Shown here in pieces: positions 1 through 64,000 of a stretch of 64,000 nt of DNA. The DNA is taken from assembly GCA_027532905.1 (NCBI GenBank), contig JAPZUA010000004.1, forward strand, positions 1 to 64,000, read 5' to 3'. The translations under genes and the position numbers were made by a program. This stretch comes from Magnetospirillum sp. (GTDB lineage: Bacteria > Pseudomonadota > Alphaproteobacteria > CACIAM-22H2). Under the pieces are notes generated by a model. The model saw only the letters and a program-made list of their open reading frames with translations. It did no database searches and was not told the DNA's origin. Position 1 is the stretch's first letter; each line of letters opens with the position of its first letter.

Positions 1-1
1 C

Positions 2-160
2 ACAGCGTTTGAGCACCGCATTGGCAAGCCCAAGGGCCACGCCCAATTCGCTCGACATCGAACGCTGGGTCACGTTCGAATTATGCTCGACCGCCGACAG
101 CACGCCCAGCAACAGGGCGGTCGAATCGCGGTCGATTTTGGAGGGCTGCGGATTTCTCAT
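2..160 (-). CDS. EPS-associated MarR-type winged-helix regulator (partial)
   Basis: The reverse strand reads from an ATG at 160 off the left edge of the window, giving 53 residues. They begin MRNPQPSKIDRDS and continue through a helix-turn-helix-like stretch (VTQRSMSSELGVALGLANA). This resembles the N-terminal half of the MarR-family regulators found at the head of exopolysaccharide clusters, with a leucine-rich first helix followed by an LGVALG recognition region. It is divergent from the polysaccharide genes that start at 322, so local control of that cluster is a reasonable inference. The C-terminal half lies outside the window, so the family call is provisional. Confidence 0.6.
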   Translation of the reverse strand, partial: MRNPQPSKIDRDSTALLLGVLSAVEHNSNVTQRSMSSELGVALGLANAVLKRC

Positions 161-321
161 CAGGCCAACACCATACCGCGTTCACGAACTGAACGTCAAC
201 GGCGTTCAAAAATTGAACATTAATTGAAATCAGTGTATTAGCATCATATGAGGTCGTCCTTCGGACCTCTTGGCCCTTTTCCGTTTACAAAATGAACGAG
301 GCAGAAGGAGACTGGCTTTTC

Positions 322-2256
322 ATGTGCGGCATCGCAGGCTTGCTCGACCGACGCTTGCGCCTCAGGGCCGACGAATTGGCGGCCCATATGCGCCGCATGA
401 ACGACACGCTCGCCCATCGCGGCCCGGACGGGGCGGATATCTGGACCGACGAAGCCGCCGGCATTGGACTTGGCCATCGGCGCCTCGCCATCGTCGATCT
501 GTCGCCGACCGGCGTACAGCCGATGCATTCGGCCGACGGGCGCTTTGTCGTCACCTACAACGGCGAGATCTTCAATTTCCGCGAATTGCGCGCCGAACTC
601 GAAGCGACGGGCGTGCGCTTTCGCGGTACCTCCGACACGGAAGTGATGCTCGAAGGTTTTTCGCGATGGGGGGTGCGTGCCACGATCGAAAAAACCGTCG
701 GCATGTTCGCGATCGCCCTGTGGGATCGACAGTCGAAAAGCCTATGGCTGATCCGCGACCGGCTCGGCGTGAAGCCGCTCTATTATGCCTGCGACGGCAC
801 TCGGCTCATCTTCGGCTCGGAGCTCAAAGCGCTGCGCGCAGCGCCCGATTTCGCACCGACCTTGGATCGAGAAGCACTCGTGGCCTATTTCCGCCATGCC
901 GATGTACCCGGCCCGGTCACGATCTATCGCGAGGCCAAGAAACTACCGCCGGGCACAATGCTCGAATGGCAAGAGGGCAGCGAACCGCACATTGAGACCT
1001 ACTGGTCGGCAAGGGACGTGGCCGTCGTAGGCCGCACACATTGGGCAGCGCCCGTCGACGACGCGACAGAAATCGAGAAACTCGACATTCTGCTGCGCGA
1101 TGCGGTCGCAAAACGCATGATCGCGGACGTGCCGCTCGGCGCGTTTCTGTCGGGCGGCATCGACTCCTCGCTCGTCGTGGCGCTCATGCAGGCGCAAAGC
1201 AGCACGCCGATACGCGCCTTCACGATCGGTTTCGACGAGGCCGGCTACGACGAAGCCAAACACGCCAAAGCAGTCGCCGCACATCTGGGCTGCGCGCATA
1301 CCGAGCTTTACGTCACGGCCGACCAAGCGCGCGACGTGATCCCGAAACTCGCCGAGTTCTACGACGAGCCGTTTGCCGACGCCTCGCAAATCCCCACCTA
1401 TCTCGTGGCGCAGATGACGCGGCAGCACGTGACCGTGGCTCTGTCCGGCGACGGCGGCGACGAGAGTTTTGCGGGCTATAATCGCCATGTCTGGGCCGAC
1501 CGCTTGGAAAGCGATCTGCGCTTTTTGCCGCGCTGGCTCAGGCGGACGGCGGCAACCGCCATGACGTTGCCCGGCGAAACCGGCTATCGGCTCTTGAGCG
1601 CGTTGCTGCCCGCTGCCAAGCGGCCGGTGCGCCCGGCCGAAAAAGCGGCGAAGATGGCAGCCTTGCTGCGCGCGGACGATCCGTCGGCGATCTATCGCGG
1701 GCTCGTGAGCCAATGGCCCGATCCGCGCGCGTTGGTGCCGGGTGCCGTCGAGCCCGACGGCCCGATCTGGGACAAAAGCATCGCGGCCGACATGCCGGAA
1801 TTCGCCGCGCGCATGCAGCTTCTCGATACGCTCACCTATCTGCCCGACGACGTGCTCACGAAAGTCGATCGCGCCACGATGGCGGTGGGTCTCGAAGGGC
1901 GCAATCCGCTGCTCGACCATCGCGTGGTCGAAGCCGCGTGGCGCTTGCCGCCGCATATGAAGCTGCGCGGCGGCGACGGCAAATGGATCTTGCGCGAGAT
2001 TCTGGCGCGCTACGTGCCGCGCGAATTGTTCGAGCGGCCCAAAATGGGCTTTGCCGTGCCCATAGGTGCATGGCTGCGGGGGTCCCTTCGCGACTGGGCG
2101 GCCGATCTGCTCGATCCCGCCGACATCGCTGCCGACGGCATCTTGACACCCGCCCCGATCGCGGCCGCATGGGCCGCCCACCAGGCGGGCGAGGACCGCA
2201 CCTATGCTTTGTGGACCGTGCTGATGTTCCGAAGCTGGCAGAAACGCTGGGGATAG
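322..2256 (+). CDS. asnB: Asparagine synthase (glutamine-hydrolysing)-like amidotransferase
   Basis: The 644-residue protein begins MCGIAG, so after Met removal Cys2 is the class II glutaminase nucleophile. The frame is open 10 codons further upstream, but only the start at 322 puts Cys at position 2, and it has an AGAAGGAG-like ribosome site. The C-terminal half has the ATP-pyrophosphatase loop SGGIDSS (about residue 270) and a later SGDGGDE motif. The family transfers glutamine-derived ammonia to aspartate, or, within polysaccharide clusters, probably amidates a sugar or precursor. It is followed 13 bp later by a glycosyltransferase, so a role in glycan modification is plausible. The family is certain; the substrate is not. 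Confidence 0.9.
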   Translation: MCGIAGLLDRRLRLRADELAAHMRRMNDTLAHRGPDGADIWTDEAAGIGLGHRRLAIVDLSPTGVQPMHSADGRFVVTYNGEIFNFRELRAELEATGVRFRGTSDTEVMLEGFSRWGVRATIEKTVGMFAIALWDRQSKSLWLIRDRLGVKPLYYACDGTRLIFGSELKALRAAPDFAPTLDREALVAYFRHADVPGPVTIYREAKKLPPGTMLEWQEGSEPHIETYWSARDVAVVGRTHWAAPVDDATEIEKLDILLRDAVAKRMIADVPLGAFLSGGIDSSLVVALMQAQSSTPIRAFTIGFDEAGYDEAKHAKAVAAHLGCAHTELYVTADQARDVIPKLAEFYDEPFADASQIPTYLVAQMTRQHVTVALSGDGGDESFAGYNRHVWADRLESDLRFLPRWLRRTAATAMTLPGETGYRLLSALLPAAKRPVRPAEKAAKMAALLRADDPSAIYRGLVSQWPDPRALVPGAVEPDGPIWDKSIAADMPEFAARMQLLDTLTYLPDDVLTKVDRATMAVGLEGRNPLLDHRVVEAAWRLPPHMKLRGGDGKWILREILARYVPRELFERPKMGFAVPIGAWLRGSLRDWAADLLDPADIAADGILTPAPIAAAWAAHQAGEDRTYALWTVLMFRSWQKRWG

Positions 2257-2269
2257 GGCATCAAGCGCC

Positions 2270-3409
2270 ATGCGCATCCTGCAGCTTTGTGCCGTCGACT
2301 TCACGCTCTACCATTTCCTGCTTCCGCTGATGCGCGGGTTGCGCAGCGCCGGGCACGAGGTCGTGGGTGCCTGCGCACACGGTAATCTCGTGGCCAAGAT
2401 CGAGGCCGAAGGGTTCCGCGTGATCGACGTGCAGATCCGCCGCTCGGCCAATCCGCTTGCTTTGTGGCGCAGCTATCGCGCGATCCTGGCGACCTTGCGC
2501 GCCGAAAAATTCGACATGGTGCATGTGCACACGCCCGTCGCAGCGCTTGCCGGGCGCCTGGCCGCATGGTGCGAAAGCGTGCCTAAAATCGTCTACACAG
2601 CACACGGCTTCTATTTCCACGAACATATGCCTTGGCCCAAGCGCTTCGCGCATATCGGTCTCGAATGGCTGGCGGGCCGCACGACCGATCTCTTGCTCAC
2701 GCAAGCGCAAGAGGATGCGGCAACCGCCCGCCGCTTGGGCCTTGCGCGCGGCCCCATCCATGCGATCGGCAACGGCTCGGACCCTGCGCGCTTCCGCCCT
2801 GCCTTGCCGCACGAGACCATGCGCGGCGATATCCGCGCGCAGATGGGAACGCCGCCGGACCGGCCCGTGATCTTGATGGTCGGGCGCCTCGTCGCCGAAA
2901 AGGGCTATCCCGAACTTGTCGAAGCGATGCGCAACGTCGATGCCGAATTGTGGATCGTGGGTGCACGGCTGGCGTCCGACCATGCCGACAGTGTCGATGC
3001 GGCACTTCACGCCGCCGAAAACGATCCGCTCTTGAAATCCCGCATCCGCCTGCTCGGCTACCGCTCGGACGTGCCCGAACTCTTGCGTGCGGCCGATATT
3101 TTCACGCTGCCCTCGCACCGCGAAGGCATGCCGCGCTCGATCATCGAGGCGATGCTCTCGGGTCTGCCGGTCGTGGCGACCGATATACGCGGCAGCCGCG
3201 AGGAAGTGATCGACGGGCAGACCGGCCTGCTGGTGCCGTTGCGCGACGCAAAAGCGCTGGCGGCCGCCCTGCAGCGCCTCGCCGGCGACCCGGCTTTGCG
3301 CACGAAGCTGGGAGCCGCAGGCCTCGCACGCGCCCGCGACCTTTACGACGAAGCCAAGATCGTCGAACGCCAGATTGCCCTGCTCGAATCGCGCGGCAAC
3401 GCGCTCTAA
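2270..3409 (+). CDS. Glycosyltransferase family 4
   Basis: A 379-residue GT-B glycosyltransferase. The N-terminal acceptor domain begins MRILQLCAVDFTLYHFLLP. The C-terminal half carries the GT4 donor-site signature: VGRLVAEKGYPELVEA, then HREGMPRSIIEAMLSGLPVV (the EX7E-type region), then EEVIDGQTGLLVP. It probably transfers a nucleotide-activated sugar onto a lipid-linked polysaccharide intermediate at the inner face of the membrane. The stop overlaps the next start (TAATG), so the two are translationally coupled. Its last 40 or so residues are duplicated in a decayed form at 4429-4599. Donor and acceptor sugars cannot be read from the sequence. Confidence 0.92.
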   Translation: MRILQLCAVDFTLYHFLLPLMRGLRSAGHEVVGACAHGNLVAKIEAEGFRVIDVQIRRSANPLALWRSYRAILATLRAEKFDMVHVHTPVAALAGRLAAWCESVPKIVYTAHGFYFHEHMPWPKRFAHIGLEWLAGRTTDLLLTQAQEDAATARRLGLARGPIHAIGNGSDPARFRPALPHETMRGDIRAQMGTPPDRPVILMVGRLVAEKGYPELVEAMRNVDAELWIVGARLASDHADSVDAALHAAENDPLLKSRIRLLGYRSDVPELLRAADIFTLPSHREGMPRSIIEAMLSGLPVVATDIRGSREEVIDGQTGLLVPLRDAKALAAALQRLAGDPALRTKLGAAGLARARDLYDEAKIVERQIALLESRGNAL

Positions 3410-4398
3410 TGTCGCGTAGCGGACAGATACTGTTGGTTGTCGCGGAGGCCGGCGCTGCCGATTTCATCGCCCCCCTGCTCGGCGAATGGCTTGGCAACCG
3501 CCCGCCGCCGTTCGCGTGGCACGTTGTCGCCGCACCGGTCCCCGCAACGCGGCTCTTGGCAACGGTGCCGGCCGTAGAACCCGAAATGACCGTGGCGCCG
3601 GACGCGAATGCCGACATATCGCCCCTGCTCGAGGGTACGCGCGCACTCGTCGCGTCGGCCGGCCGCTCGCGCATGATCGAAACCTACGCGCTGCGTTCCG
3701 CCAGACGCCGCGGGCTTCCGTCGCTGCAGTTCGTCGATGCCTGGAACAGCATGCCCTACCGCTTCGAGCGCGACGGGAAGTTCGAAATCGCCGACCACGT
3801 GTTGATGATCGACAACACGGCGATCGAAAACGCAGTCGCGCTCGGATTGCCGCGCGAACGCTTCGTCGCCGTCGGCCACCCGGCATTCGAGCGCGCACCG
3901 CTGCTTCCCGAGACGGACGACACTGCCGTTTTGGTTCTCGGGAGTCCGCTGCGCGAAATAATGGGCGACACGCTCGGCTACGACCAGGATGACTGCCTTG
4001 AAATCGTCGCGGCGGCCGCGGCCAAGCGCCCCGATCTCCTGCCGAAGCTTCTCTACGCGGCACATCCGGGGGAAACAAAAATGCCCGGCGGGATCGAGCG
4101 CGTCGAAACCGGTGCGGGCCTTTTGCGTTGCGCCACAGTCATCGGCAGTTTCGCGGCACCCATGGTCAGCGCCTATCTGGGCGGGCGGCGCGTCGTCAGC
4201 GTCCAGCCGTTGCTTCCCGAAGGCAACTTGTTCGAGCCCTCGCGGCGCGGCCTCGTGCGATGCGTGTCGGGCGCCGACGGGTTGATTGCCGCGCTGGAAG
4301 AGAAACCGAGTCCTGCGGACGGTTTCCGCGATCTTTTCCGCGCAAGCACGGCCCGTGTCGCCACCGAGATCGAAAGCTTTGTCGCCAAAACAGGCTGA
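3409..4398 (+). CDS. Unrecognised protein of polysaccharide locus, possibly GT-B-like
   Basis: A 329-residue protein starting at the ATG that overlaps the stop of the upstream glycosyltransferase. It has a Rossmann-like opening (ILLVVAEAGAADFIAPLL). A central segment, IADHVLMIDNTAIENAVALG, is followed by a LGLPRERFVAVGHPAF stretch, which resembles the inter-domain and donor regions of GT-B enzymes that act on surface carbohydrates. I see no membrane segment or signal peptide. The position inside a coupled operon suggests a cytoplasmic role in glycan assembly. I cannot assign a family with confidence; a diverged glycosyltransferase is the best guess. Confidence 0.55.
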   Translation: MSRSGQILLVVAEAGAADFIAPLLGEWLGNRPPPFAWHVVAAPVPATRLLATVPAVEPEMTVAPDANADISPLLEGTRALVASAGRSRMIETYALRSARRRGLPSLQFVDAWNSMPYRFERDGKFEIADHVLMIDNTAIENAVALGLPRERFVAVGHPAFERAPLLPETDDTAVLVLGSPLREIMGDTLGYDQDDCLEIVAAAAAKRPDLLPKLLYAAHPGETKMPGGIERVETGAGLLRCATVIGSFAAPMVSAYLGGRRVVSVQPLLPEGNLFEPSRRGLVRCVSGADGLIAALEEKPSPADGFRDLFRASTARVATEIESFVAKTG

Positions 4399-4428
4399 TG
4401 GTCGTGCCATCCTGAATGCCGTCGTCGC

Positions 4429-4599
4429 GTGCGCTCAAAGGCGCTGGCCGCCCCCCTCGCCCAGCTGGACGACGACGCGGTCTTGTGGGCAAAGATCGGA
4501 GCAGCCGGCCTTGCCCGCGCACACGATCTTTACGACGAAGCCAAAGTGGTGGCCTGGCAACTCGATTTGATCGAGGCGCTGCGCGTGCACAACGCCTAG
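4429..4599 (+). pseudogene. 3' remnant of a second GT4 glycosyltransferase
   Basis: About 57 codons read SKALAAPLAQL, then KIGAAGLARAHDLYDEAK, and end in TAG. They match the last 40 residues of the glycosyltransferase ending at 3409 (KALAAALQRL, then KLGAAGLARARDLYDEAK) closely. There is no start codon with a ribosome site and no N-terminal or donor domain. It follows the stop of the preceding gene in the same frame. The parsimonious reading is that a tandem glycosyltransferase copy was deleted, leaving only its tail. Its TAG overlaps the TAG of the convergent acetyltransferase inside the palindrome CCTAGG. Confidence 0.75.
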
Positions 4600-5159
4600 G
4601 CGGCCGCAAAACGCGCGAAAAACAGCAGATCGACCGGCACGCCGTCGACGATCTCGTGCCGGCATTTTGTTGCTTCGAGTTCCATGCCCGACGCTTCGGC
4701 CAAGCGCCGCATCGCGCGATTGGGGGCTGCCGTCCCGCACGTGAATTTGCGCACGACCCGTTGGGAGTCCAGCCAGTTGAGCATGAGCATCCACGCTTCG
4801 CGGCCGCAGCCCTGGCCCCAGACCTGCTTGTCGCCGACCAGAATGCCGAGATCGGCTGTACCATGCGGCACGGCGCGATAGACCGTCATCGTGCCGACAG
4901 CGCGGTCGTCGGCCAGGCGGCGAATGCTCAAGAACAGGTTTTCCGAACCGGCGAAGCTTGCCAGAAACGCCGCAGCGCTCTCGGCCGTGTGATGCACGAA
5001 GCGCTGGTTGCTGTAGCGCACCACCTCAGGATCGTTGAGCCAGCCCAGATAGGCCGCATCGATGTCGCTCGGCGCGAACAGGCGCACGCGCGTTCGCGTC
5101 CCCACCAACCCGTCGGACGCCCTCAGGCGATCGGCGAGCGGTGCCGCACGGGCAGCCAT
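4596..5159 (-). CDS. GNAT-family N-acetyltransferase
   Basis: From an ATG at 5159 the protein is 187 residues. A longer TTG start at 5225 would add 22 poorly structured residues, and neither start has a clear ribosome site. The GNAT fold begins at TRVRLFAPSDIDAAYLGWL and includes the acetyl-CoA loop region QVWGQGCGREAW followed by LNWLDSQRVVRKF. This layout is that of RimJ/RimL-like enzymes. Within a polysaccharide locus it may acetylate an amino sugar made by the aminotransferase at 5405, with which it is divergent. That substrate is inferred from context only. Confidence 0.82.
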   Translation of the reverse strand: MAARAAPLADRLRASDGLVGTRTRVRLFAPSDIDAAYLGWLNDPEVVRYSNQRFVHHTAESAAAFLASFAGSENLFLSIRRLADDRAVGTMTVYRAVPHGTADLGILVGDKQVWGQGCGREAWMLMLNWLDSQRVVRKFTCGTAAPNRAMRRLAEASGMELEATKCRHEIVDGVPVDLLFFARFAAA

Positions 5160-5404
5160 CGGCGTGGAATTGGGTTTCAAAGGCGTGCCATCTCCGCCGA
5201 ACTTGGTACGCGAAACAGGGGGCAAGGGTCAAATGATAGGATGGGATTCCACAGCGCCCGTACCCCAATGCGCGCACGGCCCAGGGCGGCTGGGCGGAGA
5301 TGCCAAAAACGCACGGAACTAAGTTGCGCTCTTTGGCGTTATGGCATAGCTGAATACGCGTTGCCCAAACACTTCCTGCCTCCCGCAAAAAGGTCGCCAA
5401 AGCC

Positions 5405-6811
5405 GTGCCGTCACCCGTTGCCCTCGACGAATTTCTGATCCGCGACACGGCCCCGCTGGGCGATACCGCCAAACGGCTGGCCGAAAGCCGCTACGGGCTG
5501 CTGTTCGTCGCCGATGCGGCGGGCCGCATTCGCGGCCACCTTGCCGCAGGCGATCTCGCGGCGAATGCCGCAGCCCGCACGGCAGGCGACGCGTGCCTGC
5601 CGGGCACGGTCGCCGGCCCCATCGCATTGGAGTTGGACGCAGACGGCCGGCCCTTGAAGCTCGCAACCCCGGCCGATGCGCGCCGCGTGCCGATCGCCGA
5701 ACCCACGCTGGGCGGCAACGAGCTCAAATACGTCACCGAATGCGTGACCACGAACTGGATCTCGAGCCAGGGCAGCTTCGTGCGCCGCTTCGAGACCGAG
5801 TTCGCGGCCCTGCTCGGCGTGCCGCATGCGCTCGCCGTGTCGAACGGCACGGTCGCCTTGCATCTGGCCCTCGCCGCCTACGGCATTGGCCCGGGCGACG
5901 AAGTCATCGTGCCCGATCTCACTTTTGCAGCCACGCTCAATGCCGTGATCTACACCGGTGCCACGCCCGTGCTGGTCGACGTCGCCCCCGACACTTGGAA
6001 CATGGATCCCGATGCGGTCGCCGCCGCCATCACGCCGCGCACCAAGGCGATCATGCCGGTGCATCTCTACGGCCAGCCCGCCGACATGGCACTGATCCTC
6101 GCACTCGCCAAGCGCCGCGGCCTTGTCGTCGTCGAAGACGCGGCCGAGGCGGTGGGTGCGAAATGGAACGGCATTGCGTGCGGGGCGATCGGCGACTGCG
6201 GCACGTTCAGCTTTTTCTCGAACAAGCTCATGACGACCGGCGAAGGCGGCATGGTCGTGTTCAAGGACGACGCGATCGCCGCGCGCGCGCGGCGCTTGCG
6301 CGACCACGGCATGAACCCGCAGCGCCGCTACTGGCACGACGAAGTCGGCTTCAACTATCGCCTCACCAATCTGCAGGCGGCGATCGGCTGCGCGCAGCTT
6401 GAGCAGCTCGCGGGCTTTCTCGAAGCGAAGAAGCAGCTCTCGGCGCACTACAATCGCCGCTTTGCCGGCATTGCCGAAATCGAGTGCCCGACCATCCGCG
6501 ACGGCTTCGAAAATTCCTACTGGGTCTACACGATCGTGCTCGACTGCGCCGCACTGGGCATTTCGCGCGACGCGTTCATGGCCAAGCTCGCGGCAGCCGG
6601 CATCGACACGCGCCCGATCTTCTACTGCATGCACGACATGCCGCCCTACAAGGGTTTTGCCGGCAACCGCGGATTTCCGGTCTCGGCGCGCGTCTCAGCC
6701 AACGGGCTCAGCCTGCCCTCCTCGACGTCGATAAGCCAAGCCGAGCTCGACTTCGTGGCCGACACGGTCGTGCGTCTGGTCGCAGCCCATAGGCTTGCCG
6801 CAGCGGCATGA
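5405..6811 (+). CDS. DegT/DnrJ/EryC1 sugar aminotransferase with N-terminal CBS-like domain
   Basis: A 468-residue protein from a GTG start preceded by a purine-rich AAAAAGG stretch. Residues from about 100 onward form a PLP-dependent sugar aminotransferase of the perosamine-synthase type: PTLGGNELKYV, VSNGTVALHLAL, VEDAAEAVG, and the PLP lysine in SFFSNKLMTTGEGG. The first 90 or so residues (DEFLIRDTAPLGDTAKRLAE, then GLLFVADAAGRIRGHLAAGDL) look like a single CBS-type module, which this family normally lacks. The enzyme would make a 4-amino-4-deoxy nucleotide sugar for the polysaccharide. Its last four bases overlap the next gene (ATGA). Confidence 0.88.
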   Translation: MPSPVALDEFLIRDTAPLGDTAKRLAESRYGLLFVADAAGRIRGHLAAGDLAANAAARTAGDACLPGTVAGPIALELDADGRPLKLATPADARRVPIAEPTLGGNELKYVTECVTTNWISSQGSFVRRFETEFAALLGVPHALAVSNGTVALHLALAAYGIGPGDEVIVPDLTFAATLNAVIYTGATPVLVDVAPDTWNMDPDAVAAAITPRTKAIMPVHLYGQPADMALILALAKRRGLVVVEDAAEAVGAKWNGIACGAIGDCGTFSFFSNKLMTTGEGGMVVFKDDAIAARARRLRDHGMNPQRRYWHDEVGFNYRLTNLQAAIGCAQLEQLAGFLEAKKQLSAHYNRRFAGIAEIECPTIRDGFENSYWVYTIVLDCAALGISRDAFMAKLAAAGIDTRPIFYCMHDMPPYKGFAGNRGFPVSARVSANGLSLPSSTSISQAELDFVADTVVRLVAAHRLAAAA

Positions 6812-7995
6812 ACCGGCCCGCCGTCGCCGATTCGGTGCTGATCGCAGCAGCGGCCGCAATGCCACTGATTGCGGTCCTTGCGCCCAACGGACTGGCCGTG
6901 CTGCTTGCCGTTGCCGGCGCCCTCATAGCACTTTTCGATTCCCAAGCGCGGCGCCTGACTGGGGTGCCGCGTTCAATTCTCGTGATCTTTGCAGCCCTGT
7001 TGGCGCTTGCACTCGCCTCGTGCCTGTGGGCACCCAATCCGTTCGAGGGGCTGGACGGAATCGCGCGCTCGGCGACGGCCGGCCTTGCCGGTCTTGCCGT
7101 GCTGTCGCAGGCGCTGCGCCTCGACAGCGTCCAGACGGAACGGTTCAAAACGGCACTCCTGGGCGGCTTCTGCATCGGCCTCGCGATCGTGCTCGTAGAG
7201 ATGGTGAGTCGACTCATGATGCAGCCGCGCGATTCGATATTCGTTCGACTGTTCGGCGAGCCTGCAGCGAGCGATGCCTTTCTCAACCGACCTAAAACCG
7301 TGCTGGCGCTGCTGCTACCGCTTGCCCTCGCTATAGCACGGCGGCGTATCGGGCCGCTTGCTCCTGCGGCTCTGGCCGCAGGCTGCGCTTTCGCGTTCGT
7401 GGTGGGGGAAAGCATGGCTGCGGCCTTCGCCCTCGCGGCCGCCCTTGGCGGTGCAGTCGCGTTCCGGTTCGTCGGGCCGCGCGCGATCGCCGCAATCCTG
7501 GTCGCCTGCGTGCTGGCGGCACCGCTTGCGACCAAACTGCCGACTCTCGACTCGCTCGCCGAGCGCCGCGATCTGACCGTGTCGATCTACCATCGTGCGG
7601 CGATCTGGCAATTCGTGGGAGAACGTATTTCCGACAAGCCGGTCTTCGGCTGGGGCATGCATGCTTCGCGCACGATGCCGGGGGGCCACGACAAGATCGA
7701 CGGCCAGGCCGAGAAGATCCCGCTGCATCCGCACAATGCGCCGCTGCAGATCTGGCTCGAACTCGGCGGCGTCGGGGCGGCCCTGATGGCCGCCCTGCTC
7801 GGCTTCCTTGCAATCAATTGCAACGGCCCGCCGCTGCGGCGCACCGTGCTGGGGGCCACGTTGGTCACGGCCGTCGTCATCGCGTCGCTGAGCTACGGCA
7901 TGTGGCAGGGCTGGTGGTTCGCCACGTTGTGGCTGCTGGCCGCCATGGCCGTCGCGGCGAGTCCAGAATCGCTGGGGCGCCGCAGCGCTTCGTGA
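6808..7995 (+). CDS. O-antigen ligase / Wzy-type polymerase
   Basis: A 395-residue polytopic protein with about ten hydrophobic segments. It has the periplasmic-loop signature of the O-antigen ligase superfamily: [20 protein letters not shown], then [19 protein letters not shown], in which the conserved His precedes the LELG helix. These enzymes join or polymerise undecaprenyl-linked glycans on the periplasmic face. The start overlaps the aminotransferase stop by ATGA, so it is coupled to it and closes the polysaccharide operon. Ligase versus polymerase cannot be separated by reading alone. Confidence 0.88.
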
Positions 7996-8033
7996 TAGGG
8001 AAACGGCTCCGACCAGCCTATCCCGGAGTCGCC

Positions 8034-9611
8034 ATGTCGCAGGTCCGCATTCGCCGCGCTCTCTTGTCCGTTTCCGACAAAACCGGCCTCGTCGAATTCG
8101 GCCGCGCGCTTGCCCGGCACGGTGTGGAAATTCTGTCGACCGGCGGTACCGCCAAGGCGCTTGGCGACGCAGGCCTTGCCGTAACCGACGTCGGCACGCA
8201 TACGGGCTTTCCCGAGATGATGGACGGGCGCGTCAAAACGCTGCACCCGACGGTGCATGGCGGCATCCTCGCGCGGCGCGATGTGAAGGACCACGCAGAG
8301 GCGATGGAAGCGCACAAAATCGCTCCCATCGATCTCGTCGTGGTCAATCTCTATCCGTTCGAGGCGACCGTCGCCAAAGGGGCCGCGTTCGACGACTGTA
8401 TCGAAAACATCGATATCGGCGGCCCGGCCATGATCCGCTCGGCCGCCAAGAACCACGAATTCGTCGTCGTGGTCGTCGAACCTTCGCAATACGCTGAACT
8501 CGGCGCGGCGATGGACGCGAACGCGGGCGCGACGCCCCTCGATCTGCGCAAGCGTTTTGCCGCCGCTGCCTATGCGCGCACGGGCGCATACGACGCCGCC
8601 ATCTCGCGCTGGTTTGCGGGCGAACTCGGCCAGACCTTCCCCGAGCGGCTCAATCTTACGGCCACGCGCACGCAGGCCTTGCGCTACGGCGAGAACCCGC
8701 ACCAGCAGGCGGCGTTCTATGTCGACGGCTCGAAGCGCCCCGGCCTTGCGAGCGCGCGCCAGATCCAGGGCAAAGAACTCTCCTACAACAATCTCAACGA
8801 CACCGACGCCGCGTTCGAAGCGGTCGCCGAATTCGAGGACGCGGCCTGCGTCATCGTCAAACACGCCAACCCGTGCGGCGTGGCGCGCGGGCACGACATC
8901 CATAGCGCGTACCTGAAAGCGCTCGCCTGCGATCCTGTGTCGGCGTTCGGCGGCATCGTCGCCTTCAACCGCGCACTCGACGGGGCGACCGCGACCGAGC
9001 TTGCCAAGCTCTTCGTCGAAGTGATCGTGGTCCCGGCCGCGGACGAAGCCGCACTCGCCGTGCTCGCGGCCAAGAAGAATCTGCGCCTGCTGCTGACGGG
9101 GGCAATGCCCGATCCGCAAGCGGCAGGCCTCACCGTGAAGTCGGTGTCGGGCGGCTATCTCGTGCAGACGCGCGATGCGGGCCGCATCCGCGAAAGCGAT
9201 CTCAAGATCGTGACCAAGCGCGCGCCCACGCCGGGCGAACTCGCCGACCTGCTGTTTGCGTTTCGTGTCGCCAAGCACGTCAAATCGAACGCGATCGTCT
9301 ATGCCAAGAACGGTACCACGGTCGGCATCGGGGCGGGCCAGATGAGCCGCGTGGACTCGGCGCGCATCGCCGCCCACAAAGCCGCCGACGCCGCGCGCGA
9401 CGCGGGCGAAGCGCAAAGCCGCTGCATCGGCTCGGTCGTGGCATCGGATGCGTTTTTCCCGTTCGCAGACGGGCTGCTCGCGGCCGCGAACGCAGGGGCG
9501 ACCGCCGTGATCCAGCCGGGCGGCTCGGTGCGCGACGCCGAAGTCATCGCCGCCGCCGACGAAAAGGGCCTCGCAATGGTCACGACCGGGATGCGGCATT
9601 TCCGGCACTAA
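8034..9611 (+). CDS. purH: Bifunctional AICAR transformylase / IMP cyclohydrolase
   Basis: A 525-residue protein of standard PurH length. The N-terminal MGS-like IMP cyclohydrolase domain has [22 protein letters not shown] and [12 protein letters not shown]. The C-terminal AICAR transformylase domain has [35 protein letters not shown], and [28 protein letters not shown]-like signatures. It carries out the last two steps of purine synthesis in the cytoplasm. The ATG at 8034 begins the conserved [12 protein letters not shown]. It lies 38 bp after the O-antigen ligase, and its stop overlaps the convergent methyltransferase stop at 9608. Confidence 0.97.
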
Positions 9612-10549
9612 GCCGGCGCCAACACCGCGCAGAACTGGTCGCCGCGATGCTCGGCATTGAGCTTCGCCGCACGTGCGTCGAACGCGGCAAGCTCGGCTTT
9701 CGAGAAGAGCGGCTGCTTCTTTGAATGCGCGTGCGGATCGGCGAGCGGAATGCCGCGTTTGTACTGTTCCGAGCCCCAGAACTGGAAACCGTCAGAATCG
9801 TCGTCGAGCCGTAGCACGCGAAAGCCGTGCTGCTTGGCAAGGCGCGTAAAACTCTCGCGGCTGTGTAAGTAAAGATGCCTTGGCGCATCGAGCTGCACCC
9901 AGTCCACGCCGTAGATGTCGAATGCGGCCGACGAACAGGTGGGCACGCGCATCAGCGCAAACCCATCGGCCGCCACCAGGCGCCGCGCTGCCGCCATCGC
10001 CGCGTGCTGGTCGGGCAGATGTTCGAAACTGTGGTGGAACATCACGAGGCGGTAGCTGCCGCCGACGTCGTCGAGTGTGGCACGCCGCGCGATCGTCGCG
10101 CCGTCGAGCAACACGTCGCCGTCGAGATGCGCGTCGATGCCTTCGGCTGCAAAGCCGAACTGGCGCAGGCGTGCCACGCGTGCACCCTTGCCGCAGCCCA
10201 CATCGAGGATCGCGTCGCTGCGCGCAATGCCCAGCTCGCCCAGCAGCCGCAATTCGCGATTGGGTTTTCTGCCATCGAAAAACCAGCCGAGCAGACCGCC
10301 GCTGCGCTCATACGCCCAAGCAGCACCCAAGCGCCGTTTGAAGCTCGGGCGTTTGGGCAACGCCCCTTCGAGCGAGTAATAAGCGGCCGGATAATACTGC
10401 GCGAGATCGGCCGGAACTTTCGCGATCTGCAGCGCCCCGCAATCGCCGCATTCGAAATAGTCGAACGTCTCGCGCGTGCCGTACATCATCTCGCGCGCGA
10501 GATGATGGCACTTGGGTGCGGCGTTGCAGATATGGCAGACGAGGCTCAT
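9608..10549 (-). CDS. Class I SAM-dependent methyltransferase with N-terminal zinc ribbon
   Basis: A 313-residue protein starting at [15 protein letters not shown]. It has a CxxC...CxxC metal-binding head (CHIC, then [10 protein letters not shown]), then a Rossmann methyltransferase core with [19 protein letters not shown] and [16 protein letters not shown]. The zinc-ribbon-plus-SAM layout is that of methyltransferases acting on small molecules or sugars, including many linked to polysaccharide loci. It lies 10 bp downstream of the MFS gene and is probably co-transcribed with it and the glutamate dehydrogenase gene. Substrate unknown. Confidence 0.85.
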
Positions 10550-10559
10550 GACCCGATGT

Positions 10560-11807
10560 TTAGCGGATGTCGGGCACTTTGCGCCACAGCACGAAAAGGC
10601 CGAGCACGAAAAACGGCAGGATCGTCGCCATGCCCACGCGTTGGCTCTCGAAAGCCAGCGTGACCGTGCCCAAGATCGCCGGGCCCAGGAAGGCCGTGAT
10701 GCGACCCGACAGCGCAAATAAGCCGAAGACCTGGCCGCGCTGGGCTTCGGGTGCGAGGCGTGCGGCAAGCGAGCGGCTGGCGGCCTGCACGGGACCGAAG
10801 AACGGACCGATCGCAACGCCCAACACCCAGAACGCCGTTTTGGATTGGACCACAAGCAGGGCCGCCCCGATCGCGGTCAGGCACACGAGCCCGATCATGA
10901 TCGTCTTGCGCGAGCCCAAGTGGTCGTCGAGCCACGCAAACGCAAAGGCGCCGATGCCCGCACTCAGATTGAGGGCGATGCCGAAGACGATGACCTCTTC
11001 GAGCTTCATGCCGAACGTGCCCGCGGCATAGATCGCGCCGAACGCAAACAGGGTCGTGAGCCCGTCGGTATAGATCATGTTGGCAAGCAGGAACCAGCCG
11101 ATCGCCGGATTGGCTTTCACGAAGCCGCGCAACGCGGCCATGTCGGCCAAACCCTTCTTGATGGCCGCAAGCGGCGCCATCTGCGGGGGGCCTTCGCGCA
11201 ACACGAGCAGCAGCGGCAACCCGAAGACGAGCCACCAGATTGCGGTGAACGGGCCGACGATGCGCACATGCTCGGCCGCCGAGCGGTCGAGCCCGAAGGG
11301 CGGTGTCGCCGTCTGCACGAAGCCGAACAGGAGGACTGCCAGGCACACGATGCCGCCGACATAGCCAAGCCCCCAGCCCCAGCCCGACACGCGGCCGATC
11401 TCGCCGGGGCCGGCGACCTTCGGCAACAGCGCATTGTAGAAGATCGTCGCAAGCTCGAACGCGACCGTAGCGAGCGCAAACAGCACGAGGGCGAGCATCG
11501 CCGACGACGGATCCGGCTTCGCCCACCACAGGCCCGCGCATGCGCATGCCGCCAGCAGCGTAAACGCCGCGAGATAGGGCTTCTGGCGCCCGCCATGGTC
11601 GGCGACCGCACCCAGGATCGGACCCAGCAGGGCGATGCAGAGGCCCGCGATCGCCGCCGCATGGCCCCACATGGCGGTGCCCGTCACCGGATCGGGCGCG
11701 ACGTTCTGCGTGAAATACGTTGCGAAAATGAACGTCGTGATCACGGCCGGGAAGGCCGACGAGGCCCAGTCGTAAAGGCACCAGCTGAAGACGGTCTTTT
11801 TCGTCAA
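10560..11807 (-). CDS. UMF1/Atg22-type MFS transporter
   Basis: A 415-residue, about 12-helix permease beginning with a TTG at 11807, whose last base position adjoins the TGA of the upstream gene (TTGA overlap), so it is translationally coupled. The opening VFSWCLYDWASSAFPAVI is the characteristic first helix of the UMF1 family of bacterial MFS proteins related to Atg22. A later loop reads DDHLGSRKTIMIGL. The family is thought to export amino acids or metabolites. Position directly after an NAD-glutamate dehydrogenase fits an amino-acid link, but that is inference. Confidence 0.88.
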   Translation of the reverse strand: MTKKTVFSWCLYDWASSAFPAVITTFIFATYFTQNVAPDPVTGTAMWGHAAAIAGLCIALLGPILGAVADHGGRQKPYLAAFTLLAACACAGLWWAKPDPSSAMLALVLFALATVAFELATIFYNALLPKVAGPGEIGRVSGWGWGLGYVGGIVCLAVLLFGFVQTATPPFGLDRSAAEHVRIVGPFTAIWWLVFGLPLLLVLREGPPQMAPLAAIKKGLADMAALRGFVKANPAIGWFLLANMIYTDGLTTLFAFGAIYAAGTFGMKLEEVIVFGIALNLSAGIGAFAFAWLDDHLGSRKTIMIGLVCLTAIGAALLVVQSKTAFWVLGVAIGPFFGPVQAASRSLAARLAPEAQRGQVFGLFALSGRITAFLGPAILGTVTLAFESQRVGMATILPFFVLGLFVLWRKVPDIR

Positions 11808-14800
11808 GCGCCGGCCCCGGCGACGAGAGCGCGCAATTCGCGGCCTGCAACCGTGAGCGCCGCAAGATCGGCGGCCCCGCCGGCGCGCAATTCGCCGAGC
11901 ACGGCTTCGTAGCGCGCCACGCCGGCTTTGTGCAGCGCCAGGAACGCGTCGATGCCGGCGGTATCGCCCGCGGGATCGGCGGTCAATGCGCGCACGGCAA
12001 GGTCCGTCTGCTGCGCGTCGAGATCGTCGACCGTCGCCGCGATCGCGCGCACGGCCCATGTGCTGCGCGCCGGGATGCGGGCGGCCGTCTCGCGCAGCCA
12101 ATCGAAGCCGAGCCTTGCACCCAATGCGAAGTAGATCTGCGCCACATGGCGCATGCTGGCTTTCGTCTGGCGCTGGATGCGTACGAGATCGAGCGCTGCC
12201 GCAAGGTCGCCCAAGGCGGCCACGTCGCTTGCAAGGCTTGCGGGCACGCCGCCCGCGACAAGTTTGCCGGAACGCGCGGCGAATGCCGCCTGGCGCTCGT
12301 AGTCGAGGGCCGCCCCGATCTCGCGCTTGAGCTCGGCAATGCCGCCGCCGTAGATGCCCAAAGCTGCCGCAATGTCGAAAGCGGGCTCGAGATTGCGCAA
12401 GATCCACGTTGTGGCCTTGTCGAGAATCTCCATCGTGGAGCGCAGCATGCCGAGATGCAACGCTGCTTCAGCCTTGTTGTCGAGCGCTTCGACCTGCGCC
12501 CAGATGCCGAGCAGCCCGAACGCGTCGCGCGCGAGCAGATAGGCGCGCGCCACGTCGCCGGGGCTGCACGCGCTGCGCTCGCCCTGGTCGAACGCAAAAC
12601 CGATGCCGCAGCGATTGACGAGCGAGTTGGTGACCATCGTCGCCACGATCTCGCGGCGTAGCGGATGTTTGAGGATCGCGTCCTTGTGGCCGCGGCGCAG
12701 CGCATGCGGGAAATATTTGACGAGATCGCCGGCAAGATACGGATCGTCCGGCAGCCTGCTTGCCAACAGATCCTCGTAGAGCCCCATCTTGGCGTAGGCG
12801 AGCATCACGGCAAGCTCGGGCCGCGTGAGGCCCTTGGACGCCGCCGCGCGTGCTGCCAGCGCCTCGTCGTCGGGCAAAAACTCGATCGCCCGATTGAGGC
12901 GGCCGGTCTTCTCCTGATGGCGCATCAACCGCGCAATGCGTTCGATCCCGGCCGACCCCTCGGCCTCGGCCAAACTGATCGCCTGGGTCTGCAGATAATT
13001 GTCGCGCAAGACCTGCAGGCCGAGCTCGTCGGTCATCTCGGCGAGCAGCACGTCGCGCTGTTTGAGCGTCATGTCGCCCTGCGCCATCACGGCACCGAGC
13101 AGGATCTTGATATTGACCTCGTGATCGGACGTAGCGACGCCGGCCGAATTGTCGATGGCGTCGGTGTTGATGCGCCCGCCCTTGGCCGCGTATTCGATGC
13201 GACCGCGCTGTGTTGCACCCAGATTGGCCCCTTCGCCCACCACGCGCGCGCGGATGTCGGCCCCGTTCACGCGGATTGCATCGTTCGCACGGTCGCCCGC
13301 CTCGGCGTTGGTTTCGCTCGAGGCTTTGATGTAGTTGCCGATACCGCCGAACCACAGGAGATCGACTTCGGCCAGCAGCATCGCTTTCATGAGCTCGAAC
13401 GGCGTGGCGCTGTCGGCCGCAATGCCGAATAGCTGCTTGATCTCGCGGGTGAGCTTGATCGACTTCGCCTTGCGGTCGAACACGCCCCCGCCCTCGGAGA
13501 TCAGCTTCGTGTCGTAATCGGCCCAGGACGAGCGCGGCAGCTTGAACATGCGCGCGCGCTCGGCAAACGCCGCCTCGGCGTCCGGATTGGGGTCGATGAA
13601 GATGTGGCGATGGTCGAAAGCACCCACGAGCTTCGTGAAGCGCGAACGCAGCAAGCCGTTGCCGAACACGTCGCCCGACATATCGCCAACGCCCACGCAG
13701 GTATGCGCTTGGCTCTGCGTGTCGATGCCCATTTCGCGGAAATGGCGCTTGACCGCTTCCCAAGCCCCGCGCGCGGTGATGCCCATGCCCTTGTGGTCGT
13801 AGCCCGCCGACCCGCCCGAGGCGAAGGCGTCGCCGAGCCAATGGCCGTATTCGATCGATATCGCGTTGGCGATGTCGGAGAAGGTGGCCGTCCCTTTGTC
13901 GGCCGCGACCACGAGATAGGGATCGTCGCCGTCGCGCCGCACGACGCTTCGGGGCGGCACGATTTTGCCGGCCACGATGTTGTCGGTGATGTCGAGGAGC
14001 CCGCGCATCAGCGTCTGGTAGCAGGCAATGCCCTCGGCCATGTAGGCCTCGCGGCCCGCTTCGGCCGGCGGCGGGCGCTTCACGAAGAAGCCGCCCTTCG
14101 AGCCCACGGGTACGATCACGGCGTTTTTGACCATCTGGGCCTTGATGAGACCCAGGATTTCGGTGCGGAAATCCTCGCGCCGGTCGGACCAGCGAATGCC
14201 GCCGCGCGCGACCTTGCCGCCGCGCAGATGCACGGCTTCCACGCGCGTCGAATAGATCCACACTTCCACGAGCGGGCGCGGCAGCGGCAGTTCGTCGATC
14301 CTCTGGCTGTCGAACTTGATCGACAGATACGTCTTGGCCGCACCGTCCGGCCCGGCCTGGAAATAGTTGGTGCGCAACGCCGCCTGCAGCAGATTGAGGA
14401 AGCGGCGCAGGATGCGGTCTTCGTCGAGATTGGCGACGTCGTCGAGCAGATGCGCAATTTCGACGACGATGCCGCGCACGGTCGTATCGCGGTCGCCCGA
14501 AAAAGCCGGGTCGTGGCACGCCATGAAGAAGTCGACCAAGCGGCGCGCGATCTTCGGGTGGCGGGCGAGCGTGTCTTCCATATAAGGCTGGCTGAACGGA
14601 ATGCCCGCTTGGCGCAGATAGGCGGCCAAAGCGCGCAAGACCGTGACCTCGCGCGTCGACATGGCGGCCGACAGCACGAGCCGGTTGAAGCCGTCGGACG
14701 CGGCATTGCCGGCCCACACGGCGGCAAACGCCTCCTCGAACAGCGGCTTCACGCGCGCCAAATCGACGACGCTGCCCGCATGCACCACAAGCGAGAGATC

Positions 14801-16654
14801 GTGCATGTAGACGTCGCCTGCCGCGCGTGCGGCGGCGGCGTTGAGCGGCTGGATACGAAACGGCTCTTCCGTCATCACTTTGAGGCCCATGCTCTCGAGC
14901 ATCGGCAACACGTCGGACAAAGGGACCGGCGAGTTGCGGTGGAAGATGCGCAAGCGCAATTCGTTTTCGGCCGCTTCGACGCTGCGATAGAGATTGAGGG
15001 CGAGCGTGGTTTCGCCGGCGAGGACCGCTTCGATCGAAGCGATATCGGCGACCGCCTGCTCGGGCGTGAAATGCTCGCGATACGCGGCCGGAAAGGCCGA
15101 TTGGAAGCGGCGCAGCTTGGCAAGGCCGCGCTCTTCGCCGGCGGCTGCCACAAGCACGTCTTTGAGACGGTCGGCAAAACCGCGCCCGGCCTCGACGAGC
15201 TGTGCTTCGACGTCTTCCACGCGAATTTCCGGGATCGCTCCCGGCGTGGTGCCGACGATGAAATGGCAGCGCACAAGAGCGCTGTCGTCGGCCAAGGTCA
15301 CGTAGAAGGCCGATTTGCGGCCCGCATAGGCCTTGGCGAGGATCGTGTGGAAATTGTCGCGCAGCTCGGTGTTGAAGCGGTCGCGTGGCGCATAGACGAG
15401 GGCGGACACGAACCGGTCGAACGGATCGCGGCGCAGGAAGAGGGCGATGCGCTGGCGCTCCTGCAGACGCAGAATGCCGAGGGCCGTCTCGTAGAGCTCG
15501 TCGACCGTGCTCTGGAACAGCTCCTCGCGCGGATAGGTCTCGAGGATGTGCTGGAGCGCCTTGGCATTGTGCCCGTCGGACGCAAAATCGGCCTTGGCGA
15601 CGACGGACGCGACCTTGTCGCGCAGCAGCGGGATTTCGCGCGGGCGCTGCATGTATGCAGCCGAGGTGAACAGGCCCAAAAACACTTTTTCGCCAACGAC
15701 CGTGCCGTCGGCGTCGTAGACCTTGATGCCGATCGCATCGAGATAGGCCGCCCGATGCACGCTTGAACGGCGGTTGGCTTTGGCGACGCGCAACAGGTCG
15801 GGCGCGCGCACAAAATGCTGCAAAGTGGCCGGCAGTTCGGCGATGCGGCGCAGCACGTCGAACACCACGAAGCTTTCGGTGCGCGCAAGCCCGAGGCCGG
15901 AGCCCGCCTTTACCACACTGCGGAAGGTCGTGCCTTCGCCGTGGTATTCGTATTCGCGATATCCCAAAAAGGTGAAATTGTCGGCCGCAAGCCACGCGAG
16001 GAAATCGCGCGTGGTGGCGATTTCGGCGGCCTCGCGGGGCGGCGGAGCTGCCGCAAAACCGTCGACGACGCTCTGCACATGGCCCAGCATCGTGCGCCAA
16101 TCAACGACGCAGGCACGCACGTCGTCGAGCACGTCCTGGATGCCGTCGCGGATAGTCTCGAGTTGGGCTTGGTCGCCTTGCGCGTCGATCTCGACATGCA
16201 TGAAGCTTTCGCGCCCCCCCTCCTCGCCGAGGCCGAGGGCCGCCCCGCCCTCGTCGCGCACGACCGCAACGACCGGGTGGATGACCAAATGAACGGACAA
16301 TTCGCGCCGGTTGATTTCGGCCGTGATCGAATCGACCAGGAACGGCATGTCGTCGTTGACGATCTCGACGACCGTGTGGTTCGAGTGCCAGCCATGTTCG
16401 GACAGGCGCGGATTGTAGACGCGCACTTTGGCCTTGGCGGGCCCGCGCGCGCGCCCAAACGACCACAGAGCCAGCGCCGAGCCGTAGAGATCCTCGGGGC
16501 TGCGCTCGGCGAGGTCGTCGGCCGCGACATTCGCGTAGAACCGCTTGATGAAAGCCTCGGCCGTATCGGCGGCGGCCCCGGACATGCGCTGGCGGGCAAG
16601 GCTTGCCACGCGCGCGAGGATCTCGGTCTTGCGGCTTTCGGCGCGGATCGGCAT
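11804..16654 (-). CDS. gdhZ: Large NAD-specific glutamate dehydrogenase
   Basis: A 1616-residue protein of the roughly 180-kDa NAD-GDH class. The long N-terminal regulatory part has ACT-like modules, for example WHSNHTVVEIVNDDMPFLVDSI. The catalytic core lies around residues 700-1150: GGIRWSDRREDFRTEILGL, VPVGSKGGFFVK, and GYDHKGMGITARGAWEAVKRHF, then MSGDVFGNGLL in the NAD domain. It oxidatively deaminates glutamate to 2-oxoglutarate in the cytoplasm. Length and motif order are normal for alphaproteobacteria. Long open frames on the opposite strand across this gene are composition artefacts. Confidence 0.96.
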   Translation of the reverse strand: MPIRAESRKTEILARVASLARQRMSGAAADTAEAFIKRFYANVAADDLAERSPEDLYGSALALWSFGRARGPAKAKVRVYNPRLSEHGWHSNHTVVEIVNDDMPFLVDSITAEINRRELSVHLVIHPVVAVVRDEGGAALGLGEEGGRESFMHVEIDAQGDQAQLETIRDGIQDVLDDVRACVVDWRTMLGHVQSVVDGFAAAPPPREAAEIATTRDFLAWLAADNFTFLGYREYEYHGEGTTFRSVVKAGSGLGLARTESFVVFDVLRRIAELPATLQHFVRAPDLLRVAKANRRSSVHRAAYLDAIGIKVYDADGTVVGEKVFLGLFTSAAYMQRPREIPLLRDKVASVVAKADFASDGHNAKALQHILETYPREELFQSTVDELYETALGILRLQERQRIALFLRRDPFDRFVSALVYAPRDRFNTELRDNFHTILAKAYAGRKSAFYVTLADDSALVRCHFIVGTTPGAIPEIRVEDVEAQLVEAGRGFADRLKDVLVAAAGEERGLAKLRRFQSAFPAAYREHFTPEQAVADIASIEAVLAGETTLALNLYRSVEAAENELRLRIFHRNSPVPLSDVLPMLESMGLKVMTEEPFRIQPLNAAAARAAGDVYMHDLSLVVHAGSVVDLARVKPLFEEAFAAVWAGNAASDGFNRLVLSAAMSTREVTVLRALAAYLRQAGIPFSQPYMEDTLARHPKIARRLVDFFMACHDPAFSGDRDTTVRGIVVEIAHLLDDVANLDEDRILRRFLNLLQAALRTNYFQAGPDGAAKTYLSIKFDSQRIDELPLPRPLVEVWIYSTRVEAVHLRGGKVARGGIRWSDRREDFRTEILGLIKAQMVKNAVIVPVGSKGGFFVKRPPPAEAGREAYMAEGIACYQTLMRGLLDITDNIVAGKIVPPRSVVRRDGDDPYLVVAADKGTATFSDIANAISIEYGHWLGDAFASGGSAGYDHKGMGITARGAWEAVKRHFREMGIDTQSQAHTCVGVGDMSGDVFGNGLLRSRFTKLVGAFDHRHIFIDPNPDAEAAFAERARMFKLPRSSWADYDTKLISEGGGVFDRKAKSIKLTREIKQLFGIAADSATPFELMKAMLLAEVDLLWFGGIGNYIKASSETNAEAGDRANDAIRVNGADIRARVVGEGANLGATQRGRIEYAAKGGRINTDAIDNSAGVATSDHEVNIKILLGAVMAQGDMTLKQRDVLLAEMTDELGLQVLRDNYLQTQAISLAEAEGSAGIERIARLMRHQEKTGRLNRAIEFLPDDEALAARAAASKGLTRPELAVMLAYAKMGLYEDLLASRLPDDPYLAGDLVKYFPHALRRGHKDAILKHPLRREIVATMVTNSLVNRCGIGFAFDQGERSACSPGDVARAYLLARDAFGLLGIWAQVEALDNKAEAALHLGMLRSTMEILDKATTWILRNLEPAFDIAAALGIYGGGIAELKREIGAALDYERQAAFAARSGKLVAGGVPASLASDVAALGDLAAALDLVRIQRQTKASMRHVAQIYFALGARLGFDWLRETAARIPARSTWAVRAIAATVDDLDAQQTDLAVRALTADPAGDTAGIDAFLALHKAGVARYEAVLGELRAGGAADLAALTVAGRELRALVAGAGA

Positions 16655-16842
16655 GGCAGCTCCCCGGATGAATCCCGATTTTACACTTGGGACCGTGATA
16701 TTTCTGCGACATCATAGGCCGAATTGTTGCGGCCGGGCAAAAGCTCGGGCATTTTCGCCGTAACTATCCCACTCTGGGGGTGGAATATAGGGGCGCGAAA
16801 AGCCGTTGCTGGGGGTCCGGAAAGGGTAGATTGAGGGCAAAA

Positions 16843-17772
16843 ATGACGTTACTTAAGGCAAACAGCCAGTCGCAAGAGCACCCGCCTTTGTCCGCAAACC
16901 TGCCCCCATCGGCCGATCCGACGTCCCCTGCCTGGGTCCCGCTGTTGGCGTGGTGCACGCGCCGCTTCCATCCGAAGGGCACGGACCGCGTCGTGCGTGC
17001 ACTCCATCCGCCCGGCAACGCGCGGCCGGTGCGCACCGTGCTCAACTACGACCAGGGCATGGTCATCAATATCGACACGCACTCGTTTCTCGAGTGGTAC
17101 ATCTATTTTTACGGCGCCTTCCGCCCGCAAATCTCGAAGCTTTTGAACCGCATGCTGCGCCCGGGCCAGGTCGCGTTCGACATCGGCTCGAATATCGGCA
17201 TGCATGCGATGATCATGGCCAACCGCGTGGGGCCCACGGGCCAAGTGCACGTGTTCGAGCCCGATCCGCATCCGATGGGCCGGCTCAAAGCCAACATGAA
17301 TCTGAACGGCCTTGCCAACGTGGTGTTGAACCAGGCAGCGATTTCGAGCCGCACGGAAACGCGCCAGCTCTTCTTGCACGACGACACGATCGGCAATTTT
17401 GCCAATGCTTCGCTGCAGGCCGCAAATGTCGGCCGCTCGACCACGACGATCGACATGAAAGTCTGGTCGCTCGACGACTACGTCGCCGCCAACCCGATCC
17501 CGCGCTTGGATGTAATCAAGCTCTTGGCGCAGGGCGAGGAATGGAACGCGCTGCAAGGCGGCATCGAGACGATCAAGCGCTACCGCCCGAAAATCTTCTT
17601 CCTGTGGGAGCCGTCCTACTGGGCACGCCAGTCGCTGTGCCTGATGGACGCGGTGCGCTTCTTCAAGGAACTCGGCTACGCCGCGTATCAAGTCGAGTTC
17701 GGCGCACGTCGCCCGGTCACCGAAGAAATCCCGATGGGCCAGGTGCTGCTGGCAGTCCCCGACCGGCTTTAG
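16843..17772 (+). CDS. FkbM-family methyltransferase
   Basis: From the ATG at 16843, preceded by GAGGGCAAAA, the protein has 309 residues. It has the FkbM SAM-binding opening FDIGSNIGMHAMIMA, then VHVFEPDPHPMGRLKANM. It ends YQVEFG...GQVLLAVP, as the family does. Where most FkbM proteins have a KIDVEGFE-type motif, this one reads VIKLLAQGEEWNALQGG, losing the usual acidic residue after KI. FkbM enzymes O-methylate sugars, lipids or natural products. Its stop faces the radical SAM gene only 3 bp away. The methyl acceptor is unknown. Confidence 0.88.
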   Translation: MTLLKANSQSQEHPPLSANLPPSADPTSPAWVPLLAWCTRRFHPKGTDRVVRALHPPGNARPVRTVLNYDQGMVINIDTHSFLEWYIYFYGAFRPQISKLLNRMLRPGQVAFDIGSNIGMHAMIMANRVGPTGQVHVFEPDPHPMGRLKANMNLNGLANVVLNQAAISSRTETRQLFLHDDTIGNFANASLQAANVGRSTTTIDMKVWSLDDYVAANPIPRLDVIKLLAQGEEWNALQGGIETIKRYRPKIFFLWEPSYWARQSLCLMDAVRFFKELGYAAYQVEFGARRPVTEEIPMGQVLLAVPDRL

Positions 17773-17775
17773 GGC

Positions 17776-19359
17776 TTACTCGACGGCTTGGCCCTGGGCC
17801 GCCGTGTTGCGCAGGATGAAGTCGGGCAGGCCCTGACCCATCGAATGCTCGAAGCGCATCGCCGCACGGCCCGGATTGAACGGGATGTTCAGCACGTCGC
17901 GCACGCGCGTCTCGAGCTTGTTGCGCTGGGCGACGATTTCTTCCGAAGACAGATGGTCGGTGAACACGAAGGCGCGGTAGCCGCCGTTCGGATCGCCCTT
18001 GTAGTATTCGGGCGTCGTCATGAAGTCGACCTCGTAGGAATGCAGCCGGTCGCCGTGCTTGCTCTGCGTGAAGGTCCACACACCCTTCTGGCTCTCGTGC
18101 GGCACCGCGAGATCGTAGTAGGGCGTGCCGGGATAGGTGGTGATGACCGTGCAGTCGAAATCATCGACCTGCATCTTGATGAGCCAATCTTCGATGTCCT
18201 GGATCGACTGGGCGGATTCGCCCGGATGGCCGACCGACATCAGCGCCTTGATCTTGAGATTGTGGCGCTTGGCGATCTCGACCGCGCGCGTGTTGTCGTC
18301 GAGCGAGGCGCGCTTCTCGATGTTTTCGAGGATGCGCGGGTTGGCGGCTTCGAAGCCGCACAGCAGCCAGCGGAAGCCCGCCCGGTACATGGCTTCGGCC
18401 TGCGCGTCGGTGAACAGTTCCGACTTCACGAAGCCGCGCAGGCGGAACTCCACGCCGTGCTTCATCTGCAAGTCGGTGAGCGCGTTCATGAGCTCGACCA
18501 TCGACTTGTTCACGTTCAATTCGTCGTCGTAGAACATGTAGCCGGTGTAGCCGTAGTCGAGATAGAGACGCTCGACCTCGTCGACGATCGCCTTGGTCGG
18601 GCGCGTGCGGATCACGCGCAGGCTCTTGGAGTTGCGCCCGCCGCAGAAGCCGCAATTGAACGGGCAGCCGAGCTGGGCGATGAGGCTCGTGGCCGGGAAG
18701 GATTCGACCGTGTATTTGTAGCTCTTCAAATCGACGAGATGGCGTGCCGGCTCCGGCGTGCGCGTGTAGATCTCGTCGTTCATGAAGAAGCCGCCCTTCA
18801 TGTCGTCGCCATCGACGACCTTGGGGGGCTGGGCGAGCGTAATCGCGCTGAACACGGCAAGCTCGCCGTCGCCCGCCACCATCACGTCGAAAATGTCTTC
18901 GAGCTGCTTGGCGGCTTTGGTCGCACGGCCGAACGAGGTGCGCCCGAACTTGTTTTCGAGCTTCACGGCCGCATAGGTCAGCGTCACGTGCGGGCCGCCC
19001 AGCACCAGACGCAGATCGTCGCGCACGGCGCGCAGGCGCTGGGCGATCAACGCCACGGCCGGCAATTGCGGCGTGGTCGCGGTGATGCCGAACACGGTGT
19101 CTTGCGTCTTGCGCGCGTAGGTCTCGAGCGCGTCGAGATAATTGGCGATGCCCGACAGGTCGAGCAGGTTCACATGGATGCCCTTGCGCTCAAGGGCCGC
19201 CGCGACCTTCAGCACGCCCAAGCTCACGAACACGCGCTCGTCCAAAAGGAACGACGAGGGCGGGATCACCAGCGTGATCGACCGGTGGAACTGGTCGAGC
19301 ATCGTCGGGAGGATTTTGGGCGCAAAATCCGGGAGGGGTGCGTGCAGCGGCAAGGCCAT
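17776..19359 (-). CDS. Cobalamin-binding-type radical SAM protein
   Basis: A 527-residue protein. The N-terminal 200 residues form a B12-binding-like Rossmann domain (LVIPPSSFLLDERVFVSLG, then VFGITATTPQLPAVALI, LRLVLGGPHVTL) without the DxHxxG cobalamin His motif, so cobalamin binding is uncertain. The radical SAM core has the CxxxCxxC cluster motif in LGCPFNCGFCGGRN, followed by YMFYDDELNVNK and GFEAANPRILENIEKRA. The family includes methyltransferases and cyclases of hopanoid, lipid and peptide pathways. It closes a minus-strand group with an SGNH hydrolase and a flippase/ligase fusion, which hints at lipid or glycan tailoring. The start at 19359 is the best ATG but has a weak ribosome site. 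Confidence 0.85.
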   Translation of the reverse strand: MALPLHAPLPDFAPKILPTMLDQFHRSITLVIPPSSFLLDERVFVSLGVLKVAAALERKGIHVNLLDLSGIANYLDALETYARKTQDTVFGITATTPQLPAVALIAQRLRAVRDDLRLVLGGPHVTLTYAAVKLENKFGRTSFGRATKAAKQLEDIFDVMVAGDGELAVFSAITLAQPPKVVDGDDMKGGFFMNDEIYTRTPEPARHLVDLKSYKYTVESFPATSLIAQLGCPFNCGFCGGRNSKSLRVIRTRPTKAIVDEVERLYLDYGYTGYMFYDDELNVNKSMVELMNALTDLQMKHGVEFRLRGFVKSELFTDAQAEAMYRAGFRWLLCGFEAANPRILENIEKRASLDDNTRAVEIAKRHNLKIKALMSVGHPGESAQSIQDIEDWLIKMQVDDFDCTVITTYPGTPYYDLAVPHESQKGVWTFTQSKHGDRLHSYEVDFMTTPEYYKGDPNGGYRAFVFTDHLSSEEIVAQRNKLETRVRDVLNIPFNPGRAAMRFEHSMGQGLPDFILRNTAAQGQAVE

Positions 19360-19456
19360 GGCGATCACTTGGTGCGGGGGGGGAACGGTTTGTCCACTCT
19401 TCGACGCGATAATGTAGTTTGGAACCGCTATAAAGGAAAGTGCTGGGAGTAACGAC

Positions 19457-19582
19457 TTACCACATGGGATAAATATCTTTTGTCGCCTCTTCCTTGCTTT
19501 TGCGTTTGGCGCGCGCGCGCAGCACGGCGCCGATCCCGAGCACCAAAACCAACGCGACACCGCCGATCCAAAGCCACTCCAT
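19457..19582 (-). CDS. Small single-pass membrane protein (41 aa)
   Basis: A 41-residue reading frame that starts one base after the SGNH hydrolase stop (TGAAATG), with a strong GAGGAA ribosome site. It consists of MEWLWIGGVALVLVLGIG as one hydrophobic helix, then an arginine/lysine-rich tail (RARAKRKSKEE) ending KDIYPMW. The layout suggests a bitopic membrane peptide with a cytoplasmic basic tail. I do not recognise a family. The tight coupling argues that it is a real gene rather than noise. Confidence 0.6.
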   Translation of the reverse strand: MEWLWIGGVALVLVLGIGAVLRARAKRKSKEEATKDIYPMW

Positions 19583-19583
19583 T

Positions 19584-20660
19584 TCAGGTTCCTCTTTCCG
19601 GGGACGAAAGCCTGAGCAGATTTTGCGCCAAAATTGCCTGCGCCACGATCTTCGCGGCGCGCGCAGCACCCGCCGGGGCAAAATGGACCGGATCGAGATA
19701 GTCGGCCGTCGGGAACCCGTCGCGCGTCTCGGGATACAGGATCTGGCCGCGCAAATCGACCAGGCCCTCGCCCAGGCGCTTGGCGAGATTTTCCAAAATC
19801 CGCCGATGCTCCCAGACCGCGCGGAAAGCGAGGTTGGTGGCCGGCGGCAGCGCCGGGTCGGCGGCGTCGTTGCGCTCGAGATCGCGATAGTTCGGGTTCA
19901 CGAACAGCAGCCGAGCGCCTGCGTCGCGCGCGAGGGCCGCGAGGGCCGCCATATTCGCAGCGAACGCGTCGGGCGGATTGTTGGCGACATTGGCCGAAGG
20001 CCGGCGGCCGCCATGGGATTCGGTGCGGCGCACGAGTTCGCCGATGTCGCCCAGCGCCAAGACCGCGCGCCGCCGCAGCGCCGCGACGAACCCGCCCGCC
20101 CCGTGCGGCTCGAACCACGACCGCGAGAACTCGCGATAGTCGCGCGACAGATGCGGCAGACGGCGCGCATGCACGTCGTTGTGCGTGTAGTAGTAGACGA
20201 CAAGGTCGGGCTGCAGCGGCACCACGTCGAACAGGCAGCGAAAAACGTTCTCGGCCGTGGTGTAGCCGCCGATGCCCGCATTGACCACCTCGATGGCGCG
20301 ATCCGGCAAGGCGGCGCCAAGCGCTTCTTGCAGGCGGGCGGGATAGGTGTCGCGGTCGTCCACAATGCCGGTGCAGTAGGTCGAGGATTCGCCCATGCAC
20401 ACGACGCGCAGGCTGCCGGGCGGTTTTTCCGCTGCGATTTCCGCACCGCGAAAGCCAAGCGCGTTGTGGCGCGTGCGCCCGTCGGCCGACACCCAGCTGC
20501 GGTTGAGCGTGTAAAGCATGTACGGATGCGGCACATAACGCGGCGCTTTGAGGCCAAACAGCCGCGCCACCGCACCGGGTCCGCCGGGCCGCAGCAATGC
20601 GCGATCGCCCAGCGCCAGCACGCCCAGCAGGCGCAGATATTTCGCAAGATCCGCCGTCAT
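19584..20660 (-). CDS. SGNH/GDSL-type hydrolase-like protein
   Basis: A 358-residue protein with an N-terminal hydrophobic stretch and the SGNH blocks. These are VVCMGESSTYCTGI (block I with the nucleophile Ser), VVNAGIGGYTTAEN (block II Gly), YYTHNDVH (block III Asn) and the C-terminal catalytic DPVHFAPAG (Asp and His). Such proteins de-esterify or transfer acyl groups on glycans and lipids. The start overlaps the upstream fusion gene by ATGA, so the two act in one operon. Its neighbours make deacylation or acylation of an exported glycan the likely role; the substrate is not visible. Confidence 0.87.
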   Translation of the reverse strand: MTADLAKYLRLLGVLALGDRALLRPGGPGAVARLFGLKAPRYVPHPYMLYTLNRSWVSADGRTRHNALGFRGAEIAAEKPPGSLRVVCMGESSTYCTGIVDDRDTYPARLQEALGAALPDRAIEVVNAGIGGYTTAENVFRCLFDVVPLQPDLVVYYYTHNDVHARRLPHLSRDYREFSRSWFEPHGAGGFVAALRRRAVLALGDIGELVRRTESHGGRRPSANVANNPPDAFAANMAALAALARDAGARLLFVNPNYRDLERNDAADPALPPATNLAFRAVWEHRRILENLAKRLGEGLVDLRGQILYPETRDGFPTADYLDPVHFAPAGAARAAKIVAQAILAQNLLRLSSPERGT

Positions 20661-22858
20661 CCGGGATTTCCCATCGCAGGGGGCGAGGCTACAGGCTTTG
20701 CCTGCGCCAAAACAACCCGCGCCGCCAAAGCCCCCAGCACGAGCCACCAGATGCGCTGGAAGGCGACGTCGTGCACGGTCGAGAAGACCGCGAAAAACGC
20801 GACCAGCAGCAGAGAAGCGACGATCGGCGGCGCACTGCTTTTGGCCCACATCGCACGATAGCGCCACGCAAGCCACAGCGGCAGGCTTGCCGCAACGAGT
20901 GCGCCGACGAGCCCGAGCTCGGCCAGGATCCAGACCGGCGTGGAATGCAGCACCAAGGCCGCCCCCGAGGCGCCGAGATTGAGGCGCACGATGGCGCCGA
21001 GGCCGCCGCCGACAAGAAAATTGTCGCCCCACATCGCAAGCCCGGCGCGGATCGTGTTCCAGCGCTCGGCGGTCGACGAGCCCGCCAAAACTTCGCTCGG
21101 ATCGAAGATGGCGCCGTTTTCGGCCAGCAGACGTGCGACCGGCGGCGAAAACCAATTGGGGATCGCCCACCACACGAAGGCAAGCACGAGCGCGATCGCA
21201 CCGGCCTGCACCAGCAGCATGCGGCGCGCCGGCCAGCGCCACAGCGTAAAGGCCAGCAGCATCGACGTTGCCGCAAGCCCCGCGATCGAACCCGCTTGCC
21301 ATATGCCGAGCAGCAGCACGCCCAGGATCGCGCACCACAGCCCGGATGTGCCGGCGCGCAAGCGCACGCCCGCATAGGCAAGGGCAAAGCAGATGCACAC
21401 CAACAGCTGGAACGAGAACGTGTTGCGGTTGCCCGAATAGCCCTGGAAATTGGTCGAGATGAAATAATTGAGTGCCCCGAAACTCAGCAAGGTGCGTTCG
21501 ATCGAATAGACCGCGATCACGACGACGGCCGTGGCGATCAGCGATTCGGCCAAGCGTCGCCGCCCCTGCCCGCCGAACGATGCGACCATCAAAGCCCCGC
21601 ACGCGGCATAGCCCAGCAGCACGAGCCAGCCGACCAGCCGGTTGCCGAACGCCCAGCTCGAAAAGCCGAACGAAAAATAGCCGCGCGCAAACGCAAAGGC
21701 GAACAGCAGGCTCAAAGCGCCGAGCCAATAGACAAACGGCTTGGCAAGGGCGACCGGCAGGCGGCGCGTGAAGGCGAGCTGCGCCAGCACGAGGCACAGT
21801 GCGAGCACCGCCAGCGGATCGGCGAGGTTCAGCGAAATCCAGCCGCCCGCAACCGAGGCCTGGATCTGGAAGAACAGGAAGAAGGCGGTGAGGTGTGCGA
21901 GCAGCAGCCCGGCGAGGCGATCGAAATCGGGCAGCGCATTTTCCGGCACGGCCGCGCGCACGGTTGCAACGGCCTCAGGCGCGCGGCGCGCCAGAAGCGG
22001 GGCCGTCGCCAGCACCACGAGTGTCGCGCACAAGCCCACGAGCACCGAGGCCGCAACCGCATCGTGCGACGACACGCCCAAAGCGCCGAACGCATAGATC
22101 GCCGCCACTTCGCGCACACCCCAGCCATTGACGCTGATCGGCAAACTCGCGGCGAAGGTCACGATCGCGGCCGCCCCCATCGCCTGCCAGAACGGCAGAT
22201 CGACGCCGACTGCATCGAGGGCCGCCACATAGGCCGCAAACACGAGCAGATTGGCGCCGAAGCTGATCGCCGCAACGCTCCCGAAGCGCGCCAAGGCCGG
22301 ACCCGACAGGAGCTTGCGCAACAAGGCTGCTTCATGGCGCGCCCCCGCCATGGCGAAGCTCAACGCCAAAGCGAGCGGCACCACGATTGCGGCCTGCACG
22401 AGTGGCGTGCGCGCAAGCGCCTCGGCCACCGTGTGGCTGCCGAACACGGCGACGAATCCTGCCGCCGCCGCCGCCAAACCCACGAGCGCCATAACGAAAC
22501 GCTCGTAGCCCGAGGCGACCACAAGGGCCGGGGCCGGCACATTATGGCGGCGCAACACCAATTGGCGGCCGAGGATCGAACCGAATAGGTTGAACACGAA
22601 CAAGCTCGAAACAAAACCCGAGACGCTCGCGCGCACTGTGACGGCCCAGGGAACGGCGCAGCCGAAATGTGCGAGCACGCGATGCAGGCGGAAAATCACC
22701 GCAACGAGATTGACGGCCATCAGCGCCAGTACGGCACCGGTCCAGCGCCAATCGAGATCGGCATAGCCTTCGACGATCTTATCGAGCCCGACCCACCAGG
22801 CGATCGCGAAAATCGCCAGCACCGTTCCGAAGATCGACAGAAGCCGCTTCATCGCCAC
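20657..22858 (-). CDS. Fusion: LPG-synthase-TM/AglD-type flippase + O-antigen ligase-like domain
   Basis: A 733-residue, highly hydrophobic protein. Residues 1 to about 300 match the eight-helix LPG_synthase_TM/AglD/UPF0104 fold: WVGLDKIVEGYADLDWRW, SVSGFVSSLFVFNLFGSILG, and LPISVNGWGVREVAAIYAF. The remainder is a Wzy/WaaL-type module with FQGYSGNRNTFSFQLLVC and HSTPVWILAELGLVGALVA, in which the conserved His precedes the ELG helix. The separate families are respectively implicated in polyprenyl-lipid or lipid translocation and in periplasmic glycan ligation. Finding them in one chain is unusual. The ATG at 22852 is an alternative start. It overlaps the SGNH gene by four bases. Confidence 0.85.
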   Translation of the reverse strand: MAMKRLLSIFGTVLAIFAIAWWVGLDKIVEGYADLDWRWTGAVLALMAVNLVAVIFRLHRVLAHFGCAVPWAVTVRASVSGFVSSLFVFNLFGSILGRQLVLRRHNVPAPALVVASGYERFVMALVGLAAAAAGFVAVFGSHTVAEALARTPLVQAAIVVPLALALSFAMAGARHEAALLRKLLSGPALARFGSVAAISFGANLLVFAAYVAALDAVGVDLPFWQAMGAAAIVTFAASLPISVNGWGVREVAAIYAFGALGVSSHDAVAASVLVGLCATLVVLATAPLLARRAPEAVATVRAAVPENALPDFDRLAGLLLAHLTAFFLFFQIQASVAGGWISLNLADPLAVLALCLVLAQLAFTRRLPVALAKPFVYWLGALSLLFAFAFARGYFSFGFSSWAFGNRLVGWLVLLGYAACGALMVASFGGQGRRRLAESLIATAVVVIAVYSIERTLLSFGALNYFISTNFQGYSGNRNTFSFQLLVCICFALAYAGVRLRAGTSGLWCAILGVLLLGIWQAGSIAGLAATSMLLAFTLWRWPARRMLLVQAGAIALVLAFVWWAIPNWFSPPVARLLAENGAIFDPSEVLAGSSTAERWNTIRAGLAMWGDNFLVGGGLGAIVRLNLGASGAALVLHSTPVWILAELGLVGALVAASLPLWLAWRYRAMWAKSSAPPIVASLLLVAFFAVFSTVHDVAFQRIWWLVLGALAARVVLAQAKPVASPPAMGNPG

Positions 22859-22986
22859 AGTCGGACGTTCGATACAAGGGAGGGAGATTGCTGCATTCGC
22901 TGGTCGCCGTCGCGCCCCTGGGCGGTTGCGGCCGCTCGACCCGCTTTTTGCGAAGCTGGCGCGCTGCTGCGCATTCTAAGGGCGGC

Positions 22987-23061
22987 TGGAGCGGGAAAAG
23001 GGATTCGAACCCTCGACCCTCACGTTGGCAACGTGATGCTCTACCACTGAGCTATTCCCGC
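22987..23061 (-). tRNA. tRNA-Gly (GCC)
   Basis: The reverse strand gives a cloverleaf beginning GCGGGAATAGCTCAG, with anticodon loop ...TTGCCAA... (anticodon GCC) and the T-loop GGTTCGAATCC. The acceptor strand TTCCCGC is followed by T and an encoded CCA at 22987-22989. The 7-bp acceptor stem pairs fully. It lies between the flippase/ligase fusion gene and cnoX. Confidence 0.96.
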
Positions 23062-23243
23062 CCGCGCGCCCATAGCGAAAGCGGCGCGATAATAGGCCGG
23101 GTCGCTGCAATTGCAAGACAAAAACGTTACCGAGGCCAAAGCGCGGCGGCGCCGGGGATTTGCCGGGTCAGGGGGGTTGTTTTGGCGCCCGAAACGCGCC
23201 ATTTTCCCTTCATCTCGCCAAACCAAGCACGGACAGAACCCCT

Positions 23244-24155
23244 ATGGACCAACTGATCGGGGCCGCCAAGGCCAATGCGGCCGGCGGCGACATCGTCGTC
23301 GACTCGACCGACGAGGCCTTCGAAAAGGACGTGATCGCCGCGTCGGCCAAAACGCCGGTCATCGTCGATTTCTGGGCGCCGTGGTGCGGGCCGTGCAAAC
23401 AATTGGGCCCGGCCATCGAGAAGGTCGTGCGCGAGGCCAAGGGGGCCGTCAAGCTCGTCAAAATCAATATCGACGAGCATCCCTATTTCGCGCAGCAGCT
23501 GCGCGTGCAGTCGATCCCGGCGGTGTTCGCCTTCAAGGCGGGCCGCCCCGTCGATGCGTTTTTGGGCGCTTTGCCCGAAGGCGACATCCGCAAATTCGTG
23601 AAGAAGCTTATGGGCGACAAGGGTCCGTCGCCGATCGAGCAAGCGCTCGAGCAGGCCAAAGAAGCGTTCGACGCGGGCGGCGCGGCTACGGCCGCCGCCC
23701 TCTATGCGCAGATCCTGCAGCACGAACCCGGCAACGCCAAAGCCGTTGCGGGGCTCGTGAAGTGCCAGATCGCCGCGGGCGATCTCGACGCAGCAGCCGC
23801 GATGCTGGCCGATCTGCCGCCCGAGCTTGCCAAAGACGCCGAAATCGCCGCCGCGAAAACGGCTCTCGATGTGGCGCGCCAAGGCGAAAAGGCCGGCGAC
23901 GTGGCCCCGTTGCGCGCCAAGCTCGAGGCGAACCCCGCCGACCACGAAACACGTGTGGCCTTGGCGCTGGCGCTGTTCGCAGGCGGTGCGGCCGAAGAGG
24001 CGATCGACCAGATGCTCGATCTCTACAAGCGCGACCGCAACTGGAACGACGGGGCCGCACGCGCCCAGCTCGTCAAATTTTTCGAGGCGCTTGGCAACAC
24101 CCATCCGGCGACGATCCAGGGGCGCCGTCGCCTCTCGTCGCTGATGTTCGCTTGA
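23244..24155 (+). CDS. cnoX: CnoX/YbbN-type thioredoxin with TPR tail
   Basis: A 303-residue protein. An N-terminal thioredoxin domain carries [16 protein letters not shown] (Cys48 and Cys51) and the cis-proline region [10 protein letters not shown]. It is followed by an alpha-helical TPR-like region of about 170 residues with repeated ALYAQILQ and ALALALF units. This is the CnoX architecture: a chaperedoxin that protects unfolded proteins and hands them to GroEL/ES or DnaK. The full WCGPC motif is present, unlike the E. coli protein. The ATG at 23244 begins the domain cleanly. It heads the conserved run with LON-domain, Trm112 and DUF971 genes. Confidence 0.9.
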
Positions 24156-24169
24156 GCGCGGCTCGTTAA

Positions 24170-24865
24170 GTGGCCGTGACCCTCGCCCGCACCGGTCTTG
24201 GCGACATGCCGGCCACATTGCCGATCTTTCCGCTGTCGGGCGTTCTGCTGCTGCCCCGCGGCCGCTTGCCGCTCAATGTTTTCGAACCGCGCTATTTGGC
24301 GATGGTCGAAGACGCGCTTGCAAGCCACGACAAGCTCATCGGCATCATCCAGCCGACCGAAAAAGAGCCGAGCGGCCGGCCGCAAGCGCTCTATCCGATC
24401 GGCTGTGCGGGCCGCCTCGTGAGCTGGTCGGAGACCGACGACGGCCGCTATCTGATCCAGCTTGCCGGCATTGCGCGCTTCGAACTCGGCGACGAGATCG
24501 CGACGATGCGCGGCTATCGGCGCGTCCGCCCGGATTTTTCGCGCTTCGAAGCCGATTTCCGCGAGCCCGAACGCGGCGGCTTCGACCGCAAGCGTTTGCT
24601 GGCGGGCCTCAAAGCCTATTTCGCGGCCGAGGGCCTCGAAGGCGATTGGGATTCGATCAGCCAAGCGCCCGACGAACGCATCGTCAGCACGCTCGCGATG
24701 CTGTGCCCGTTTACGGCCGAGGAAAAACAAAGCCTGCTCGAATGCACGACTTTGGCCGAGCGCGCCAAGGCGATGACGGGCTTCTGCGAAGCGCGTGCGG
24801 CAGCGGCGGCCTCGGGCTCAAGCGACCCGTCGGGCGGCAAGCCGCCCGGCAGCAAACTGCACTGA
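24170..24865 (+). CDS. LON N-terminal (substrate-binding) domain protein
   Basis: A 231-residue protein with only the Lon N-terminal PUA-like domain: [30 protein letters not shown] and [20 protein letters not shown], without ATPase or protease parts. Stand-alone forms are common in proteobacteria and are thought to bind peptides or cooperate with Lon. Start choice is between GTG at 24170 and ATG at 24206 (MPATLPIFP). It is followed 14 bp later by the Trm112 gene, with which it forms a conserved operon in alphaproteobacteria. Confidence 0.88.
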
Positions 24866-24879
24866 GGAGCCCCCAAACC

Positions 24880-25083
24880 ATGCCCGGCACCAATGCGGTC
24901 GATCCCAAACTGCTCGAAATCCTCGTCTGCCCCGTGACCAAGGGCACGCTGCGCTACGATGCGGATGCGGGCGAGCTTGTCAGCGAAGCGGCGGGGCTTG
25001 CCTATCCGATCCGCGACGGCATTCCGATCATGCTCGTGGACGAAGCGCGCCGCATCGATTCGGCACGCGGCAGCCCGTTGTAG
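24880..25083 (+). CDS. Trm112/UPF0434 family protein
   Basis: A 67-residue protein: [20 protein letters not shown], then [20 protein letters not shown]. Trm112-type proteins are small partners that stabilise methyltransferases. This copy has only one Cys in the CPxxKG motif, so zinc binding is unlikely. A GAGGAG ribosome site precedes the ATG. The position between LON and DUF971 genes is the usual one. Confidence 0.9.
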
Positions 25084-25111
25084 TGCGCCCCGTTCCGACA
25101 AGAGAGGCGTT

Positions 25112-25498
25112 TTGAGTTTTTCGGTCCAACATCGCCCGCTCGAAATTCGGCTCAAGAAAGCCGACAAGCGCCTCGAGATCGACTACGACGACGGCAAGCG
25201 CTTTTCGCTGCCCGCCGAATTGCTGCGCGTGGAAAGCCCGTCGGCCGAAGTGATGGGCCACGGGCCGGGCCAGAAGCAGATCGTGGCGGGCCGGGCGGAA
25301 GTGGGCATTCTCGGACTCGAGCAGGTCGGCAACTACGCGATCCGCATCAAGTTCGACGATCTGCACGACACCGGCATTTTCTCGTGGGACTATCTCTACG
25401 AGCTCGGCACGAACCAAGAGCGGCTCTATGTCGAATATCTCGCGGCCCTTGCTGCCAAGGGCCTCAGCCGCAATCCGCGCGCGAAGAAAGCGACGTAA
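25112..25498 (+). CDS. DUF971 / GBBH-like N-terminal domain protein
   Basis: A 128-residue protein from a TTG at 25112 with an AGAGAGG ribosome site. The conserved pattern is PLEIRLKKADKRLEIDYDDG, then FSLPAELLRVESPSAEV and YAIRIKFDDLHDTGIFSWDYL. This is the stand-alone form of the N-terminal domain of gamma-butyrobetaine hydroxylase, often linked to iron-sulfur carrier genes. The function in bacteria is not firmly known. It is the last gene of the run beginning with cnoX. Confidence 0.87.
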   Translation: MSFSVQHRPLEIRLKKADKRLEIDYDDGKRFSLPAELLRVESPSAEVMGHGPGQKQIVAGRAEVGILGLEQVGNYAIRIKFDDLHDTGIFSWDYLYELGTNQERLYVEYLAALAAKGLSRNPRAKKAT

Positions 25499-25511
25499 AG
25501 CGTCGCTTCGC

Positions 25512-26852
25512 TCAAGCCGGCGCAGGCAGCCGAAGCACGACCTTTAGCCCGCCCAATTCCGAAGTTTCAAGCGCCACGCTGCCCTTGTAGAAAGCAACGA
25601 GCTCGTCGGTGATCGCCAGGCCGAAGCCGGTACCGGGCATCGCTTCGTCGAGCCGTGCACCACGCCGCAAGACCTCGGCGCGCGCTTCGGGCGCAATGCC
25701 CGGCCCGTCGTCTTCGACGACGCATTGCAGCTGCGGACCGCTGCGCGTCAACGACAGTCGAACATCGCGCTTCGCCCATTTGAGCGCGTTGTCGAGCACG
25801 TTGCCGACGATGTCGGACAGGTCGTCGGGACTTCCGGCGAAAGTCAAATCGGCACCGCGAAGCAACGTGCGAATCGTCCGGTCGCGATGCACGCGGCCCA
25901 GCGCATCCGCCAGGCGCAGAACGACCGTACGCGCATCGGTCTGCAGGCCGCTTTGCGCGCTCGCCGCACCCGCGCGCGCGCGCGCAAGATGGCGTTCGAT
26001 ATGGCCCTGCATCGCGGCACTTTGGACGCGCACGATTTCGGCCGAGGGCGGCGCGCCGCCGTCGGCTTCGTTGCGCAGCACTGCCAGAGGCGTCTTCAAC
26101 GCATGCGCAAGATTGTCGGCTTCCGCGCGTGCGCGTTCGACCAGATTGCGATTGCGCGCAATCACATCTTTGAGGTCGGCCACGAGCGGTGCGACTTCGC
26201 GCGGCCAGACCTCGTCGAGTGCAGCTTCGCGTCCGCGTTTCAATTCCAAAACCGCCGCCCGCAGCCGCCGCAGCGGCGCGAGGCCGAAATGGATCTGCAA
26301 CACGACCGCCAGTGCCAGCCCTGCGCCAAGGGCTGCGAGCGAAAACGCCAGCGCCGTCCGGAAAGAGGCAAGCGCTTGCGCCAGTTCATTTTCGTCCGAA
26401 GCGACCACAAGCCGCACCGGCCGCTCGAGGCCTTCCAAGCCGACGCTGCGCTCGACCGCAATCAGCGTCTGGCCGTCGGGTCCCGCAAGACGATGGCGGT
26501 GGATTTCCCCAGGCTTCAGTTCGTCCGGTGGATTCGGCAACGTGAAATCCCACAAAGAACGGGACCGCAGCATCGGCCGACCGGCAACCTCGATCTGCCA
26601 ATAGCGTCCGGAATAGGGACGGTCGTAGAGGCTGTCAGGCAGTGCACGCGAGAGACGAACCGTGCCGTCGGGCACGGCCTCGATCGCTGCGACGACATGG
26701 TCCATGTCGTCGATCAGGTGCGACTCGAGGATCGACGCTGCCTGCCCACGAAAGATCTCGACGAGGCCGAAACCCGCCCCGACGAGCGCTGCGCACAGCC
26801 ACAGCAGTGCGGCGGCGGCAAGACGGCGCTGGATCGACCCCGCCTTGTTCAC
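25512..26852 (-). CDS. Two-component sensor histidine kinase
   Basis: A 446-residue protein with two membrane helices (about residues 11-32 and 166-190) flanking a periplasmic sensor of about 130 residues, then a HAMP-like linker. The phospho-acceptor is His250 in NLAHALKTPLAVL. The ATP-binding domain has the N box VLDNALKWAK, the G1 box VEDDGPGIAP and the G2 box GTGFGLAI. The architecture is PhoQ/QseC-like. The GTG start overlaps the response-regulator stop (GTGA), so the pair is coupled. The signal is unknown; PepSY and cytochrome b561 neighbours suggest an envelope or redox stress input. Confidence 0.93.
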   Translation of the reverse strand: MNKAGSIQRRLAAAALLWLCAALVGAGFGLVEIFRGQAASILESHLIDDMDHVVAAIEAVPDGTVRLSRALPDSLYDRPYSGRYWQIEVAGRPMLRSRSLWDFTLPNPPDELKPGEIHRHRLAGPDGQTLIAVERSVGLEGLERPVRLVVASDENELAQALASFRTALAFSLAALGAGLALAVVLQIHFGLAPLRRLRAAVLELKRGREAALDEVWPREVAPLVADLKDVIARNRNLVERARAEADNLAHALKTPLAVLRNEADGGAPPSAEIVRVQSAAMQGHIERHLARARAGAASAQSGLQTDARTVVLRLADALGRVHRDRTIRTLLRGADLTFAGSPDDLSDIVGNVLDNALKWAKRDVRLSLTRSGPQLQCVVEDDGPGIAPEARAEVLRRGARLDEAMPGTGFGLAITDELVAFYKGSVALETSELGGLKVVLRLPAPA

Positions 26853-27523
26853 GAGGCACCTTCCGGCGGCGCGCGCAGCCGATATCCGCGCCCGCGCACC
26901 GTCTCGATCGCATCGACGCCGAGCTTGCGCCGCAGGCGCCCCACGAACACTTCGATCGTGTTGCTGTCGCGGTCGAAATCCTGCGCGTAGATATGTTCAG
27001 TCAGTTCGGTGCGCGAGACAACGGCCCCCGGACGATGCATCAAATACGCAAGGGTTTTGTATTCCTGCGCCGTCAACGCGACCGGCATGCCGTCCACATC
27101 GACGCGCCCGCTGCGCGTGTCGAGACGGATCGGTCCGCAGCTCATTTCGGCGCTCGCCAAGCCCGCCGCGCGCCGGACGACCGCACGCAGCCGCGCAAGC
27201 AGCTCGTCCATGTGGAAAGGTTTGGCAAGATAGTCGTCGGCGCCCGCATCGATCCCCTCGACCTTTTCGGTCCAGCCTGCGCGCGCCGTGAGGATGACCA
27301 CGGGGATGCGGTTTCCGGCCCGCCGCCATTGCCGCAGCACCGTCAGACCGTCGATCTTCGGCAGGCCGAGATCAAGGATCGCTGCGTCGAACGGTTCGGT
27401 CGCACCCAAAAACGCCGCTTCCTCGCCGTCGGCCGCACAGTCCACGGCATAGCCGGCGGCCTTGAGGGAGGCTGCGACCTGTGTTGAGAGAGTGGGGTCG
27501 TCTTCGACGACAAGAATGCGCAT
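26849..27523 (-). CDS. OmpR-family response regulator
   Basis: A 224-residue protein. The receiver domain begins MRILVVEDDP with phospho-acceptor Asp51 in AAILDLGLP and Lys in YLAKPFHM. The C-terminal winged helix has LTAQEYKTLAYLMHRPG, then VFVGRLRRKLG and TVRGRGYRL. Paired with the histidine kinase immediately downstream. Likely targets are the adjacent PepSY genes, which flank it on the same strand (27543) and divergently (27975); that is inference from position. Confidence 0.95.
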   Translation of the reverse strand: MRILVVEDDPTLSTQVAASLKAAGYAVDCAADGEEAAFLGATEPFDAAILDLGLPKIDGLTVLRQWRRAGNRIPVVILTARAGWTEKVEGIDAGADDYLAKPFHMDELLARLRAVVRRAAGLASAEMSCGPIRLDTRSGRVDVDGMPVALTAQEYKTLAYLMHRPGAVVSRTELTEHIYAQDFDRDSNTIEVFVGRLRRKLGVDAIETVRGRGYRLRAPPEGAS

Positions 27524-27542
27524 GGGTGGAAGCGTACTCCGA

Positions 27543-27845
27543 TCAGCGGGCGAGGCGTTCGAGCGTTCGGGCGTCGTAGTACAGCTTGCGGCGATTGCCG
27601 TCGGGCGCAAGCAGCTTGATCTCGTAGACGTAGCTCCCGCCTTTGCGCTCAAGCTCGACATCGACAACCCGGCCCGGCGCGTCGCGCGCGACGGCTGCAA
27701 GCAGCTTGTCGAGCCCCACAATCTCGCCGGCTTCGCGCGCCCGGCGCGCACGCTCGTGGTCTCCGTCGGCAAAGGCGGGGACTGCCGACGCAAGCAACGC
27801 GACCATCGCCATCAATGCAAGCAACCTGCAAAACATCGAATTCAT
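27543..27845 (-). CDS. PepSY-domain periplasmic protein
   Basis: A 100-residue protein with a cleavable signal peptide (LLALMAMVALLASAVPAFA). It then has one PepSY module: ARRAREAGEIVGLDKLLAAV, VVDVELERKGGSYVYEIKLL and a KLYYDARTLE end. PepSY proteins are thought to modulate peptidases or sensors in the envelope. It lies 19 bp upstream of the response regulator in the same orientation, so it probably heads that operon and may sense for or restrain the kinase. Confidence 0.88.
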   Translation of the reverse strand: MNSMFCRLLALMAMVALLASAVPAFADGDHERARRAREAGEIVGLDKLLAAVARDAPGRVVDVELERKGGSYVYEIKLLAPDGNRRKLYYDARTLERLAR

Positions 27846-27974
27846 CCTTGCATATTGCAGTCCCGAATCTGAACGGCAGATGAACGGCGCACTCACGCCC
27901 CGTTCAGTCGCAAGCGCGCATATTCGCGTCGTTCCCCGGCATTCCGCCGGGCGAATAGACCGGAGATCGCCGCC

Positions 27975-28298
27975 ATGAAAACAAGTTTTGCCTTTGGACT
28001 CGTCGCTTTGTCGCTGCTCGCCGCACCTTCTTTCGCATCGGAGCGGGAGCGCAGCGCGCCCGCCGCCGCCCCGAAGCTCACGCTGGGCGAGGTCGATCCC
28101 CGAGTCCGCGAAAACGGCTACTTGGCCGTTCGCAGCATCGAACTGAAACGCGACGGCAGCTACGAAGTGAAGGCGATCGACGCCGAAAATCGTCGCACCT
28201 CGATCCGCGTGGACGGCAACACAGGTGCGTTTTCCCCCGACGACGATGGGCGCCGGTCGGGTACGCGCGAGCGCCGCGACGGCGGCGATCGCCGTTGA
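27975..28298 (+). CDS. PepSY-like secreted protein
   Basis: A 107-residue protein with signal peptide FGLVALSLLAAPSFASE. It then has a short PepSY-like segment: VRENGYLAVRSIELKRDGSYEVKAID followed by RTSIRVDGNTGAF. The tail is rich in Arg and Asp. It is transcribed divergently from the other PepSY gene and two-component operon, 129 bp away, so it is a likely regulon member. The split cytochrome b561 gene follows 65 bp later. Confidence 0.82.
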   Translation: MKTSFAFGLVALSLLAAPSFASERERSAPAAAPKLTLGEVDPRVRENGYLAVRSIELKRDGSYEVKAIDAENRRTSIRVDGNTGAFSPDDDGRRSGTRERRDGGDRR

Positions 28299-28307
28299 GC
28301 CTTCAGC

Positions 28308-28334
28308 CCCGGCGCCGGGTTGACCGGCGCCGGG
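28308..28334 (+). terminator. GC-rich perfect hairpin between PepSY gene and cytochrome b561 gene
   Basis: CCCGGCGCCGG at 28308-28318 pairs perfectly with CCGGCGCCGGG at 28324-28334 around a five-base loop. It begins 10 bases after the PepSY stop. There is no T-run, so it could be an attenuator, an mRNA-stabilising intercistronic hairpin, or a weak terminator. Confidence 0.5.
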
Positions 28335-28363
28335 ACCAACCGCCACGCTCGGGAGTACCGCCC

Positions 28364-28514
28364 ATGTTTGCAACGCCCCAATCTGCCGTGCCCGGCAATC
28401 TTGCCCGTCTCTTCCACTGGATCATGGCCGCCATGATCCTCGGTCTCTTCGCGCTCGGCAGTGCGCTCGAAGAGTTCCCGCGCGGATCGGCGCGCGATTT
28501 CGGCATGATGCTGC
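28364..28514 (+). pseudogene. Cytochrome b561, 5' part (disrupted by IS)
   Basis: Codons 1-50 and the first base of codon 51 of a cytochrome b561-type membrane protein: LARLFHWIMAAMILGLFALG, the first helix with a heme-ligand His, then RDFGMML. The frame is broken at 28514/28515 by the TnpB element. Joining 28514 to 30012 restores codon 51 as CAT and the sequence MLHQSFGLLF, giving a normal 179-residue protein. As it stands the product would be truncated and unable to bind both hemes. Confidence 0.88.
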
Positions 28515-28730
28515 GTGACTCCTCCCCGTCCCGAAATACGGGGCTTCGGTTCGCACTTCGCGCGAAAGACCGCTGACGCGGCCCTTCGGCTCACGCCGCA
28601 ACCTTCTTGAGGCTTGCGCCTATTGGTTTCTGCTTCGCAGACCGCCTATTGGCGAGGTCTCCACAGACTGCCAGCGGAAGTCCTCCGCCAGTGGTTTCGT
28701 TGACATACGCGGCAAGGCCGCGCTTGAGAA
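28515..28730 (-). ncRNA. Predicted omega RNA (TnpB guide RNA) region
   Basis: By analogy with characterised IS605-type elements, the guide RNA is transcribed with the 3' end of tnpB and ends at the element's right end, here 28515, with the guide running into the flank below 28514. The right end has a hairpin at 28524-28543. The 5' boundary given here is a guess. Basis: family knowledge, not a covariance match. Confidence 0.4.
28524..28543 (-). repeat. Right-end subterminal hairpin of the TnpB element
   Basis: CCCCGT (28524-28529) pairs with ACGGGG (28538-28543) around an 8-base loop, 9 bases in from the element boundary. Elements of this superfamily carry such imperfect palindromes for transposase binding, and they also form part of the guide RNA scaffold. 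Confidence 0.6.
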
Positions 28731-29871
28731 CAACATTCGCCGCATTCACATCGGCATGCGCCTCGAAGCCACACGCAACGCAGCGGAAATCTGCCTGCGA
28801 CAGCCTCGAGGCTGTATCGACGTGATCGCATTCCGAGCAGGTCTGCGACGTGAAACGCGGATCGACTTCGACTACTCGGCATCCATGCCATTCGGCCTTG
28901 TAGCCGAGCTGGCGCCGAAACTCACCCCATCCTTTGTCGAGGATGGCGCGGTTGAGGCCGGATTTCTGAGCGACATTCCGTCCTGGCTCTGCTGCAGTTC
29001 CCGCAGCAGAGGCCGTCATTTTCACTACATCAAGCTTTTCGAGGACGATCAGGCCGTGGCTCTTGGCAATCCGATGCGTCAACTTGTGCAGCATGTCCTT
29101 GCGTCGACGCGCCATACGCGCCTTGTGCCCCGCAATTCGTTGAATCGCCTTGCGGCGGTTATTCGAACCGCGCTTCTTGCGCGATAGAGATTTCTGCAGA
29201 CGGCGCAAGCGCAACTGCTCACGCGGACCTTCGGTCGTTTGGCCATGGGCTTCACCCGTCGAGAAAACGAACGGGGAGGCCACGCCGCGATCGATGCCGA
29301 TGGCTGTCGCCAGCGGATCTTGCGCGGAGCGTTGCGACGCCGGCTTGACCTGTCTTTCGACCGAAAACGACGCGTACCAGGCTGCGCCATCGCGCGAAAT
29401 TGTGAGATTTTTGATTTTTCCGCAAAGCGGACGGTGAAGACGGATCGCGAGAGCGCCGAAGTCTTTTCTAGTTTTGCCGAATTTCGGCGCGATCAGCGCT
29501 GGCGACGTCACGTTGACATGAAATTGCTTGGGATCAGGGAAGCGGAAGCTCTCGGCTCTGCCGCGGCGGCGGTAGCGCGGATAGCCGGCCCGGCCGTCGA
29601 AGAAATTCGCGAAAGCGCGATCAAGGTCGCGCAGCGCCGACTGCAGACAGTGGGAAGGGATGTCGTTGAGCCAAGGCGCTTCGGCTTTTAGAGCGGGTAG
29701 CTCATTCACTTGCGGGACATAGCCAATGGCGCGGCCGCGCCGACTGAAACGCTCGCGCTGTTCGAGTGCCAGATTGTAGACGAAGCGGCACGCACCGACG
29801 ATCTGCCGGAAGAACGCTTCCTGGGCAGGCGTTGGGTAGATGCGGTAGCGATAGGCTTGGCGGCGGAGCAT
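28591..29871 (-). CDS. tnpB: TnpB RNA-guided nuclease (IS200/IS605 superfamily)
   Basis: A 426-residue protein with the TnpB layout: an N-terminal helical/OrfB_IS605 region (AYRYRIYPTPAQEAFF), then a split RuvC nuclease. Catalytic residues are all visible: Asp194 in GIDRGV, Glu278 in LEKLD and Asp374 in HADVNAAN. The zinc finger has CSEC (345, 348) and CVAC (364, 367). TnpB cleaves DNA matching its guide RNA next to a TAM and thereby retains the element at the donor site. The ATG lies in AT-rich left-end DNA. Nothing suggests inactivation. Confidence 0.94.
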   Translation of the reverse strand: MLRRQAYRYRIYPTPAQEAFFRQIVGACRFVYNLALEQRERFSRRGRAIGYVPQVNELPALKAEAPWLNDIPSHCLQSALRDLDRAFANFFDGRAGYPRYRRRGRAESFRFPDPKQFHVNVTSPALIAPKFGKTRKDFGALAIRLHRPLCGKIKNLTISRDGAAWYASFSVERQVKPASQRSAQDPLATAIGIDRGVASPFVFSTGEAHGQTTEGPREQLRLRRLQKSLSRKKRGSNNRRKAIQRIAGHKARMARRRKDMLHKLTHRIAKSHGLIVLEKLDVVKMTASAAGTAAEPGRNVAQKSGLNRAILDKGWGEFRRQLGYKAEWHGCRVVEVDPRFTSQTCSECDHVDTASRLSQADFRCVACGFEAHADVNAANVVLKRGLAAYVNETTGGGLPLAVCGDLANRRSAKQKPIGASLKKVAA

Positions 29872-29965
29872 GAGGCAATTTATAATACTTTAAGATGAAT
29901 TGTTAAGTATAATTTTTTAAATTAGGTTGTTAATTTCAACGGCAAGCCGATATGGTTACGCGTCC

Positions 29966-29995
29966 GCAAACTCCGCCCTAAAGGACGGAGTTTGC
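29966..29995 (-). repeat. Left-end subterminal hairpin of the TnpB element
   Basis: GCAAACTCCG at 29966-29975 pairs perfectly with CGGAGTTTGC at 29986-29995 around a 10-base loop. It ends 16 bases inside the element boundary at 30011. It is the expected transposase-recognition palindrome of the left end. Confidence 0.7.
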
Positions 29996-30011
29996 GCGGT
30001 CGAAAGAGAGG

Positions 30012-30400
30012 ATCAATCCTTCGGTCTGCTCTTCGTGGCCCTACTGTTGGTACGCCTCGGCGTGCGGCCTACCGCGGCCACGACTGGGTCGGCCTTCGGC
30101 CGCTGGAGTGCGCGCGCGATGCATGCGGCCCTTTATGCGCTGATGTTTGCAACGCCGCTTGCCGGGCTCGGCAATCAATGGGCGCGCGGTCGCGCATCGG
30201 ACTTCTTCGGTATGGTGATGCTGCCCTCGCCTTTGGCGCCCGACCGGGCGCTGGCCAAGATGTTTGGCGAAATCCACGAAACGGCAGCTTCGGCGATCCT
30301 CGTACTCGCCGGCATCCATGCGCTTGCGGCACTCTGGCATCACTTCGTGCGCCGCGACGACGTGCTGCGCAATATGCTGCCAGGCAACGGGCGCAGCTGA
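30012..30400 (+). pseudogene. Cytochrome b561, 3' part (disrupted by IS)
   Basis: This is the remainder of the interrupted gene: QSFGLLFVALLLVRLGVRP, then MHAALYALMFATPLAG, GEIHETAASAILVLAGIHA and LWHHFVRRDDVLRNML. It contains further conserved helices and His residues of the family. It is in phase with the 5' part once the element is removed. By itself it lacks a start codon and the first helix. In intact form it would be an electron-transferring diheme membrane protein. Confidence 0.88.
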
Positions 30401-30896
30401 GCCCACGCGACGGCGCCGGGCAAGCGAGCCCTTGCTTCTCGCCCGGTACCGTCCGCGTCGGTTGCGCAATCGAATGCGCAGCAAGAAAACTTCGTACCTG
30501 GATCTTTTAAAGATAAAAGCTATTTTTCAATAAAAAGAAAATTAGCTTAGTTCTTGAAATATACTCGTCTTTATGCTCGAATCATCCATCGCCGTCGGGG
30601 TCGTACCCGGCTTCGTGCGCTGTTTGATAAGTGAAGAAATACGAACCGGAACGCAGACGCATCGCGTTTGCCCCCGCAACAGGTAACCATGAATCGTCAT
30701 TGTGGTTACATGCGAGGAATATCAATGCTTTAAACCGGAGACGGTCGCGGTTTGTCGCGTTTGGTAACCTATTTCGAGCGCTGCACCTGTTGCGTTGCGG
30801 CAAGTTTGTTGCCTCGCGGCCTCGAGCCACCTATGTTCCCGCACCCGGCCTTGCCCCCCGCCCGTGCCGGGTTTTGCTCCAACCGCTGCAGGCGCC
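30401..30896. other. Intergenic region with AT-rich patch, no gene assigned
   Basis: There are 496 bases between the cytochrome b561 remnant and lepA. Bases 30500-30575 are strikingly AT-rich against the GC-rich background, with runs such as AAAAGCTATTTTTC and AAAAAGAAAATTAGC that can form a weak stem. A minus-strand 82-codon frame (30582-30830) ending YDPDGDG is open but has no recognisable family. The lepA promoter should lie here, but I cannot point to a convincing -35/-10 pair. Confidence 0.4.
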
Positions 30897-32699
30897 ATGA
30901 CCGAACTTTCGCGCATCCGCAATTTCTCGATCGTCGCCCATATCGACCACGGCAAATCCACGCTCGCCGACCGGCTGATCCAGTTCTGCGGGGCGGTCGA
31001 ATTGCGCGACATGCAGGAGCAGATGCTCGATTCCATGGATATCGAGCGCGAGCGCGGCATCACGATCAAGGCGCAGACCGTGCGTCTCGACTACAAGGCC
31101 AAAGACGGCACCGACTATGTGCTCAATCTCATGGACACGCCGGGCCATGTCGATTTCGCCTACGAGGTGAGCCGGTCGCTCGCAGCATGCGAAGGCTCGA
31201 TCCTGGTCGTGGACGCAAGCCAGGGCGTGGAAGCGCAGACCCTGGCCAACGTCTACCAGGCCCTCGACGTGGGCCACGAGATCGTGCCCGTGCTCAACAA
31301 GGTCGATCTGCCGGCCGCCGACACCGAGCGCGTCAAAAAGCAGATCGAAGACACGATCGGGCTCGACGCGTCGGACGCCGTCCCCATCTCGGCCAAGACC
31401 GGGCTCAATATCGATCTGGTACTCGAAGCGTTGGTGAAGCGCCTGCCCGCCCCGACCGGCGATGCGGCCGCACCCTTGAAGGCCTTGCTGGTCGATGCGT
31501 GGTACGACCTTTATCTGGGCGTCGTGCTTCTCGTGCGCATCAAAGACGGCAAGCTCGCCAAGGGCATGAAGATCCGCATGATGAACGGCGGCTCGACGCA
31601 CGACGTGGAGCGCGTGGGCGTGTTCAAGCCCAAGCTCACGGATTTTCCGGCGCTGGGGCCCGGCGAAATCGGCTTCGTGACCGCCGGCATCAAGGCGGTC
31701 GCGGACGTCGCCATCGGCGATACGATCACCGAAGAGCGCCGGCGTGCGGCCGAGCCGCTCGCGGGCTTCAAGCCGTCGCTGCCCGTGGTGTGGTGCGGCC
31801 TGTTCCCGGTCGATCCAGCGCAGTTCGAGCATCTGCGCGAGAGCCTCGGCAAGCTGCGCCTCAACGACGCGAGCTTCGTGTACGAGCCCGAAAGCTCGGC
31901 GGCCTTGGGCTTCGGCTTCCGCTGCGGGTTCCTGGGCCTCCTGCATCTCGAAATCGTGCAGGAGCGCCTGTCGCGCGAATTCGACCTCGACCTCATCGCG
32001 ACGGCGCCTTCGGTTGTATATAAAATCCACATGACGGACGGCAGCGTGCTCGACATGCACAACCCCGCCGACATGCCGGACGCGGTGCGCATCGACCACA
32101 TCGAGGAGCCGCGCATCAAGGCCACGATCCTGGTGCCCGACGAGCATCTGGGTGCCATCCTCAAGCTCTGCCAGGACCGCCGCGGCATCCAGCAGAACCT
32201 CACCTACGTGGGCAGCCGCGCCATGGTCGTGTACGACCTGCCGCTCAACGAGGTGGTGTTCGACTTCTACGACCGTTTGAAGTCGGTCAGCCGCGGCTAT
32301 GCGAGCTTCGACTACCAGATGTCGGAGTACCGCGAAGACGAACTCGTGCGCCTTTCGATCCTCGTCAACGCCGAGCCGGTCGACGCGCTTGCGATCATCG
32401 TGCATCGCACCCAGGCCGAGAGCCGCGGGCGCGCTTTGTGCGTGAAGCTCAAGGAGCTGATCCCGCGCCAGATGTTCGTGATCCCGATCCAGGCCGCGAT
32501 CGGCGGCAAGATCGTGGCGCGCGAAACGATTTCGGCGCTCCGCAAAGACGTGCTTTCGAAATGCTATGGCGGGGACGTTTCGCGCAAGCGCAAGCTGCTC
32601 GACAAGCAGAAAGAAGGCAAAAAGCGCATGCGGCAATTCGGCCAGGTCGAGATTCCGCAATCGGCGTTTTTGGCGGCCCTCAAAGCCCGCGACGACTGA
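30897..32699 (+). CDS. lepA: Elongation factor 4 (LepA), ribosome back-translocase GTPase
   Basis: A 600-residue protein of standard LepA length. G motifs are present: [14 protein letters not shown] (P-loop), [11 protein letters not shown] (switch I), MDTPGHVDF (G3), NKVDLPAA (G4) and SAKTG (G5). The C-terminal LepA-specific domain has [13 protein letters not shown], then [17 protein letters not shown]. LepA acts on stalled or misordered ribosomes. The ATG at 30897 begins [17 protein letters not shown]. Nothing unusual. Confidence 0.97.
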
Positions 32700-32708
32700 A
32701 GCGCACTT

Positions 32709-33029
32709 TTAGCGCCAGCCGGGACGGCGGCGGCGGCGCGGGGTCTGGCTGCGCGCAGCAAGAGCCAGCCCCAGTCCGACAACGGCGAAAATCAGTGCTG
32801 CGGGCGACTGCAGCAGCGGGAACACGACGTACTCCCACAAAGCCGGGTGCACGTGCCGCACGATCCCGGGCTCGAGCAGAAGAAGCGAATCGCGGTGGAT
32901 GTCGGCCCAGACCTGGCCGAGCGGCGTGGGATCGAAGCCGCCCGTATCGAGCACAGCAAGCCCGTCGCGCACGCAAAACCACAGCGCGAACGCCAGCAAA
33001 ACCCACCCCAAAACGCGCAGCAGCACCAA
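32709..33029 (-). CDS. Small unrecognised membrane protein
   Basis: About 106 residues if read from a TTG at 33029 that has GGGGAG six bases upstream; no ATG is available in frame. There are two hydrophobic helices: VLLRVLGWVLLAFALWF near the N-terminus and PAALIFAVVGLGLALAA near the C-terminus. A polar loop of about 45 residues (WADIHRDSLLLLEPGIVRHV) separates them, and the tail is basic (PRRRRRPGW). The family is not recognised. It is convergent with lepA and divergent from the GntR regulator. The start is uncertain. Confidence 0.6.
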   Translation of the reverse strand: MVLLRVLGWVLLAFALWFCVRDGLAVLDTGGFDPTPLGQVWADIHRDSLLLLEPGIVRHVHPALWEYVVFPLLQSPAALIFAVVGLGLALAARSQTPRRRRRPGWR

Positions 33030-33122
33030 AAGCGGCTCCCCGACCGACGACGTGGCGCAAAGGTTAGTCGATTTGGCGGAATTGCGCGAGTACCGCCAAA
33101 GCGGTTGAAGCGGTCCTGGCAA

Positions 33123-33142
33123 TCCTCTAGTCTTATAGAGGA
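33123..33142 (+). promoter_or_regulatory. Dyad upstream of the GntR regulator, putative operator
   Basis: TCCTCTA and TAGAGGA form a perfect 7-bp inverted repeat with a 6-base spacer, ending 15 bases before the GntR start. GntR/HutC proteins bind short dyads of this size, often in their own promoters. It therefore may serve for autoregulation and control of the downstream transporter operon. Confidence 0.5.
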
Positions 33143-33157
33143 CTTTGGGAGGGACAA

Positions 33158-33883
33158 ATGCTGGCATCCGACCGGCGCCTGCCGATCTATCTGCGCATCC
33201 AGGACGCGCTGGCGGCCGACATCGCCGCCGGCAAATGGCGCCCCGGCGAGGCGATTCCGGCGGAAGAAGCGCTCGCCAAGCGCTTCGGGGCGGCCGTGGG
33301 GACCGCGCGCAAAGCCATCGAAGGGCTCGTGGCGCAAGGCCGGCTCGAGCGCCACCAGGGCCGCGGCACCTTCGTGCGGCGCGCCGATTTCGGCAACATG
33401 CTGTTCCGCTTTTTCCGGCACACGCATGCGGACGGCACGCCGCTGCGCCCCACCGCAAAACTGCTCGCCCGCCGCAAAAACAAGGCCGACGCCGCGACAG
33501 CACGGCGCCTCGCGATTCCGGCGGGCACGTCGACGATCGAATTGTTCCGGCTGCGCCTGATCGAGGGCGCACCCATGCTCGCCGAAGAGATCGTCGTGCC
33601 CTATCGGCGCTTCGCCCCTCTGCTCGATCTTGCCAAAGATGCGTTCGGCGACCTGCTCTATCCGCTCTACGAAACGGCGTGCGGCCAGATCGTCGTGCAG
33701 GCGCGCGAACATCTGCGCTTCGGCCAAGCACCCGCGCACATCGCCAAGGCGCTGTGTTTGGCCCCCAAAGCGCCGGTCGCGATCGTCGAGCGCACGGTGT
33801 TCGCGGCCGACCGCCATCCGCTCGAATTCCGCGTCTCCTACGGGGCGGCCGAGCGTTTCAGCTACACGATCGACATAAAATAG
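33158..33883 (+). CDS. GntR-family regulator, HutC/UTRA subfamily
   Basis: A 241-residue protein. The N-terminal winged helix has PIYLRIQDALAADIAAGKWRPGEAIP, then EEALAKRFGAAVGTARKAIEGL and HQGRGTFV. The C-terminal UTRA ligand domain has IELFRLRLIEGAPMLAEEIVVP, then AIVERTVFAADRHPLEFRVSYG. A strong GGGAGGGA ribosome site precedes the ATG. It lies immediately upstream of and co-directional with a three-gene TTT carboxylate transporter, so it is the likely substrate-responsive repressor of that operon. Confidence 0.93.
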   Translation: MLASDRRLPIYLRIQDALAADIAAGKWRPGEAIPAEEALAKRFGAAVGTARKAIEGLVAQGRLERHQGRGTFVRRADFGNMLFRFFRHTHADGTPLRPTAKLLARRKNKADAATARRLAIPAGTSTIELFRLRLIEGAPMLAEEIVVPYRRFAPLLDLAKDAFGDLLYPLYETACGQIVVQAREHLRFGQAPAHIAKALCLAPKAPVAIVERTVFAADRHPLEFRVSYGAAERFSYTIDIK

Positions 33884-33911
33884 CGAAACAAACAAACGGA
33901 GGAAAAAGCCC

Positions 33912-34880
33912 ATGTTCGCATCCGCCAGAACCTTCGCCGCGATCGCCGTCGCGGCCCTTGCAGCCCTGCCAGCCGCAGCGCAGCCAGCCTATCCCGCACG
34001 GCCGATCACGCTCATCGTGCCCGCCCCGCCCGGCGGCGGCACGGATCTGTTCGGCCGCCAGCTCGCCGAAATCGTCGAGGCCGAGTTCAAGCAGAAGCTC
34101 GTCGTCGAGAACCGCGCAGGCGGCGGCGGCACGGTCGGCGTCACGCAGATCGTCGCGGCCCAGCCCGACGGCTACACGCTGGGCTTCATCTGGAACTCGC
34201 CGCTGACCACGAGCCCGCATTCGCTGAACGTGCTCTACACGCCCGACCGCTACGCCGCGATCATGTCGATCGGCTTCTCGTCTTACGTGCTGTGCGTGCA
34301 GCCGAGCTTCCCGGCCGATACGGGCGCGCAGTTCCTCGCCGAAGTGAAAGCCAATCCCGGCAAGTACACCTACGGCAACGACGGCGTGGGCGGCACCATG
34401 CAGCTCGCGGCCGAGCGCATCTTCGCCGCCGCAGGGGCGCGCGTGCGGCCCGTCCCCTTCGGCGGGGCCGGCGAAACGGCGCGCAATTTCCTGGGCGGCC
34501 ATGTCGACATCTATGGCGGCTCGCTGCCGCCGATCCTCCCGCATGTGCAGGCGGGCCGCGCCAAATGCCCGCTGCTCACCTCGGCCGAAGGCAATCCGTC
34601 GCTGCCCAATGCGGCAGGCCTCGGCTCGCTCGGCATGGGCGCCGAAGAAACCGTTTTGTGGTGGGGCCTCATCGCACCCGCCCGCACGCCCAAGCCCATC
34701 CTCGACCGGCTCGAGGCCGCGTTCTCGGCTGCGGCCAGCAGCACCAAGTTCGGCGAAGCGATGGCCAGCCAAGGGGCAAGCGTGCGCGTACGCGGCTCGG
34801 CGCAAACGAGCGCGATGATCCGCGGCGAGCTCGACGCGTTGGGCAAGGTCGCCCAGGCGCTCGGCATCCAGCGCCAATAG
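33912..34880 (+). CDS. tctC: Tripartite tricarboxylate transporter substrate-binding protein (Bug/TctC)
   Basis: A 322-residue protein with a Sec signal peptide (ARTFAAIAVAALAALPAAAQ). It then has the Bug-family opening AYPARPITLIVPAPPGGGTDLFGRQLAE and NRAGGGGTVGVTQIVAAQPDGYTLG. These periplasmic receptors bind di- or tricarboxylates and related organic acids for the TctAB membrane proteins. A strong GGAGG precedes the start. The operon order regulator-TctC-TctB-TctA is typical. The ligand cannot be read. Confidence 0.92.
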   Translation: MFASARTFAAIAVAALAALPAAAQPAYPARPITLIVPAPPGGGTDLFGRQLAEIVEAEFKQKLVVENRAGGGGTVGVTQIVAAQPDGYTLGFIWNSPLTTSPHSLNVLYTPDRYAAIMSIGFSSYVLCVQPSFPADTGAQFLAEVKANPGKYTYGNDGVGGTMQLAAERIFAAAGARVRPVPFGGAGETARNFLGGHVDIYGGSLPPILPHVQAGRAKCPLLTSAEGNPSLPNAAGLGSLGMGAEETVLWWGLIAPARTPKPILDRLEAAFSAAASSTKFGEAMASQGASVRVRGSAQTSAMIRGELDALGKVAQALGIQRQ

Positions 34881-34888
34881 AGGCGGCG

Positions 34889-35365
34889 ATGCCGGCACCC
34901 CAAATTCGGCAATGGGTCGGCGATGCGGCGGTGGGGATCGTCCTCGCTGCCGCAGGCGGCTCGTATCTGTGGCTCGCGCAGGCGCTGCCGAAGGCGGCAA
35001 GCGAGCCGGGGCCCGGCGCCTTGCCGCGCTTTTTGGGGATGGCGTTGATCGTCGTGGGCGTCGGCTGCACGCTGCGCGCCTGGCGCGCGCGAAGGGCCGA
35101 AGACGAAGCCGCAATCGTCGCGTTGTGGGAGCGCAATGCGCTGGCCTGCGCCATCGCACTGCTGGCAGCATGCTTCGCCTTCGAACCGGTCGGCTTCGTG
35201 CCAACGGTGGCACTGTTCTTGGGCTTCGTGTTCTGGCGCTTGGGCGTTTTGAAGCCGATCGCGGCGGTATTCGCGGGGGCGGCGGGCGCCGCGATTTTGT
35301 GGAGCCTCTTCAGCTTCGCCCTCGGCGTGGGCTTGCCTGCGGGCCTTCTCGGAATGGGAGGCTAG
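34889..35365 (+). CDS. tctB: TTT transporter small membrane subunit (TctB)
   Basis: A 158-residue protein with four hydrophobic helices and the TctB-type first loop SEPGPGALPRFLGMALIVVG. The start at 34889 is 8 bp after the TctC stop. TctB assists the large TctA permease. It is followed one base later by tctA, so the two are coupled. Confidence 0.88.
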   Translation: MPAPQIRQWVGDAAVGIVLAAAGGSYLWLAQALPKAASEPGPGALPRFLGMALIVVGVGCTLRAWRARRAEDEAAIVALWERNALACAIALLAACFAFEPVGFVPTVALFLGFVFWRLGVLKPIAAVFAGAAGAAILWSLFSFALGVGLPAGLLGMGG

Positions 35366-35366
35366 C

Positions 35367-36851
35367 GTGGAATCTTTCGGCTATCTGATGAACGGTTTTG
35401 CGGTCGCCCTCACGCCGACCAATCTGCTCTTGTGCCTCGTGGGCTGCTTCTGGGGCACCATCGTGGGCGTGCTACCGGGCTTGGGGCCGCTCGCGGGCAT
35501 GGCGCTTCTGCTGCCGCTAACCTTCGGGCTCGATCCTGCGGGTGCGGTCATCATGTTGGCCGGCATCTTCTACGGTGCGATGTATGGCGGCTCGACGACT
35601 TCGATTCTGCTGCGCGTCCCCGGCGAAGCAGCCTCGATCGTCACCTGCATCGATGGCCACGAGATGGCGCGCAAAGGCCGGGCCGGCAGTGCGCTCACCA
35701 TCGCCGCCGTCGGCAGCTTCATCGGCGGCTCGCTATCGATCGTGGGCCTCATGGTCGCAGCCCCCCTGCTCGCGGAAGCAATGCTCAAAGTGGGGCCCGC
35801 CGCCGAAGCCGTCTTGATGGCCACGGCCCTGCTCGTCGTCGCGTTTGTATCGACGGGGCCGGCGATCAAAACGCTCGCGATGGTGCTCGCGGGTTTGGCA
35901 CTCGGCACCATCGGCCTCGACCAGCTCACGGCCAGCCCGCGCTTCATGTTCGGCAGTCTCGAGCTTATCGACGGCATGAGCTTCGTCGCCCTTGCGATCG
36001 GCCTGTTCGGCATTTCCGAGCTGCTGCTGTCGCTCGACGAACGGCTCTTGCAGCGCCCGAAAACGCCGACCTTGCGCGAGCTTCTGCCCTCGGCGGCCGA
36101 AGCGCGCGAAGCGGCCCCGGCCGTCCTGCGTGGCTCCGGCATCGGGTTCCTGTTCGGCCTCGTCCCCGGCGTCAGCCACATCGTTTCGACCTTCGTGTCC
36201 TACGCGGTCGAAAAACGCCTCTCGAAACATCCCGAGCAATTCGGCAAGGGTGCCGTCGCGGGCCTCGCAGGCCCCGAAACGGCCAACAATGCCACCACGG
36301 GGGCGGCGATGATCCCGCTTCTGGTGCTTGGGATCCCCGCCATTCCGGCTACCGCGATTCTGCTGTCGGCCATGATGGTGCACAATGTGCAGCCGGGACC
36401 GCTGCTGCTCGTCGAGCGGCCCGACGTGTTCTGGGGACTCGTGGCGTCGATGTATATCGGCAACGCTATTCTGCTGCTCTTGAACCTGCCGCTCGTCGGG
36501 CTGTTCGTGTCGCTGCTGCGCACGCCGATGGGCTATCTCGCCCCCTTGGTCATGGTCGTATGTATGATCGGCGTGTTCTCGGTGAAGGCGTCGTCCTTCG
36601 AACTGACGGTCATGGCTGTCGCCGGTATCGCGGGCTATCTTTTGCGCAAATTCCGCTACGACGTCGCCCCGCTCTTGCTCGCAATGGTGATCGGCGACCG
36701 CATGGAAGTGGGCTTCCGGCGCGCTTTGACGATCTCGCAGGGGGACTACGCGATCTTCACGCAAGGGGCCGTCGTGCAGCTGTTTTTGGGCATTCTGGCG
36801 CTTGTGGCCTGCCTGCAGATCGGCGCCAAATTGCTGGGATATCGGCGCTGA
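35367..36851 (+). CDS. tctA: TTT transporter large permease subunit (TctA)
   Basis: A 494-residue, about 12-helix permease starting with GTG one base after the tctB stop. TctA signatures include VGVLPGLGPLAGMALLLPLTF, FYGAMYGGSTTSILLRVPGEAAS, and the second-half repeat AGLAGPETANNATTGAAMIPLLVLGIP. It uses the cation gradient to take up carboxylates delivered by TctC. It is the last gene before tRNA-Ser and the island. Confidence 0.95.
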   Translation: MESFGYLMNGFAVALTPTNLLLCLVGCFWGTIVGVLPGLGPLAGMALLLPLTFGLDPAGAVIMLAGIFYGAMYGGSTTSILLRVPGEAASIVTCIDGHEMARKGRAGSALTIAAVGSFIGGSLSIVGLMVAAPLLAEAMLKVGPAAEAVLMATALLVVAFVSTGPAIKTLAMVLAGLALGTIGLDQLTASPRFMFGSLELIDGMSFVALAIGLFGISELLLSLDERLLQRPKTPTLRELLPSAAEAREAAPAVLRGSGIGFLFGLVPGVSHIVSTFVSYAVEKRLSKHPEQFGKGAVAGLAGPETANNATTGAAMIPLLVLGIPAIPATAILLSAMMVHNVQPGPLLLVERPDVFWGLVASMYIGNAILLLLNLPLVGLFVSLLRTPMGYLAPLVMVVCMIGVFSVKASSFELTVMAVAGIAGYLLRKFRYDVAPLLLAMVIGDRMEVGFRRALTISQGDYAIFTQGAVVQLFLGILALVACLQIGAKLLGYRR

Positions 36852-36915
36852 AAACCGCCCCCGATCCCAGGCTTGGACGAAACCGCGCGTCTTTGCTATA
36901 GAACCGCACGCGTGC

Positions 36916-37005
36916 GGAGGGGTGGCCGAGTGGTTTAAGGCGCTCGCTTGGAAAGCGTGTATGGGGGAAACCCCATCGTGAGTTCGAATCTCATCCCCTC
37001 CGCCA
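36916..37005 (+). tRNA. tRNA-Ser (GGA)
   Basis: A 90-base class II tRNA: acceptor GGAGGGG pairing with CCCCTCC, D-arm GTGGCCGAGTGG, anticodon loop CTTGGAAAG (GGA), a long variable arm, T-arm GAGTTCGAATCTC, discriminator G and encoded CCA at 37003-37005. Its last 19 bases are the left attachment site of the island and remain intact. Confidence 0.97.
36987..37005 (+). other. attL: island attachment site within tRNA-Ser 3' end
   Basis: These 19 bases (AATCTCATCC to CCGCCA) are repeated exactly and in the same orientation at 46799-46817. The integrase gene starts just downstream. This is the standard arrangement for tyrosine-integrase islands using a tRNA 3' end as attB. Confidence 0.92.
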
Positions 37006-37070
37006 CCGTCTCACGAAAGCCAGTGATTGAAGGCTTTCGCTGCGTTCTCAAGGCTCTGCGGGTTCCCGTT

Positions 37071-37093
37071 GGTATACATGGCTGGTATACACG
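37071..37093 (+). repeat. Two GGTATACA repeats next to attL, putative integrase arm sites
   Basis: GGTATACATG (37071-37080) and CTGGTATACACG (37082-37093) are adjacent imperfect direct repeats just before the integrase start. The 12-base form CTGGTATACACG recurs exactly at 46729-46740, close to attR. Paired motifs near both ends suggest arm-type integrase or excisionase binding sites. Confidence 0.5.
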
Positions 37094-37098
37094 GGGGT

Positions 37099-38862
37099 AT
37101 GAAGCAGGTGCCCGGTATCAATTATCTCTGCCGCCGTGGGGCGGTTTACGTCTTCTATCGGCGCGTGCCCAAAGACCTCGTGGGCAAACCGGACATCACA
37201 CGCCCCGACAAGAAGCCGCTCGGACGTTTCTTCAAGCAGTCCCTCGATACGCCCGTTCTCGAGGAAGCAAAGCCGCGTGTGCGAGCCGAGGCAGACGCGT
37301 TTGACCGGCGTATGGACTACCTTCGCAAGGCGCATCACATCAAGCCAGTGGACAAGGTCTCACAGGATCAGGTGAACGCAATCGGTGCGGAGTGGCGGCG
37401 GGAAGTCTTGTGGAGCGTAGGGCGTGACCCCTTCTCCATCCGCGATGAAGCCGACCGGGATGCGAGGCCGTCCACACGCGACATCTTCGCCGACAGTTTG
37501 AGCGAGGCGGGGAACGAAGGGTTCCGCGCCGTTGCCCCGGAGGTGACGCAGCTTCTTGCCGATAGAGGGCTTTCCCTATCTTGGAAGTCCGACGAATTCC
37601 GCCGCCTTTGCGATGCCCTGATATCCGCTAAGCGAGAGGCTCTGACGCTGGTTGATCGCGTGCTTGCGCATGAGTCGCTCGACTTCGACAGGATCATCGA
37701 AGCTCCCACCGCCAAAGGCCCGATGTTCTCCGAGGTGTCCTCACGGTGGCTGACAGAAAAGGCGGCACGGCGCTGGGTACCGAAGACTGAACACGAGCAT
37801 CGCGTCTGGACAAAGCACTTCCAAACCGTGTGCGGTAACCGCCCCATCCCCGCTTACGCGAAAGCCGACGGGCGGGCATTCCGCGACGTGCTCGTCTCGT
37901 TGCCGAAGAACTGGACCAAGCACCCTGCACTTCGAGACCGTGGGGTCGCAGAGGCAGCAGAGGAGGCGCGGCGATTGAAGCTCCCGCCGATGAGTGACAA
38001 GAACATCAACAAACTTCTTGGCTATGTCAGTTCGTTTTGGTTGTGGGCGCGCAAGCAGTATGACGAGGTTACGGTCAATCCTTTCGAGGGGCTGAAGCTG
38101 GAGACGCGCCACGATGCCCGCGCCGAGCGTGACCCGTTCACGACTGCCGAACTGCAAGCGATCTTCAATGCACCACGCTTCACCGGGTGCGAAGGGCCGA
38201 ACCGCCTCAACGCTCCCGGCACCTATGTTCCCCGCGACAAGGGCGTCTATTGGGTGCCGCTCATTGCGTTGCTCACGGGCGCACGACTGGGTGAGATTGT
38301 GCAGTTCCGCACGCGGGATGTTCAGCAGATTGGTGACTATTGGGTCTTCAAAATTCATGCTGACGAAGACGACATGCGACTGAAGACGCCGCAGTCTGCG
38401 CGGTTCACCCCGGTCCATCCATTGCTGGTAGAGCTTGGGTTGCTCCAGTTCGTTGAGCAACAGGGCAAGGCGGGACGCGACCGGCTGTTTCCCGAGTTAA
38501 AGAAGGGAGAGGACGGTTACTACAGCTCCCCTTTCTCAAAGAGCTTCGCGCGTTGGCTGCGTATCCTTGAGATCAAGCGCAACAAGAACGCTTTCCATTC
38601 GTTCCGACACAACTTCGAGGACGCTTGCCGTGCGGCGGATATAAGCGCCAGGTCAAGCGATGCGCTTTTGGGTCACAAGGAGAGTGGGAGCAAGGCGCGC
38701 TATGGCGGATCGAGCCCGACGCCTCAGAAGCTCCAGCCACTCGTAGAAGCGATGGCGCGCATTCGGCACGAGGGCTTGCCCCTTGTCCACCTCAAGCACC
38801 GGCCACACGGAAAGCCGCTCGGCGAAGGAGCAAATGAAGGCGGCGCGCGGCGGGGTGACTAA
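37099..38862 (+). CDS. int: Tyrosine recombinase / site-specific integrase of the island
   Basis: From the ATG at 37099 the protein is about 587 residues; the frame is open further upstream. There is an N-terminal arm-binding-like head (YLCRRGAVYVFYRRVPKDL) and a core-binding region around EVSSRWLTEKAARRWVPKTE. The catalytic domain shows LLTGARLGEIVQF (first Arg), a central Lys region, HSFRHNFEDACR (HxxR), LLGHK (His) and the Tyr nucleophile in ARYGG. It integrates the island at tRNA-Ser. The stop overlaps the convergent gene at 38859. Its last 39 codons are echoed at 40750-40866. Confidence 0.92.
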   Translation: MKQVPGINYLCRRGAVYVFYRRVPKDLVGKPDITRPDKKPLGRFFKQSLDTPVLEEAKPRVRAEADAFDRRMDYLRKAHHIKPVDKVSQDQVNAIGAEWRREVLWSVGRDPFSIRDEADRDARPSTRDIFADSLSEAGNEGFRAVAPEVTQLLADRGLSLSWKSDEFRRLCDALISAKREALTLVDRVLAHESLDFDRIIEAPTAKGPMFSEVSSRWLTEKAARRWVPKTEHEHRVWTKHFQTVCGNRPIPAYAKADGRAFRDVLVSLPKNWTKHPALRDRGVAEAAEEARRLKLPPMSDKNINKLLGYVSSFWLWARKQYDEVTVNPFEGLKLETRHDARAERDPFTTAELQAIFNAPRFTGCEGPNRLNAPGTYVPRDKGVYWVPLIALLTGARLGEIVQFRTRDVQQIGDYWVFKIHADEDDMRLKTPQSARFTPVHPLLVELGLLQFVEQQGKAGRDRLFPELKKGEDGYYSSPFSKSFARWLRILEIKRNKNAFHSFRHNFEDACRAADISARSSDALLGHKESGSKARYGGSSPTPQKLQPLVEAMARIRHEGLPLVHLKHRPHGKPLGEGANEGGARRGD

Positions 38863-39659
38863 TTACCCGCCAACGGGCTTGCCTCTGGCGGTGTCATTTG
38901 AAACACCATCGCCTTTCCATATAGCGCGATGAGCTTTTCAAAGACACGTTTAGCGTTTTCTTCAAACTGATCTATCGCGATAACATCGCGCTTAATCAGC
39001 TCTTGGCAGATTGAGTGGTTACGAACCCAAATGTCCATGAGCGCGTTCATTGCACGGCATCTTTGGAAGTGCAGCTCTGACCCTTCAAGACGCTGAGTTT
39101 TGGCCCTCTGTACTGCCTCAACGAGACTCTCTCGACTTTTCTTTATATCGTGGATTAAGGCAATTATGTCCGGAACTTCGGTGGCGATACTCCCCTCCAC
39201 TCGCTCACTTAGGTCAAACGCGCACGGAAATTGATCGGCTAGCATGTCCCGTAGTCCTGCGTGGTGTCGAGCGTTGGCCAAGTTCTCTGCTAGTGGCACG
39301 AACGAAAACTCAAGTATCCAAGGCGGGCTAATGTGCCGCGGTAACGCGCGCCGGAGAAGTTGTCTGACTTTCTCTTCCGTATCTTGCCGATGCCACCAGC
39401 GTTGCAGCATGAACGATCCGACGGCAAGTAAGCCCGCCAAGAACGCACCACCGAAGCTTCCCGCCAGCGTGGCCCACGCCTGCACGCTTGCTGCCTTCTC
39501 AACGTCGTTGATTTGATCGATCAAGCTTTCGCTGCCAACCCATATGAGGCGGGCAAGTGACATCAGCATCCAAAGTGCCGGAAAAGTGACGGCATACCAG
39601 ATAGCCCATTTGATCAATTCGCGGGCTGGGGTGGTTTGCCAAAAGGTGGGTTTAGCCAT
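38859..39659 (-). CDS. Unrecognised two-helix membrane protein of the island
   Basis: A 266-residue protein with two N-terminal transmembrane helices: AIWYAVTFPALWMLMSLARLIWV and ATLAGSFGGAFLAGLLAVGSFML. A largely helical cytoplasmic domain of about 180 residues follows, with LRRALPRHISPPWILEF, LRDMLADQFPCAFD and a C-terminal coiled region. No enzyme motif is visible. The anchor-plus-soluble-domain layout occurs in many accessory and defence-linked proteins of mobile elements, but that function is not demonstrated. Its base composition is lower in GC than the core genes. Confidence 0.7.
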   Translation of the reverse strand: MAKPTFWQTTPARELIKWAIWYAVTFPALWMLMSLARLIWVGSESLIDQINDVEKAASVQAWATLAGSFGGAFLAGLLAVGSFMLQRWWHRQDTEEKVRQLLRRALPRHISPPWILEFSFVPLAENLANARHHAGLRDMLADQFPCAFDLSERVEGSIATEVPDIIALIHDIKKSRESLVEAVQRAKTQRLEGSELHFQRCRAMNALMDIWVRNHSICQELIKRDVIAIDQFEENAKRVFEKLIALYGKAMVFQMTPPEASPLAGN

Positions 39660-39775
39660 GAAGATAGCCTACCGATCCCGCCCCACTTCGTCCAACTGGG
39701 CAAATTTGGGGGCAATGAAAGGTAGTCGTGGACCTTAGCAACGACGAGACCCACACGACAGGCCAATGCTATTGC

Positions 39776-40423
39776 TCAAGCGTCTAGCCCCCATAGCTCA
39801 GGACGCCGGATATTGTCAGTTTCCAAGAAGTGCTCGTAATCAGCAAGCGCCTCTGCCGCGTCTCCTCTCGCTAGATTGATCCTTTGGAGTGCAGCCCGCC
39901 ATTCGTCGGGTGTTGCTGGGATCAAGTTTCGCTCACCGAGTAGCCCCCTAAGTTCTGGGGACATTTCATGCACCGCCACTGGCAACGACTTCCAAATCCT
40001 CACTGCATGATCGTAGACAAGGTATTTGCGCCAGGTCTTCCGGGTCTGTGAGAGCTGTTCATCGCTAAGACCGAGTTGCCTTAGTCGTTCATCAACCTGA
40101 CCCTTGAAAGCCATTTTGGACTTGTAGCCCATGCCGCCCATGCGCCCTTCCCCAGCTAGGACAGCCAAGATTACCTCTCCAAATGTTGCTGCCAGGCCTC
40201 GCAATTGCTCCAGAGTAGCGGTGGCTTGTGCCACTTGGCGTTCGAGACGGGCCTTCAGAGGGCCAATCGTAACCTCGACCAGCTCATCAGCTCTCAGAAG
40301 CATGGCGCATGCGAAGCCACCCACGACGACAAACGTGGCCACGGCAGTACCTAGGTAGATAGCTGCGGCTGGGGCGGCCAACAGCAGATAAATGCCGATA
40401 AGGATAGTTGCCCATTTCTTCAC
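39776..40423 (-). CDS. Unrecognised membrane-anchored protein of the island
   Basis: About 215 residues from a GTG at 40423 with AGGAG upstream; the frame is open to 40495. An N-terminal hydrophobic hairpin (ATILIGIYLLLAAPAAAIYLG, then AVATFVVVGGFACAMLL) precedes a coiled region LKARLERQVAQATATLEQLRGL. A soluble tail follows with TWRKYLVYDHAVRIWKSLP and ERNLIPATPDEWRAALQRI. I recognise no family. It is the second membrane protein in a row on this strand. Confidence 0.68.
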   Translation of the reverse strand: MKKWATILIGIYLLLAAPAAAIYLGTAVATFVVVGGFACAMLLRADELVEVTIGPLKARLERQVAQATATLEQLRGLAATFGEVILAVLAGEGRMGGMGYKSKMAFKGQVDERLRQLGLSDEQLSQTRKTWRKYLVYDHAVRIWKSLPVAVHEMSPELRGLLGERNLIPATPDEWRAALQRINLARGDAAEALADYEHFLETDNIRRPELWGLDA

Positions 40424-40545
40424 GCGGCGCTCCTGCCTGTTCCTTCGGTTGTGCTCGGGGGAGCATACCAAACCCGCCGCACATGTTCCGCTCAAATGAT
40501 GGAAACTCAGGAAGACAAGGGCGTAACGACCTAGGACCGGATAAG

Positions 40546-40588
40546 CCGCACCCCCTATAGAAAGAGGTATCCCTAGTAGGGGGTGCGG
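40546..40588. terminator. Perfect 12-bp inverted repeat, terminator- or operator-like
   Basis: CCGCACCCCCTA (40546-40557) and TAGGGGGTGCGG (40577-40588) are exact inverted copies separated by 19 bases. It begins 7 bases past the stop of the minus-strand fragment at 40595, the usual place for an intrinsic terminator, but neither side has a clear T-run. Confidence 0.5.
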
Positions 40589-40594
40589 ACTATC

Positions 40595-40748
40595 TCAGTC
40601 GTCCCGAATGAGCCGCACAAAGGTGCGGTCCTCGATCTTCCAAGGGGCCGCTTTGGTTGCTCTGTTCCGTGCCCTTGTGAAGGTGTCGCCCCCGACCCCT
40701 TCCAGCCCAAGGGCCTTCTTCAGCGCCTTGGCCCACACCTCGTTGACC
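40595..40748 (-). pseudogene. C-terminal fragment of an unidentified gene
   Basis: An open minus-strand frame encodes ASVNEVWAKALKKALGL, then DTFTRARNRATKAAPWKI and DRTFVRLIRDD before a TGA. It lacks a start and the rest of the protein. Its upstream end meets the integrase remnant exactly at 40748/40749, so it appears truncated by the same recombination. The composition and tidy ending look like the tail of a real gene; the family is not identified. Confidence 0.5.
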
Positions 40749-40749
40749 G

Positions 40750-40866
40750 ACGCCTCAGAAGCTCCAGCCGCTTGTGGAAGTGATGGCGCGCATTGGATAC
40801 GAAGGCTTATCCCTTGCCCACCTCAAGCACCGGCCGCCCGGAAATCCTTTCGGTGACGCATCGGCG
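40750..40866 (+). pseudogene. 3' remnant of a second island integrase
   Basis: The reading TPQKLQPLVEVMARIGYEGL, then AHLKHRPPGNPFGD, matches the C-terminus of the island integrase (positions from 38718) at 27 of 36 residues. Nothing upstream of 40749 belongs to an integrase. It is the tail of a related but diverged integrase left behind by recombination or by an earlier island occupying the same region. Confidence 0.8.
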
Positions 40867-40939
40867 GTCATGCAAATCTTATCGACTTTAGATACTTACT
40901 ATCTTAAGATTACAATAAATTCTTTACTGCGAGACAAAC

Positions 40940-41836
40940 ATGTCGGCACCTATAAGCCTCTACATCGCTCTCGAAACCGGCCGGAAGGCAGACCTTGAGG
41001 TCGTTGCGCGGACTTCGCTTGCATTCGCTGCGGCAGTGCGCGCTATCGCTGCCATTCACGACCCGTTTGCCGAGGTGCGTATAGAGCTAGTTAGCGCGCC
41101 GGAAGGTAGCATCCGTCTCAACGCTTTGATTGGGTGGCTCAAAGAGAAGACCGGCATTGAAGACGAAGCGACTTTAAAGGTAATCGTGATCTACTTTACT
41201 TTGTGGTTTGGCGATCATGTTGGGAGCTGGACGGTCGGCAAAATCATGGACTACCTGACCAATCAGAACGCTCAGCAGACAATTAGCCTTTCTGACACCG
41301 ATGTTCAGCGTATCGCGGATCGAGTAGCTGCGACGGTTGAGAAACGTGTAGCGGAGCCGCAGGTTCAACAGATTTACAGAGAGCTTGAGCGCGATACTGC
41401 GGTTTCTGGCGTTGGGTCTTCTCTTAGTCACAAGCAGAAACCGCTTCATATTGTGCCACGTTCGGAGTTTCAAGAACGTGGGCTCTCGACCGAACTAGTT
41501 GACGTGCCGGAGTTCAGTAGGCGCAAGACTATCAGTGACGAGCGAGTTCGTCTTATCAGCCCGGTCTTGCTACAGTCCGAAAGAAAGTGGAAATTCGCAG
41601 GGCGGACTGGTGCGTTTAGCGCGCCCGTCCTGGATAAAGAGTTCCTCGATAACTTGGTCCAGGGAAATGTAGGGGCGCCCTTGGCCGGTGGTATCGAGAT
41701 GGACATTGTTCTTCAGGTCGTCGAGGAATTCAAAGGCGGTGTTTGGACGATTGCAGAGAGGAACGTTCTAAGTGTAAGGCGCATTTATCCACCACCGATG
41801 CAGCACTCCTTCTTGCCGATTTCCCCGCCTCGATAG
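40940..41836 (+). CDS. Unrecognised protein of the island (298 aa)
   Basis: The protein begins MSAPISLYIALETGRKADLEVV. Its N-terminal half is helical (TSLAFAAAVRAIAAIHDPFAEVRIELVSAPEGSIRLNALIGWL). It then has one moderately hydrophobic segment, VIVIYFTLWFGDHVGSW, and DTDVQRIADRVAATVEKRVAEPQVQQIYRELERD-type helices. A C-terminal beta-rich region has WKFAGRTGAFSAPVLDKEFLDNLVQ. This split, a helical and membrane-proximal front with a globular back, recurs in uncharacterised proteins of islands. I cannot name a family. It is the only plus-strand cargo gene in the left half. Confidence 0.7.
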   Translation: MSAPISLYIALETGRKADLEVVARTSLAFAAAVRAIAAIHDPFAEVRIELVSAPEGSIRLNALIGWLKEKTGIEDEATLKVIVIYFTLWFGDHVGSWTVGKIMDYLTNQNAQQTISLSDTDVQRIADRVAATVEKRVAEPQVQQIYRELERDTAVSGVGSSLSHKQKPLHIVPRSEFQERGLSTELVDVPEFSRRKTISDERVRLISPVLLQSERKWKFAGRTGAFSAPVLDKEFLDNLVQGNVGAPLAGGIEMDIVLQVVEEFKGGVWTIAERNVLSVRRIYPPPMQHSFLPISPPR

Positions 41837-41841
41837 GGGCG

Positions 41842-41868
41842 CCCGCCCGAGGGGTGACCTCGGACGGG
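41842..41868 (+). terminator. Hairpin after the 40940-41836 gene
   Basis: CCCGCCCGAGG (41842-41852) pairs with CCTCGGACGGG (41858-41868), with one mismatch and a five-base loop. It begins 5 bases after the stop codon and is followed by TGTGGTGTT. It is probably a transcription terminator for the plus-strand gene. Confidence 0.6.
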
Positions 41869-41937
41869 TGTGGTGTTCAGTGTCGAACTGCAAATAATCC
41901 AAGTAGACCGGGCCGCTATGGCCCACTTTGTCGCCTC

Positions 41938-41958
41938 TGCTGTTCAAATTGAACAGCA
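41938..41958. repeat. 21-bp perfect palindrome between convergent genes
   Basis: TGCTGTTCAA-A-TTGAACAGCA has 10-bp perfect arms around one central base. It lies between the ends of two convergent genes (41836 and 41995). It could be a bidirectional terminator or a protein-binding site for an island protein such as the ParB-like product. Confidence 0.55.
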
Positions 41959-41994
41959 TGGGCAAGACAGTGCATCGCATCAGAGGGTTAGCGC

Positions 41995-42771
41995 CTAGAA
42001 GTCCTCAGGCTCCACCTCAATCCCCGTCCACTCCCCCCTCAGCTCCGCATCGAGCTGCCGCACCTCCTCGAGGATCGCCCGCCGCTCCTCGGGATCGACC
42101 ACGCCACGCACCGCCTTGCGGGCCGCCTCAAGGTGTCCGCGCGCGTCCTTGGGGAACAACGATGGTGGAACAAAGGGCCTTGGCGGTTCCACCCCAGCGC
42201 GGCGCTGCGTCTCGGGGTTCTTCATCTGCTCTGCCACTCTGGGGTAGCCCCGCTTGATCCATGTCCAGATGGTGGTATGTGCGGCGATACCCCCCAGCTC
42301 TTCGGCGATCTTGCGGGTGGACTTGGGTTGCCCCATCGCATTCCGATAGCGCTGCTGGCGCATGTAGAGCGCGAAGACCTTGCGCCTCTCGCGCGGCTTC
42401 ATCGGCAAGCCGTGCTTGAGGTTTGCCGTGGCGGCCGCAAAGCGCGCGTCCTTCTCGCTCATGTCTTCGATGGTTGCTGCGATGAACTCGAGGCCTCGCC
42501 CCTCTTCCCGGTCCTTGGTGAGGAAAGCACGCCGTTCCTGTGCTGCAAGACGGTGCCATCCATCGATGAGGAACAAAGCGCCGTTGATGCGAGCGAGGCG
42601 CACCGGCGGAAACACTGCACCAACGCGCATGGCGGTGGCGTACTCGTGGACCTTGCCGCCGTCGATCTTCGCGCGCACCTGAAAGCTTGCATCGGCGGTG
42701 ATAGCGGCAACGGCCACGGGGTGGACCTCAAGTCCCCCCGCAGTCCCCCGTAGTTCTGTCTGGTGTTCCAT
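41995..42771 (-). CDS. ParB/sulfiredoxin-fold protein
   Basis: From the ATG at 42771 (MEHQTELRG) the protein has 258 residues. The N-terminal ParB/Srx-like fold shows VHPVAVAAITADASFQVRAKID and the hallmark GWHRLAAQER after LFLIDG. A helix-turn-helix-like region follows: KSTRKIAEELGGIAAHTTIWTWIKRGYP. The C-terminal tail is acidic. Such proteins can bind DNA for partition, regulate transcription, or act as nucleases. It is the last gene of a minus-strand operon within the island. A partition or regulatory role is likelier here, because no ParA is visible. Confidence 0.78.
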   Translation of the reverse strand: MEHQTELRGTAGGLEVHPVAVAAITADASFQVRAKIDGGKVHEYATAMRVGAVFPPVRLARINGALFLIDGWHRLAAQERRAFLTKDREEGRGLEFIAATIEDMSEKDARFAAATANLKHGLPMKPRERRKVFALYMRQQRYRNAMGQPKSTRKIAEELGGIAAHTTIWTWIKRGYPRVAEQMKNPETQRRAGVEPPRPFVPPSLFPKDARGHLEAARKAVRGVVDPEERRAILEEVRQLDAELRGEWTGIEVEPEDF

Positions 42772-42823
42772 AGGTGTCGTGGTCCTGTGTCGTGGTTTGG
42801 TTGTTGAATGCGCCGCCGCCGCT

Positions 42824-43483
42824 CTAGTGCAGCTCGGCAAGGGCCGCCCGATAGCGCCCCTCAAGTCTCTCCTCGCGCACCGCCGCTGCCTTCACGGTGG
42901 CAACGATGCGCCCTGCGGTGGGGCCGATGGCGTCAAGCGTGCGGCTCGCGAGGAGCATCGCGGCGCGAACGGGAAAGTCGCGATAGACACCCCGCACCCG
43001 GTTGGCCTGCCGATCCCAGTAGGTTGCCACGTCAACGCGCCCGAGCTTTCGTAGGCACCGGGCGAGCTGGATGACGAACGCCCCGTCACCTTTGACGCGG
43101 TGTCCCTCGGTGTCCCGCAGGAGCACCAGGGCGGCGGCGACCTCGAGCACCGTGTCGAAGGGAGCCGCGTCGGCGATCTTCAGGAGCGCTCGAGCTGCCC
43201 TTAGGTCCATCTTATTGAAGGGCCGCCCACTCTCCGCCATCGCGACGGAGGCGCGTGCTTGTTCGCACAGGCGCTCCCACCGCTCCGCCGTGATCTTGAT
43301 GGCATCGTGGTTTGCCCAGCGTGCGATAACGGCGCGGGCCGCCGCACGATAGGGGCGAAGCTCGAGGCTCGACACGGGTGTCTGCTCGGGGTGGCCGTGC
43401 CGCCGCTTGCGGGCGACATGGTTTCGACAAAGGGGACCGATACGGCTACGCGCCGCACGGCACCCCTGAACTGAACAGGTCAT
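42824..43483 (-). CDS. Unrecognised protein with N-terminal Cys/His cluster
   Basis: A 219-residue protein. It starts MTCSVQGCRAARSRIGPLCRNH, with Cys3, Cys8, Cys19 and His22 as a likely zinc site, followed by a basic stretch RKRRHGHPEQ. The remainder is helical (AARAVIARWANHDAIKITAERWERL; LEVAAALVLLRDTEGHRVKGDGAFVIQLARCLRKLGR). The zinc head plus basic patch suggests nucleic-acid binding. It is upstream of the ParB-like gene by 52 bp, probably in one transcript. No family recognised. Confidence 0.68.
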   Translation of the reverse strand: MTCSVQGCRAARSRIGPLCRNHVARKRRHGHPEQTPVSSLELRPYRAAARAVIARWANHDAIKITAERWERLCEQARASVAMAESGRPFNKMDLRAARALLKIADAAPFDTVLEVAAALVLLRDTEGHRVKGDGAFVIQLARCLRKLGRVDVATYWDRQANRVRGVYRDFPVRAAMLLASRTLDAIGPTAGRIVATVKAAAVREERLEGRYRAALAELH

Positions 43484-43652
43484 GGGTGAGTTCCTTTCGG
43501 TGAGGCGGTGGCCGGGAGGTACCCCGGACAGACGCGCTAAATTTTAGGGACGGGAGATTTGGTGACGCGGATCGACGCAATCGCGTTGCGGTGGGCGCTG
43601 GCGGAGCAGCCTTGATCGAGCTGCCCCACCCGCCTCCGCCCTCGAGCAGCCT

Positions 43653-44198
43653 CTAGGTGGACTCCGCCGGGCGACTGCGGGCCGCTTTAAGCTCCGCTTC
43701 AAGCTCCGCCACGCGGTGGCGCAGTGCGAGGTTGCCTTCCCGCTGGATTGCCAGCTCGGTCGCGAGGAGACGAAGGCCGTGCCGCAGCTTCTTGCGTGCC
43801 CACAACGGGGCAGGCCCGTCCTTCAACGCGTCTAGGCAGTAGTTAAGATCGATCGTGCTGCGTCCCGCCAACTCCTTAAAAACGGCGCTGGCGTGGTTGC
43901 GTTCTGCGAATGCCTGCCGTAGCAGCTCGTCAGGGACGAACGTGAACGGCCTCGCCTTCATTGCTTCGTTCGTAGCCCGGAAACTGGCTACCTCGGCCGG
44001 GGACCACGCGTGGTCCCGGTTCCAAGTCTCGGCGTCGATGTGGTGTGTCTCGTAGTCGATTGCGCCGTCTTCGCTGATGAACGCTTCATTCCAGACGATC
44101 CCGTCGGGGAACTGGGCTGGATCGACAGTGCCTTGCTGGGGCGTGCGCTCACGCTTGTCCAGCATCGCGGCGATGGTGGGCAGAGTGGCCTTGCTCAT
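43653..44198 (-). CDS. Unrecognised protein with C-terminal coiled coil
   Basis: A 181-residue protein. The front half is polar with WNEAFISEDGAIDYETHHIDAETWNRDHAW, and the middle is helical. The C-terminus is a predicted coiled coil, ALRHRVAELEAELKAARSR. The start overlaps the stop of the gene at 44195 (ATGA), so they are coupled. No catalytic motif is visible. It is a possible replication or regulatory accessory protein of the island; function unknown. Confidence 0.68.
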   Translation of the reverse strand: MSKATLPTIAAMLDKRERTPQQGTVDPAQFPDGIVWNEAFISEDGAIDYETHHIDAETWNRDHAWSPAEVASFRATNEAMKARPFTFVPDELLRQAFAERNHASAVFKELAGRSTIDLNYCLDALKDGPAPLWARKKLRHGLRLLATELAIQREGNLALRHRVAELEAELKAARSRPAEST

Positions 44199-44524
44199 GT
44201 CCGCTGCCCTTCCCGTGCCGCGTCAGTCGCATCCGCCCACGGCGCGCCGCACTCCCCGGCAGACACCTGCGGTGCCCCAGCGGGGGCGCATCGGGCGAAC
44301 GCGGGCAGTGTCTCGAGGGCCTGCCGCACTGTCGCTGCGTCTCCGACGCTCACGAGCTGCGACATGCGGCGCGTGAGCTGGTCAATGGCGAAGCGGACGA
44401 AGACGGACTTGGGCACGGCGGCACCGATGGTGCGCGCGCCGGTGACGGTGAGCCATTCGAGTTGATCGAGGGCGCGGGGATCGAGCGAGAACCCGCGCGC
44501 GGTTGCGCTGGTGACGTGGGGCAT
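44195..44524 (-). CDS. Small unrecognised island protein (109 aa)
   Basis: From the ATG at 44524 with a GGAAGG ribosome site: MPHVTSATARGFSLDPRALDQ. It then has TIGAAVPKSVFVRFAIDQLTRRMSQLV, a helix with alternating charge typical of short ribbon-helix-helix or DNA-binding proteins, and a polar tail. It is the first gene of the minus-strand cargo operon. A role as operon regulator or excisionase is possible by size and position but not shown by motif. Confidence 0.65.
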   Translation of the reverse strand: MPHVTSATARGFSLDPRALDQLEWLTVTGARTIGAAVPKSVFVRFAIDQLTRRMSQLVSVGDAATVRQALETLPAFARCAPAGAPQVSAGECGAPWADATDAAREGQRT

Positions 44525-44571
44525 TGGTTGGCCTTCCAGTTGTGAGGTGTGTGGGGTGTGCAAAAAGAAAC

Positions 44572-44642
44572 GCCCGCCCATCCTCAACGCGTGCGGCACT
44601 CCCGAGGGGGCACCGGGACGGCACTGCGGAGGACGGGCGGGC
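44572..44642. repeat. Long inverted repeat in the leader of the cargo operon
   Basis: GCCCGCCCATCCTC (44572-44585) and GAGGACGGGCGGGC (44629-44642) are inverted copies with a single mismatch, separated by 43 bases. They lie 48 bases upstream of the first operon start at 44524, in the 270-base stretch between that gene and the tandem repeats. No open frame of note is here. Confidence 0.55.
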
Positions 44643-44710
44643 TGGTGGCGGACGGTGGCGGGCATAGGGAGCCACCCAACTTGATCGACCACGACGACGA
44701 CCAAGAAGGG

Positions 44711-44791
44711 GGGCTACACCGTCCCGAACGCATCGGCAGAAGAGTAGCCCCTAAGGTGCCCCCTAAGGTTCTACCTAATAGGGCTACACCG
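44711..44791. repeat. Direct and inverted GGGCTAC repeats
   Basis: GGGCTACACCG occurs at 44711-44721 and 44781-44791 as a direct repeat. Between them lies the inverted copy GTAGCCC at 44744-44750, and CCCCTAAGG occurs twice nearby. The arrangement sits directly beside the four 29-bp repeats, so the whole stretch 44,710-44,913 looks like a protein-binding or replication control region. Confidence 0.5.
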
Positions 44792-44797
44792 GGGGTG

Positions 44798-44913
44798 GGC
44801 TTAAGTGCGGGTTAATTGGCGGTGTTGGCTATAGTGCGGGGCAATTGGCTTGCTCGGCTATAGTGCGTCCAAATTGGGTGCCTAGGCTCAAGTGAGGGTT
44901 AATTGGGGCGACG
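44798..44913. repeat. Four tandem 29-bp repeats (iteron-like)
   Basis: Units start at exactly 44798, 44827, 44856 and 44885. The shared core is GGCTxxAGTGCGGGxxAATTGG, with units 1 and 4 (GGTTAATTGG) most alike and units 2 and 3 sharing GGCTATAGTGCG. A constant 29-bp period means the cores lie on nearly the same helix face. The block ends one base before the serine recombinase stop. Candidate roles are iterons of a replication origin, or a recombinase/regulator binding array. Confidence 0.82.
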
Positions 44914-44914
44914 G

Positions 44915-45586
44915 CTATGCGGCGGCCGTGCTCCGCTCAAGCACCCGCGACACAGAAACCGCCTGCCACTTCCCGCCACGAGGCGACGGGATGCCCCGCG
45001 CGTTGAGCTGCTGGGCAATCCCGTTGAGCGATACGAAGCCCGCCGCGCGTATCTCCGCGATGGTCGGGGCGATGGCCTTGGCTTGCGCGCGGGCCTGCTG
45101 TTGGCGGGCCTCGGTGCCGAGCGACGGATCGACCTTCACGCCGCGAAACCCACCGAGCTTAACGCCTCGCGCCTTCGCGGCCTGCAATGCCGCCTTGGTG
45201 CGCTCCGACACAAGGCCAGCCTCGAGCTGCGCGACGGCCGCCATTTGCTGGATGATGAAGCGGCCCATTGCGCCCTGTACCGAGGGAAGATCGCAGAACA
45301 CGACCTCCACCCCACTCGCCAGGATCGTCTCGAGGAAGGCCACGTTGCGCGCCAAGCGGTCCACCTTGGCGACCACCAAGGCGGCCTTGTGGAGCTTCGC
45401 AAACTCGACGGCCTTGGCCAGCTCCGGCCGGTCGGTGCGCTTGCCACTCTCCACTTCCTTGAATTCCCGAACGGGCGGGAAGTCATTGCCGAGGAAGCGG
45501 CGCACGGCCTCGCGTTGGGCCTCGAGGCCAAGGCCCGAACGGCCCTGCTTGTCGGTGGAGACGCGATAGTAGGCGACTGCTCGCAT
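44915..45586 (-). CDS. Serine recombinase (resolvase/invertase family)
   Basis: A 223-residue protein from the ATG at 45586 with an AGGAG site. The catalytic domain begins MRAVAYYRVSTDKQGRSGLG with nucleophile Ser10, then VDRLARNVAF, FCDLPSVQGAMGRFI and AQLEAGLVSERTKAALQAAKARG. A C-terminal DNA-binding helix-turn-helix follows: SLNGIAQQLNARGIPSPRGGKW. It resolves or inverts DNA at short sites. Having it with a tyrosine integrase in one small island suggests dimer resolution of a circular form, or a second integrated unit. Confidence 0.93.
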   Translation of the reverse strand: MRAVAYYRVSTDKQGRSGLGLEAQREAVRRFLGNDFPPVREFKEVESGKRTDRPELAKAVEFAKLHKAALVVAKVDRLARNVAFLETILASGVEVVFCDLPSVQGAMGRFIIQQMAAVAQLEAGLVSERTKAALQAAKARGVKLGGFRGVKVDPSLGTEARQQQARAQAKAIAPTIAEIRAAGFVSLNGIAQQLNARGIPSPRGGKWQAVSVSRVLERSTAAA

Positions 45587-45781
45587 GATTTTACGCTCCT
45601 GTCTACGGACGTTGACTGAAACGTAACAGCTATCGACGGCGCATGTCAAGCGGCACGCCCGGCACGTCTCCTCCCTAACAGGAGTAGTTATCCCGCACTG
45701 CTTCTACTTCTGCGGTAGCGGCGCTATATGCTCTGTGTTGCGTGGCCGCTGGGGCCGCGCTGCTTCCCCATAGGAGCACCC

Positions 45782-46009
45782 ATGTTGAAGATCAGACGCT
45801 TTGAGCTGGACACCCGTGGCCTCGTGTTCATCCGCCTGCCGCACGTTGGCGAGGCGTGCATCGTGCGGGACAAGATCGGTGCGGGCTGGTGGATTGAGCG
45901 CGACGACCGTGGTCAAGTCGCGGCTCGCTTGTTCGGGTGCAGCGTGGCGCTATCGCCGTGGCGTGTGGTTACAGGCCAGCGGGCCGGGGCTGCTGCGCAC
46001 GCTGCGTGA
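45782..46009 (+). CDS. Small unrecognised protein (75 aa)
   Basis: An ATG with a TAGGAG ribosome site opens MLKIRRFELDTRGLVFIRLPHVGEACIVRDKIGAGWWIERDD, then LFGCSVALSPWRVV. The pattern is beta-rich and suggests a small compact domain. It is divergent from the serine recombinase. Family not recognised. Confidence 0.55.
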   Translation: MLKIRRFELDTRGLVFIRLPHVGEACIVRDKIGAGWWIERDDRGQVAARLFGCSVALSPWRVVTGQRAGAAAHAA

Positions 46010-46246
46010 ATGCGGGAGAGGGTGGCGCGGTGGCAGCCCCACCCCGCCCCCTCGTCTCGCCTAAGGTACGGCCCGAGGCACCCCCGGAGGGGGGAACGCT
46101 TGAACGCGGCGATAAGGATGGGCACTTCCCATGAGCGCGTCAAATATTTGCTGAAGGATCAGACAGGCTCGGCTTGACGACGGGCACGATGGTCGCATGA
46201 CACGAGAGGAAGGTAACTAGACGAGCGATGCGCCTATGCTTCGCAG

Positions 46247-46558
46247 TCACCTCTTCCAACTGACATAGGTACTGCCCTTGTGTTGGGCGATATCCAGTTC
46301 AAATTTCTCGGGGCATTGTTCGCAGCGGAAGCTAATGCTCAAACCGTGCCGACGTGAGCTGGGATTACCTTTACCGGCCGTAGTCTGTACAGAGGTGATG
46401 CTTGCCGCCTCGCGCGTTGTTGGCGTGATTGTCGTAACAGCGACCTTCTCCTCGTCCTCAGATCGGCTGAACACTTTTACATGCTCATGATGAATGCTGA
46501 TTGACCCACAGTGCGGGCACAACAATTCTTCGTCTGGGCCTACTTTAATACCAATCAT
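46247..46558 (-). CDS. Small zinc-ribbon-like protein
   Basis: A 103-residue protein with two CxxC knuckles: LLCPHCGSISIHHEHV near the N-terminus and FRCEQCPEKFELDI near the C-terminus. The Ser/Thr-rich middle is probably a flexible loop. The ATG at 46558 has AGGAGGATAAAATG-like spacing. This is a possible zinc ribbon protein binding nucleic acid or protein. Family unknown. It is the last island gene before attR. Confidence 0.65.
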   Translation of the reverse strand: MIGIKVGPDEELLCPHCGSISIHHEHVKVFSRSEDEEKVAVTTITPTTREAASITSVQTTAGKGNPSSRRHGLSISFRCEQCPEKFELDIAQHKGSTYVSWKR

Positions 46559-46728
46559 TTTATCCTCCTAAGTTTGTGCAACTCACCGAAGAAAACAAGT
46601 GTCTAGCGATATAGCTGTTCTGCCCGGCTTGCGTACAGTGGAACAGTTGCTTTTTTAGTCAAATAGATGGCGAAACTGTCTCGCCGCACTTTCATGGTCT
46701 ATGCTGCGGGTTACAATGGACGACGTGT

Positions 46729-46740
46729 CTGGTATACACG
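46729..46740 (+). repeat. CTGGTATACACG copy near attR
   Basis: An exact 12-base copy of the motif at 37082-37093 beside attL. Occurrence near both ends of the island in the same orientation supports an integrase arm-site role. Confidence 0.5.
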
Positions 46741-46798
46741 ACAGACCGACGTGCTCGCTAAGGCCTTGAGTTTGCAACATCGACGCGGCGAAGGCGAA

Positions 46799-46817
46799 AA
46801 TCTCATCCCCTCCGCCA
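46799..46817 (+). other. attR: right attachment repeat of the island
   Basis: An exact 19-base copy of the tRNA-Ser 3' end at 36987-37005, in the same orientation. No tRNA body precedes it, so this is the displaced attB half. It defines the right end of the island. Confidence 0.92.
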
Positions 46818-47150
46818 TTCCTTCCCACGAGTACCAACAGTGGGGTTTTGCGGGTGCCGAGAAGCCCGCAAACACGGCGCTTCTCGCCCATTACTACCTT
46901 GTTCCAATATTCTCTGAAGCGCTGTTTCTGCCCGAATTTGCGGGCAAGAACCCGCGTTTCTATGTGCGCGATTGTCGCGTGGGATCTTGCCGGAGTAGGA
47001 GCTAGCGCCAGAGTTAAACCTGTTCGCCGTCAGGGCCTATAGGACAGATTGAGTAATTTGCGTATCGGAGTGTTTTCGGCTCATCGTCACCGTGAAAGGG
47101 ATGAGGGTGAGACCGATGAAACAGACCCCGCCGAACGGCACCGCCGAGCA
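46818..47150. other. Non-coding stretch between attR and IS3 remnant
   Basis: This is former tRNA-Ser downstream DNA. A TGCGGGTGCCGAGAAGCCCGCA-like stem near 46850 and a CCCGAATTTGCGGGCAAGAACCCGCG stretch near 46930 look like terminator-type hairpins of the original locus. No convincing gene is present; the open frame starting at 46667 crosses attR and is not coding. Confidence 0.45.
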
Positions 47151-47327
47151 TCATGTCCGCGAGATCCGCCGCATCCGCAGCGCCGTTTGAGGATCCCGGA
47201 CCGATCGGTACCGGTAGGTCGACCTTATTGAGCCGCCGACACGAACGGCCCTCCGCTCACTGACGCCGTAGGCCGCCATGAAATGATCGACGACCTGGCG
47301 CTTCGCGGAGGGCCTTGCACCTTTTTT
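47151..47327 (-). pseudogene. orfB of IS3-family transposase, truncated
   Basis: In the -1 frame after the A6G slip the product reads KKGARPSAKRQVVDHFMAAY, then YRSVRDPQTALRMR before a TGA. A complete orfB has about 280 residues with a DDE domain, none of which is present. Confidence 0.75.
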
Positions 47328-47581
47328 CGAAGGACATCCTGCAGAATAAATTTGTCGAGCGACAGACCCGCGACCAGCCGCTTCAACTTTGTGTTCTCGT
47401 CTTCGAGATGCTTCAGACGGCGGACCACCGAGATCCCCATACCCGCAAACTGCTTCTTCCACCGATAGAAGCCTTGCGCGCTCATCTCGAGTCTTCGGCA
47501 GGTCTCGCCTACCCGCGTGCCGCTCTTCGCCTGCAGCAAGGCAAACGCGATCTGTTCTTCGCTGATACCTTTTCTAGGCAT
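47225..47581 (-). CDS. orfA of IS3-family transposase
   Basis: From MPRKGISEEQIAF the protein has an HTH (ALLQAKSGTRVGETCRRLEMSAQGFYRWKKQF). It continues to the characteristic leucine-rich segment LKHLEDENTKLKRLVAGLSLDK, then LQDVLRKK at the frameshift site. It has normal orfA content followed by read-through residues. Without orfB the element cannot transpose. Confidence 0.85.
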   Translation of the reverse strand: MPRKGISEEQIAFALLQAKSGTRVGETCRRLEMSAQGFYRWKKQFAGMGISVVRRLKHLEDENTKLKRLVAGLSLDKFILQDVLRKKVQGPPRSARSSIISWRPTASVSGGPFVSAAQ

Positions 47582-47954
47582 TCCGCACACTCCTCTTTCC
47601 GAGAAGATGGGCCAAATCCTCGCTTAACCTTTGGACCCGAATAAAGGGCCAGGATCACTGAAGGAGGCAGAGCACGGGCGCTGACGGCGTAGATAACTTT
47701 TGATTGGGTAGGCACTGCCTCGATCGAATAAAGCTTGATGCTGATTCTTGTAGCCTAAAGCGAATTGGTACGGGCCAAGTTCAATGGTCAATCTGGGAAA
47801 CACGGGTTCAACGGCGATTTCAGTTTCCGCTTGCCAAATGCAATCGCGTAATATCCGATATCGTTGCAAATGCTGGGCAAAAATCGATACTTTTTTGCAC
47901 CGGTTAGTATGGGCGACGAAAGAAGCGCTCTCATAAACTCTGGAGGAATCGACC

Positions 47955-48947
47955 ATGTCCATCAATCGGCGTCACGTTCTTTCCGGGATTGCGGCTGCAG
48001 GTGCTGCGGCCTCCCTGCCCTTCTCGGCCATTGGGCAAGCAAGATATCCCAATCGTCCCGTCACGTTGGTTTGTCCGTGGGGTGCGGGCGGCGGCACGGA
48101 TGCAACGGCACGTATTGTTGCTGCGATTCTCGAGAAGGATCTCGGCCAACCGTTCAATGTTGTGAACCGCACTGGCGGCTCCGGGGTTGTGGGTCATTCG
48201 GCGATCGCGACGGGGGCGCCCGACGGTTACACGATCGGGATGATCACGGTTGAAATTACCATGATGCACCATCAGGGCCTTACGGATCTCAAGCCCGAAA
48301 GCTATACTCCGCTTGCGCTGATGAATGTCGATCCACCGGGCGTGCAGGTGAATGCGGCCTCGCCCTACAAAGACGTTAAGGCGCTTGCCGATGCCATCAA
48401 GGCAGCGCCGTCGGGCAGGTTCAAGGCCTCGGGCACCGGCCAAGGCGGCATCTGGCATCTTGCGTTGATCGGCTGGTTGCAGGCGATGGGCCTGAAAGCC
48501 GATCACGTGGCCTGGGTACCCTCAAACGGCGCCGCACCAGCCATGCAGGATCTTGCGGCCGGCGGGATCGATATAGTCACCTGCTCAGTGCCGGAAGCCA
48601 AGGCGATGATCGATGCTGGCAGGGCCAGAAGCCTCGCTATCATGGCACCACAGCGTAACCCCACGTTCAAGGACGTGCCAACGCTGAACGAAGCGTTGGC
48701 GATCAACTACTCCGTGGGCGCATGGCGTGGCATCGCGGCCCCCAAAGGCATCCCTGAGAGTGTCAATGCCACTTTGGTCGCGGCCCTGAAAAAAGCTTAC
48801 GATTCCAAGGAGTTTCAGGATTTTATGGCCGCACGCGGGTTCGGGACAACTTGGGCCGATCCGGCGGGCTTTGCAAAGTATATGGCAGAAGGCGATAAGG
48901 CCATGGGCTCGGCCATGGCCGCCGCTGGGCTCGCCAAAAAAGCCTGA
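47955..48947 (+). CDS. tctC: TTT transporter substrate-binding protein, second set (Bug/TctC)
   Basis: A 330-residue protein with an N-terminal NRRHVLSGIAAAGAAASLPFSA leader that has a twin-arginine-like RR. It then has the Bug opening YPNRPVTLVCPWGAGGGTDATARI and NRTGGSGVVGHSAIATGAPDGYTIG. It binds an organic acid in the periplasm. It is only modestly similar to the set at 33912, so the two are separate acquisitions rather than a recent duplication. It heads a three-gene operon with no adjacent regulator. Confidence 0.92.
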   Translation: MSINRRHVLSGIAAAGAAASLPFSAIGQARYPNRPVTLVCPWGAGGGTDATARIVAAILEKDLGQPFNVVNRTGGSGVVGHSAIATGAPDGYTIGMITVEITMMHHQGLTDLKPESYTPLALMNVDPPGVQVNAASPYKDVKALADAIKAAPSGRFKASGTGQGGIWHLALIGWLQAMGLKADHVAWVPSNGAAPAMQDLAAGGIDIVTCSVPEAKAMIDAGRARSLAIMAPQRNPTFKDVPTLNEALAINYSVGAWRGIAAPKGIPESVNATLVAALKKAYDSKEFQDFMAARGFGTTWADPAGFAKYMAEGDKAMGSAMAAAGLAKKA

Positions 48948-49020
48948 AGGCGCTTCTCGTTGCGGGGCGGGGCCCTTGGCCACGCCCCGCTTTTCCTCGG
49001 GCTTGCAGCGGGGCGTTGGC

Positions 49021-49509
49021 GTGCGCATACATGACCTAGGGCTTGGCCTGTTCTTCATTGCCCTCGCTGTGGCGATGTTCGTCTATGCTGGCACGTTCCC
49101 GGCCTTCCCAGGCCAAAAGTACGGCCCCTCGCTGTTTCCCCGTATCCTCGGCATTGGCATCGCAATCTGCGGCGCACTAATTCTGTGGCGCGGCTGGCAG
49201 AGTTCCCTTGCCAGCGGCATGCGACGAATCTTCGTCTTTGATCCCGGTTTCAGCCAAGGCGGGCGATTGGTTTCCTTCCTGCTCGTACCGGGCGGCATCG
49301 TTTTCTATCTCCTGCTGGCAGAGCGGCTGGGCTTCATTCCGACCGCCTTCATGCTGATGGTCGGCCTTTTCCTTTGGTTCCGCGTGCGGCCCGCTCTTGC
49401 GCTTGTGCTTGCAATTGTCATCACCGGCGCAATGCAGTGGTTTTTCGGCTCGATGATGCGCGTGCCGCTGCCACGCGGCCTTTTCATGCAAATCCTTTAC
49501 GGGGGTTGA
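49021..49509 (+). CDS. tctB: TTT transporter small membrane subunit, second set (TctB)
   Basis: A 162-residue protein from a GTG at 49021: RIHDLGLGLFFIALAVAMFVYAG, then the TctB loop FPGQKYGPSLFPRILGIGIAICG and two further helix pairs. It overlaps nothing; tctA follows 3 bp later. The GTG rather than an upstream start is chosen because the first helix begins right after it. Confidence 0.85.
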   Translation: MRIHDLGLGLFFIALAVAMFVYAGTFPAFPGQKYGPSLFPRILGIGIAICGALILWRGWQSSLASGMRRIFVFDPGFSQGGRLVSFLLVPGGIVFYLLLAERLGFIPTAFMLMVGLFLWFRVRPALALVLAIVITGAMQWFFGSMMRVPLPRGLFMQILYGG

Positions 49510-49512
49510 GAG

Positions 49513-51006
49513 ATGAGCGAAGCCATCCTCACGGCCTTCGGACTCGTATTCGACCCGTATGTTCTTTTTGTCATACTCGCGTCCGCCGTGTTTGGCCTGT
49601 TCGTCGGCGCCATGCCTGGCCTGACGGCGACCATGGCCACGGCTCTCCTTGTGCCGATCACGTTTTTCATGAGCCCCGTACCCGCGCTTGGCGCCATCGT
49701 GACGGCGACGGCGATGGCGATTTTCGCGGGCGATATTCCAGCCGCCATGCTCCGGATGCCCGGCACGCCCGCTTCCGCCGCCTATACCGACGAGAGCTAC
49801 GCGATGGCAAAGAAGGGTCAGCTTGAGCTGAACCTTGGGGCCAACCTGGTTTTTTCGGCGGTGGGCGGCATATTCGGCGTGATGGTGCTGATTATCGCTG
49901 CACCTATGCTGGCGGAACTCGCCATTAATTTTTCTACCTTCGAGTATTTCTGGCTTGCCTGTCTTGGCCTTACCTGCGCGATTTTCATCTCATCGGCGGA
50001 TCCTGTAAAAGGCTTTCTCTCACTCTTCCTCGGCCTTGCCGTAGGCTGCATCGGAATCGACCCTGCTGCGGGCTATCCGCGATTCACGTTCGGCAATATC
50101 GACCTGATGTCCGGCATCAATTTTATCCCCACGATGATCGGCATTTTTGCCGTCTCCGAGCTGATGCGCGGCGTGATGAGCATCGAAAAAGTTGGGGAGT
50201 TCGCGCAGGACAAAGTCGGCGCGCTGTTCAGGGGGCTTGGCGCTGTCGCGAGGAAATACTGGAAGAACTGCCTGCGCGGTTCCGCCCTCGGGACGCTGAT
50301 TGGCGCCCTACCAGGCGCGGGCGCGGATATCGCTGCCTGGGTGTCGTACGCCATGGCAAAGCGCTTTTCCAAGGAGCCTGAAAAATTCGGCACCGGCCAT
50401 ATCGAGGGCGTCGTCGAATCCACTTCGTCCAACAATTCGGCGGTCGCAGGCGCTTGGATTCCAGCCCTCGTTTTTGGCATTCCTGGCGATTCGATTACCG
50501 CCATCGTCATTGGCGTACTTTATATGAAGGGCATGAACCCAGGCCCGGCCGTATTCCTCGAGAACCCGCAGTTCATCTATGCCGTCTTTATCATCTTCAT
50601 TCTTGCGAACCTGCTGATGCTGCCCCTTGGCTACGCCGCAATCCGCGGCGCGCGACATCTGCTTGCGGTGCCAAAGAACATCCTGCTGCCCACCATCCTA
50701 TTGTTCTGCATCGTCGGCTCGTTTGCGATGACGAATAGCCCCTACGGCATCCTGCTGATGCTAATATTTGGCGTGGTCGGCTGGCTGATGGAGGAGAATG
50801 GCATTCCCGTCGCGCCGCTCATTCTTGGTCTTGTGCTGGGCGAATTGCTCGAGCAGAGCTTCATGACATCGATGATCAAGTCAGACGGTTCGTTCCTGGT
50901 GTTTTTCCAGCGCCCCATCGCTGGCATTCTCGGCGCGGCCACGCTCGCAATTTGGGCGATCATGGTATCGCGCGCCTTGCAGCGTCGGCAGCATGCGCTT
51001 GGTTGA
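49513..51006 (+). CDS. tctA: TTT transporter large permease subunit, second set (TctA)
   Basis: A 497-residue permease of about 12 helices. TctA motifs are VGAMPGLTATMATALLVPIT, AGDIPAAMLRMPGTPASAAYTDESYAMAKKG, and the repeat EGVVESTSSNNSAVAGAWIPALVFGIPGDS. Codon use looks less GC-biased than in the first set, which fits a separate origin. It completes the second TTT operon. Confidence 0.94.
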   Translation: MSEAILTAFGLVFDPYVLFVILASAVFGLFVGAMPGLTATMATALLVPITFFMSPVPALGAIVTATAMAIFAGDIPAAMLRMPGTPASAAYTDESYAMAKKGQLELNLGANLVFSAVGGIFGVMVLIIAAPMLAELAINFSTFEYFWLACLGLTCAIFISSADPVKGFLSLFLGLAVGCIGIDPAAGYPRFTFGNIDLMSGINFIPTMIGIFAVSELMRGVMSIEKVGEFAQDKVGALFRGLGAVARKYWKNCLRGSALGTLIGALPGAGADIAAWVSYAMAKRFSKEPEKFGTGHIEGVVESTSSNNSAVAGAWIPALVFGIPGDSITAIVIGVLYMKGMNPGPAVFLENPQFIYAVFIIFILANLLMLPLGYAAIRGARHLLAVPKNILLPTILLFCIVGSFAMTNSPYGILLMLIFGVVGWLMEENGIPVAPLILGLVLGELLEQSFMTSMIKSDGSFLVFFQRPIAGILGAATLAIWAIMVSRALQRRQHALG

Positions 51007-51291
51007 GCTTGTTGCGGAATTTCGCAGTACACAAACTGCTCAGTTTGTCCCATAGGCGGTAACGGCAAATACATCGATGATCGGTTCCACTTTTTGCGTA
51101 GCTTGGCTCACGGTGGGAATTCCGAAACGCCCGCCGTCCGCAGCAAGTATGAAATCTCGGCGGCTCGTTTTCATGGCGCTACCGTAAACGAGGCAAAGGA
51201 TTGTCGCCGCGCCCATCCTGGGCGGATCGCATCGTCGCTAAGCTGGGAGCTGCGTTTCCGACATGGGCAAGCGATCGACGAATAGAATGGA

Positions 51292-51582
51292 TCAGCCGGC
51301 AAGCCCGAGAAAGACGATCAACGCGCGATTGATGCGCACGACATCGGCGTCGGCAAGCTATCCGATCCGTTCTCCAAGCTTCGTCTTCGGGATGGTGCTC
51401 ACCTTGTCGACCATAACGCGCGAGAAGGCGCGCACGCCGCTCGCGCCCGTCGGGGCGACATCGAGACGAAACAGCGGCAACTCGGCGGGATCCGTAGTGA
51501 ACAGACAAATCGTAATCGACTCCAGGATCTCGAACGCCTCGCTGTGGACGATGACCACGGGGCGAGGATTGCCGACTTTCAT
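51292..51582 (-). pseudogene. MazF/PemK-type toxin remnant with in-frame stop
   Basis: From MKVGNPRPVVIVHSEAF the frame reads ILESITICLFTTDPAEL, then RVMVDKVSTIPKTKLGERIG. Then a TAG at 51358-51360 interrupts, and the same frame continues as LADADVVRINRALIVFLGLAG to a TGA at 51292. The pattern KxxTIPKxKLGERIG...RxLIVFLGL is the C-terminal half of MazF/PemK mRNA interferases. Residues for the usual N-terminal start are not clear and no antitoxin gene lies next to it. It is most likely a dead toxin; 51007-51291 holds nothing else I recognise. Confidence 0.7.
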
Positions 51583-51763
51583 GACGGCCCGCCGCTGGCG
51601 TGCGGATAGCGAAGGTCGATCAGGGTACGGGCTTTCGCATACGGGTGAACGCGCGGACCGGGGCCAGCGCGCCTTGATCTTGATTTCGCGGACGCTGTAT
51701 AAAAAGTGATCGCGTTCGAAAGCGGCGGATATTCGGTCCGTCCCGGTCGCCCAGGAAACCAAA

Positions 51764-52315
51764 GTGGTCGCTCCCGTTTCCACCGCGTCGCCAACGCTGC
51801 CCGGCCTGATCGACGGCCCGGGCCTTCTCGCGGTCTGCGGCGCGCGGATCGCAGAGTTCTATGAACTGTGGGACGCCAAACGGGTGGGACGCCTGCTGCC
51901 GTCGCGGCGCGATTTCGACATTGCCGAATTGAAACCCTGGCTCGGCTGGATCGCGATGTACGACGTCGTGGCGAACGCAGCGCCAGCCGACCACGAATTC
52001 AGATACCGGCTCGTGGGCACGAATTTCGTGCGCTACCACAACATCGATCCGACCGGACAACTCGTTTCCGAATCCGGGCTCGCCAGCGACCGCCAAGCGA
52101 TGCTCGAAAATCTGCGCGACATTTGCGCCGCGCGTTTGCCGCGCTATCGGCGCGACAATCTGCCATGCGTGGATATGCGCACCTACACGCCACCGCGCCT
52201 CTATCTGCCGCTCGCCGAGGACGGCGAAACTGTCGATGTGATCCTGCTGCTGGGCGCCGATCCGCTCGACGCAACCGGGCAGATCGCCGAAGCCTCGCGC
52301 GCAGGCCCGCTCTAG
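51764..52315 (+). CDS. PAS-domain protein (PAS_5-like)
   Basis: A 183-residue protein from a GTG with AGGAAA upstream. A single PAS-like fold covers most of it: LPSRRDFDIAELKPWLGWIAMYDVV, then FRYRLVGTNFVRYHNIDPTG, and RLYLPLAEDGETVDVILLLGADPL. Stand-alone proteins of this sort in alphaproteobacteria are thought to be small sensory modules, but no output domain is attached. It is convergent with the flavin monooxygenase gene at 52325. Confidence 0.8.
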   Translation: MVAPVSTASPTLPGLIDGPGLLAVCGARIAEFYELWDAKRVGRLLPSRRDFDIAELKPWLGWIAMYDVVANAAPADHEFRYRLVGTNFVRYHNIDPTGQLVSESGLASDRQAMLENLRDICAARLPRYRRDNLPCVDMRTYTPPRLYLPLAEDGETVDVILLLGADPLDATGQIAEASRAGPL

Positions 52316-52324
52316 AGCCAGCTT

Positions 52325-53728
52325 TCAGCGCGGATCGAACTCGGGCGTCGAATAGTCGAGCAGCACTTGGGCGTGGTGCGCGATGTCGGCGCAAAACAGA
52401 TCGCGCACGAGGGCGCGCGCCAGATGCGGGGCTGCGAACTTCATGGCGCTGATCGAAGAGCCCGACGGCCCGAAACTGGCGGTCGCACCGAAATTGAAGC
52501 AGTGGATGCGATCGAGCCACGGTGCCGCACCCGGCACCTTCTGCGTGAACGCCATACCCGCATCCAGATACGGGTAGCGCGCCAACCGCGGATTGGCGAG
52601 TTCGGCGGGCGGCACATAGCAGTCGCCCCAGGTCGCGACATGTTCGGCAATGCCGGCAAGTTCGGGGCGCAGCGCCAGATCGACGTCGAACCCGGTTCCG
52701 GCGATCGCAAAATCGGCAACGAAGTCGCCGACAGGCGTTGTCAGCATGGCGCAGCCGTCTTGCGCGCGCGCGGCCCAAACGCCTGCGTTGGTCACCAGCC
52801 GGAAATTCGAATGGCTGCGCGCCCGCTCCCAGGTTTCTTTGGGAAAGGCCTCGCGCACGGTCAGCAGATGGTTGGCAAGACGCCAGCGCATCGCATCAGG
52901 CAGGCTCGCGAAATTGCCGAGGAAGCCCGGATTGGCGATGATCTTGTAGGGCTGCACGCGCTGCAGTTCGGGTCGGCGGCACAGCACCACCACTTCGGCC
53001 GCTCCGTGCTCGAGGGCCGTCGCCGCATTGTCGAAGGCCGAAGCCCCCGCCCCGATCACCGCCACGCGTTTACCGGTGAGCTTTGGAAAATCGATCGCGT
53101 CGGCCGCGTGTGCGCGCAAATCCTGCGGCAAGGCTTCGATCTCGGGCGGCATCCACCAGCGGCCGCTCGACTCGATGCCCATCGCGAGCACGAGCTTGCG
53201 CGCATAGACGGTCTCGGATCGCCCGTCGCATGTCAGCGCGATGCGCAAAAAGGCGCCATCGGGTGTGGCACCTTCGAAGCGCGTGCGGTTGCGCACCGGC
53301 AAAGCCAGAACGCGCGCGAACCAGGCGAGATAGGTCTGCCAGTCGCCCTTGTCAATCTTGCCGAGGGTGGCGAACGCGGCAGCGCCGTGCTGGGCTTCGT
53401 ACCAAGCCTGGAAGGTCAGGTTCGGCATGCCCATGTCGGGGCCCGTGACTTTTTTGTGCGTGCGCAGCGTCTTCATGCGCGCGAAACGTCGCCAGATGCC
53501 CTCTCCGCCCGCTGCGGCTTCATCGACGACCAGAATGTTCGCCACGCGCGCGCGCTTGAGTTCGGCCGCGACCGCAAGCCCGCTTTGCCCGCCGCCCGCG
53601 ATCACCACGTCGAGAACCGGCGCTTCGCCGTGCCGCCGGGCCGGGACCCAAGCGCCCTCGGGATATCCCACCAGTTCGAGATCGCGCGCGACGGCGGCTT
53701 CGAGCATTTCGAGCGAGGCGATCTTCAA
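52325..53728 (-). CDS. Flavin-containing monooxygenase-like NAD(P)/FAD oxidoreductase
   Basis: About 467 residues from a TTG at 53728 with GGAG eight bases upstream; a TTG at 53776 is an alternative. The FAD-binding motif is VIAGGGQSGLAVAAEL and the NADP-binding motif is VAVIGAGASAFDNAAT. Between them lie TWYEAQHG-like and MLTTPVGDFVADFAIAGTGFDVDL segments of class B flavoprotein oxygenases. It could oxidise small N- or S-compounds or ketones. The start and substrate are uncertain; the family is clear. Confidence 0.87.
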   Translation of the reverse strand: MKIASLEMLEAAVARDLELVGYPEGAWVPARRHGEAPVLDVVIAGGGQSGLAVAAELKRARVANILVVDEAAAGGEGIWRRFARMKTLRTHKKVTGPDMGMPNLTFQAWYEAQHGAAAFATLGKIDKGDWQTYLAWFARVLALPVRNRTRFEGATPDGAFLRIALTCDGRSETVYARKLVLAMGIESSGRWWMPPEIEALPQDLRAHAADAIDFPKLTGKRVAVIGAGASAFDNAATALEHGAAEVVVLCRRPELQRVQPYKIIANPGFLGNFASLPDAMRWRLANHLLTVREAFPKETWERARSHSNFRLVTNAGVWAARAQDGCAMLTTPVGDFVADFAIAGTGFDVDLALRPELAGIAEHVATWGDCYVPPAELANPRLARYPYLDAGMAFTQKVPGAAPWLDRIHCFNFGATASFGPSGSSISAMKFAAPHLARALVRDLFCADIAHHAQVLLDYSTPEFDPR

Positions 53729-53843
53729 CTTTTTTTCTCCATCGTCGCAATTGGACTTCGGCACGAGACCGATCAAAGGCTATTGTTTTCGAAGACGGTG
53801 TGAAACCGAAATCAGGCTGCTGAGCAGCAATTGCGAGGGTTCC

Positions 53844-54575
53844 ATGGAAAAAGCGTTCGGCGACATTCCGGCGGATCTCAAATCCCGCCTCCTGTCGGCC
53901 GCCGTGCCGACGATTTCGGCCGTGCTGTTCAAGAAGGGCTTCAACAGCCGCTTTTTCGCGGGCCTCCAGCCGCTCTCGGAGAAGGCTAGCCGGTTCTGCG
54001 GCCCGGCCTGGACCGTGCGCGCCATCCCGGTGCGCGAGGACCTGCGCGCCAAAATCGCGTCGGGCGAATTGCCGAGCCTCAACAGGCTGGCGTTTGACGC
54101 GGCACCTGCAGGGTCGGTGCTGGTCTGCAGCACCGGCGGACATCCCGACGTCGCCGTGATGGGCGACATCATGACCACCTCGCTCATGGTCCGCGGTGTG
54201 GCCGGTGCGGTCGTCGATACCGGCGTGTCGGATGCCAACCTTATCGCCCAAATGGCCTTCCCACTGGTCTGCACGGGCTCGGCCCCGGTTTCGTCCTTCG
54301 CCAAGGTCATGGTGGCCGACCACGGGCTGCCGATCGGCATTGGCGACGTGGCTGTGTTCCCGGGCGACATCATCGTGGGCGATCCCAACGGTGCCGTCTG
54401 CATCCCACGCGACATCGCCGACGCCGTCGCGGACGCGGCCGTCGAGCAGGAAGCACTCGAAGCCTTCATCCTCGCGCGCGTGCAGTCGGGCGCGCCGCTG
54501 GAGGGGACCTATCCGCCGAACGCCGAAACGCTGGCCGCCTACCGTGCCTGGCGGGCAACGCAGACGGCGCAATAG
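53844..54575 (+). CDS. RraA-family protein (HMG/CHA aldolase-like)
   Basis: A 243-residue protein with the RraA/HMG-aldolase fold: FCGPAWTVRAIPVREDLRAKI, then GHPDVAVMGDIMTTSLMVRGVAGAVVDTGVSD, and GDVAVFPGDIIVGDPNGAVCIPRD. The GDIM...GxVxDxGVxD pattern is the metal and pyruvate site of 4-hydroxy-4-methyl-2-oxoglutarate aldolases. True RNase E regulator function is unlikely outside gammaproteobacteria. It is followed by an ABC solute-binding protein, which hints at uptake and breakdown of an organic acid. Confidence 0.88.
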   Translation: MEKAFGDIPADLKSRLLSAAVPTISAVLFKKGFNSRFFAGLQPLSEKASRFCGPAWTVRAIPVREDLRAKIASGELPSLNRLAFDAAPAGSVLVCSTGGHPDVAVMGDIMTTSLMVRGVAGAVVDTGVSDANLIAQMAFPLVCTGSAPVSSFAKVMVADHGLPIGIGDVAVFPGDIIVGDPNGAVCIPRDIADAVADAAVEQEALEAFILARVQSGAPLEGTYPPNAETLAAYRAWRATQTAQ

Positions 54576-54655
54576 AAGCCGCCCTTCCCAAGGCGCACGC
54601 GGCGCGTTAGCCTTGCATTCAAAGACAAGCAAAACGAATGCAGGGAGAAGTCGAA

Positions 54656-56245
54656 ATGCCCATCCGTCGGATGCTTCTGGCCGTGTGCGGCCTCGTCGGC
54701 GCGCTCGCCGCTTTTGCAAGCGCACCCACCGCGGCGCAAACGCCGCAGCGCGGCGGCACGCTCGTGTTCGCGGTCAATTCCGAACCGCCGAGCTACGACT
54801 GCATCAACACCACTACCTTCGTGGCCATGCAGACGCTGAGCCCGTTCTACTCGACGCTGCTCAAATACGACCCCGACAAGTTTCCAGAAATCCGCGGCGA
54901 CCTCGCGGAAAGTTGGAGCGTTTCGGCCGACGGGCGCGCCTATACATTCCGCCTGCGCAGCGGCGTGAAATTCCACGACGGCGCCGAGCTCACCGCCGAT
55001 GACGTTCGCGCGACGTTCGAGCGCATCCGCCGCCCGACGCAGGGCATCGTCTCGGTGCGCCAGTCCGACTACGAAGACATCGCTTCGATCGAAACGCCGG
55101 ATGCGCGCACGGTCGTCTTCCGGCTGACGGCACCCAACGCCTCGATGCTGCTCAACTTTGCGAGCCCCTGGAACTGCGTGATGCGCGCCGCCGACCTCGC
55201 GCGCGATCCGCGCGCGCCCGAACGCGCCATCAACGGCACCGGCCCCTACCGGCTCGGCGAGCATTCGCGCGGCTCGCATCTTACGGGACAGCGCAACGCG
55301 ACATATTTCGAACCCGGCAAACCCTATCTCGACGGCTTCCGCATCGTCTTCATGTCGGGTGCTGCGATGGTCAACGCGCTGCAGGGCGGCCAGATCATGG
55401 CCGAGTTCCGTGGCCTCACGCCCGCCGAGCGCGACCGCCTTGTGGCCGCCGCCCCCGACCGCTTCAAGGTCGAAGAGTCGCCGTGGGTGTGCAAGATGGA
55501 CGTCTATTTCAACCATCGCAAGCCGCCCTTCGACGACGAGCGCGTGCGCCGCGCCCTGACTTTGGCCATCGACCGTTGGACGGGCTCGGCCGCCTTGTCG
55601 CGCACCGCGTTCGTGAAGGCGGTGGGGGCGTCGCTGCGCCCCGGCGACGCTTTGGCGATGAGCGATGCCGAGATCGAGAGATATCCGGGCTTCGGGCGCA
55701 ACGGCGCTGCCGCCAAAGCCGAAGCGCGCCGCCTCCTGCAGGAGGCGGGGCAGAGCAATTTGCGCTTCAAGCTCGTCACGCGCAACGTGCCGATGCCGTT
55801 CCAGCCGATGGCCGTGTGGCTCATCGACCAGTGGCGCCAGGTCGGCGTCACGGTCGAGAACACGCCGATGGAAGTGGCCCAGCAGAAAGCGACCTACATC
55901 GCCGGCAACCACGAAGTCGGCCTCGACTCCAACTGCGTGGACGTGGACGACCCCAACCAGATGCTGCGCCTCTACGTGTCGAGCACGCGCTCGCCCACGA
56001 ACTTCTCGCTGTACGAGGACGCAACGCTCGACGAGCTGTTCGAGCGCCAGCGCCGCACCAGCGACGCGGCCGAGCGCAGGCGCCTCATCCGGGAATTCGA
56101 AGACCGCTATCTGTCGCGCAGCATGACCGCACCGCTCTTGTGGTGGCACCGCATCGTGGTTTACGACAAACGCATCCAGGGTTGGAAAGCGCTGCCCTCG
56201 CACTATCTCAACCAAGACCTCGCCGGCGTCTGGCTGGCGAACTGA
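54656..56245 (+). CDS. ABC transporter solute-binding protein, family 5 (peptide/nickel type)
   Basis: A 529-residue lipid-free periplasmic receptor with signal peptide MLLAVCGLVGALAAFASAP...AAQ. The SBP_bac_5 motif is GDLAESWSVSADGRAYTFRLR, then SGVKFHDGAELTADDVRATFER. The later region is VWLIDQWRQVGVTVENTPME, and the C-terminus is conserved. The ATG at 54656 has GGGAGAAG upstream. No permease or ATPase genes adjoin, so partners are elsewhere or the gene is an orphan. Confidence 0.9.
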   Translation: MPIRRMLLAVCGLVGALAAFASAPTAAQTPQRGGTLVFAVNSEPPSYDCINTTTFVAMQTLSPFYSTLLKYDPDKFPEIRGDLAESWSVSADGRAYTFRLRSGVKFHDGAELTADDVRATFERIRRPTQGIVSVRQSDYEDIASIETPDARTVVFRLTAPNASMLLNFASPWNCVMRAADLARDPRAPERAINGTGPYRLGEHSRGSHLTGQRNATYFEPGKPYLDGFRIVFMSGAAMVNALQGGQIMAEFRGLTPAERDRLVAAAPDRFKVEESPWVCKMDVYFNHRKPPFDDERVRRALTLAIDRWTGSAALSRTAFVKAVGASLRPGDALAMSDAEIERYPGFGRNGAAAKAEARRLLQEAGQSNLRFKLVTRNVPMPFQPMAVWLIDQWRQVGVTVENTPMEVAQQKATYIAGNHEVGLDSNCVDVDDPNQMLRLYVSSTRSPTNFSLYEDATLDELFERQRRTSDAAERRRLIREFEDRYLSRSMTAPLLWWHRIVVYDKRIQGWKALPSHYLNQDLAGVWLAN

Positions 56246-56267
56246 AGCCCCCTTAAGGAACACACGC

Positions 56268-56657
56268 ATGGAGCGGTCGGACGAAGAATGGCGGCGCGTG
56301 CTTACGCCGCAGCAATATGCGGTGCTGCGCGGCCATGGCACCGAGCGCGCAGGCTCGAGCCCGCTTGATCGCGAAAAACGCGTCGGCGTTTTCCACTGTG
56401 CGGGCTGCGACGCGCCGTTGTTCGATTCCAAGAAGAAGTTCGACAGCCGCACCGGCTGGCCGAGCTTCACCGACACGCTGCCCGACGCGTGCGGCCGCAG
56501 CGAGGACCGCAAATTCTTCATGACGCGCATCGAGGTGCATTGCGCCAGATGCAAAGGCCATTTGGGCCATGTGTTCGAAGACGGCCCTCGGCCCACGGGC
56601 CTGCGCTACTGCATGAACGGGGTGGCACTCAAATTCGTGCCGACGGAAGGCGCTTAA
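56268..56657 (+). CDS. msrB: Peptide-methionine (R)-S-oxide reductase
   Basis: A 129-residue MsrB. Zinc cysteines are CAGC (44, 47) and CARC (92, 95); the catalytic Cys115 lies in RYCMNGVAL, with GWPSF and GHVFEDGP also typical. It reduces methionine-R-sulfoxide in oxidised proteins using thioredoxin. It is complete and of standard length. The stop overlaps the convergent DUF1194 gene by four bases. Confidence 0.95.
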   Translation: MERSDEEWRRVLTPQQYAVLRGHGTERAGSSPLDREKRVGVFHCAGCDAPLFDSKKKFDSRTGWPSFTDTLPDACGRSEDRKFFMTRIEVHCARCKGHLGHVFEDGPRPTGLRYCMNGVALKFVPTEGA

Positions 56658-57382
56658 GGGAGCGGACTGGCGAGTTGCGTGGTCGTGCCCGCAATCTCGC
56701 GCACGAGCTTCGAGAGAATCGCACTCGTGAAATTGGCGAAGGACTCGGCCGGTATTACAAACGCGCCGGGACCGCCGATCACTTCCTCGCGGTAATGCTC
56801 CTCGAGCCCGTCTTCGGCGGGACGGCCGAAATTCTCGTTGCCGCTCAGAATCGGCAGGCCGTTGATCGTGATGCCCTTGGCCACGGCCGCGTCGCGCGCG
56901 TCGCGCGCCGGGCGACCGTGATTGTTGCGCCCGTCGCCCGAAACGTCGATCACCAGCCGCGTGCCTTCGTAGCCGTTGTCGTCGAACAGACGGGCCGAAA
57001 AATCGATGGCGCCGCTGATCGAGGTGCGGCTCGCGGGCTGCTGCTGTACGGCCGCGATGCGCGCGATGAAATTCTCGATGCTGGCTGCGTCGCGCAGCAC
57101 GGTCCAGTCCGCGACCACGCGCTGGTAGAAACTGCCCGCCCACTCGACATAGGTCACCGCGATGGCGCGATGCGGGCCCGACGAAACGGCCTGCAGCACG
57201 CGCGGATGGCGCAGGGCCGCAAAATAACCTTCGCGCTGCAGGCGCGCTTCGTCGGCGTCCACGCTGTAGGATACATCGACCGCCAGAACGAGCTCGAGAT
57301 CGACCGGTACGGCAAAGGCGGGATGCCGCAGCCCCGCAAGGAGCACCACCAGAACCGTCAAGCCAAAAAGCGCGCGTCGCAT
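56654..57382 (-). CDS. DUF1194 von Willebrand A-domain periplasmic protein
   Basis: A 242-residue protein with signal peptide RRALFGLTVLVVLLAGLRHPAFA. The VWA metal-ion site is ELVLAVDVSYSVDADE (DxSxS), and TSISGAIDFSARLF and VIDVSGDGRNNHG are the other MIDAS positions. DUF1194 proteins are secreted VWA proteins of alphaproteobacteria; ligand unknown. It lies 37 bp downstream of the cold-shock-domain gene on the same strand. Confidence 0.9.
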   Translation of the reverse strand: MRRALFGLTVLVVLLAGLRHPAFAVPVDLELVLAVDVSYSVDADEARLQREGYFAALRHPRVLQAVSSGPHRAIAVTYVEWAGSFYQRVVADWTVLRDAASIENFIARIAAVQQQPASRTSISGAIDFSARLFDDNGYEGTRLVIDVSGDGRNNHGRPARDARDAAVAKGITINGLPILSGNENFGRPAEDGLEEHYREEVIGGPGAFVIPAESFANFTSAILSKLVREIAGTTTQLASPLP

Positions 57383-57418
57383 CGAACTCCTCCGAATGCG
57401 GCGCCCGCAAACTGGCCG

Positions 57419-58420
57419 TCAGGCCGGGCGCCAGGGCTCCACGAAATCGCCAGGCCCCAGCACACGGTGCGGCGGCTCGTCGGGCATCGGCGGGTAGGCG
57501 TCGAACGCGTCGCTTCCCGTGGAATAGCCCTGACCGTGCATGCCGTGGTTCGCCTGCGGTGCGGCTTGCGCCAGCGCGCGCAATGCGATCGCCTCGAAAC
57601 CGCGCTCGGTTTTCACGTAGTCGATCTCGACCGACATGCCCGCACTCTGCGGACCGGCGAGCCCGGCCGCTTCGAGCACGCGGGCGGGCAGATAGATGTC
57701 GCGCCCGAGATCCATGTCCGGGGCGGCAAAGCCAAAGCCTTTTTGCGCATTGAAGAACTTTACGACCGCCGACACAGTCTGATGGCCGCTCGGCGCCGCA
57801 CGCTTGATCTCGGTCTGCGGCTTCCAGCCGACGCGCTCGAGATTGGCTTGCGTGGCATCGCTGCCGAGACGCCGCAGCTCCTGGCAAGCGAACCCTTTGG
57901 CGACCGGAACGATCATCAGATCGGCATCAAGGCCGGGCTTCAGATCGCGCGACAGGCTGGGGTCGAGCCGATTGCTGTGCACGAACACTTCGCGTCCGTC
58001 GTCGAGCAGGATGAAACCGAATCCCTTGGCGTGGTTGAACCACTTGACGATACCGTGCACCGGCCCTTCGGCGGACAGGCGCGGCGGCGGTGGCGGCGCG
58101 CTCGGAGCTGTTGCTTGCGGCGAATCGTAGAGCGGGACGGCCGGCGAATACATGCTCGGCTGCGGGGCCGCCCATGGGTCGGCAGCAGCCGGTTGCGGGG
58201 CGGGGGATTGCAGGACGGGCGATTGCGAGACGGGCGATTGCGGGGCTTCGGCCTGCGGCGCTGTTTGTCGCGACGCCGGGGCCCGACGTGTCGGTGCCGC
58301 AGCAGCCGGGGAAGCTGCGGGCGCAGCGCCGGACGTTGCGCGCGGCGGGCGCATCAGGAAGGCCGGTTGAAAATCGCTGTCGGAAGGGGCGGAGTCGTTA
58401 CGCGTCGTTCTTTTGGTCAT
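57419..58420 (-). CDS. Two-cold-shock-domain protein with proline/alanine-rich N-terminus
   Basis: A 333-residue protein. The first 115 residues are low-complexity Pro/Ala/Ser with SPVSQSPVLQSPAPQ repeats. CSD1 lies around 120-190 (GIVKWFNHAKGFGFILLDDG, then VFVHSNRL) with intact RNP1 and RNP2. CSD2 lies around 215-285 (AVVKFFNAQKGFGFAAPDMD) but has DIYLPARVL where RNP2 would be VFVHIS. Double-CSD proteins of alphaproteobacteria bind RNA or single-stranded DNA. The disordered head may mediate assembly. The DNA coding the repeats contains short GACGGGCGATTGCG-type duplications. Confidence 0.9.
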   Translation of the reverse strand: MTKRTTRNDSAPSDSDFQPAFLMRPPRATSGAAPAASPAAAAPTRRAPASRQTAPQAEAPQSPVSQSPVLQSPAPQPAAADPWAAPQPSMYSPAVPLYDSPQATAPSAPPPPPRLSAEGPVHGIVKWFNHAKGFGFILLDDGREVFVHSNRLDPSLSRDLKPGLDADLMIVPVAKGFACQELRRLGSDATQANLERVGWKPQTEIKRAAPSGHQTVSAVVKFFNAQKGFGFAAPDMDLGRDIYLPARVLEAAGLAGPQSAGMSVEIDYVKTERGFEAIALRALAQAAPQANHGMHGQGYSTGSDAFDAYPPMPDEPPHRVLGPGDFVEPWRPA

Positions 58421-58572
58421 TTAAGCCGTCGAAATTTTCTGAGGAACACGGGAAATGGGAAAGATCAACTTCAACTCCTCTCAAAATGCCATCAACGCGG
58501 CAGGAATTCAATTGATTTGACCTGACCTGCGGCCTTGGGCATTTTGCCCGCCTTCGCGTCCCTTTGGCCGGT

Positions 58573-59751
58573 ATGGCATCTCCCTTGAACCCGATCTTCG
58601 CCAATCTATCGACGTCGATTTTCGAAGAGATGTCGCTGCTCGCACGCCAGCATGCGGCGATCAATCTCGGTCAGGGTTTTCCCGACGATCCGGGCCCGGC
58701 CGATGTGCGCCAGAAAGCGGCCGAGGCCGTCGTCGATGGCTGGAACCAGTATCCGCCGATGATGGGCTTGCCCGAATTGCGCAGCGCCATCGCTGCGCAC
58801 TATGCCGCCCACCAGAATCTCGCGATCGATCCCGAGCGCGAGACGATGGTGACCTCGGGTGCGACCGAAGCCATCGCGGGCGCTTTGCTTGCGTGCATCG
58901 CACCCGGCGACGAGGTGGTGCTGTTCGAGCCTGCCTACGACGCCTATCTGCCGCTTGTGAAGCGGGCCGGCGGCGTGCCGAAATTCGTGAAGCTGCGCCC
59001 GCCCGACTGGCGCTTCGATTTGGCGCAGCTCAAGGCCGCAGTGGGCCCACGCACGCGCGCCGTGCTTTTCAACAATCCGCTGAACCCGGCGGGCTGCGTT
59101 TACGACGCGGCCGATCTCGCGATCCTCGCCCAAGCGCTCGACGGCACCGACGCGATCGTGATCGCCGACGAAGTTTGGGAGCATGTGCTGTTCGACGGGC
59201 AGCGGCACGTGTCGGTACTGGCCATCCCCGAACTGCGCGAACGCAGCATCAAGATCGGCTCGGCTGGCAAGATCTTCAATCTGACCGGCTGGAAAGTCGG
59301 TTTCGTCGTGGCCGCACCTTCTTTGCTGAAGGTGCTCGCCAAAGCGCACCAATACATCACCTTCACCACGCCGCCCAATCTGCAGAGTGCGGTCGCCTAC
59401 GGGCTTGCCAAACCGGCCGAACATTTCGACGCGATGCGCGCTGACCTACAGGCACGGCGCGACCATCTGGCCACCGGCTTGGCGCAGGCCGGATTCGCGG
59501 TACTGCCGAGTGCGGCCACATATTTCCTCAATGTCGATCTCGGGCCGATGGGACTCGACGACGATGCCGCCTTCTGCCGCCGCATGGTCGCCGATGCCGG
59601 TGTGGCCGCCATCCCCGTTTCGGCCTTCTATGCCGATGCCGGCATGCGCAGTACGATCCGTTTCTGCTTTGCCAAGAAATACGAAACGCTCGATGCGGCC
59701 GTCGCCCGCCTCGTCGACAATGCGGGACGGCTGCTGGCGGCGCGCTCGTAA
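58573..59751 (+). CDS. PLP-dependent aminotransferase, class I/II
   Basis: A 392-residue protein from the ATG at 58573 (the frame is open from a TTG at 58564). INLGQGFPDDPGP, VTSGATEAIAGALLA, NNPLNPAGCVYD and IADEVWEHVLFDG lead to the PLP lysine in GSAGKIFNLTGWKVGF and the RSTIRFCF arginine. The sequence resembles methionine/kynurenine-type (YbdL-like) aminotransferases. Substrate uncertain. It is followed by the MFS carrier at 59855. Confidence 0.92.
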   Translation: MASPLNPIFANLSTSIFEEMSLLARQHAAINLGQGFPDDPGPADVRQKAAEAVVDGWNQYPPMMGLPELRSAIAAHYAAHQNLAIDPERETMVTSGATEAIAGALLACIAPGDEVVLFEPAYDAYLPLVKRAGGVPKFVKLRPPDWRFDLAQLKAAVGPRTRAVLFNNPLNPAGCVYDAADLAILAQALDGTDAIVIADEVWEHVLFDGQRHVSVLAIPELRERSIKIGSAGKIFNLTGWKVGFVVAAPSLLKVLAKAHQYITFTTPPNLQSAVAYGLAKPAEHFDAMRADLQARRDHLATGLAQAGFAVLPSAATYFLNVDLGPMGLDDDAAFCRRMVADAGVAAIPVSAFYADAGMRSTIRFCFAKKYETLDAAVARLVDNAGRLLAARS

Positions 59752-59804
59752 CGGCGGCGGCAACGCGCTATCGTCGCCGCAACAACTATCGGGAGAGACA
59801 CCGC

Positions 59805-59858
59805 GTGAACGCCCGTTTCGAGATTGGCTGCGTCAGCCCGACGCGGCGCGCCGCTTGA
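59805..59858 (+). CDS. Possible 17-codon leader overlapping the MFS start
   Basis: A GTG with a good GGGAGAGA ribosome site opens MNARFEIGCVSPTRRAA and stops in TGA overlapping the TTG of the next gene (TTGA). The ribosome site fits this GTG better than the MFS start. It may be a coupling leader peptide, or a frameshift may have separated the true N-terminus of the MFS gene. No homologue is recognised. Confidence 0.35.
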   Translation: MNARFEIGCVSPTRRAA

Positions 59859-61078
59859 CCGACCCCACACGAACGCTCGACGGGCCGCAGAGCTGGCGGC
59901 GGCTTGCCCTTGCGATCGCGCTCTCGACGCTCGGCTGCGTCGGCATGTGGTCGGTCATCGTCGTGCTGCCGCAGGTGCAGGCCGAATTCGGCGCCAGCCG
60001 CGCCGACGTCTCGCTCGCCTACACCGCGACGATGATCGGCTTTGCCGTCGGCGGCGTCGTCATGGGGCGCTTGTGCGACCGCTATGGCACGATGTTGCCG
60101 GTATTCGGCGGCACGCTCGTGATGGCGGCGGGCTATGTTCTAGCGGGCTTCGCCGACAGCCTCGTCGTCTTCGCACTTCTGCACGGAATCGCGATCGCGG
60201 GCCTCGGCAGCTCGGCCATGTTCGGGCCGCTGATGGCCGACATCTCGCGCTGGTTCGTCCGGCGGCGCGGCATCGCCGTGTCGCTGTGCGCGTGCGGCAA
60301 TTATCTGGCCGGGGCGATCTGGCCGCCGGCCATGCAACCCTTTCTCGACACGCTCGGCTGGCGCCAGACCTATATCGGCATCGGCGTGATCGTGCTCGCA
60401 ACGATGCTGCCGCTGGTCCTCCTGCTGCGCGCCAAGCCGCCATCGGCCGCGGACGAGGCAGAAGGCACACAGGCGTTTCAGACGGCGGCGCAGCTTCGTC
60501 TCGGCTTGTCGAGCGGCACGATCCAGACCTTGCTCGTGGTCGCCGGTGTTGCGTGCTGCGTGGCCATGGCGATGCCGCAAGTCCATATCGTCGCCTACTG
60601 CGCCGATCTCGGCTATGGCGCGGCGCGCGGGGCAGAGATGCTGTCGCTGATGCTGGCATGCGGCGTTGCCAGCCGCATCTTGTCGGGCCTGCTCGCCGAT
60701 CGCATCGGCGGTTTTGCGACCTTGCTGCTCGGCTCGTTTCTGCAAATGGTGGCGCTCGCACTTTATTTGTTTTTCGACGGGCTTGCCTCGCTGTTCGTGA
60801 TCTCGGCCCTGTTCGGCCTGTTCCAAGGCGGAATTGTGCCAAGCTACGCGCTTGTGGTGCGCGCGATCTATCCGGCCTCGGAAGCGGGCATGCGCGTCGG
60901 CATCGTATTAATGGCGACCCTCGTGGGCATGGCGTTGGGCGGTTGGCTCTCAGGCGCCATCTTCGACTGGACCGGCAGCTATGCGCTGGCGTTCGTCAAT
61001 GGGGTTGCGTGGAACATCCTCAATGTCGCGATCGTCGCGGGACTCATGTGGCGCGCGCGGATGCTCAGCCGCTTCTAG
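59855..61078 (+). CDS. MFS transporter (monocarboxylate/oxalate-formate antiporter-like)
   Basis: About 407 residues from a TTG at 59855, with about 12 helices. VVLPQVQAEFGASRADVSLAYTATMIGFAVGG carries the first-half motif. GRLCDRYGTMLPV is the MFS loop 2-3 motif, and RRRGIAVSLCACGNYLAGAIWPP and GLLADRIGGFATLLLG are the mirrored motif. The set resembles OFA-type carriers of small organic acids. The start is uncertain (see the leader at 59805). The end overlaps the convergent cupin gene by 14 bases. Confidence 0.87.
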   Translation: MTDPTRTLDGPQSWRRLALAIALSTLGCVGMWSVIVVLPQVQAEFGASRADVSLAYTATMIGFAVGGVVMGRLCDRYGTMLPVFGGTLVMAAGYVLAGFADSLVVFALLHGIAIAGLGSSAMFGPLMADISRWFVRRRGIAVSLCACGNYLAGAIWPPAMQPFLDTLGWRQTYIGIGVIVLATMLPLVLLLRAKPPSAADEAEGTQAFQTAAQLRLGLSSGTIQTLLVVAGVACCVAMAMPQVHIVAYCADLGYGAARGAEMLSLMLACGVASRILSGLLADRIGGFATLLLGSFLQMVALALYLFFDGLASLFVISALFGLFQGGIVPSYALVVRAIYPASEAGMRVGIVLMATLVGMALGGWLSGAIFDWTGSYALAFVNGVAWNILNVAIVAGLMWRARMLSRF

Positions 61079-61505
61079 GACGCGGCTGCGAGCGCCAATC
61101 GGGCGGCGCGAGTTCGAAGCCGTCGAACGCAAAAGCCGGGCCCACCGTGCAGCCCACGAGCGTCCACGCCCCCAGGCTCGTCGCCGTTTGCCACACGCCC
61201 GCTTCGACGGTGACTTGCGGGCGCTGGCCGCCGAGAATTTCAGGACCGAGGATTTTGGCCTCCGCATCGTGGCCGTTGGCCGAAAGGGTCAGCACCATCG
61301 GTGCGCCCGCATACCAATGCCAAATCTCCGCCGCATCGACGCGATGCCAGTGCGAAAACTCGCCTGCGGCCAGCAGATAGTAGATGGCCGTCATGGCCCC
61401 GCGTGCACCCGCCGGATCGACATGGCGGAAGGTCTCGCGATAATGGCCGCCCTCGGGATGCGGACGCAACTCGAGGGCGGCGATGATCGAAGCAGCACTG
61501 TCCAA
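61065..61505 (-). CDS. DUF985 cupin-fold protein
   Basis: A 146-residue protein: IIAALELRPHPEGGHYRETFR, then GAMTAIYYLLAAGEFSHWHRVDAAEIWHWYAG, a metal-site-like HWHRVDAAE, and WQTATSLGAWTLVGCTVGPAF. The DUF985/YML079-type cupin family has no firm function. It is preceded 3 bp upstream by the GST gene. Confidence 0.92.
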   Translation of the reverse strand: MDSAASIIAALELRPHPEGGHYRETFRHVDPAGARGAMTAIYYLLAAGEFSHWHRVDAAEIWHWYAGAPMVLTLSANGHDAEAKILGPEILGGQRPQVTVEAGVWQTATSLGAWTLVGCTVGPAFAFDGFELAPPDWRSQPRPRSG

Positions 61506-61508
61506 CGC

Positions 61509-62120
61509 TTACGCCACCGGCATCGTGGCGGCGACCGACGGGCGGGTTGCGATCTTCTGCATCCAGGCAGCAAGCTTCGGGCGACCGGCATACGCATCGC
61601 CCACGACCGCGCGCAATTGCAGCCAGCCAACGGCGGCGACGACCGAGATCTGGCCGATGCCGAATTCGCCATCGAGCAGAGCCGCATCGCGCTCGATCTG
61701 GTCGAGCCCTTGCTGCACCTTGGCGGTCTGGCCGTCGATCCATTCCTTCCAGCGCAACGCTTCGGGGCGCAAAGCACCTTCGTAGCGCAAGAGAATGCCC
61801 GCATCGGCCACACCGTCGGCCAAAGCTTCGATGCGCAGGGCCTGCCAGCGTGCACCGCCCGCCTCCGGGATGATCTTGCGCCCGCCATGCAGCGAATCGA
61901 GATAGGCGCAGATCACGCGACTGTCGTAAAGCGCTTCGCCGCCGTCGGTCCACAGGGTCGGCACCTTCATCAGCGGATTGTCGCGGCCCAGATCGCGGTT
62001 GGGCTGGTCGGGGCGCACGCTTGTAACGACCTTTTCGATACGGTCGGCAAGCCCGCATTCGTGCGCGACGAGCATGACTTTGCGGGCATAGGGGCTGGCA
62101 CCGCTGAAGGCGAGTTTCAT
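61509..62120 (-). CDS. Glutathione S-transferase family protein
   Basis: A 203-residue protein with an N-terminal thioredoxin fold (MKLAFSGASPYARKVMLVAHECGL, then PTLWTDGGEALYDSRVICAYLD with the glutathione cis-Pro) and an all-helical C-terminal domain (LDQIERDAALLDGEFGIGQISVVAAVGWLQLRAV). The SPYARKV first motif is typical of bacterial YibF/YfcG-like GSTs. It is coupled in a tight pair with the DUF985 gene. Substrate unknown. Confidence 0.92.
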   Translation of the reverse strand: MKLAFSGASPYARKVMLVAHECGLADRIEKVVTSVRPDQPNRDLGRDNPLMKVPTLWTDGGEALYDSRVICAYLDSLHGGRKIIPEAGGARWQALRIEALADGVADAGILLRYEGALRPEALRWKEWIDGQTAKVQQGLDQIERDAALLDGEFGIGQISVVAAVGWLQLRAVVGDAYAGRPKLAAWMQKIATRPSVAATMPVA

Positions 62121-62195
62121 GGGAACTCCGTTTTGTGGATCGGCGGAAAACGCCCGAGCTTAGGCGTTTAGGGCTCCGGCTTCAACGATGGGCCC

Positions 62196-63989
62196 TTACG
62201 GCGCGCGCGGCTGACCGCGCAGGCTGCGCCAAGCATTGGCCAAGCGCTGCAGAGCGCGCAACACCGGCAGGCGCTCGTCGGGCGCTTCGAGTTCAAGGCC
62301 GACTTTGGTCGCGCGGCCGCGCGCGATGGCACCCACGACGAGTTCAACCGGCCCCAGTGCGACGCGGTCGCCAGGGATAGCGTCGGGGCCGAGGCGCTCG
62401 GCGAGGAAATCGGCGAGCGTCTGCTCGGCGTTGGGCGCTTCGAACGGCACGCCGTACTGCGCGCACAAAACGCCAAGCTTCACGTCGCCCGCAAACACGA
62501 ACTCGCCCATGTCGTCGATATTCTTGCGCCGCACCGGGCGCGGTGCGAACAGCCGATCGAGATCGATCGACTGTTCGGGCGGCACGAGGGCGATGATCTG
62601 GTCGCCGACGCTGAGCCGCTCGAGTTCTTGGCGATTGAGCAGCGTACCCGCACGGATCACCGCGATGATGCGGGCACGCCTTGGCAGCGGCAGATCCGTG
62701 AAGGGCCGGTCGAGGGCCGGGCTGTGCTCGGCCACGCGCCAGCTTGCCGCGTCGCGGTCGGCCACCAGCGGCAGGTCGATGTCGGTGCGCTCGGTCTTGT
62801 CGATCTGCGGCGGCAATGCGAGCCCCAGAAAGCGAGCGGCAATGCCGACGGTCCAGCCCTGCACCACGAGCGAAACGAGCACGACGACGAAGGCGACGTT
62901 GAAAAATATTTCGGCGTCGCGCACGCCTGCGATGACCGGGATCGAGGCGAGAAAGATCGGTACGGCGCCGCGTAAGCCCACCCACGAGATGAAGGTCTTT
63001 TCGCGCCAGTCGAATTTCGCGGGCAGCAAGCACAAAAATACCGCCGCCGGGCGGGCAATAAGCACCAGCGCCACAGCGATCGCGATCTCGGCCCCTACAT
63101 GCTGCAACAGCTTCGATGGAGTCACGAGCAAGCCCAGCATCAGGAACATCACAATCTGCGATATCCAGGCGAGCCCGTCGTGGAAACGCAGGATCGTCGC
63201 CTGCGCACGGTGGCGCCGGTTGCCAAGCACGAGGCCCGCAAGATAGACGGCCAGGAAGCCCGACGCGTCGAGCGATTGGGCGGCCGCGAAAATCGACACG
63301 GCAAAAGCAGCGCACAGCACCGGGTAGAGCCCGCCCGCAAGTTCGGCGCGGTTAACGAGCCAGACGAGCACGAAGCCGCCTGCAATGCCGATCGCAGCCC
63401 CGCCCAGCATCTGCTTGAGGAAGAACAGGCCGAGCGTCCAATCGAGCGGGGCCGGATGCAGCAGATATTCGACGCACGCGATCGTCAGAAACACCGCCAT
63501 CGGATCGTTGAGGCCGCTTTCGACCTCGAGCGTGGCGGCCACGCGCTTGTTGATTTCGGTCCCGCGCGCGTTGAGCAGCAGGAAGACGGCCGCCGCATCG
63601 GTCGATGCGACGACCGCACCCACGAGAAACGCCGCGATCGGCGACATCGACAGCGTGACGAACGCGACGGCGCCCACGATGGTGGCGGTTATCGCCACGC
63701 CGAGCGTGGCGAGCACGAAGGCCGGCTTGACCGCAAGCCGGATCGTCTGGCGCGAGGTGCGCAACGCGCCGTCGAACAGGATGATCGCAAGCGCCACCGA
63801 GCCCACGAGATAGGTGAGCTTGAAATCGCCGAACGCAACGCCGCCCGGCCCGTCTTCGCCCGCGAGCATGCCGAGCCCCAAAAACACGAGCAGCAACGGT
63901 GCCCCCAGGCGCGACGAGAACATGCCGGCCAGGATGCTGAGCACCACCAGAAATCCGCCCAACAAGATCGCTTGGTTGATCTGCTCCAC
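62196..63989 (-). CDS. nhaP2: CPA1-family cation/proton antiporter (NhaP2/CvrA-like)
   Basis: A 597-residue protein from a GTG at 63989. The Na/H exchanger domain of about 12 helices spans residues 1 to about 390: LGLGMLAGEDGPGGVAF, ASTDAAAVFLLLNARGTEINKRV and ESGLNDPMAVFLTIACVEYLL. A TrkA-C-like regulatory domain and a CorC/HlyC-type tail follow (LNRQELERLSVGDQIIALVPPEQ, then EQTLADFLAERLG). This is the K+/H+ antiporter type. It exports K+ or Na+ in exchange for protons across the inner membrane. Essentially complete within the window. Confidence 0.93.
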   Translation of the reverse strand: MEQINQAILLGGFLVVLSILAGMFSSRLGAPLLLVFLGLGMLAGEDGPGGVAFGDFKLTYLVGSVALAIILFDGALRTSRQTIRLAVKPAFVLATLGVAITATIVGAVAFVTLSMSPIAAFLVGAVVASTDAAAVFLLLNARGTEINKRVAATLEVESGLNDPMAVFLTIACVEYLLHPAPLDWTLGLFFLKQMLGGAAIGIAGGFVLVWLVNRAELAGGLYPVLCAAFAVSIFAAAQSLDASGFLAVYLAGLVLGNRRHRAQATILRFHDGLAWISQIVMFLMLGLLVTPSKLLQHVGAEIAIAVALVLIARPAAVFLCLLPAKFDWREKTFISWVGLRGAVPIFLASIPVIAGVRDAEIFFNVAFVVVLVSLVVQGWTVGIAARFLGLALPPQIDKTERTDIDLPLVADRDAASWRVAEHSPALDRPFTDLPLPRRARIIAVIRAGTLLNRQELERLSVGDQIIALVPPEQSIDLDRLFAPRPVRRKNIDDMGEFVFAGDVKLGVLCAQYGVPFEAPNAEQTLADFLAERLGPDAIPGDRVALGPVELVVGAIARGRATKVGLELEAPDERLPVLRALQRLANAWRSLRGQPRAP

Positions 63990-64000
63990 GTTTGCGTCCC

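What the first reader, a model, noticed from the sequence alone, without database searches (positions are those of the whole stretch)
28515..30011. TnpB-only element sits inside a heme-ligand codon of cytochrome b561
Joining base 28514 to 30012 restores CAT and the sequence MLHQSFGLLF, with the probable second-helix heme-ligand His51. The site is immediately 3' of TTGAT on the element strand, as for ISDra2-type targets, and there is no target duplication. The host gene is otherwise intact. Precise excision would restore it, so the insertion could act as a reversible off-switch for a membrane electron-transfer protein.
Basis: partly seen in the sequence, partly recalled or inferred. Interest (0 to 1): 0.75.

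Follow-up and report, generated by a model that had tools for sequence, protein, structure and literature searches.

The report
TnpB element interrupting cytochrome b561
A small RNA-guided-nuclease transposon has landed precisely inside a membrane electron-transfer gene in one bacterial genome and broken it; the case is clean but ordinary, and nothing found suggests that it works as an on/off switch.

Summary
A 1,497-bp element (28515-30011) splits a 179-codon cytochrome b561 gene inside the His51 codon. Two same-genus genomes carry the uninterrupted gene (88% and 73% protein identity over the 3' part), with LHQSFG here and no codon gained or lost. TTGAT abuts the left tip. The right tip GAGTCAC recurs in three relatives with unrelated flanks. 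TnpB keeps its three RuvC residues and zinc-ribbon cysteines.

The off-switch reading is not supported. No Y1 transposase, second copy or exact empty site was found in the host assembly. The guide predicted from the right-end flank, with TTGAT, matches the restored b561 allele itself, so an active TnpB would favour retention over reversible switching. The heme-ligand position needs no special cause: the gene holds only two TTGAT sites, one being CAT-CAA, His51-Gln52. Neither close relative has TTGAT there.

Verdict: a TnpB-only (IS1341-like) member of the IS200/IS605 group, probably recently inserted, disrupting one b561 gene. New member of a known kind.

The parts
28364..28514 (+). 5' part of cytochrome b561 gene (codons 1-50 and the first base of codon 51)
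   Evidence: Ni_hydr_CYTB match 21.5 bits, below the 30.1-bit cut-off on its own; alignment to G004 and G008 orthologues
28515..30011 (-). TnpB-only IS200/IS605-group element, 1,497 bp, single copy found in the host assembly
   Evidence: ends fixed by empty sites; right end also by related copies
28591..29871 (-). tnpB, 426 aa; D193, E277, D373 (numbered on the 425-aa query, which starts at the second residue; counted by me) align with D191, E278, D361 of ISDra2 TnpB; CxxC...CxxC zinc ribbon
28515..28740 (-). conserved 3' end of tnpB plus right end: presumed omega-RNA (reRNA) scaffold; 5' limit inferred; 28591-28740 is also coding
   Evidence: mean column identity 84% over 4 copies; 67 predicted pairs, 6 with a compensatory change, 14 broken or gapped in one sequence
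28524..28543 (-). right-end hairpin, 6-bp stem, followed by AGGAGTCAC at the tip
   Evidence: not significant by energy alone (z -0.32)
29965..29996 (-). left-end hairpin, 14-bp stem, 15 nt from the tip
   Evidence: z -4.15, 0 of 200 shuffles as stable
30012..30016 (-). TTGAT target / transposon-associated motif at the left tip (host bases; His51-Gln52 codons CAT CAA)
28495..28514 (-). predicted guide segment of the reRNA (host flank next to the right end)
   Evidence: inferred from the ISDra2 rule in PMC8612924 (passages); no exact TTGAT-plus-guide target in the own genome
30012..30400 (+). 3' part of cytochrome b561 gene (rest of codon 51 to stop)
   Evidence: Ni_hydr_CYTB 69.4 bits; 88% identical to G004 and 73% to G008
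29906..29933 (-). promoter-like site upstream of tnpB (TTAACA-16-TATACT)
   Evidence: consensus match only (4 such sites in 2.3 kb, 0.7 expected from shuffles)

Best explanation
A tnpA-less, TnpB-carrying element of the IS200/IS605 group (IS1341-like) inserted 3' of a TTGAT on the strand opposite to a cytochrome b561 gene, and inactivated it. Shown by sequence: exact insertion, no target duplication, no loss of host bases, intact TnpB reading frame with the RuvC residues, a right end shared with relatives. Inferred: insertion was catalysed in trans by a Y1 transposase that the host assembly does not show now. Inferred from ISDra2 biochemistry: TnpB with an RNA made from the right end, whose guide is the first 16-20 nt of b561 flank, cuts a TTGAT-bearing empty allele, so that repair copies the element back in. 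The b561 loss is then a side effect, perhaps cushioned by two other b561-family genes in the genome.
For: Two same-genus empty sites. Three related copies sharing the right tip GAGTCAC with different flanks, one of them (L072) a 3' fragment; in L069 a Y1 transposase gene lies divergently beside the TnpB gene. No Y1 match in the host genome. Single copy. RuvC residues and zinc ribbon. ISDra2 rules: insertion 3' of TTGAT without duplication, reRNA from the right end with about 16 nt of flank as guide, TTGAT as TAM, donor joint as proposed target (PMC8612924, passages). Two further b561-family matches in the host genome, on C5 and C2.
Against: Neither relative has TTGAT at the empty site (CAC CAG instead of CAT CAA), so the ancestral TTGAT is inferred, not seen. 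Left flanks of the two relatives with a readable left end read TTGTT and TTGAAT rather than TTGAT, so the motif of this group is not firmly TTGAT. The left end is hardly conserved: blastn matches to the two nearest copies start only at element base 140 and 162, and the G009 left end does not fold better than shuffles (z 0.21). Nuclease activity and RNA production are untested. The host assembly is 95.68% complete, so a transposase could be missing.
Confidence: 0.85

Rival explanations
1. Reversible off-switch: the element excises at useful frequency, restores b561 and is maintained because switching is advantageous.
For: Precise excision would restore the frame, and the host gene shows no other lesion.
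Against: No Y1 transposase in the host assembly; no second copy and no exact empty site found; the TnpB guide predicted by the rule would target the restored allele. Excision frequency was not measurable here.
Confidence: 0.03
2. TnpB is domesticated at this site, for example as a guided regulator of b561.
For: Single copy and no transposase found.
Against: Nuclease residues D193, E277, D373 are kept; both element ends are present; the site is empty in the two genomes with a close orthologue, so the insertion is not shared by them.
Confidence: 0.03
3. The downstream b561 half is still expressed from a start inside the element (TTG at 29927) as a truncated fusion.
For: The frame runs open from the element into b561 for 157 aa; a promoter-like match on the + strand at 29857-29886.
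Against: The fusion lacks helix 1 and has Asp in place of His51, so loss of heme binding is expected; the start and promoter are pattern matches only.
Confidence: 0.05
4. Assembly artefact joining unrelated contigs.
For: Assembly of 13 contigs; read data not available.
Against: The element lies 28.5 kb inside a 557,957-base contig; both flanks join into one exact gene with element ends on both sides.
Confidence: 0.02

Closest known systems
ISDra2 (IS200/IS605 group, Deinococcus radiodurans)
   Same: Inserts 3' of TTGAT without duplication (PMC8612924, passages), partly palindromic ends, TnpB with the same RuvC residues; reRNA and TAM rule assumed from it
   Different: ISDra2 carries tnpA; this element does not. 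TnpB proteins are distant relatives (141 bits)
IS1341 group (TnpB-only elements, PMC9956272, passages)
   Same: One tnpB gene flanked by left and right ends, single copy; no stretch over 20 bp shared with the Y1 gene of the nearest relative, close to the criterion of that paper
   Different: No difference found; not compared with ISfinder entries, and serine recombinase genes were not used in the remnant test
Same-genus elements in G010 (tnpA plus tnpB, L069) and G009 (tnpB, no Y1 found, L070)
   Same: TnpB 74% and 68% identical over full alignments; same right tip GAGTCAC
   Different: Inserted elsewhere; the G010 copy has a Y1 transposase gene, whose HUH motif reads HIR rather than HIH

Membership tests
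IS200/IS605 superfamily, IS1341-type (TnpB-only) | TnpB gene with HTH, OrfB_IS605 and Cas12f1-like TNB domains | tested here: met
   Pfam PF12323, PF01385, PF07282, each above cut-off; NCBIfam NF040570 guided_TnpB 300.4 bits, cut-off 100. The narrower model NF038281 IS200_TnpB matches at 236.8 bits, below its cut-off of 425
IS200/IS605 superfamily, IS1341-type (TnpB-only) | No Y1 transposase or serine recombinase gene inside the element; no tnpA remnant | tested here: met
   No Y1 match anywhere in the host genome; only 140 nt left and 76 nt right of tnpB remain; best match of the left end to the L069 left-end/tnpA stretch is 10 bp, in the hairpin. Serine recombinase families were not searched
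IS200/IS605 superfamily, IS1341-type (TnpB-only) | Insertion 3' of a short motif without target-site duplication | tested here: met
IS200/IS605 superfamily, IS1341-type (TnpB-only) | Subterminal hairpins at both ends | tested here: met
   left z -4.15; right 6-bp stem weak by energy (z -0.32) but present in 4 of 4 copies aligned. In G009 the left hairpin is not significant (z 0.21)
ISDra2-like target specificity (TTGAT) | Related copies also follow TTGAT | tested here: inconclusive
   2 relatives with readable left end: TTGTT (L070) and TTGAAT (L069, tip uncertain by 1-2 nt)
Active RNA-guided TnpB nuclease | RuvC D-E-D residues | tested here: met
   D193, E277, D373 align with D191, E278, D361 of 8H1J/8BF8 (D191 is named in PMC8612924; that E278 and D361 are catalytic is recalled)
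Active RNA-guided TnpB nuclease | reRNA made and target cleaved | not testable with these tools
   needs RNA sequencing and a cleavage assay
Prokaryotic cytochrome b561 (Ni_hydr_CYTB) | Family match and His pattern of the host gene | tested here: met
   3' part 69.4 bits, cut-off 30.1; seven His at equal positions in G004 and G008; G004 orthologue matches 5OC0 at E 1.4e-12

The most novel reading that the evidence does not exclude
The tnpA-less element persists as an RNA-guided homing element: its guide covers the b561 codons before the heme-ligand His, so it can convert intact b561 alleles of the same population that carry CAT CAA, spreading a loss of b561 without any transposase.
Probability: 0.2. 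Interest if true: 0.45.

Novelty: new member of a known kind. Interest (0 to 1): 0.25.

Why it matters
It is a clean natural case, with empty sites in sister species, of a TnpB element without a transposase sitting where its own predicted guide, with TTGAT, matches the restored host allele and no exact site elsewhere in the assembly. That makes it usable to ask whether TnpB alone can keep or spread an insertion. It does not reveal a new kind of system.

Tried and rejected
Off-switch idea: tested by looking for a transposase, other copies and an empty site or other guide target; none found. The typed pattern gave 6 matches with 2-3 mismatches in the own genome (control pattern: 2), none exact; one of the six is the element's own right-end junction, which is also the single match in the window.

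Heme-codon targeting as a rule: I read the codons at the HxxxG position in loci L004-L032 with a regular expression; 0 of 20 pattern hits, from 17 of 29 loci, carried TTGAT. Some of the 20 look like hits in other frames or other proteins, and 12 loci gave no hit, so the count is rough. No sign of recurrent targeting.

Intron or IStron: Rfam over 28300-30500 gave 1 match at E up to 1, rnk_pseudo at 22.6 bits against a gathering score of 55, taken as chance. The element lies antisense to b561.

Origin by loss of tnpA from a G010-like element: left ends look alike by eye and in a forced alignment, but the best local match is only 10 bp; not claimed.

Plasmids: no DNA match to the b561 5' part. 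TnpB relatives in 3,628 plasmid records, in 3,618 of them below 60% identity in the best place and in 10 at 60-80%: a common family. The one genome-contig scan gave 10 loci of 31-47% identity.

Papers: PMC8612924, PMC11870625, PMC9956272 and PMC11869295 were seen as passages; others only in search listings. PMC11869295 names H151 as a ligand of heme 1, with H158 and H87 at the quinone site; the ligand role of His45 was not found in the passages shown.

Full report
Observation. The window is the first 64 kb of a 557,957-base contig of a 4.26-Mb, 13-contig assembly estimated 95.68% complete. Bases 28515-30011 hold a 1,497-bp element whose longest ORF is on the minus strand (28591-29871, 426 aa). 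Joining 28514 to 30012 gives a 179-codon frame reading FGMMLHQSFGLLF. Its 3' part matches prokaryotic cytochrome b561 (69.4 bits, cut-off 30.1); its 5' part matches the same family below cut-off (21.5 bits).

Empty sites. I searched 61 genomes (own plus 60 relatives) with the 3' part; 39 of 61, own included, had some match, and two, both same-genus, are close: G004 at 88% and G008 at 73% identity. Both carry the gene uninterrupted, with LHQSFG at the point in question. A PepSY-like ORF similar to the one at 27543-27842 lies on the upstream side in both (judged by eye). The joined gene aligns to both without a gap at the junction. Left identity stops after 28514 and right identity resumes at 30012, so the boundary is fixed without using the motif. 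At the DNA level both relatives read CAC CAG where the join has CAT CAA, so they lack TTGAT; the ancestral TTGAT is an inference. Both codons are in normal use here, CAA as the minority form (16 CAT to 12 CAC, 13 CAA to 40 CAG in four frames that I took as neighbouring genes).

Element. On the element strand the left tip follows TTGAT directly. A 14-bp-stem hairpin lies 15 nt inside (z -4.15). The right tip ends GGGGAGGAGTCAC after a 6-bp-stem hairpin that is weak by energy (z -0.32). Three further copies in two same-genus genomes (L069 and the 3' fragment L072 in G010, L070 in G009) end in the same GAGTCAC before unrelated flanks. The last 226 nt, of which about 150 are also coding, are conserved in the four copies (84% mean column identity). 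A consensus fold has 67 pairs, 6 with a compensatory change and 14 broken or gapped in one sequence (four sequences, covariation term -0.94): weak evidence for an RNA scaffold. The left end is less conserved: blastn matches start at element base 140 (L033) and 162 (L034), and the G009 left end gives no significant hairpin. TnpB has the three expected Pfam domains, and D193, E277 and D373 align with D191, E278 and D361 of ISDra2 TnpB structures 8H1J/8BF8 (counted by me).

Transposase. Y1_Tnp (PF01797) has 0 matches in the host genome; the control search rings in 5 of 14 known genomes. Of 23 genomes (own plus 22 relatives) 7 have a match; within the genus 2 of 11, G010 strongly and G004 weakly (26.3 bits). 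In G010 a Y1 gene (143 aa) stands divergently beside a TnpB 74% identical to this one. Its HUH motif reads HIR against HIH in the ISHp608 structure, so even that copy may be impaired. TnpB homologues occur in 9 of 96 genomes examined, own included. One TnpB copy was found in the host.

Mechanism. In ISDra2 the transposase excises a strand and inserts it 3' of TTGAT without duplication; TnpB carries an RNA from the right end whose last ~16 nt are host flank; TTGAT is the TAM; and the proposed target is the empty donor joint, which repair then refills (PMC8612924, passages). Applied here, the guide is minus-strand 28514 downwards (GCAGCATCATGCCGAA...), and TTGAT plus this sequence would arise in a b561 gene without the element. 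No exact TTGAT-plus-guide target is present in the host genome. A precise excision would thus create the one site that this TnpB should cut. A preprint reports that plasmids with the insertion gain an advantage over empty targets that depends on the TnpB nuclease and not on TnpA (PMC11870625, passages). These are inferences for this element; activity was not tested. They speak against a freely reversible switch and for retention, or homing into a matching allele.

Heme codon. His51 aligns with His45 of E. coli b561 (5OC0, alignment, residue numbers counted by me). That this is a heme ligand is recalled; the paper I consulted names H151 as a ligand of heme 1 (PMC11869295, passages). The restored gene has only two TTGAT sites, both on the minus strand, one of them CAT CAA at codons 51-52. 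Hitting it needs no explanation beyond motif availability, and 0 of 20 rough pattern hits at this position in relatives carry the motif.

State of the host gene. Apart from the insertion the gene is intact. dN 0.09 and dS 0.52 against G004 reflect mostly the time before insertion; the intact frame suggests a recent insertion, but its age is not measured. Two other b561-family matches exist in the genome (C5 47%, C2 36%), so redundancy is possible.

Conclusion. This is a TnpB-only IS200/IS605-group insertion, a new member of a known kind.

Noticed in passing
L069:3015-3446 (G010:C227): Same-genus IS605-type TnpA reads DDHIRLL where the solved ISHp608 transposase has DHIHIL: the second His of the HUH motif is Arg, so this transposase may be inactive. 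A second Y1 transposase in that genome (L071) keeps HVH.
   Followed up: partly
L075 and L076 (G048): A 23-bp stretch of the left-end hairpin region is identical in two TnpB loci of another genus whose longer TnpB is only 39% identical; the left-end hairpin may be more widely shared than the protein.
   Followed up: no
25512-28298: b561 sits beside a two-component system (best NCBIfam models PhoQ and PmrA, both below their cut-offs) and two PepSY-domain genes; a similar PepSY ORF lies upstream of b561 in G004 and G008 (by eye).
   Followed up: partly
L072 (G010:C76), about 2336-2985: A 3' fragment of the same element group overlaps a second TnpB match on the opposite strand: remnant of nested or decayed copies.
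   Followed up: no
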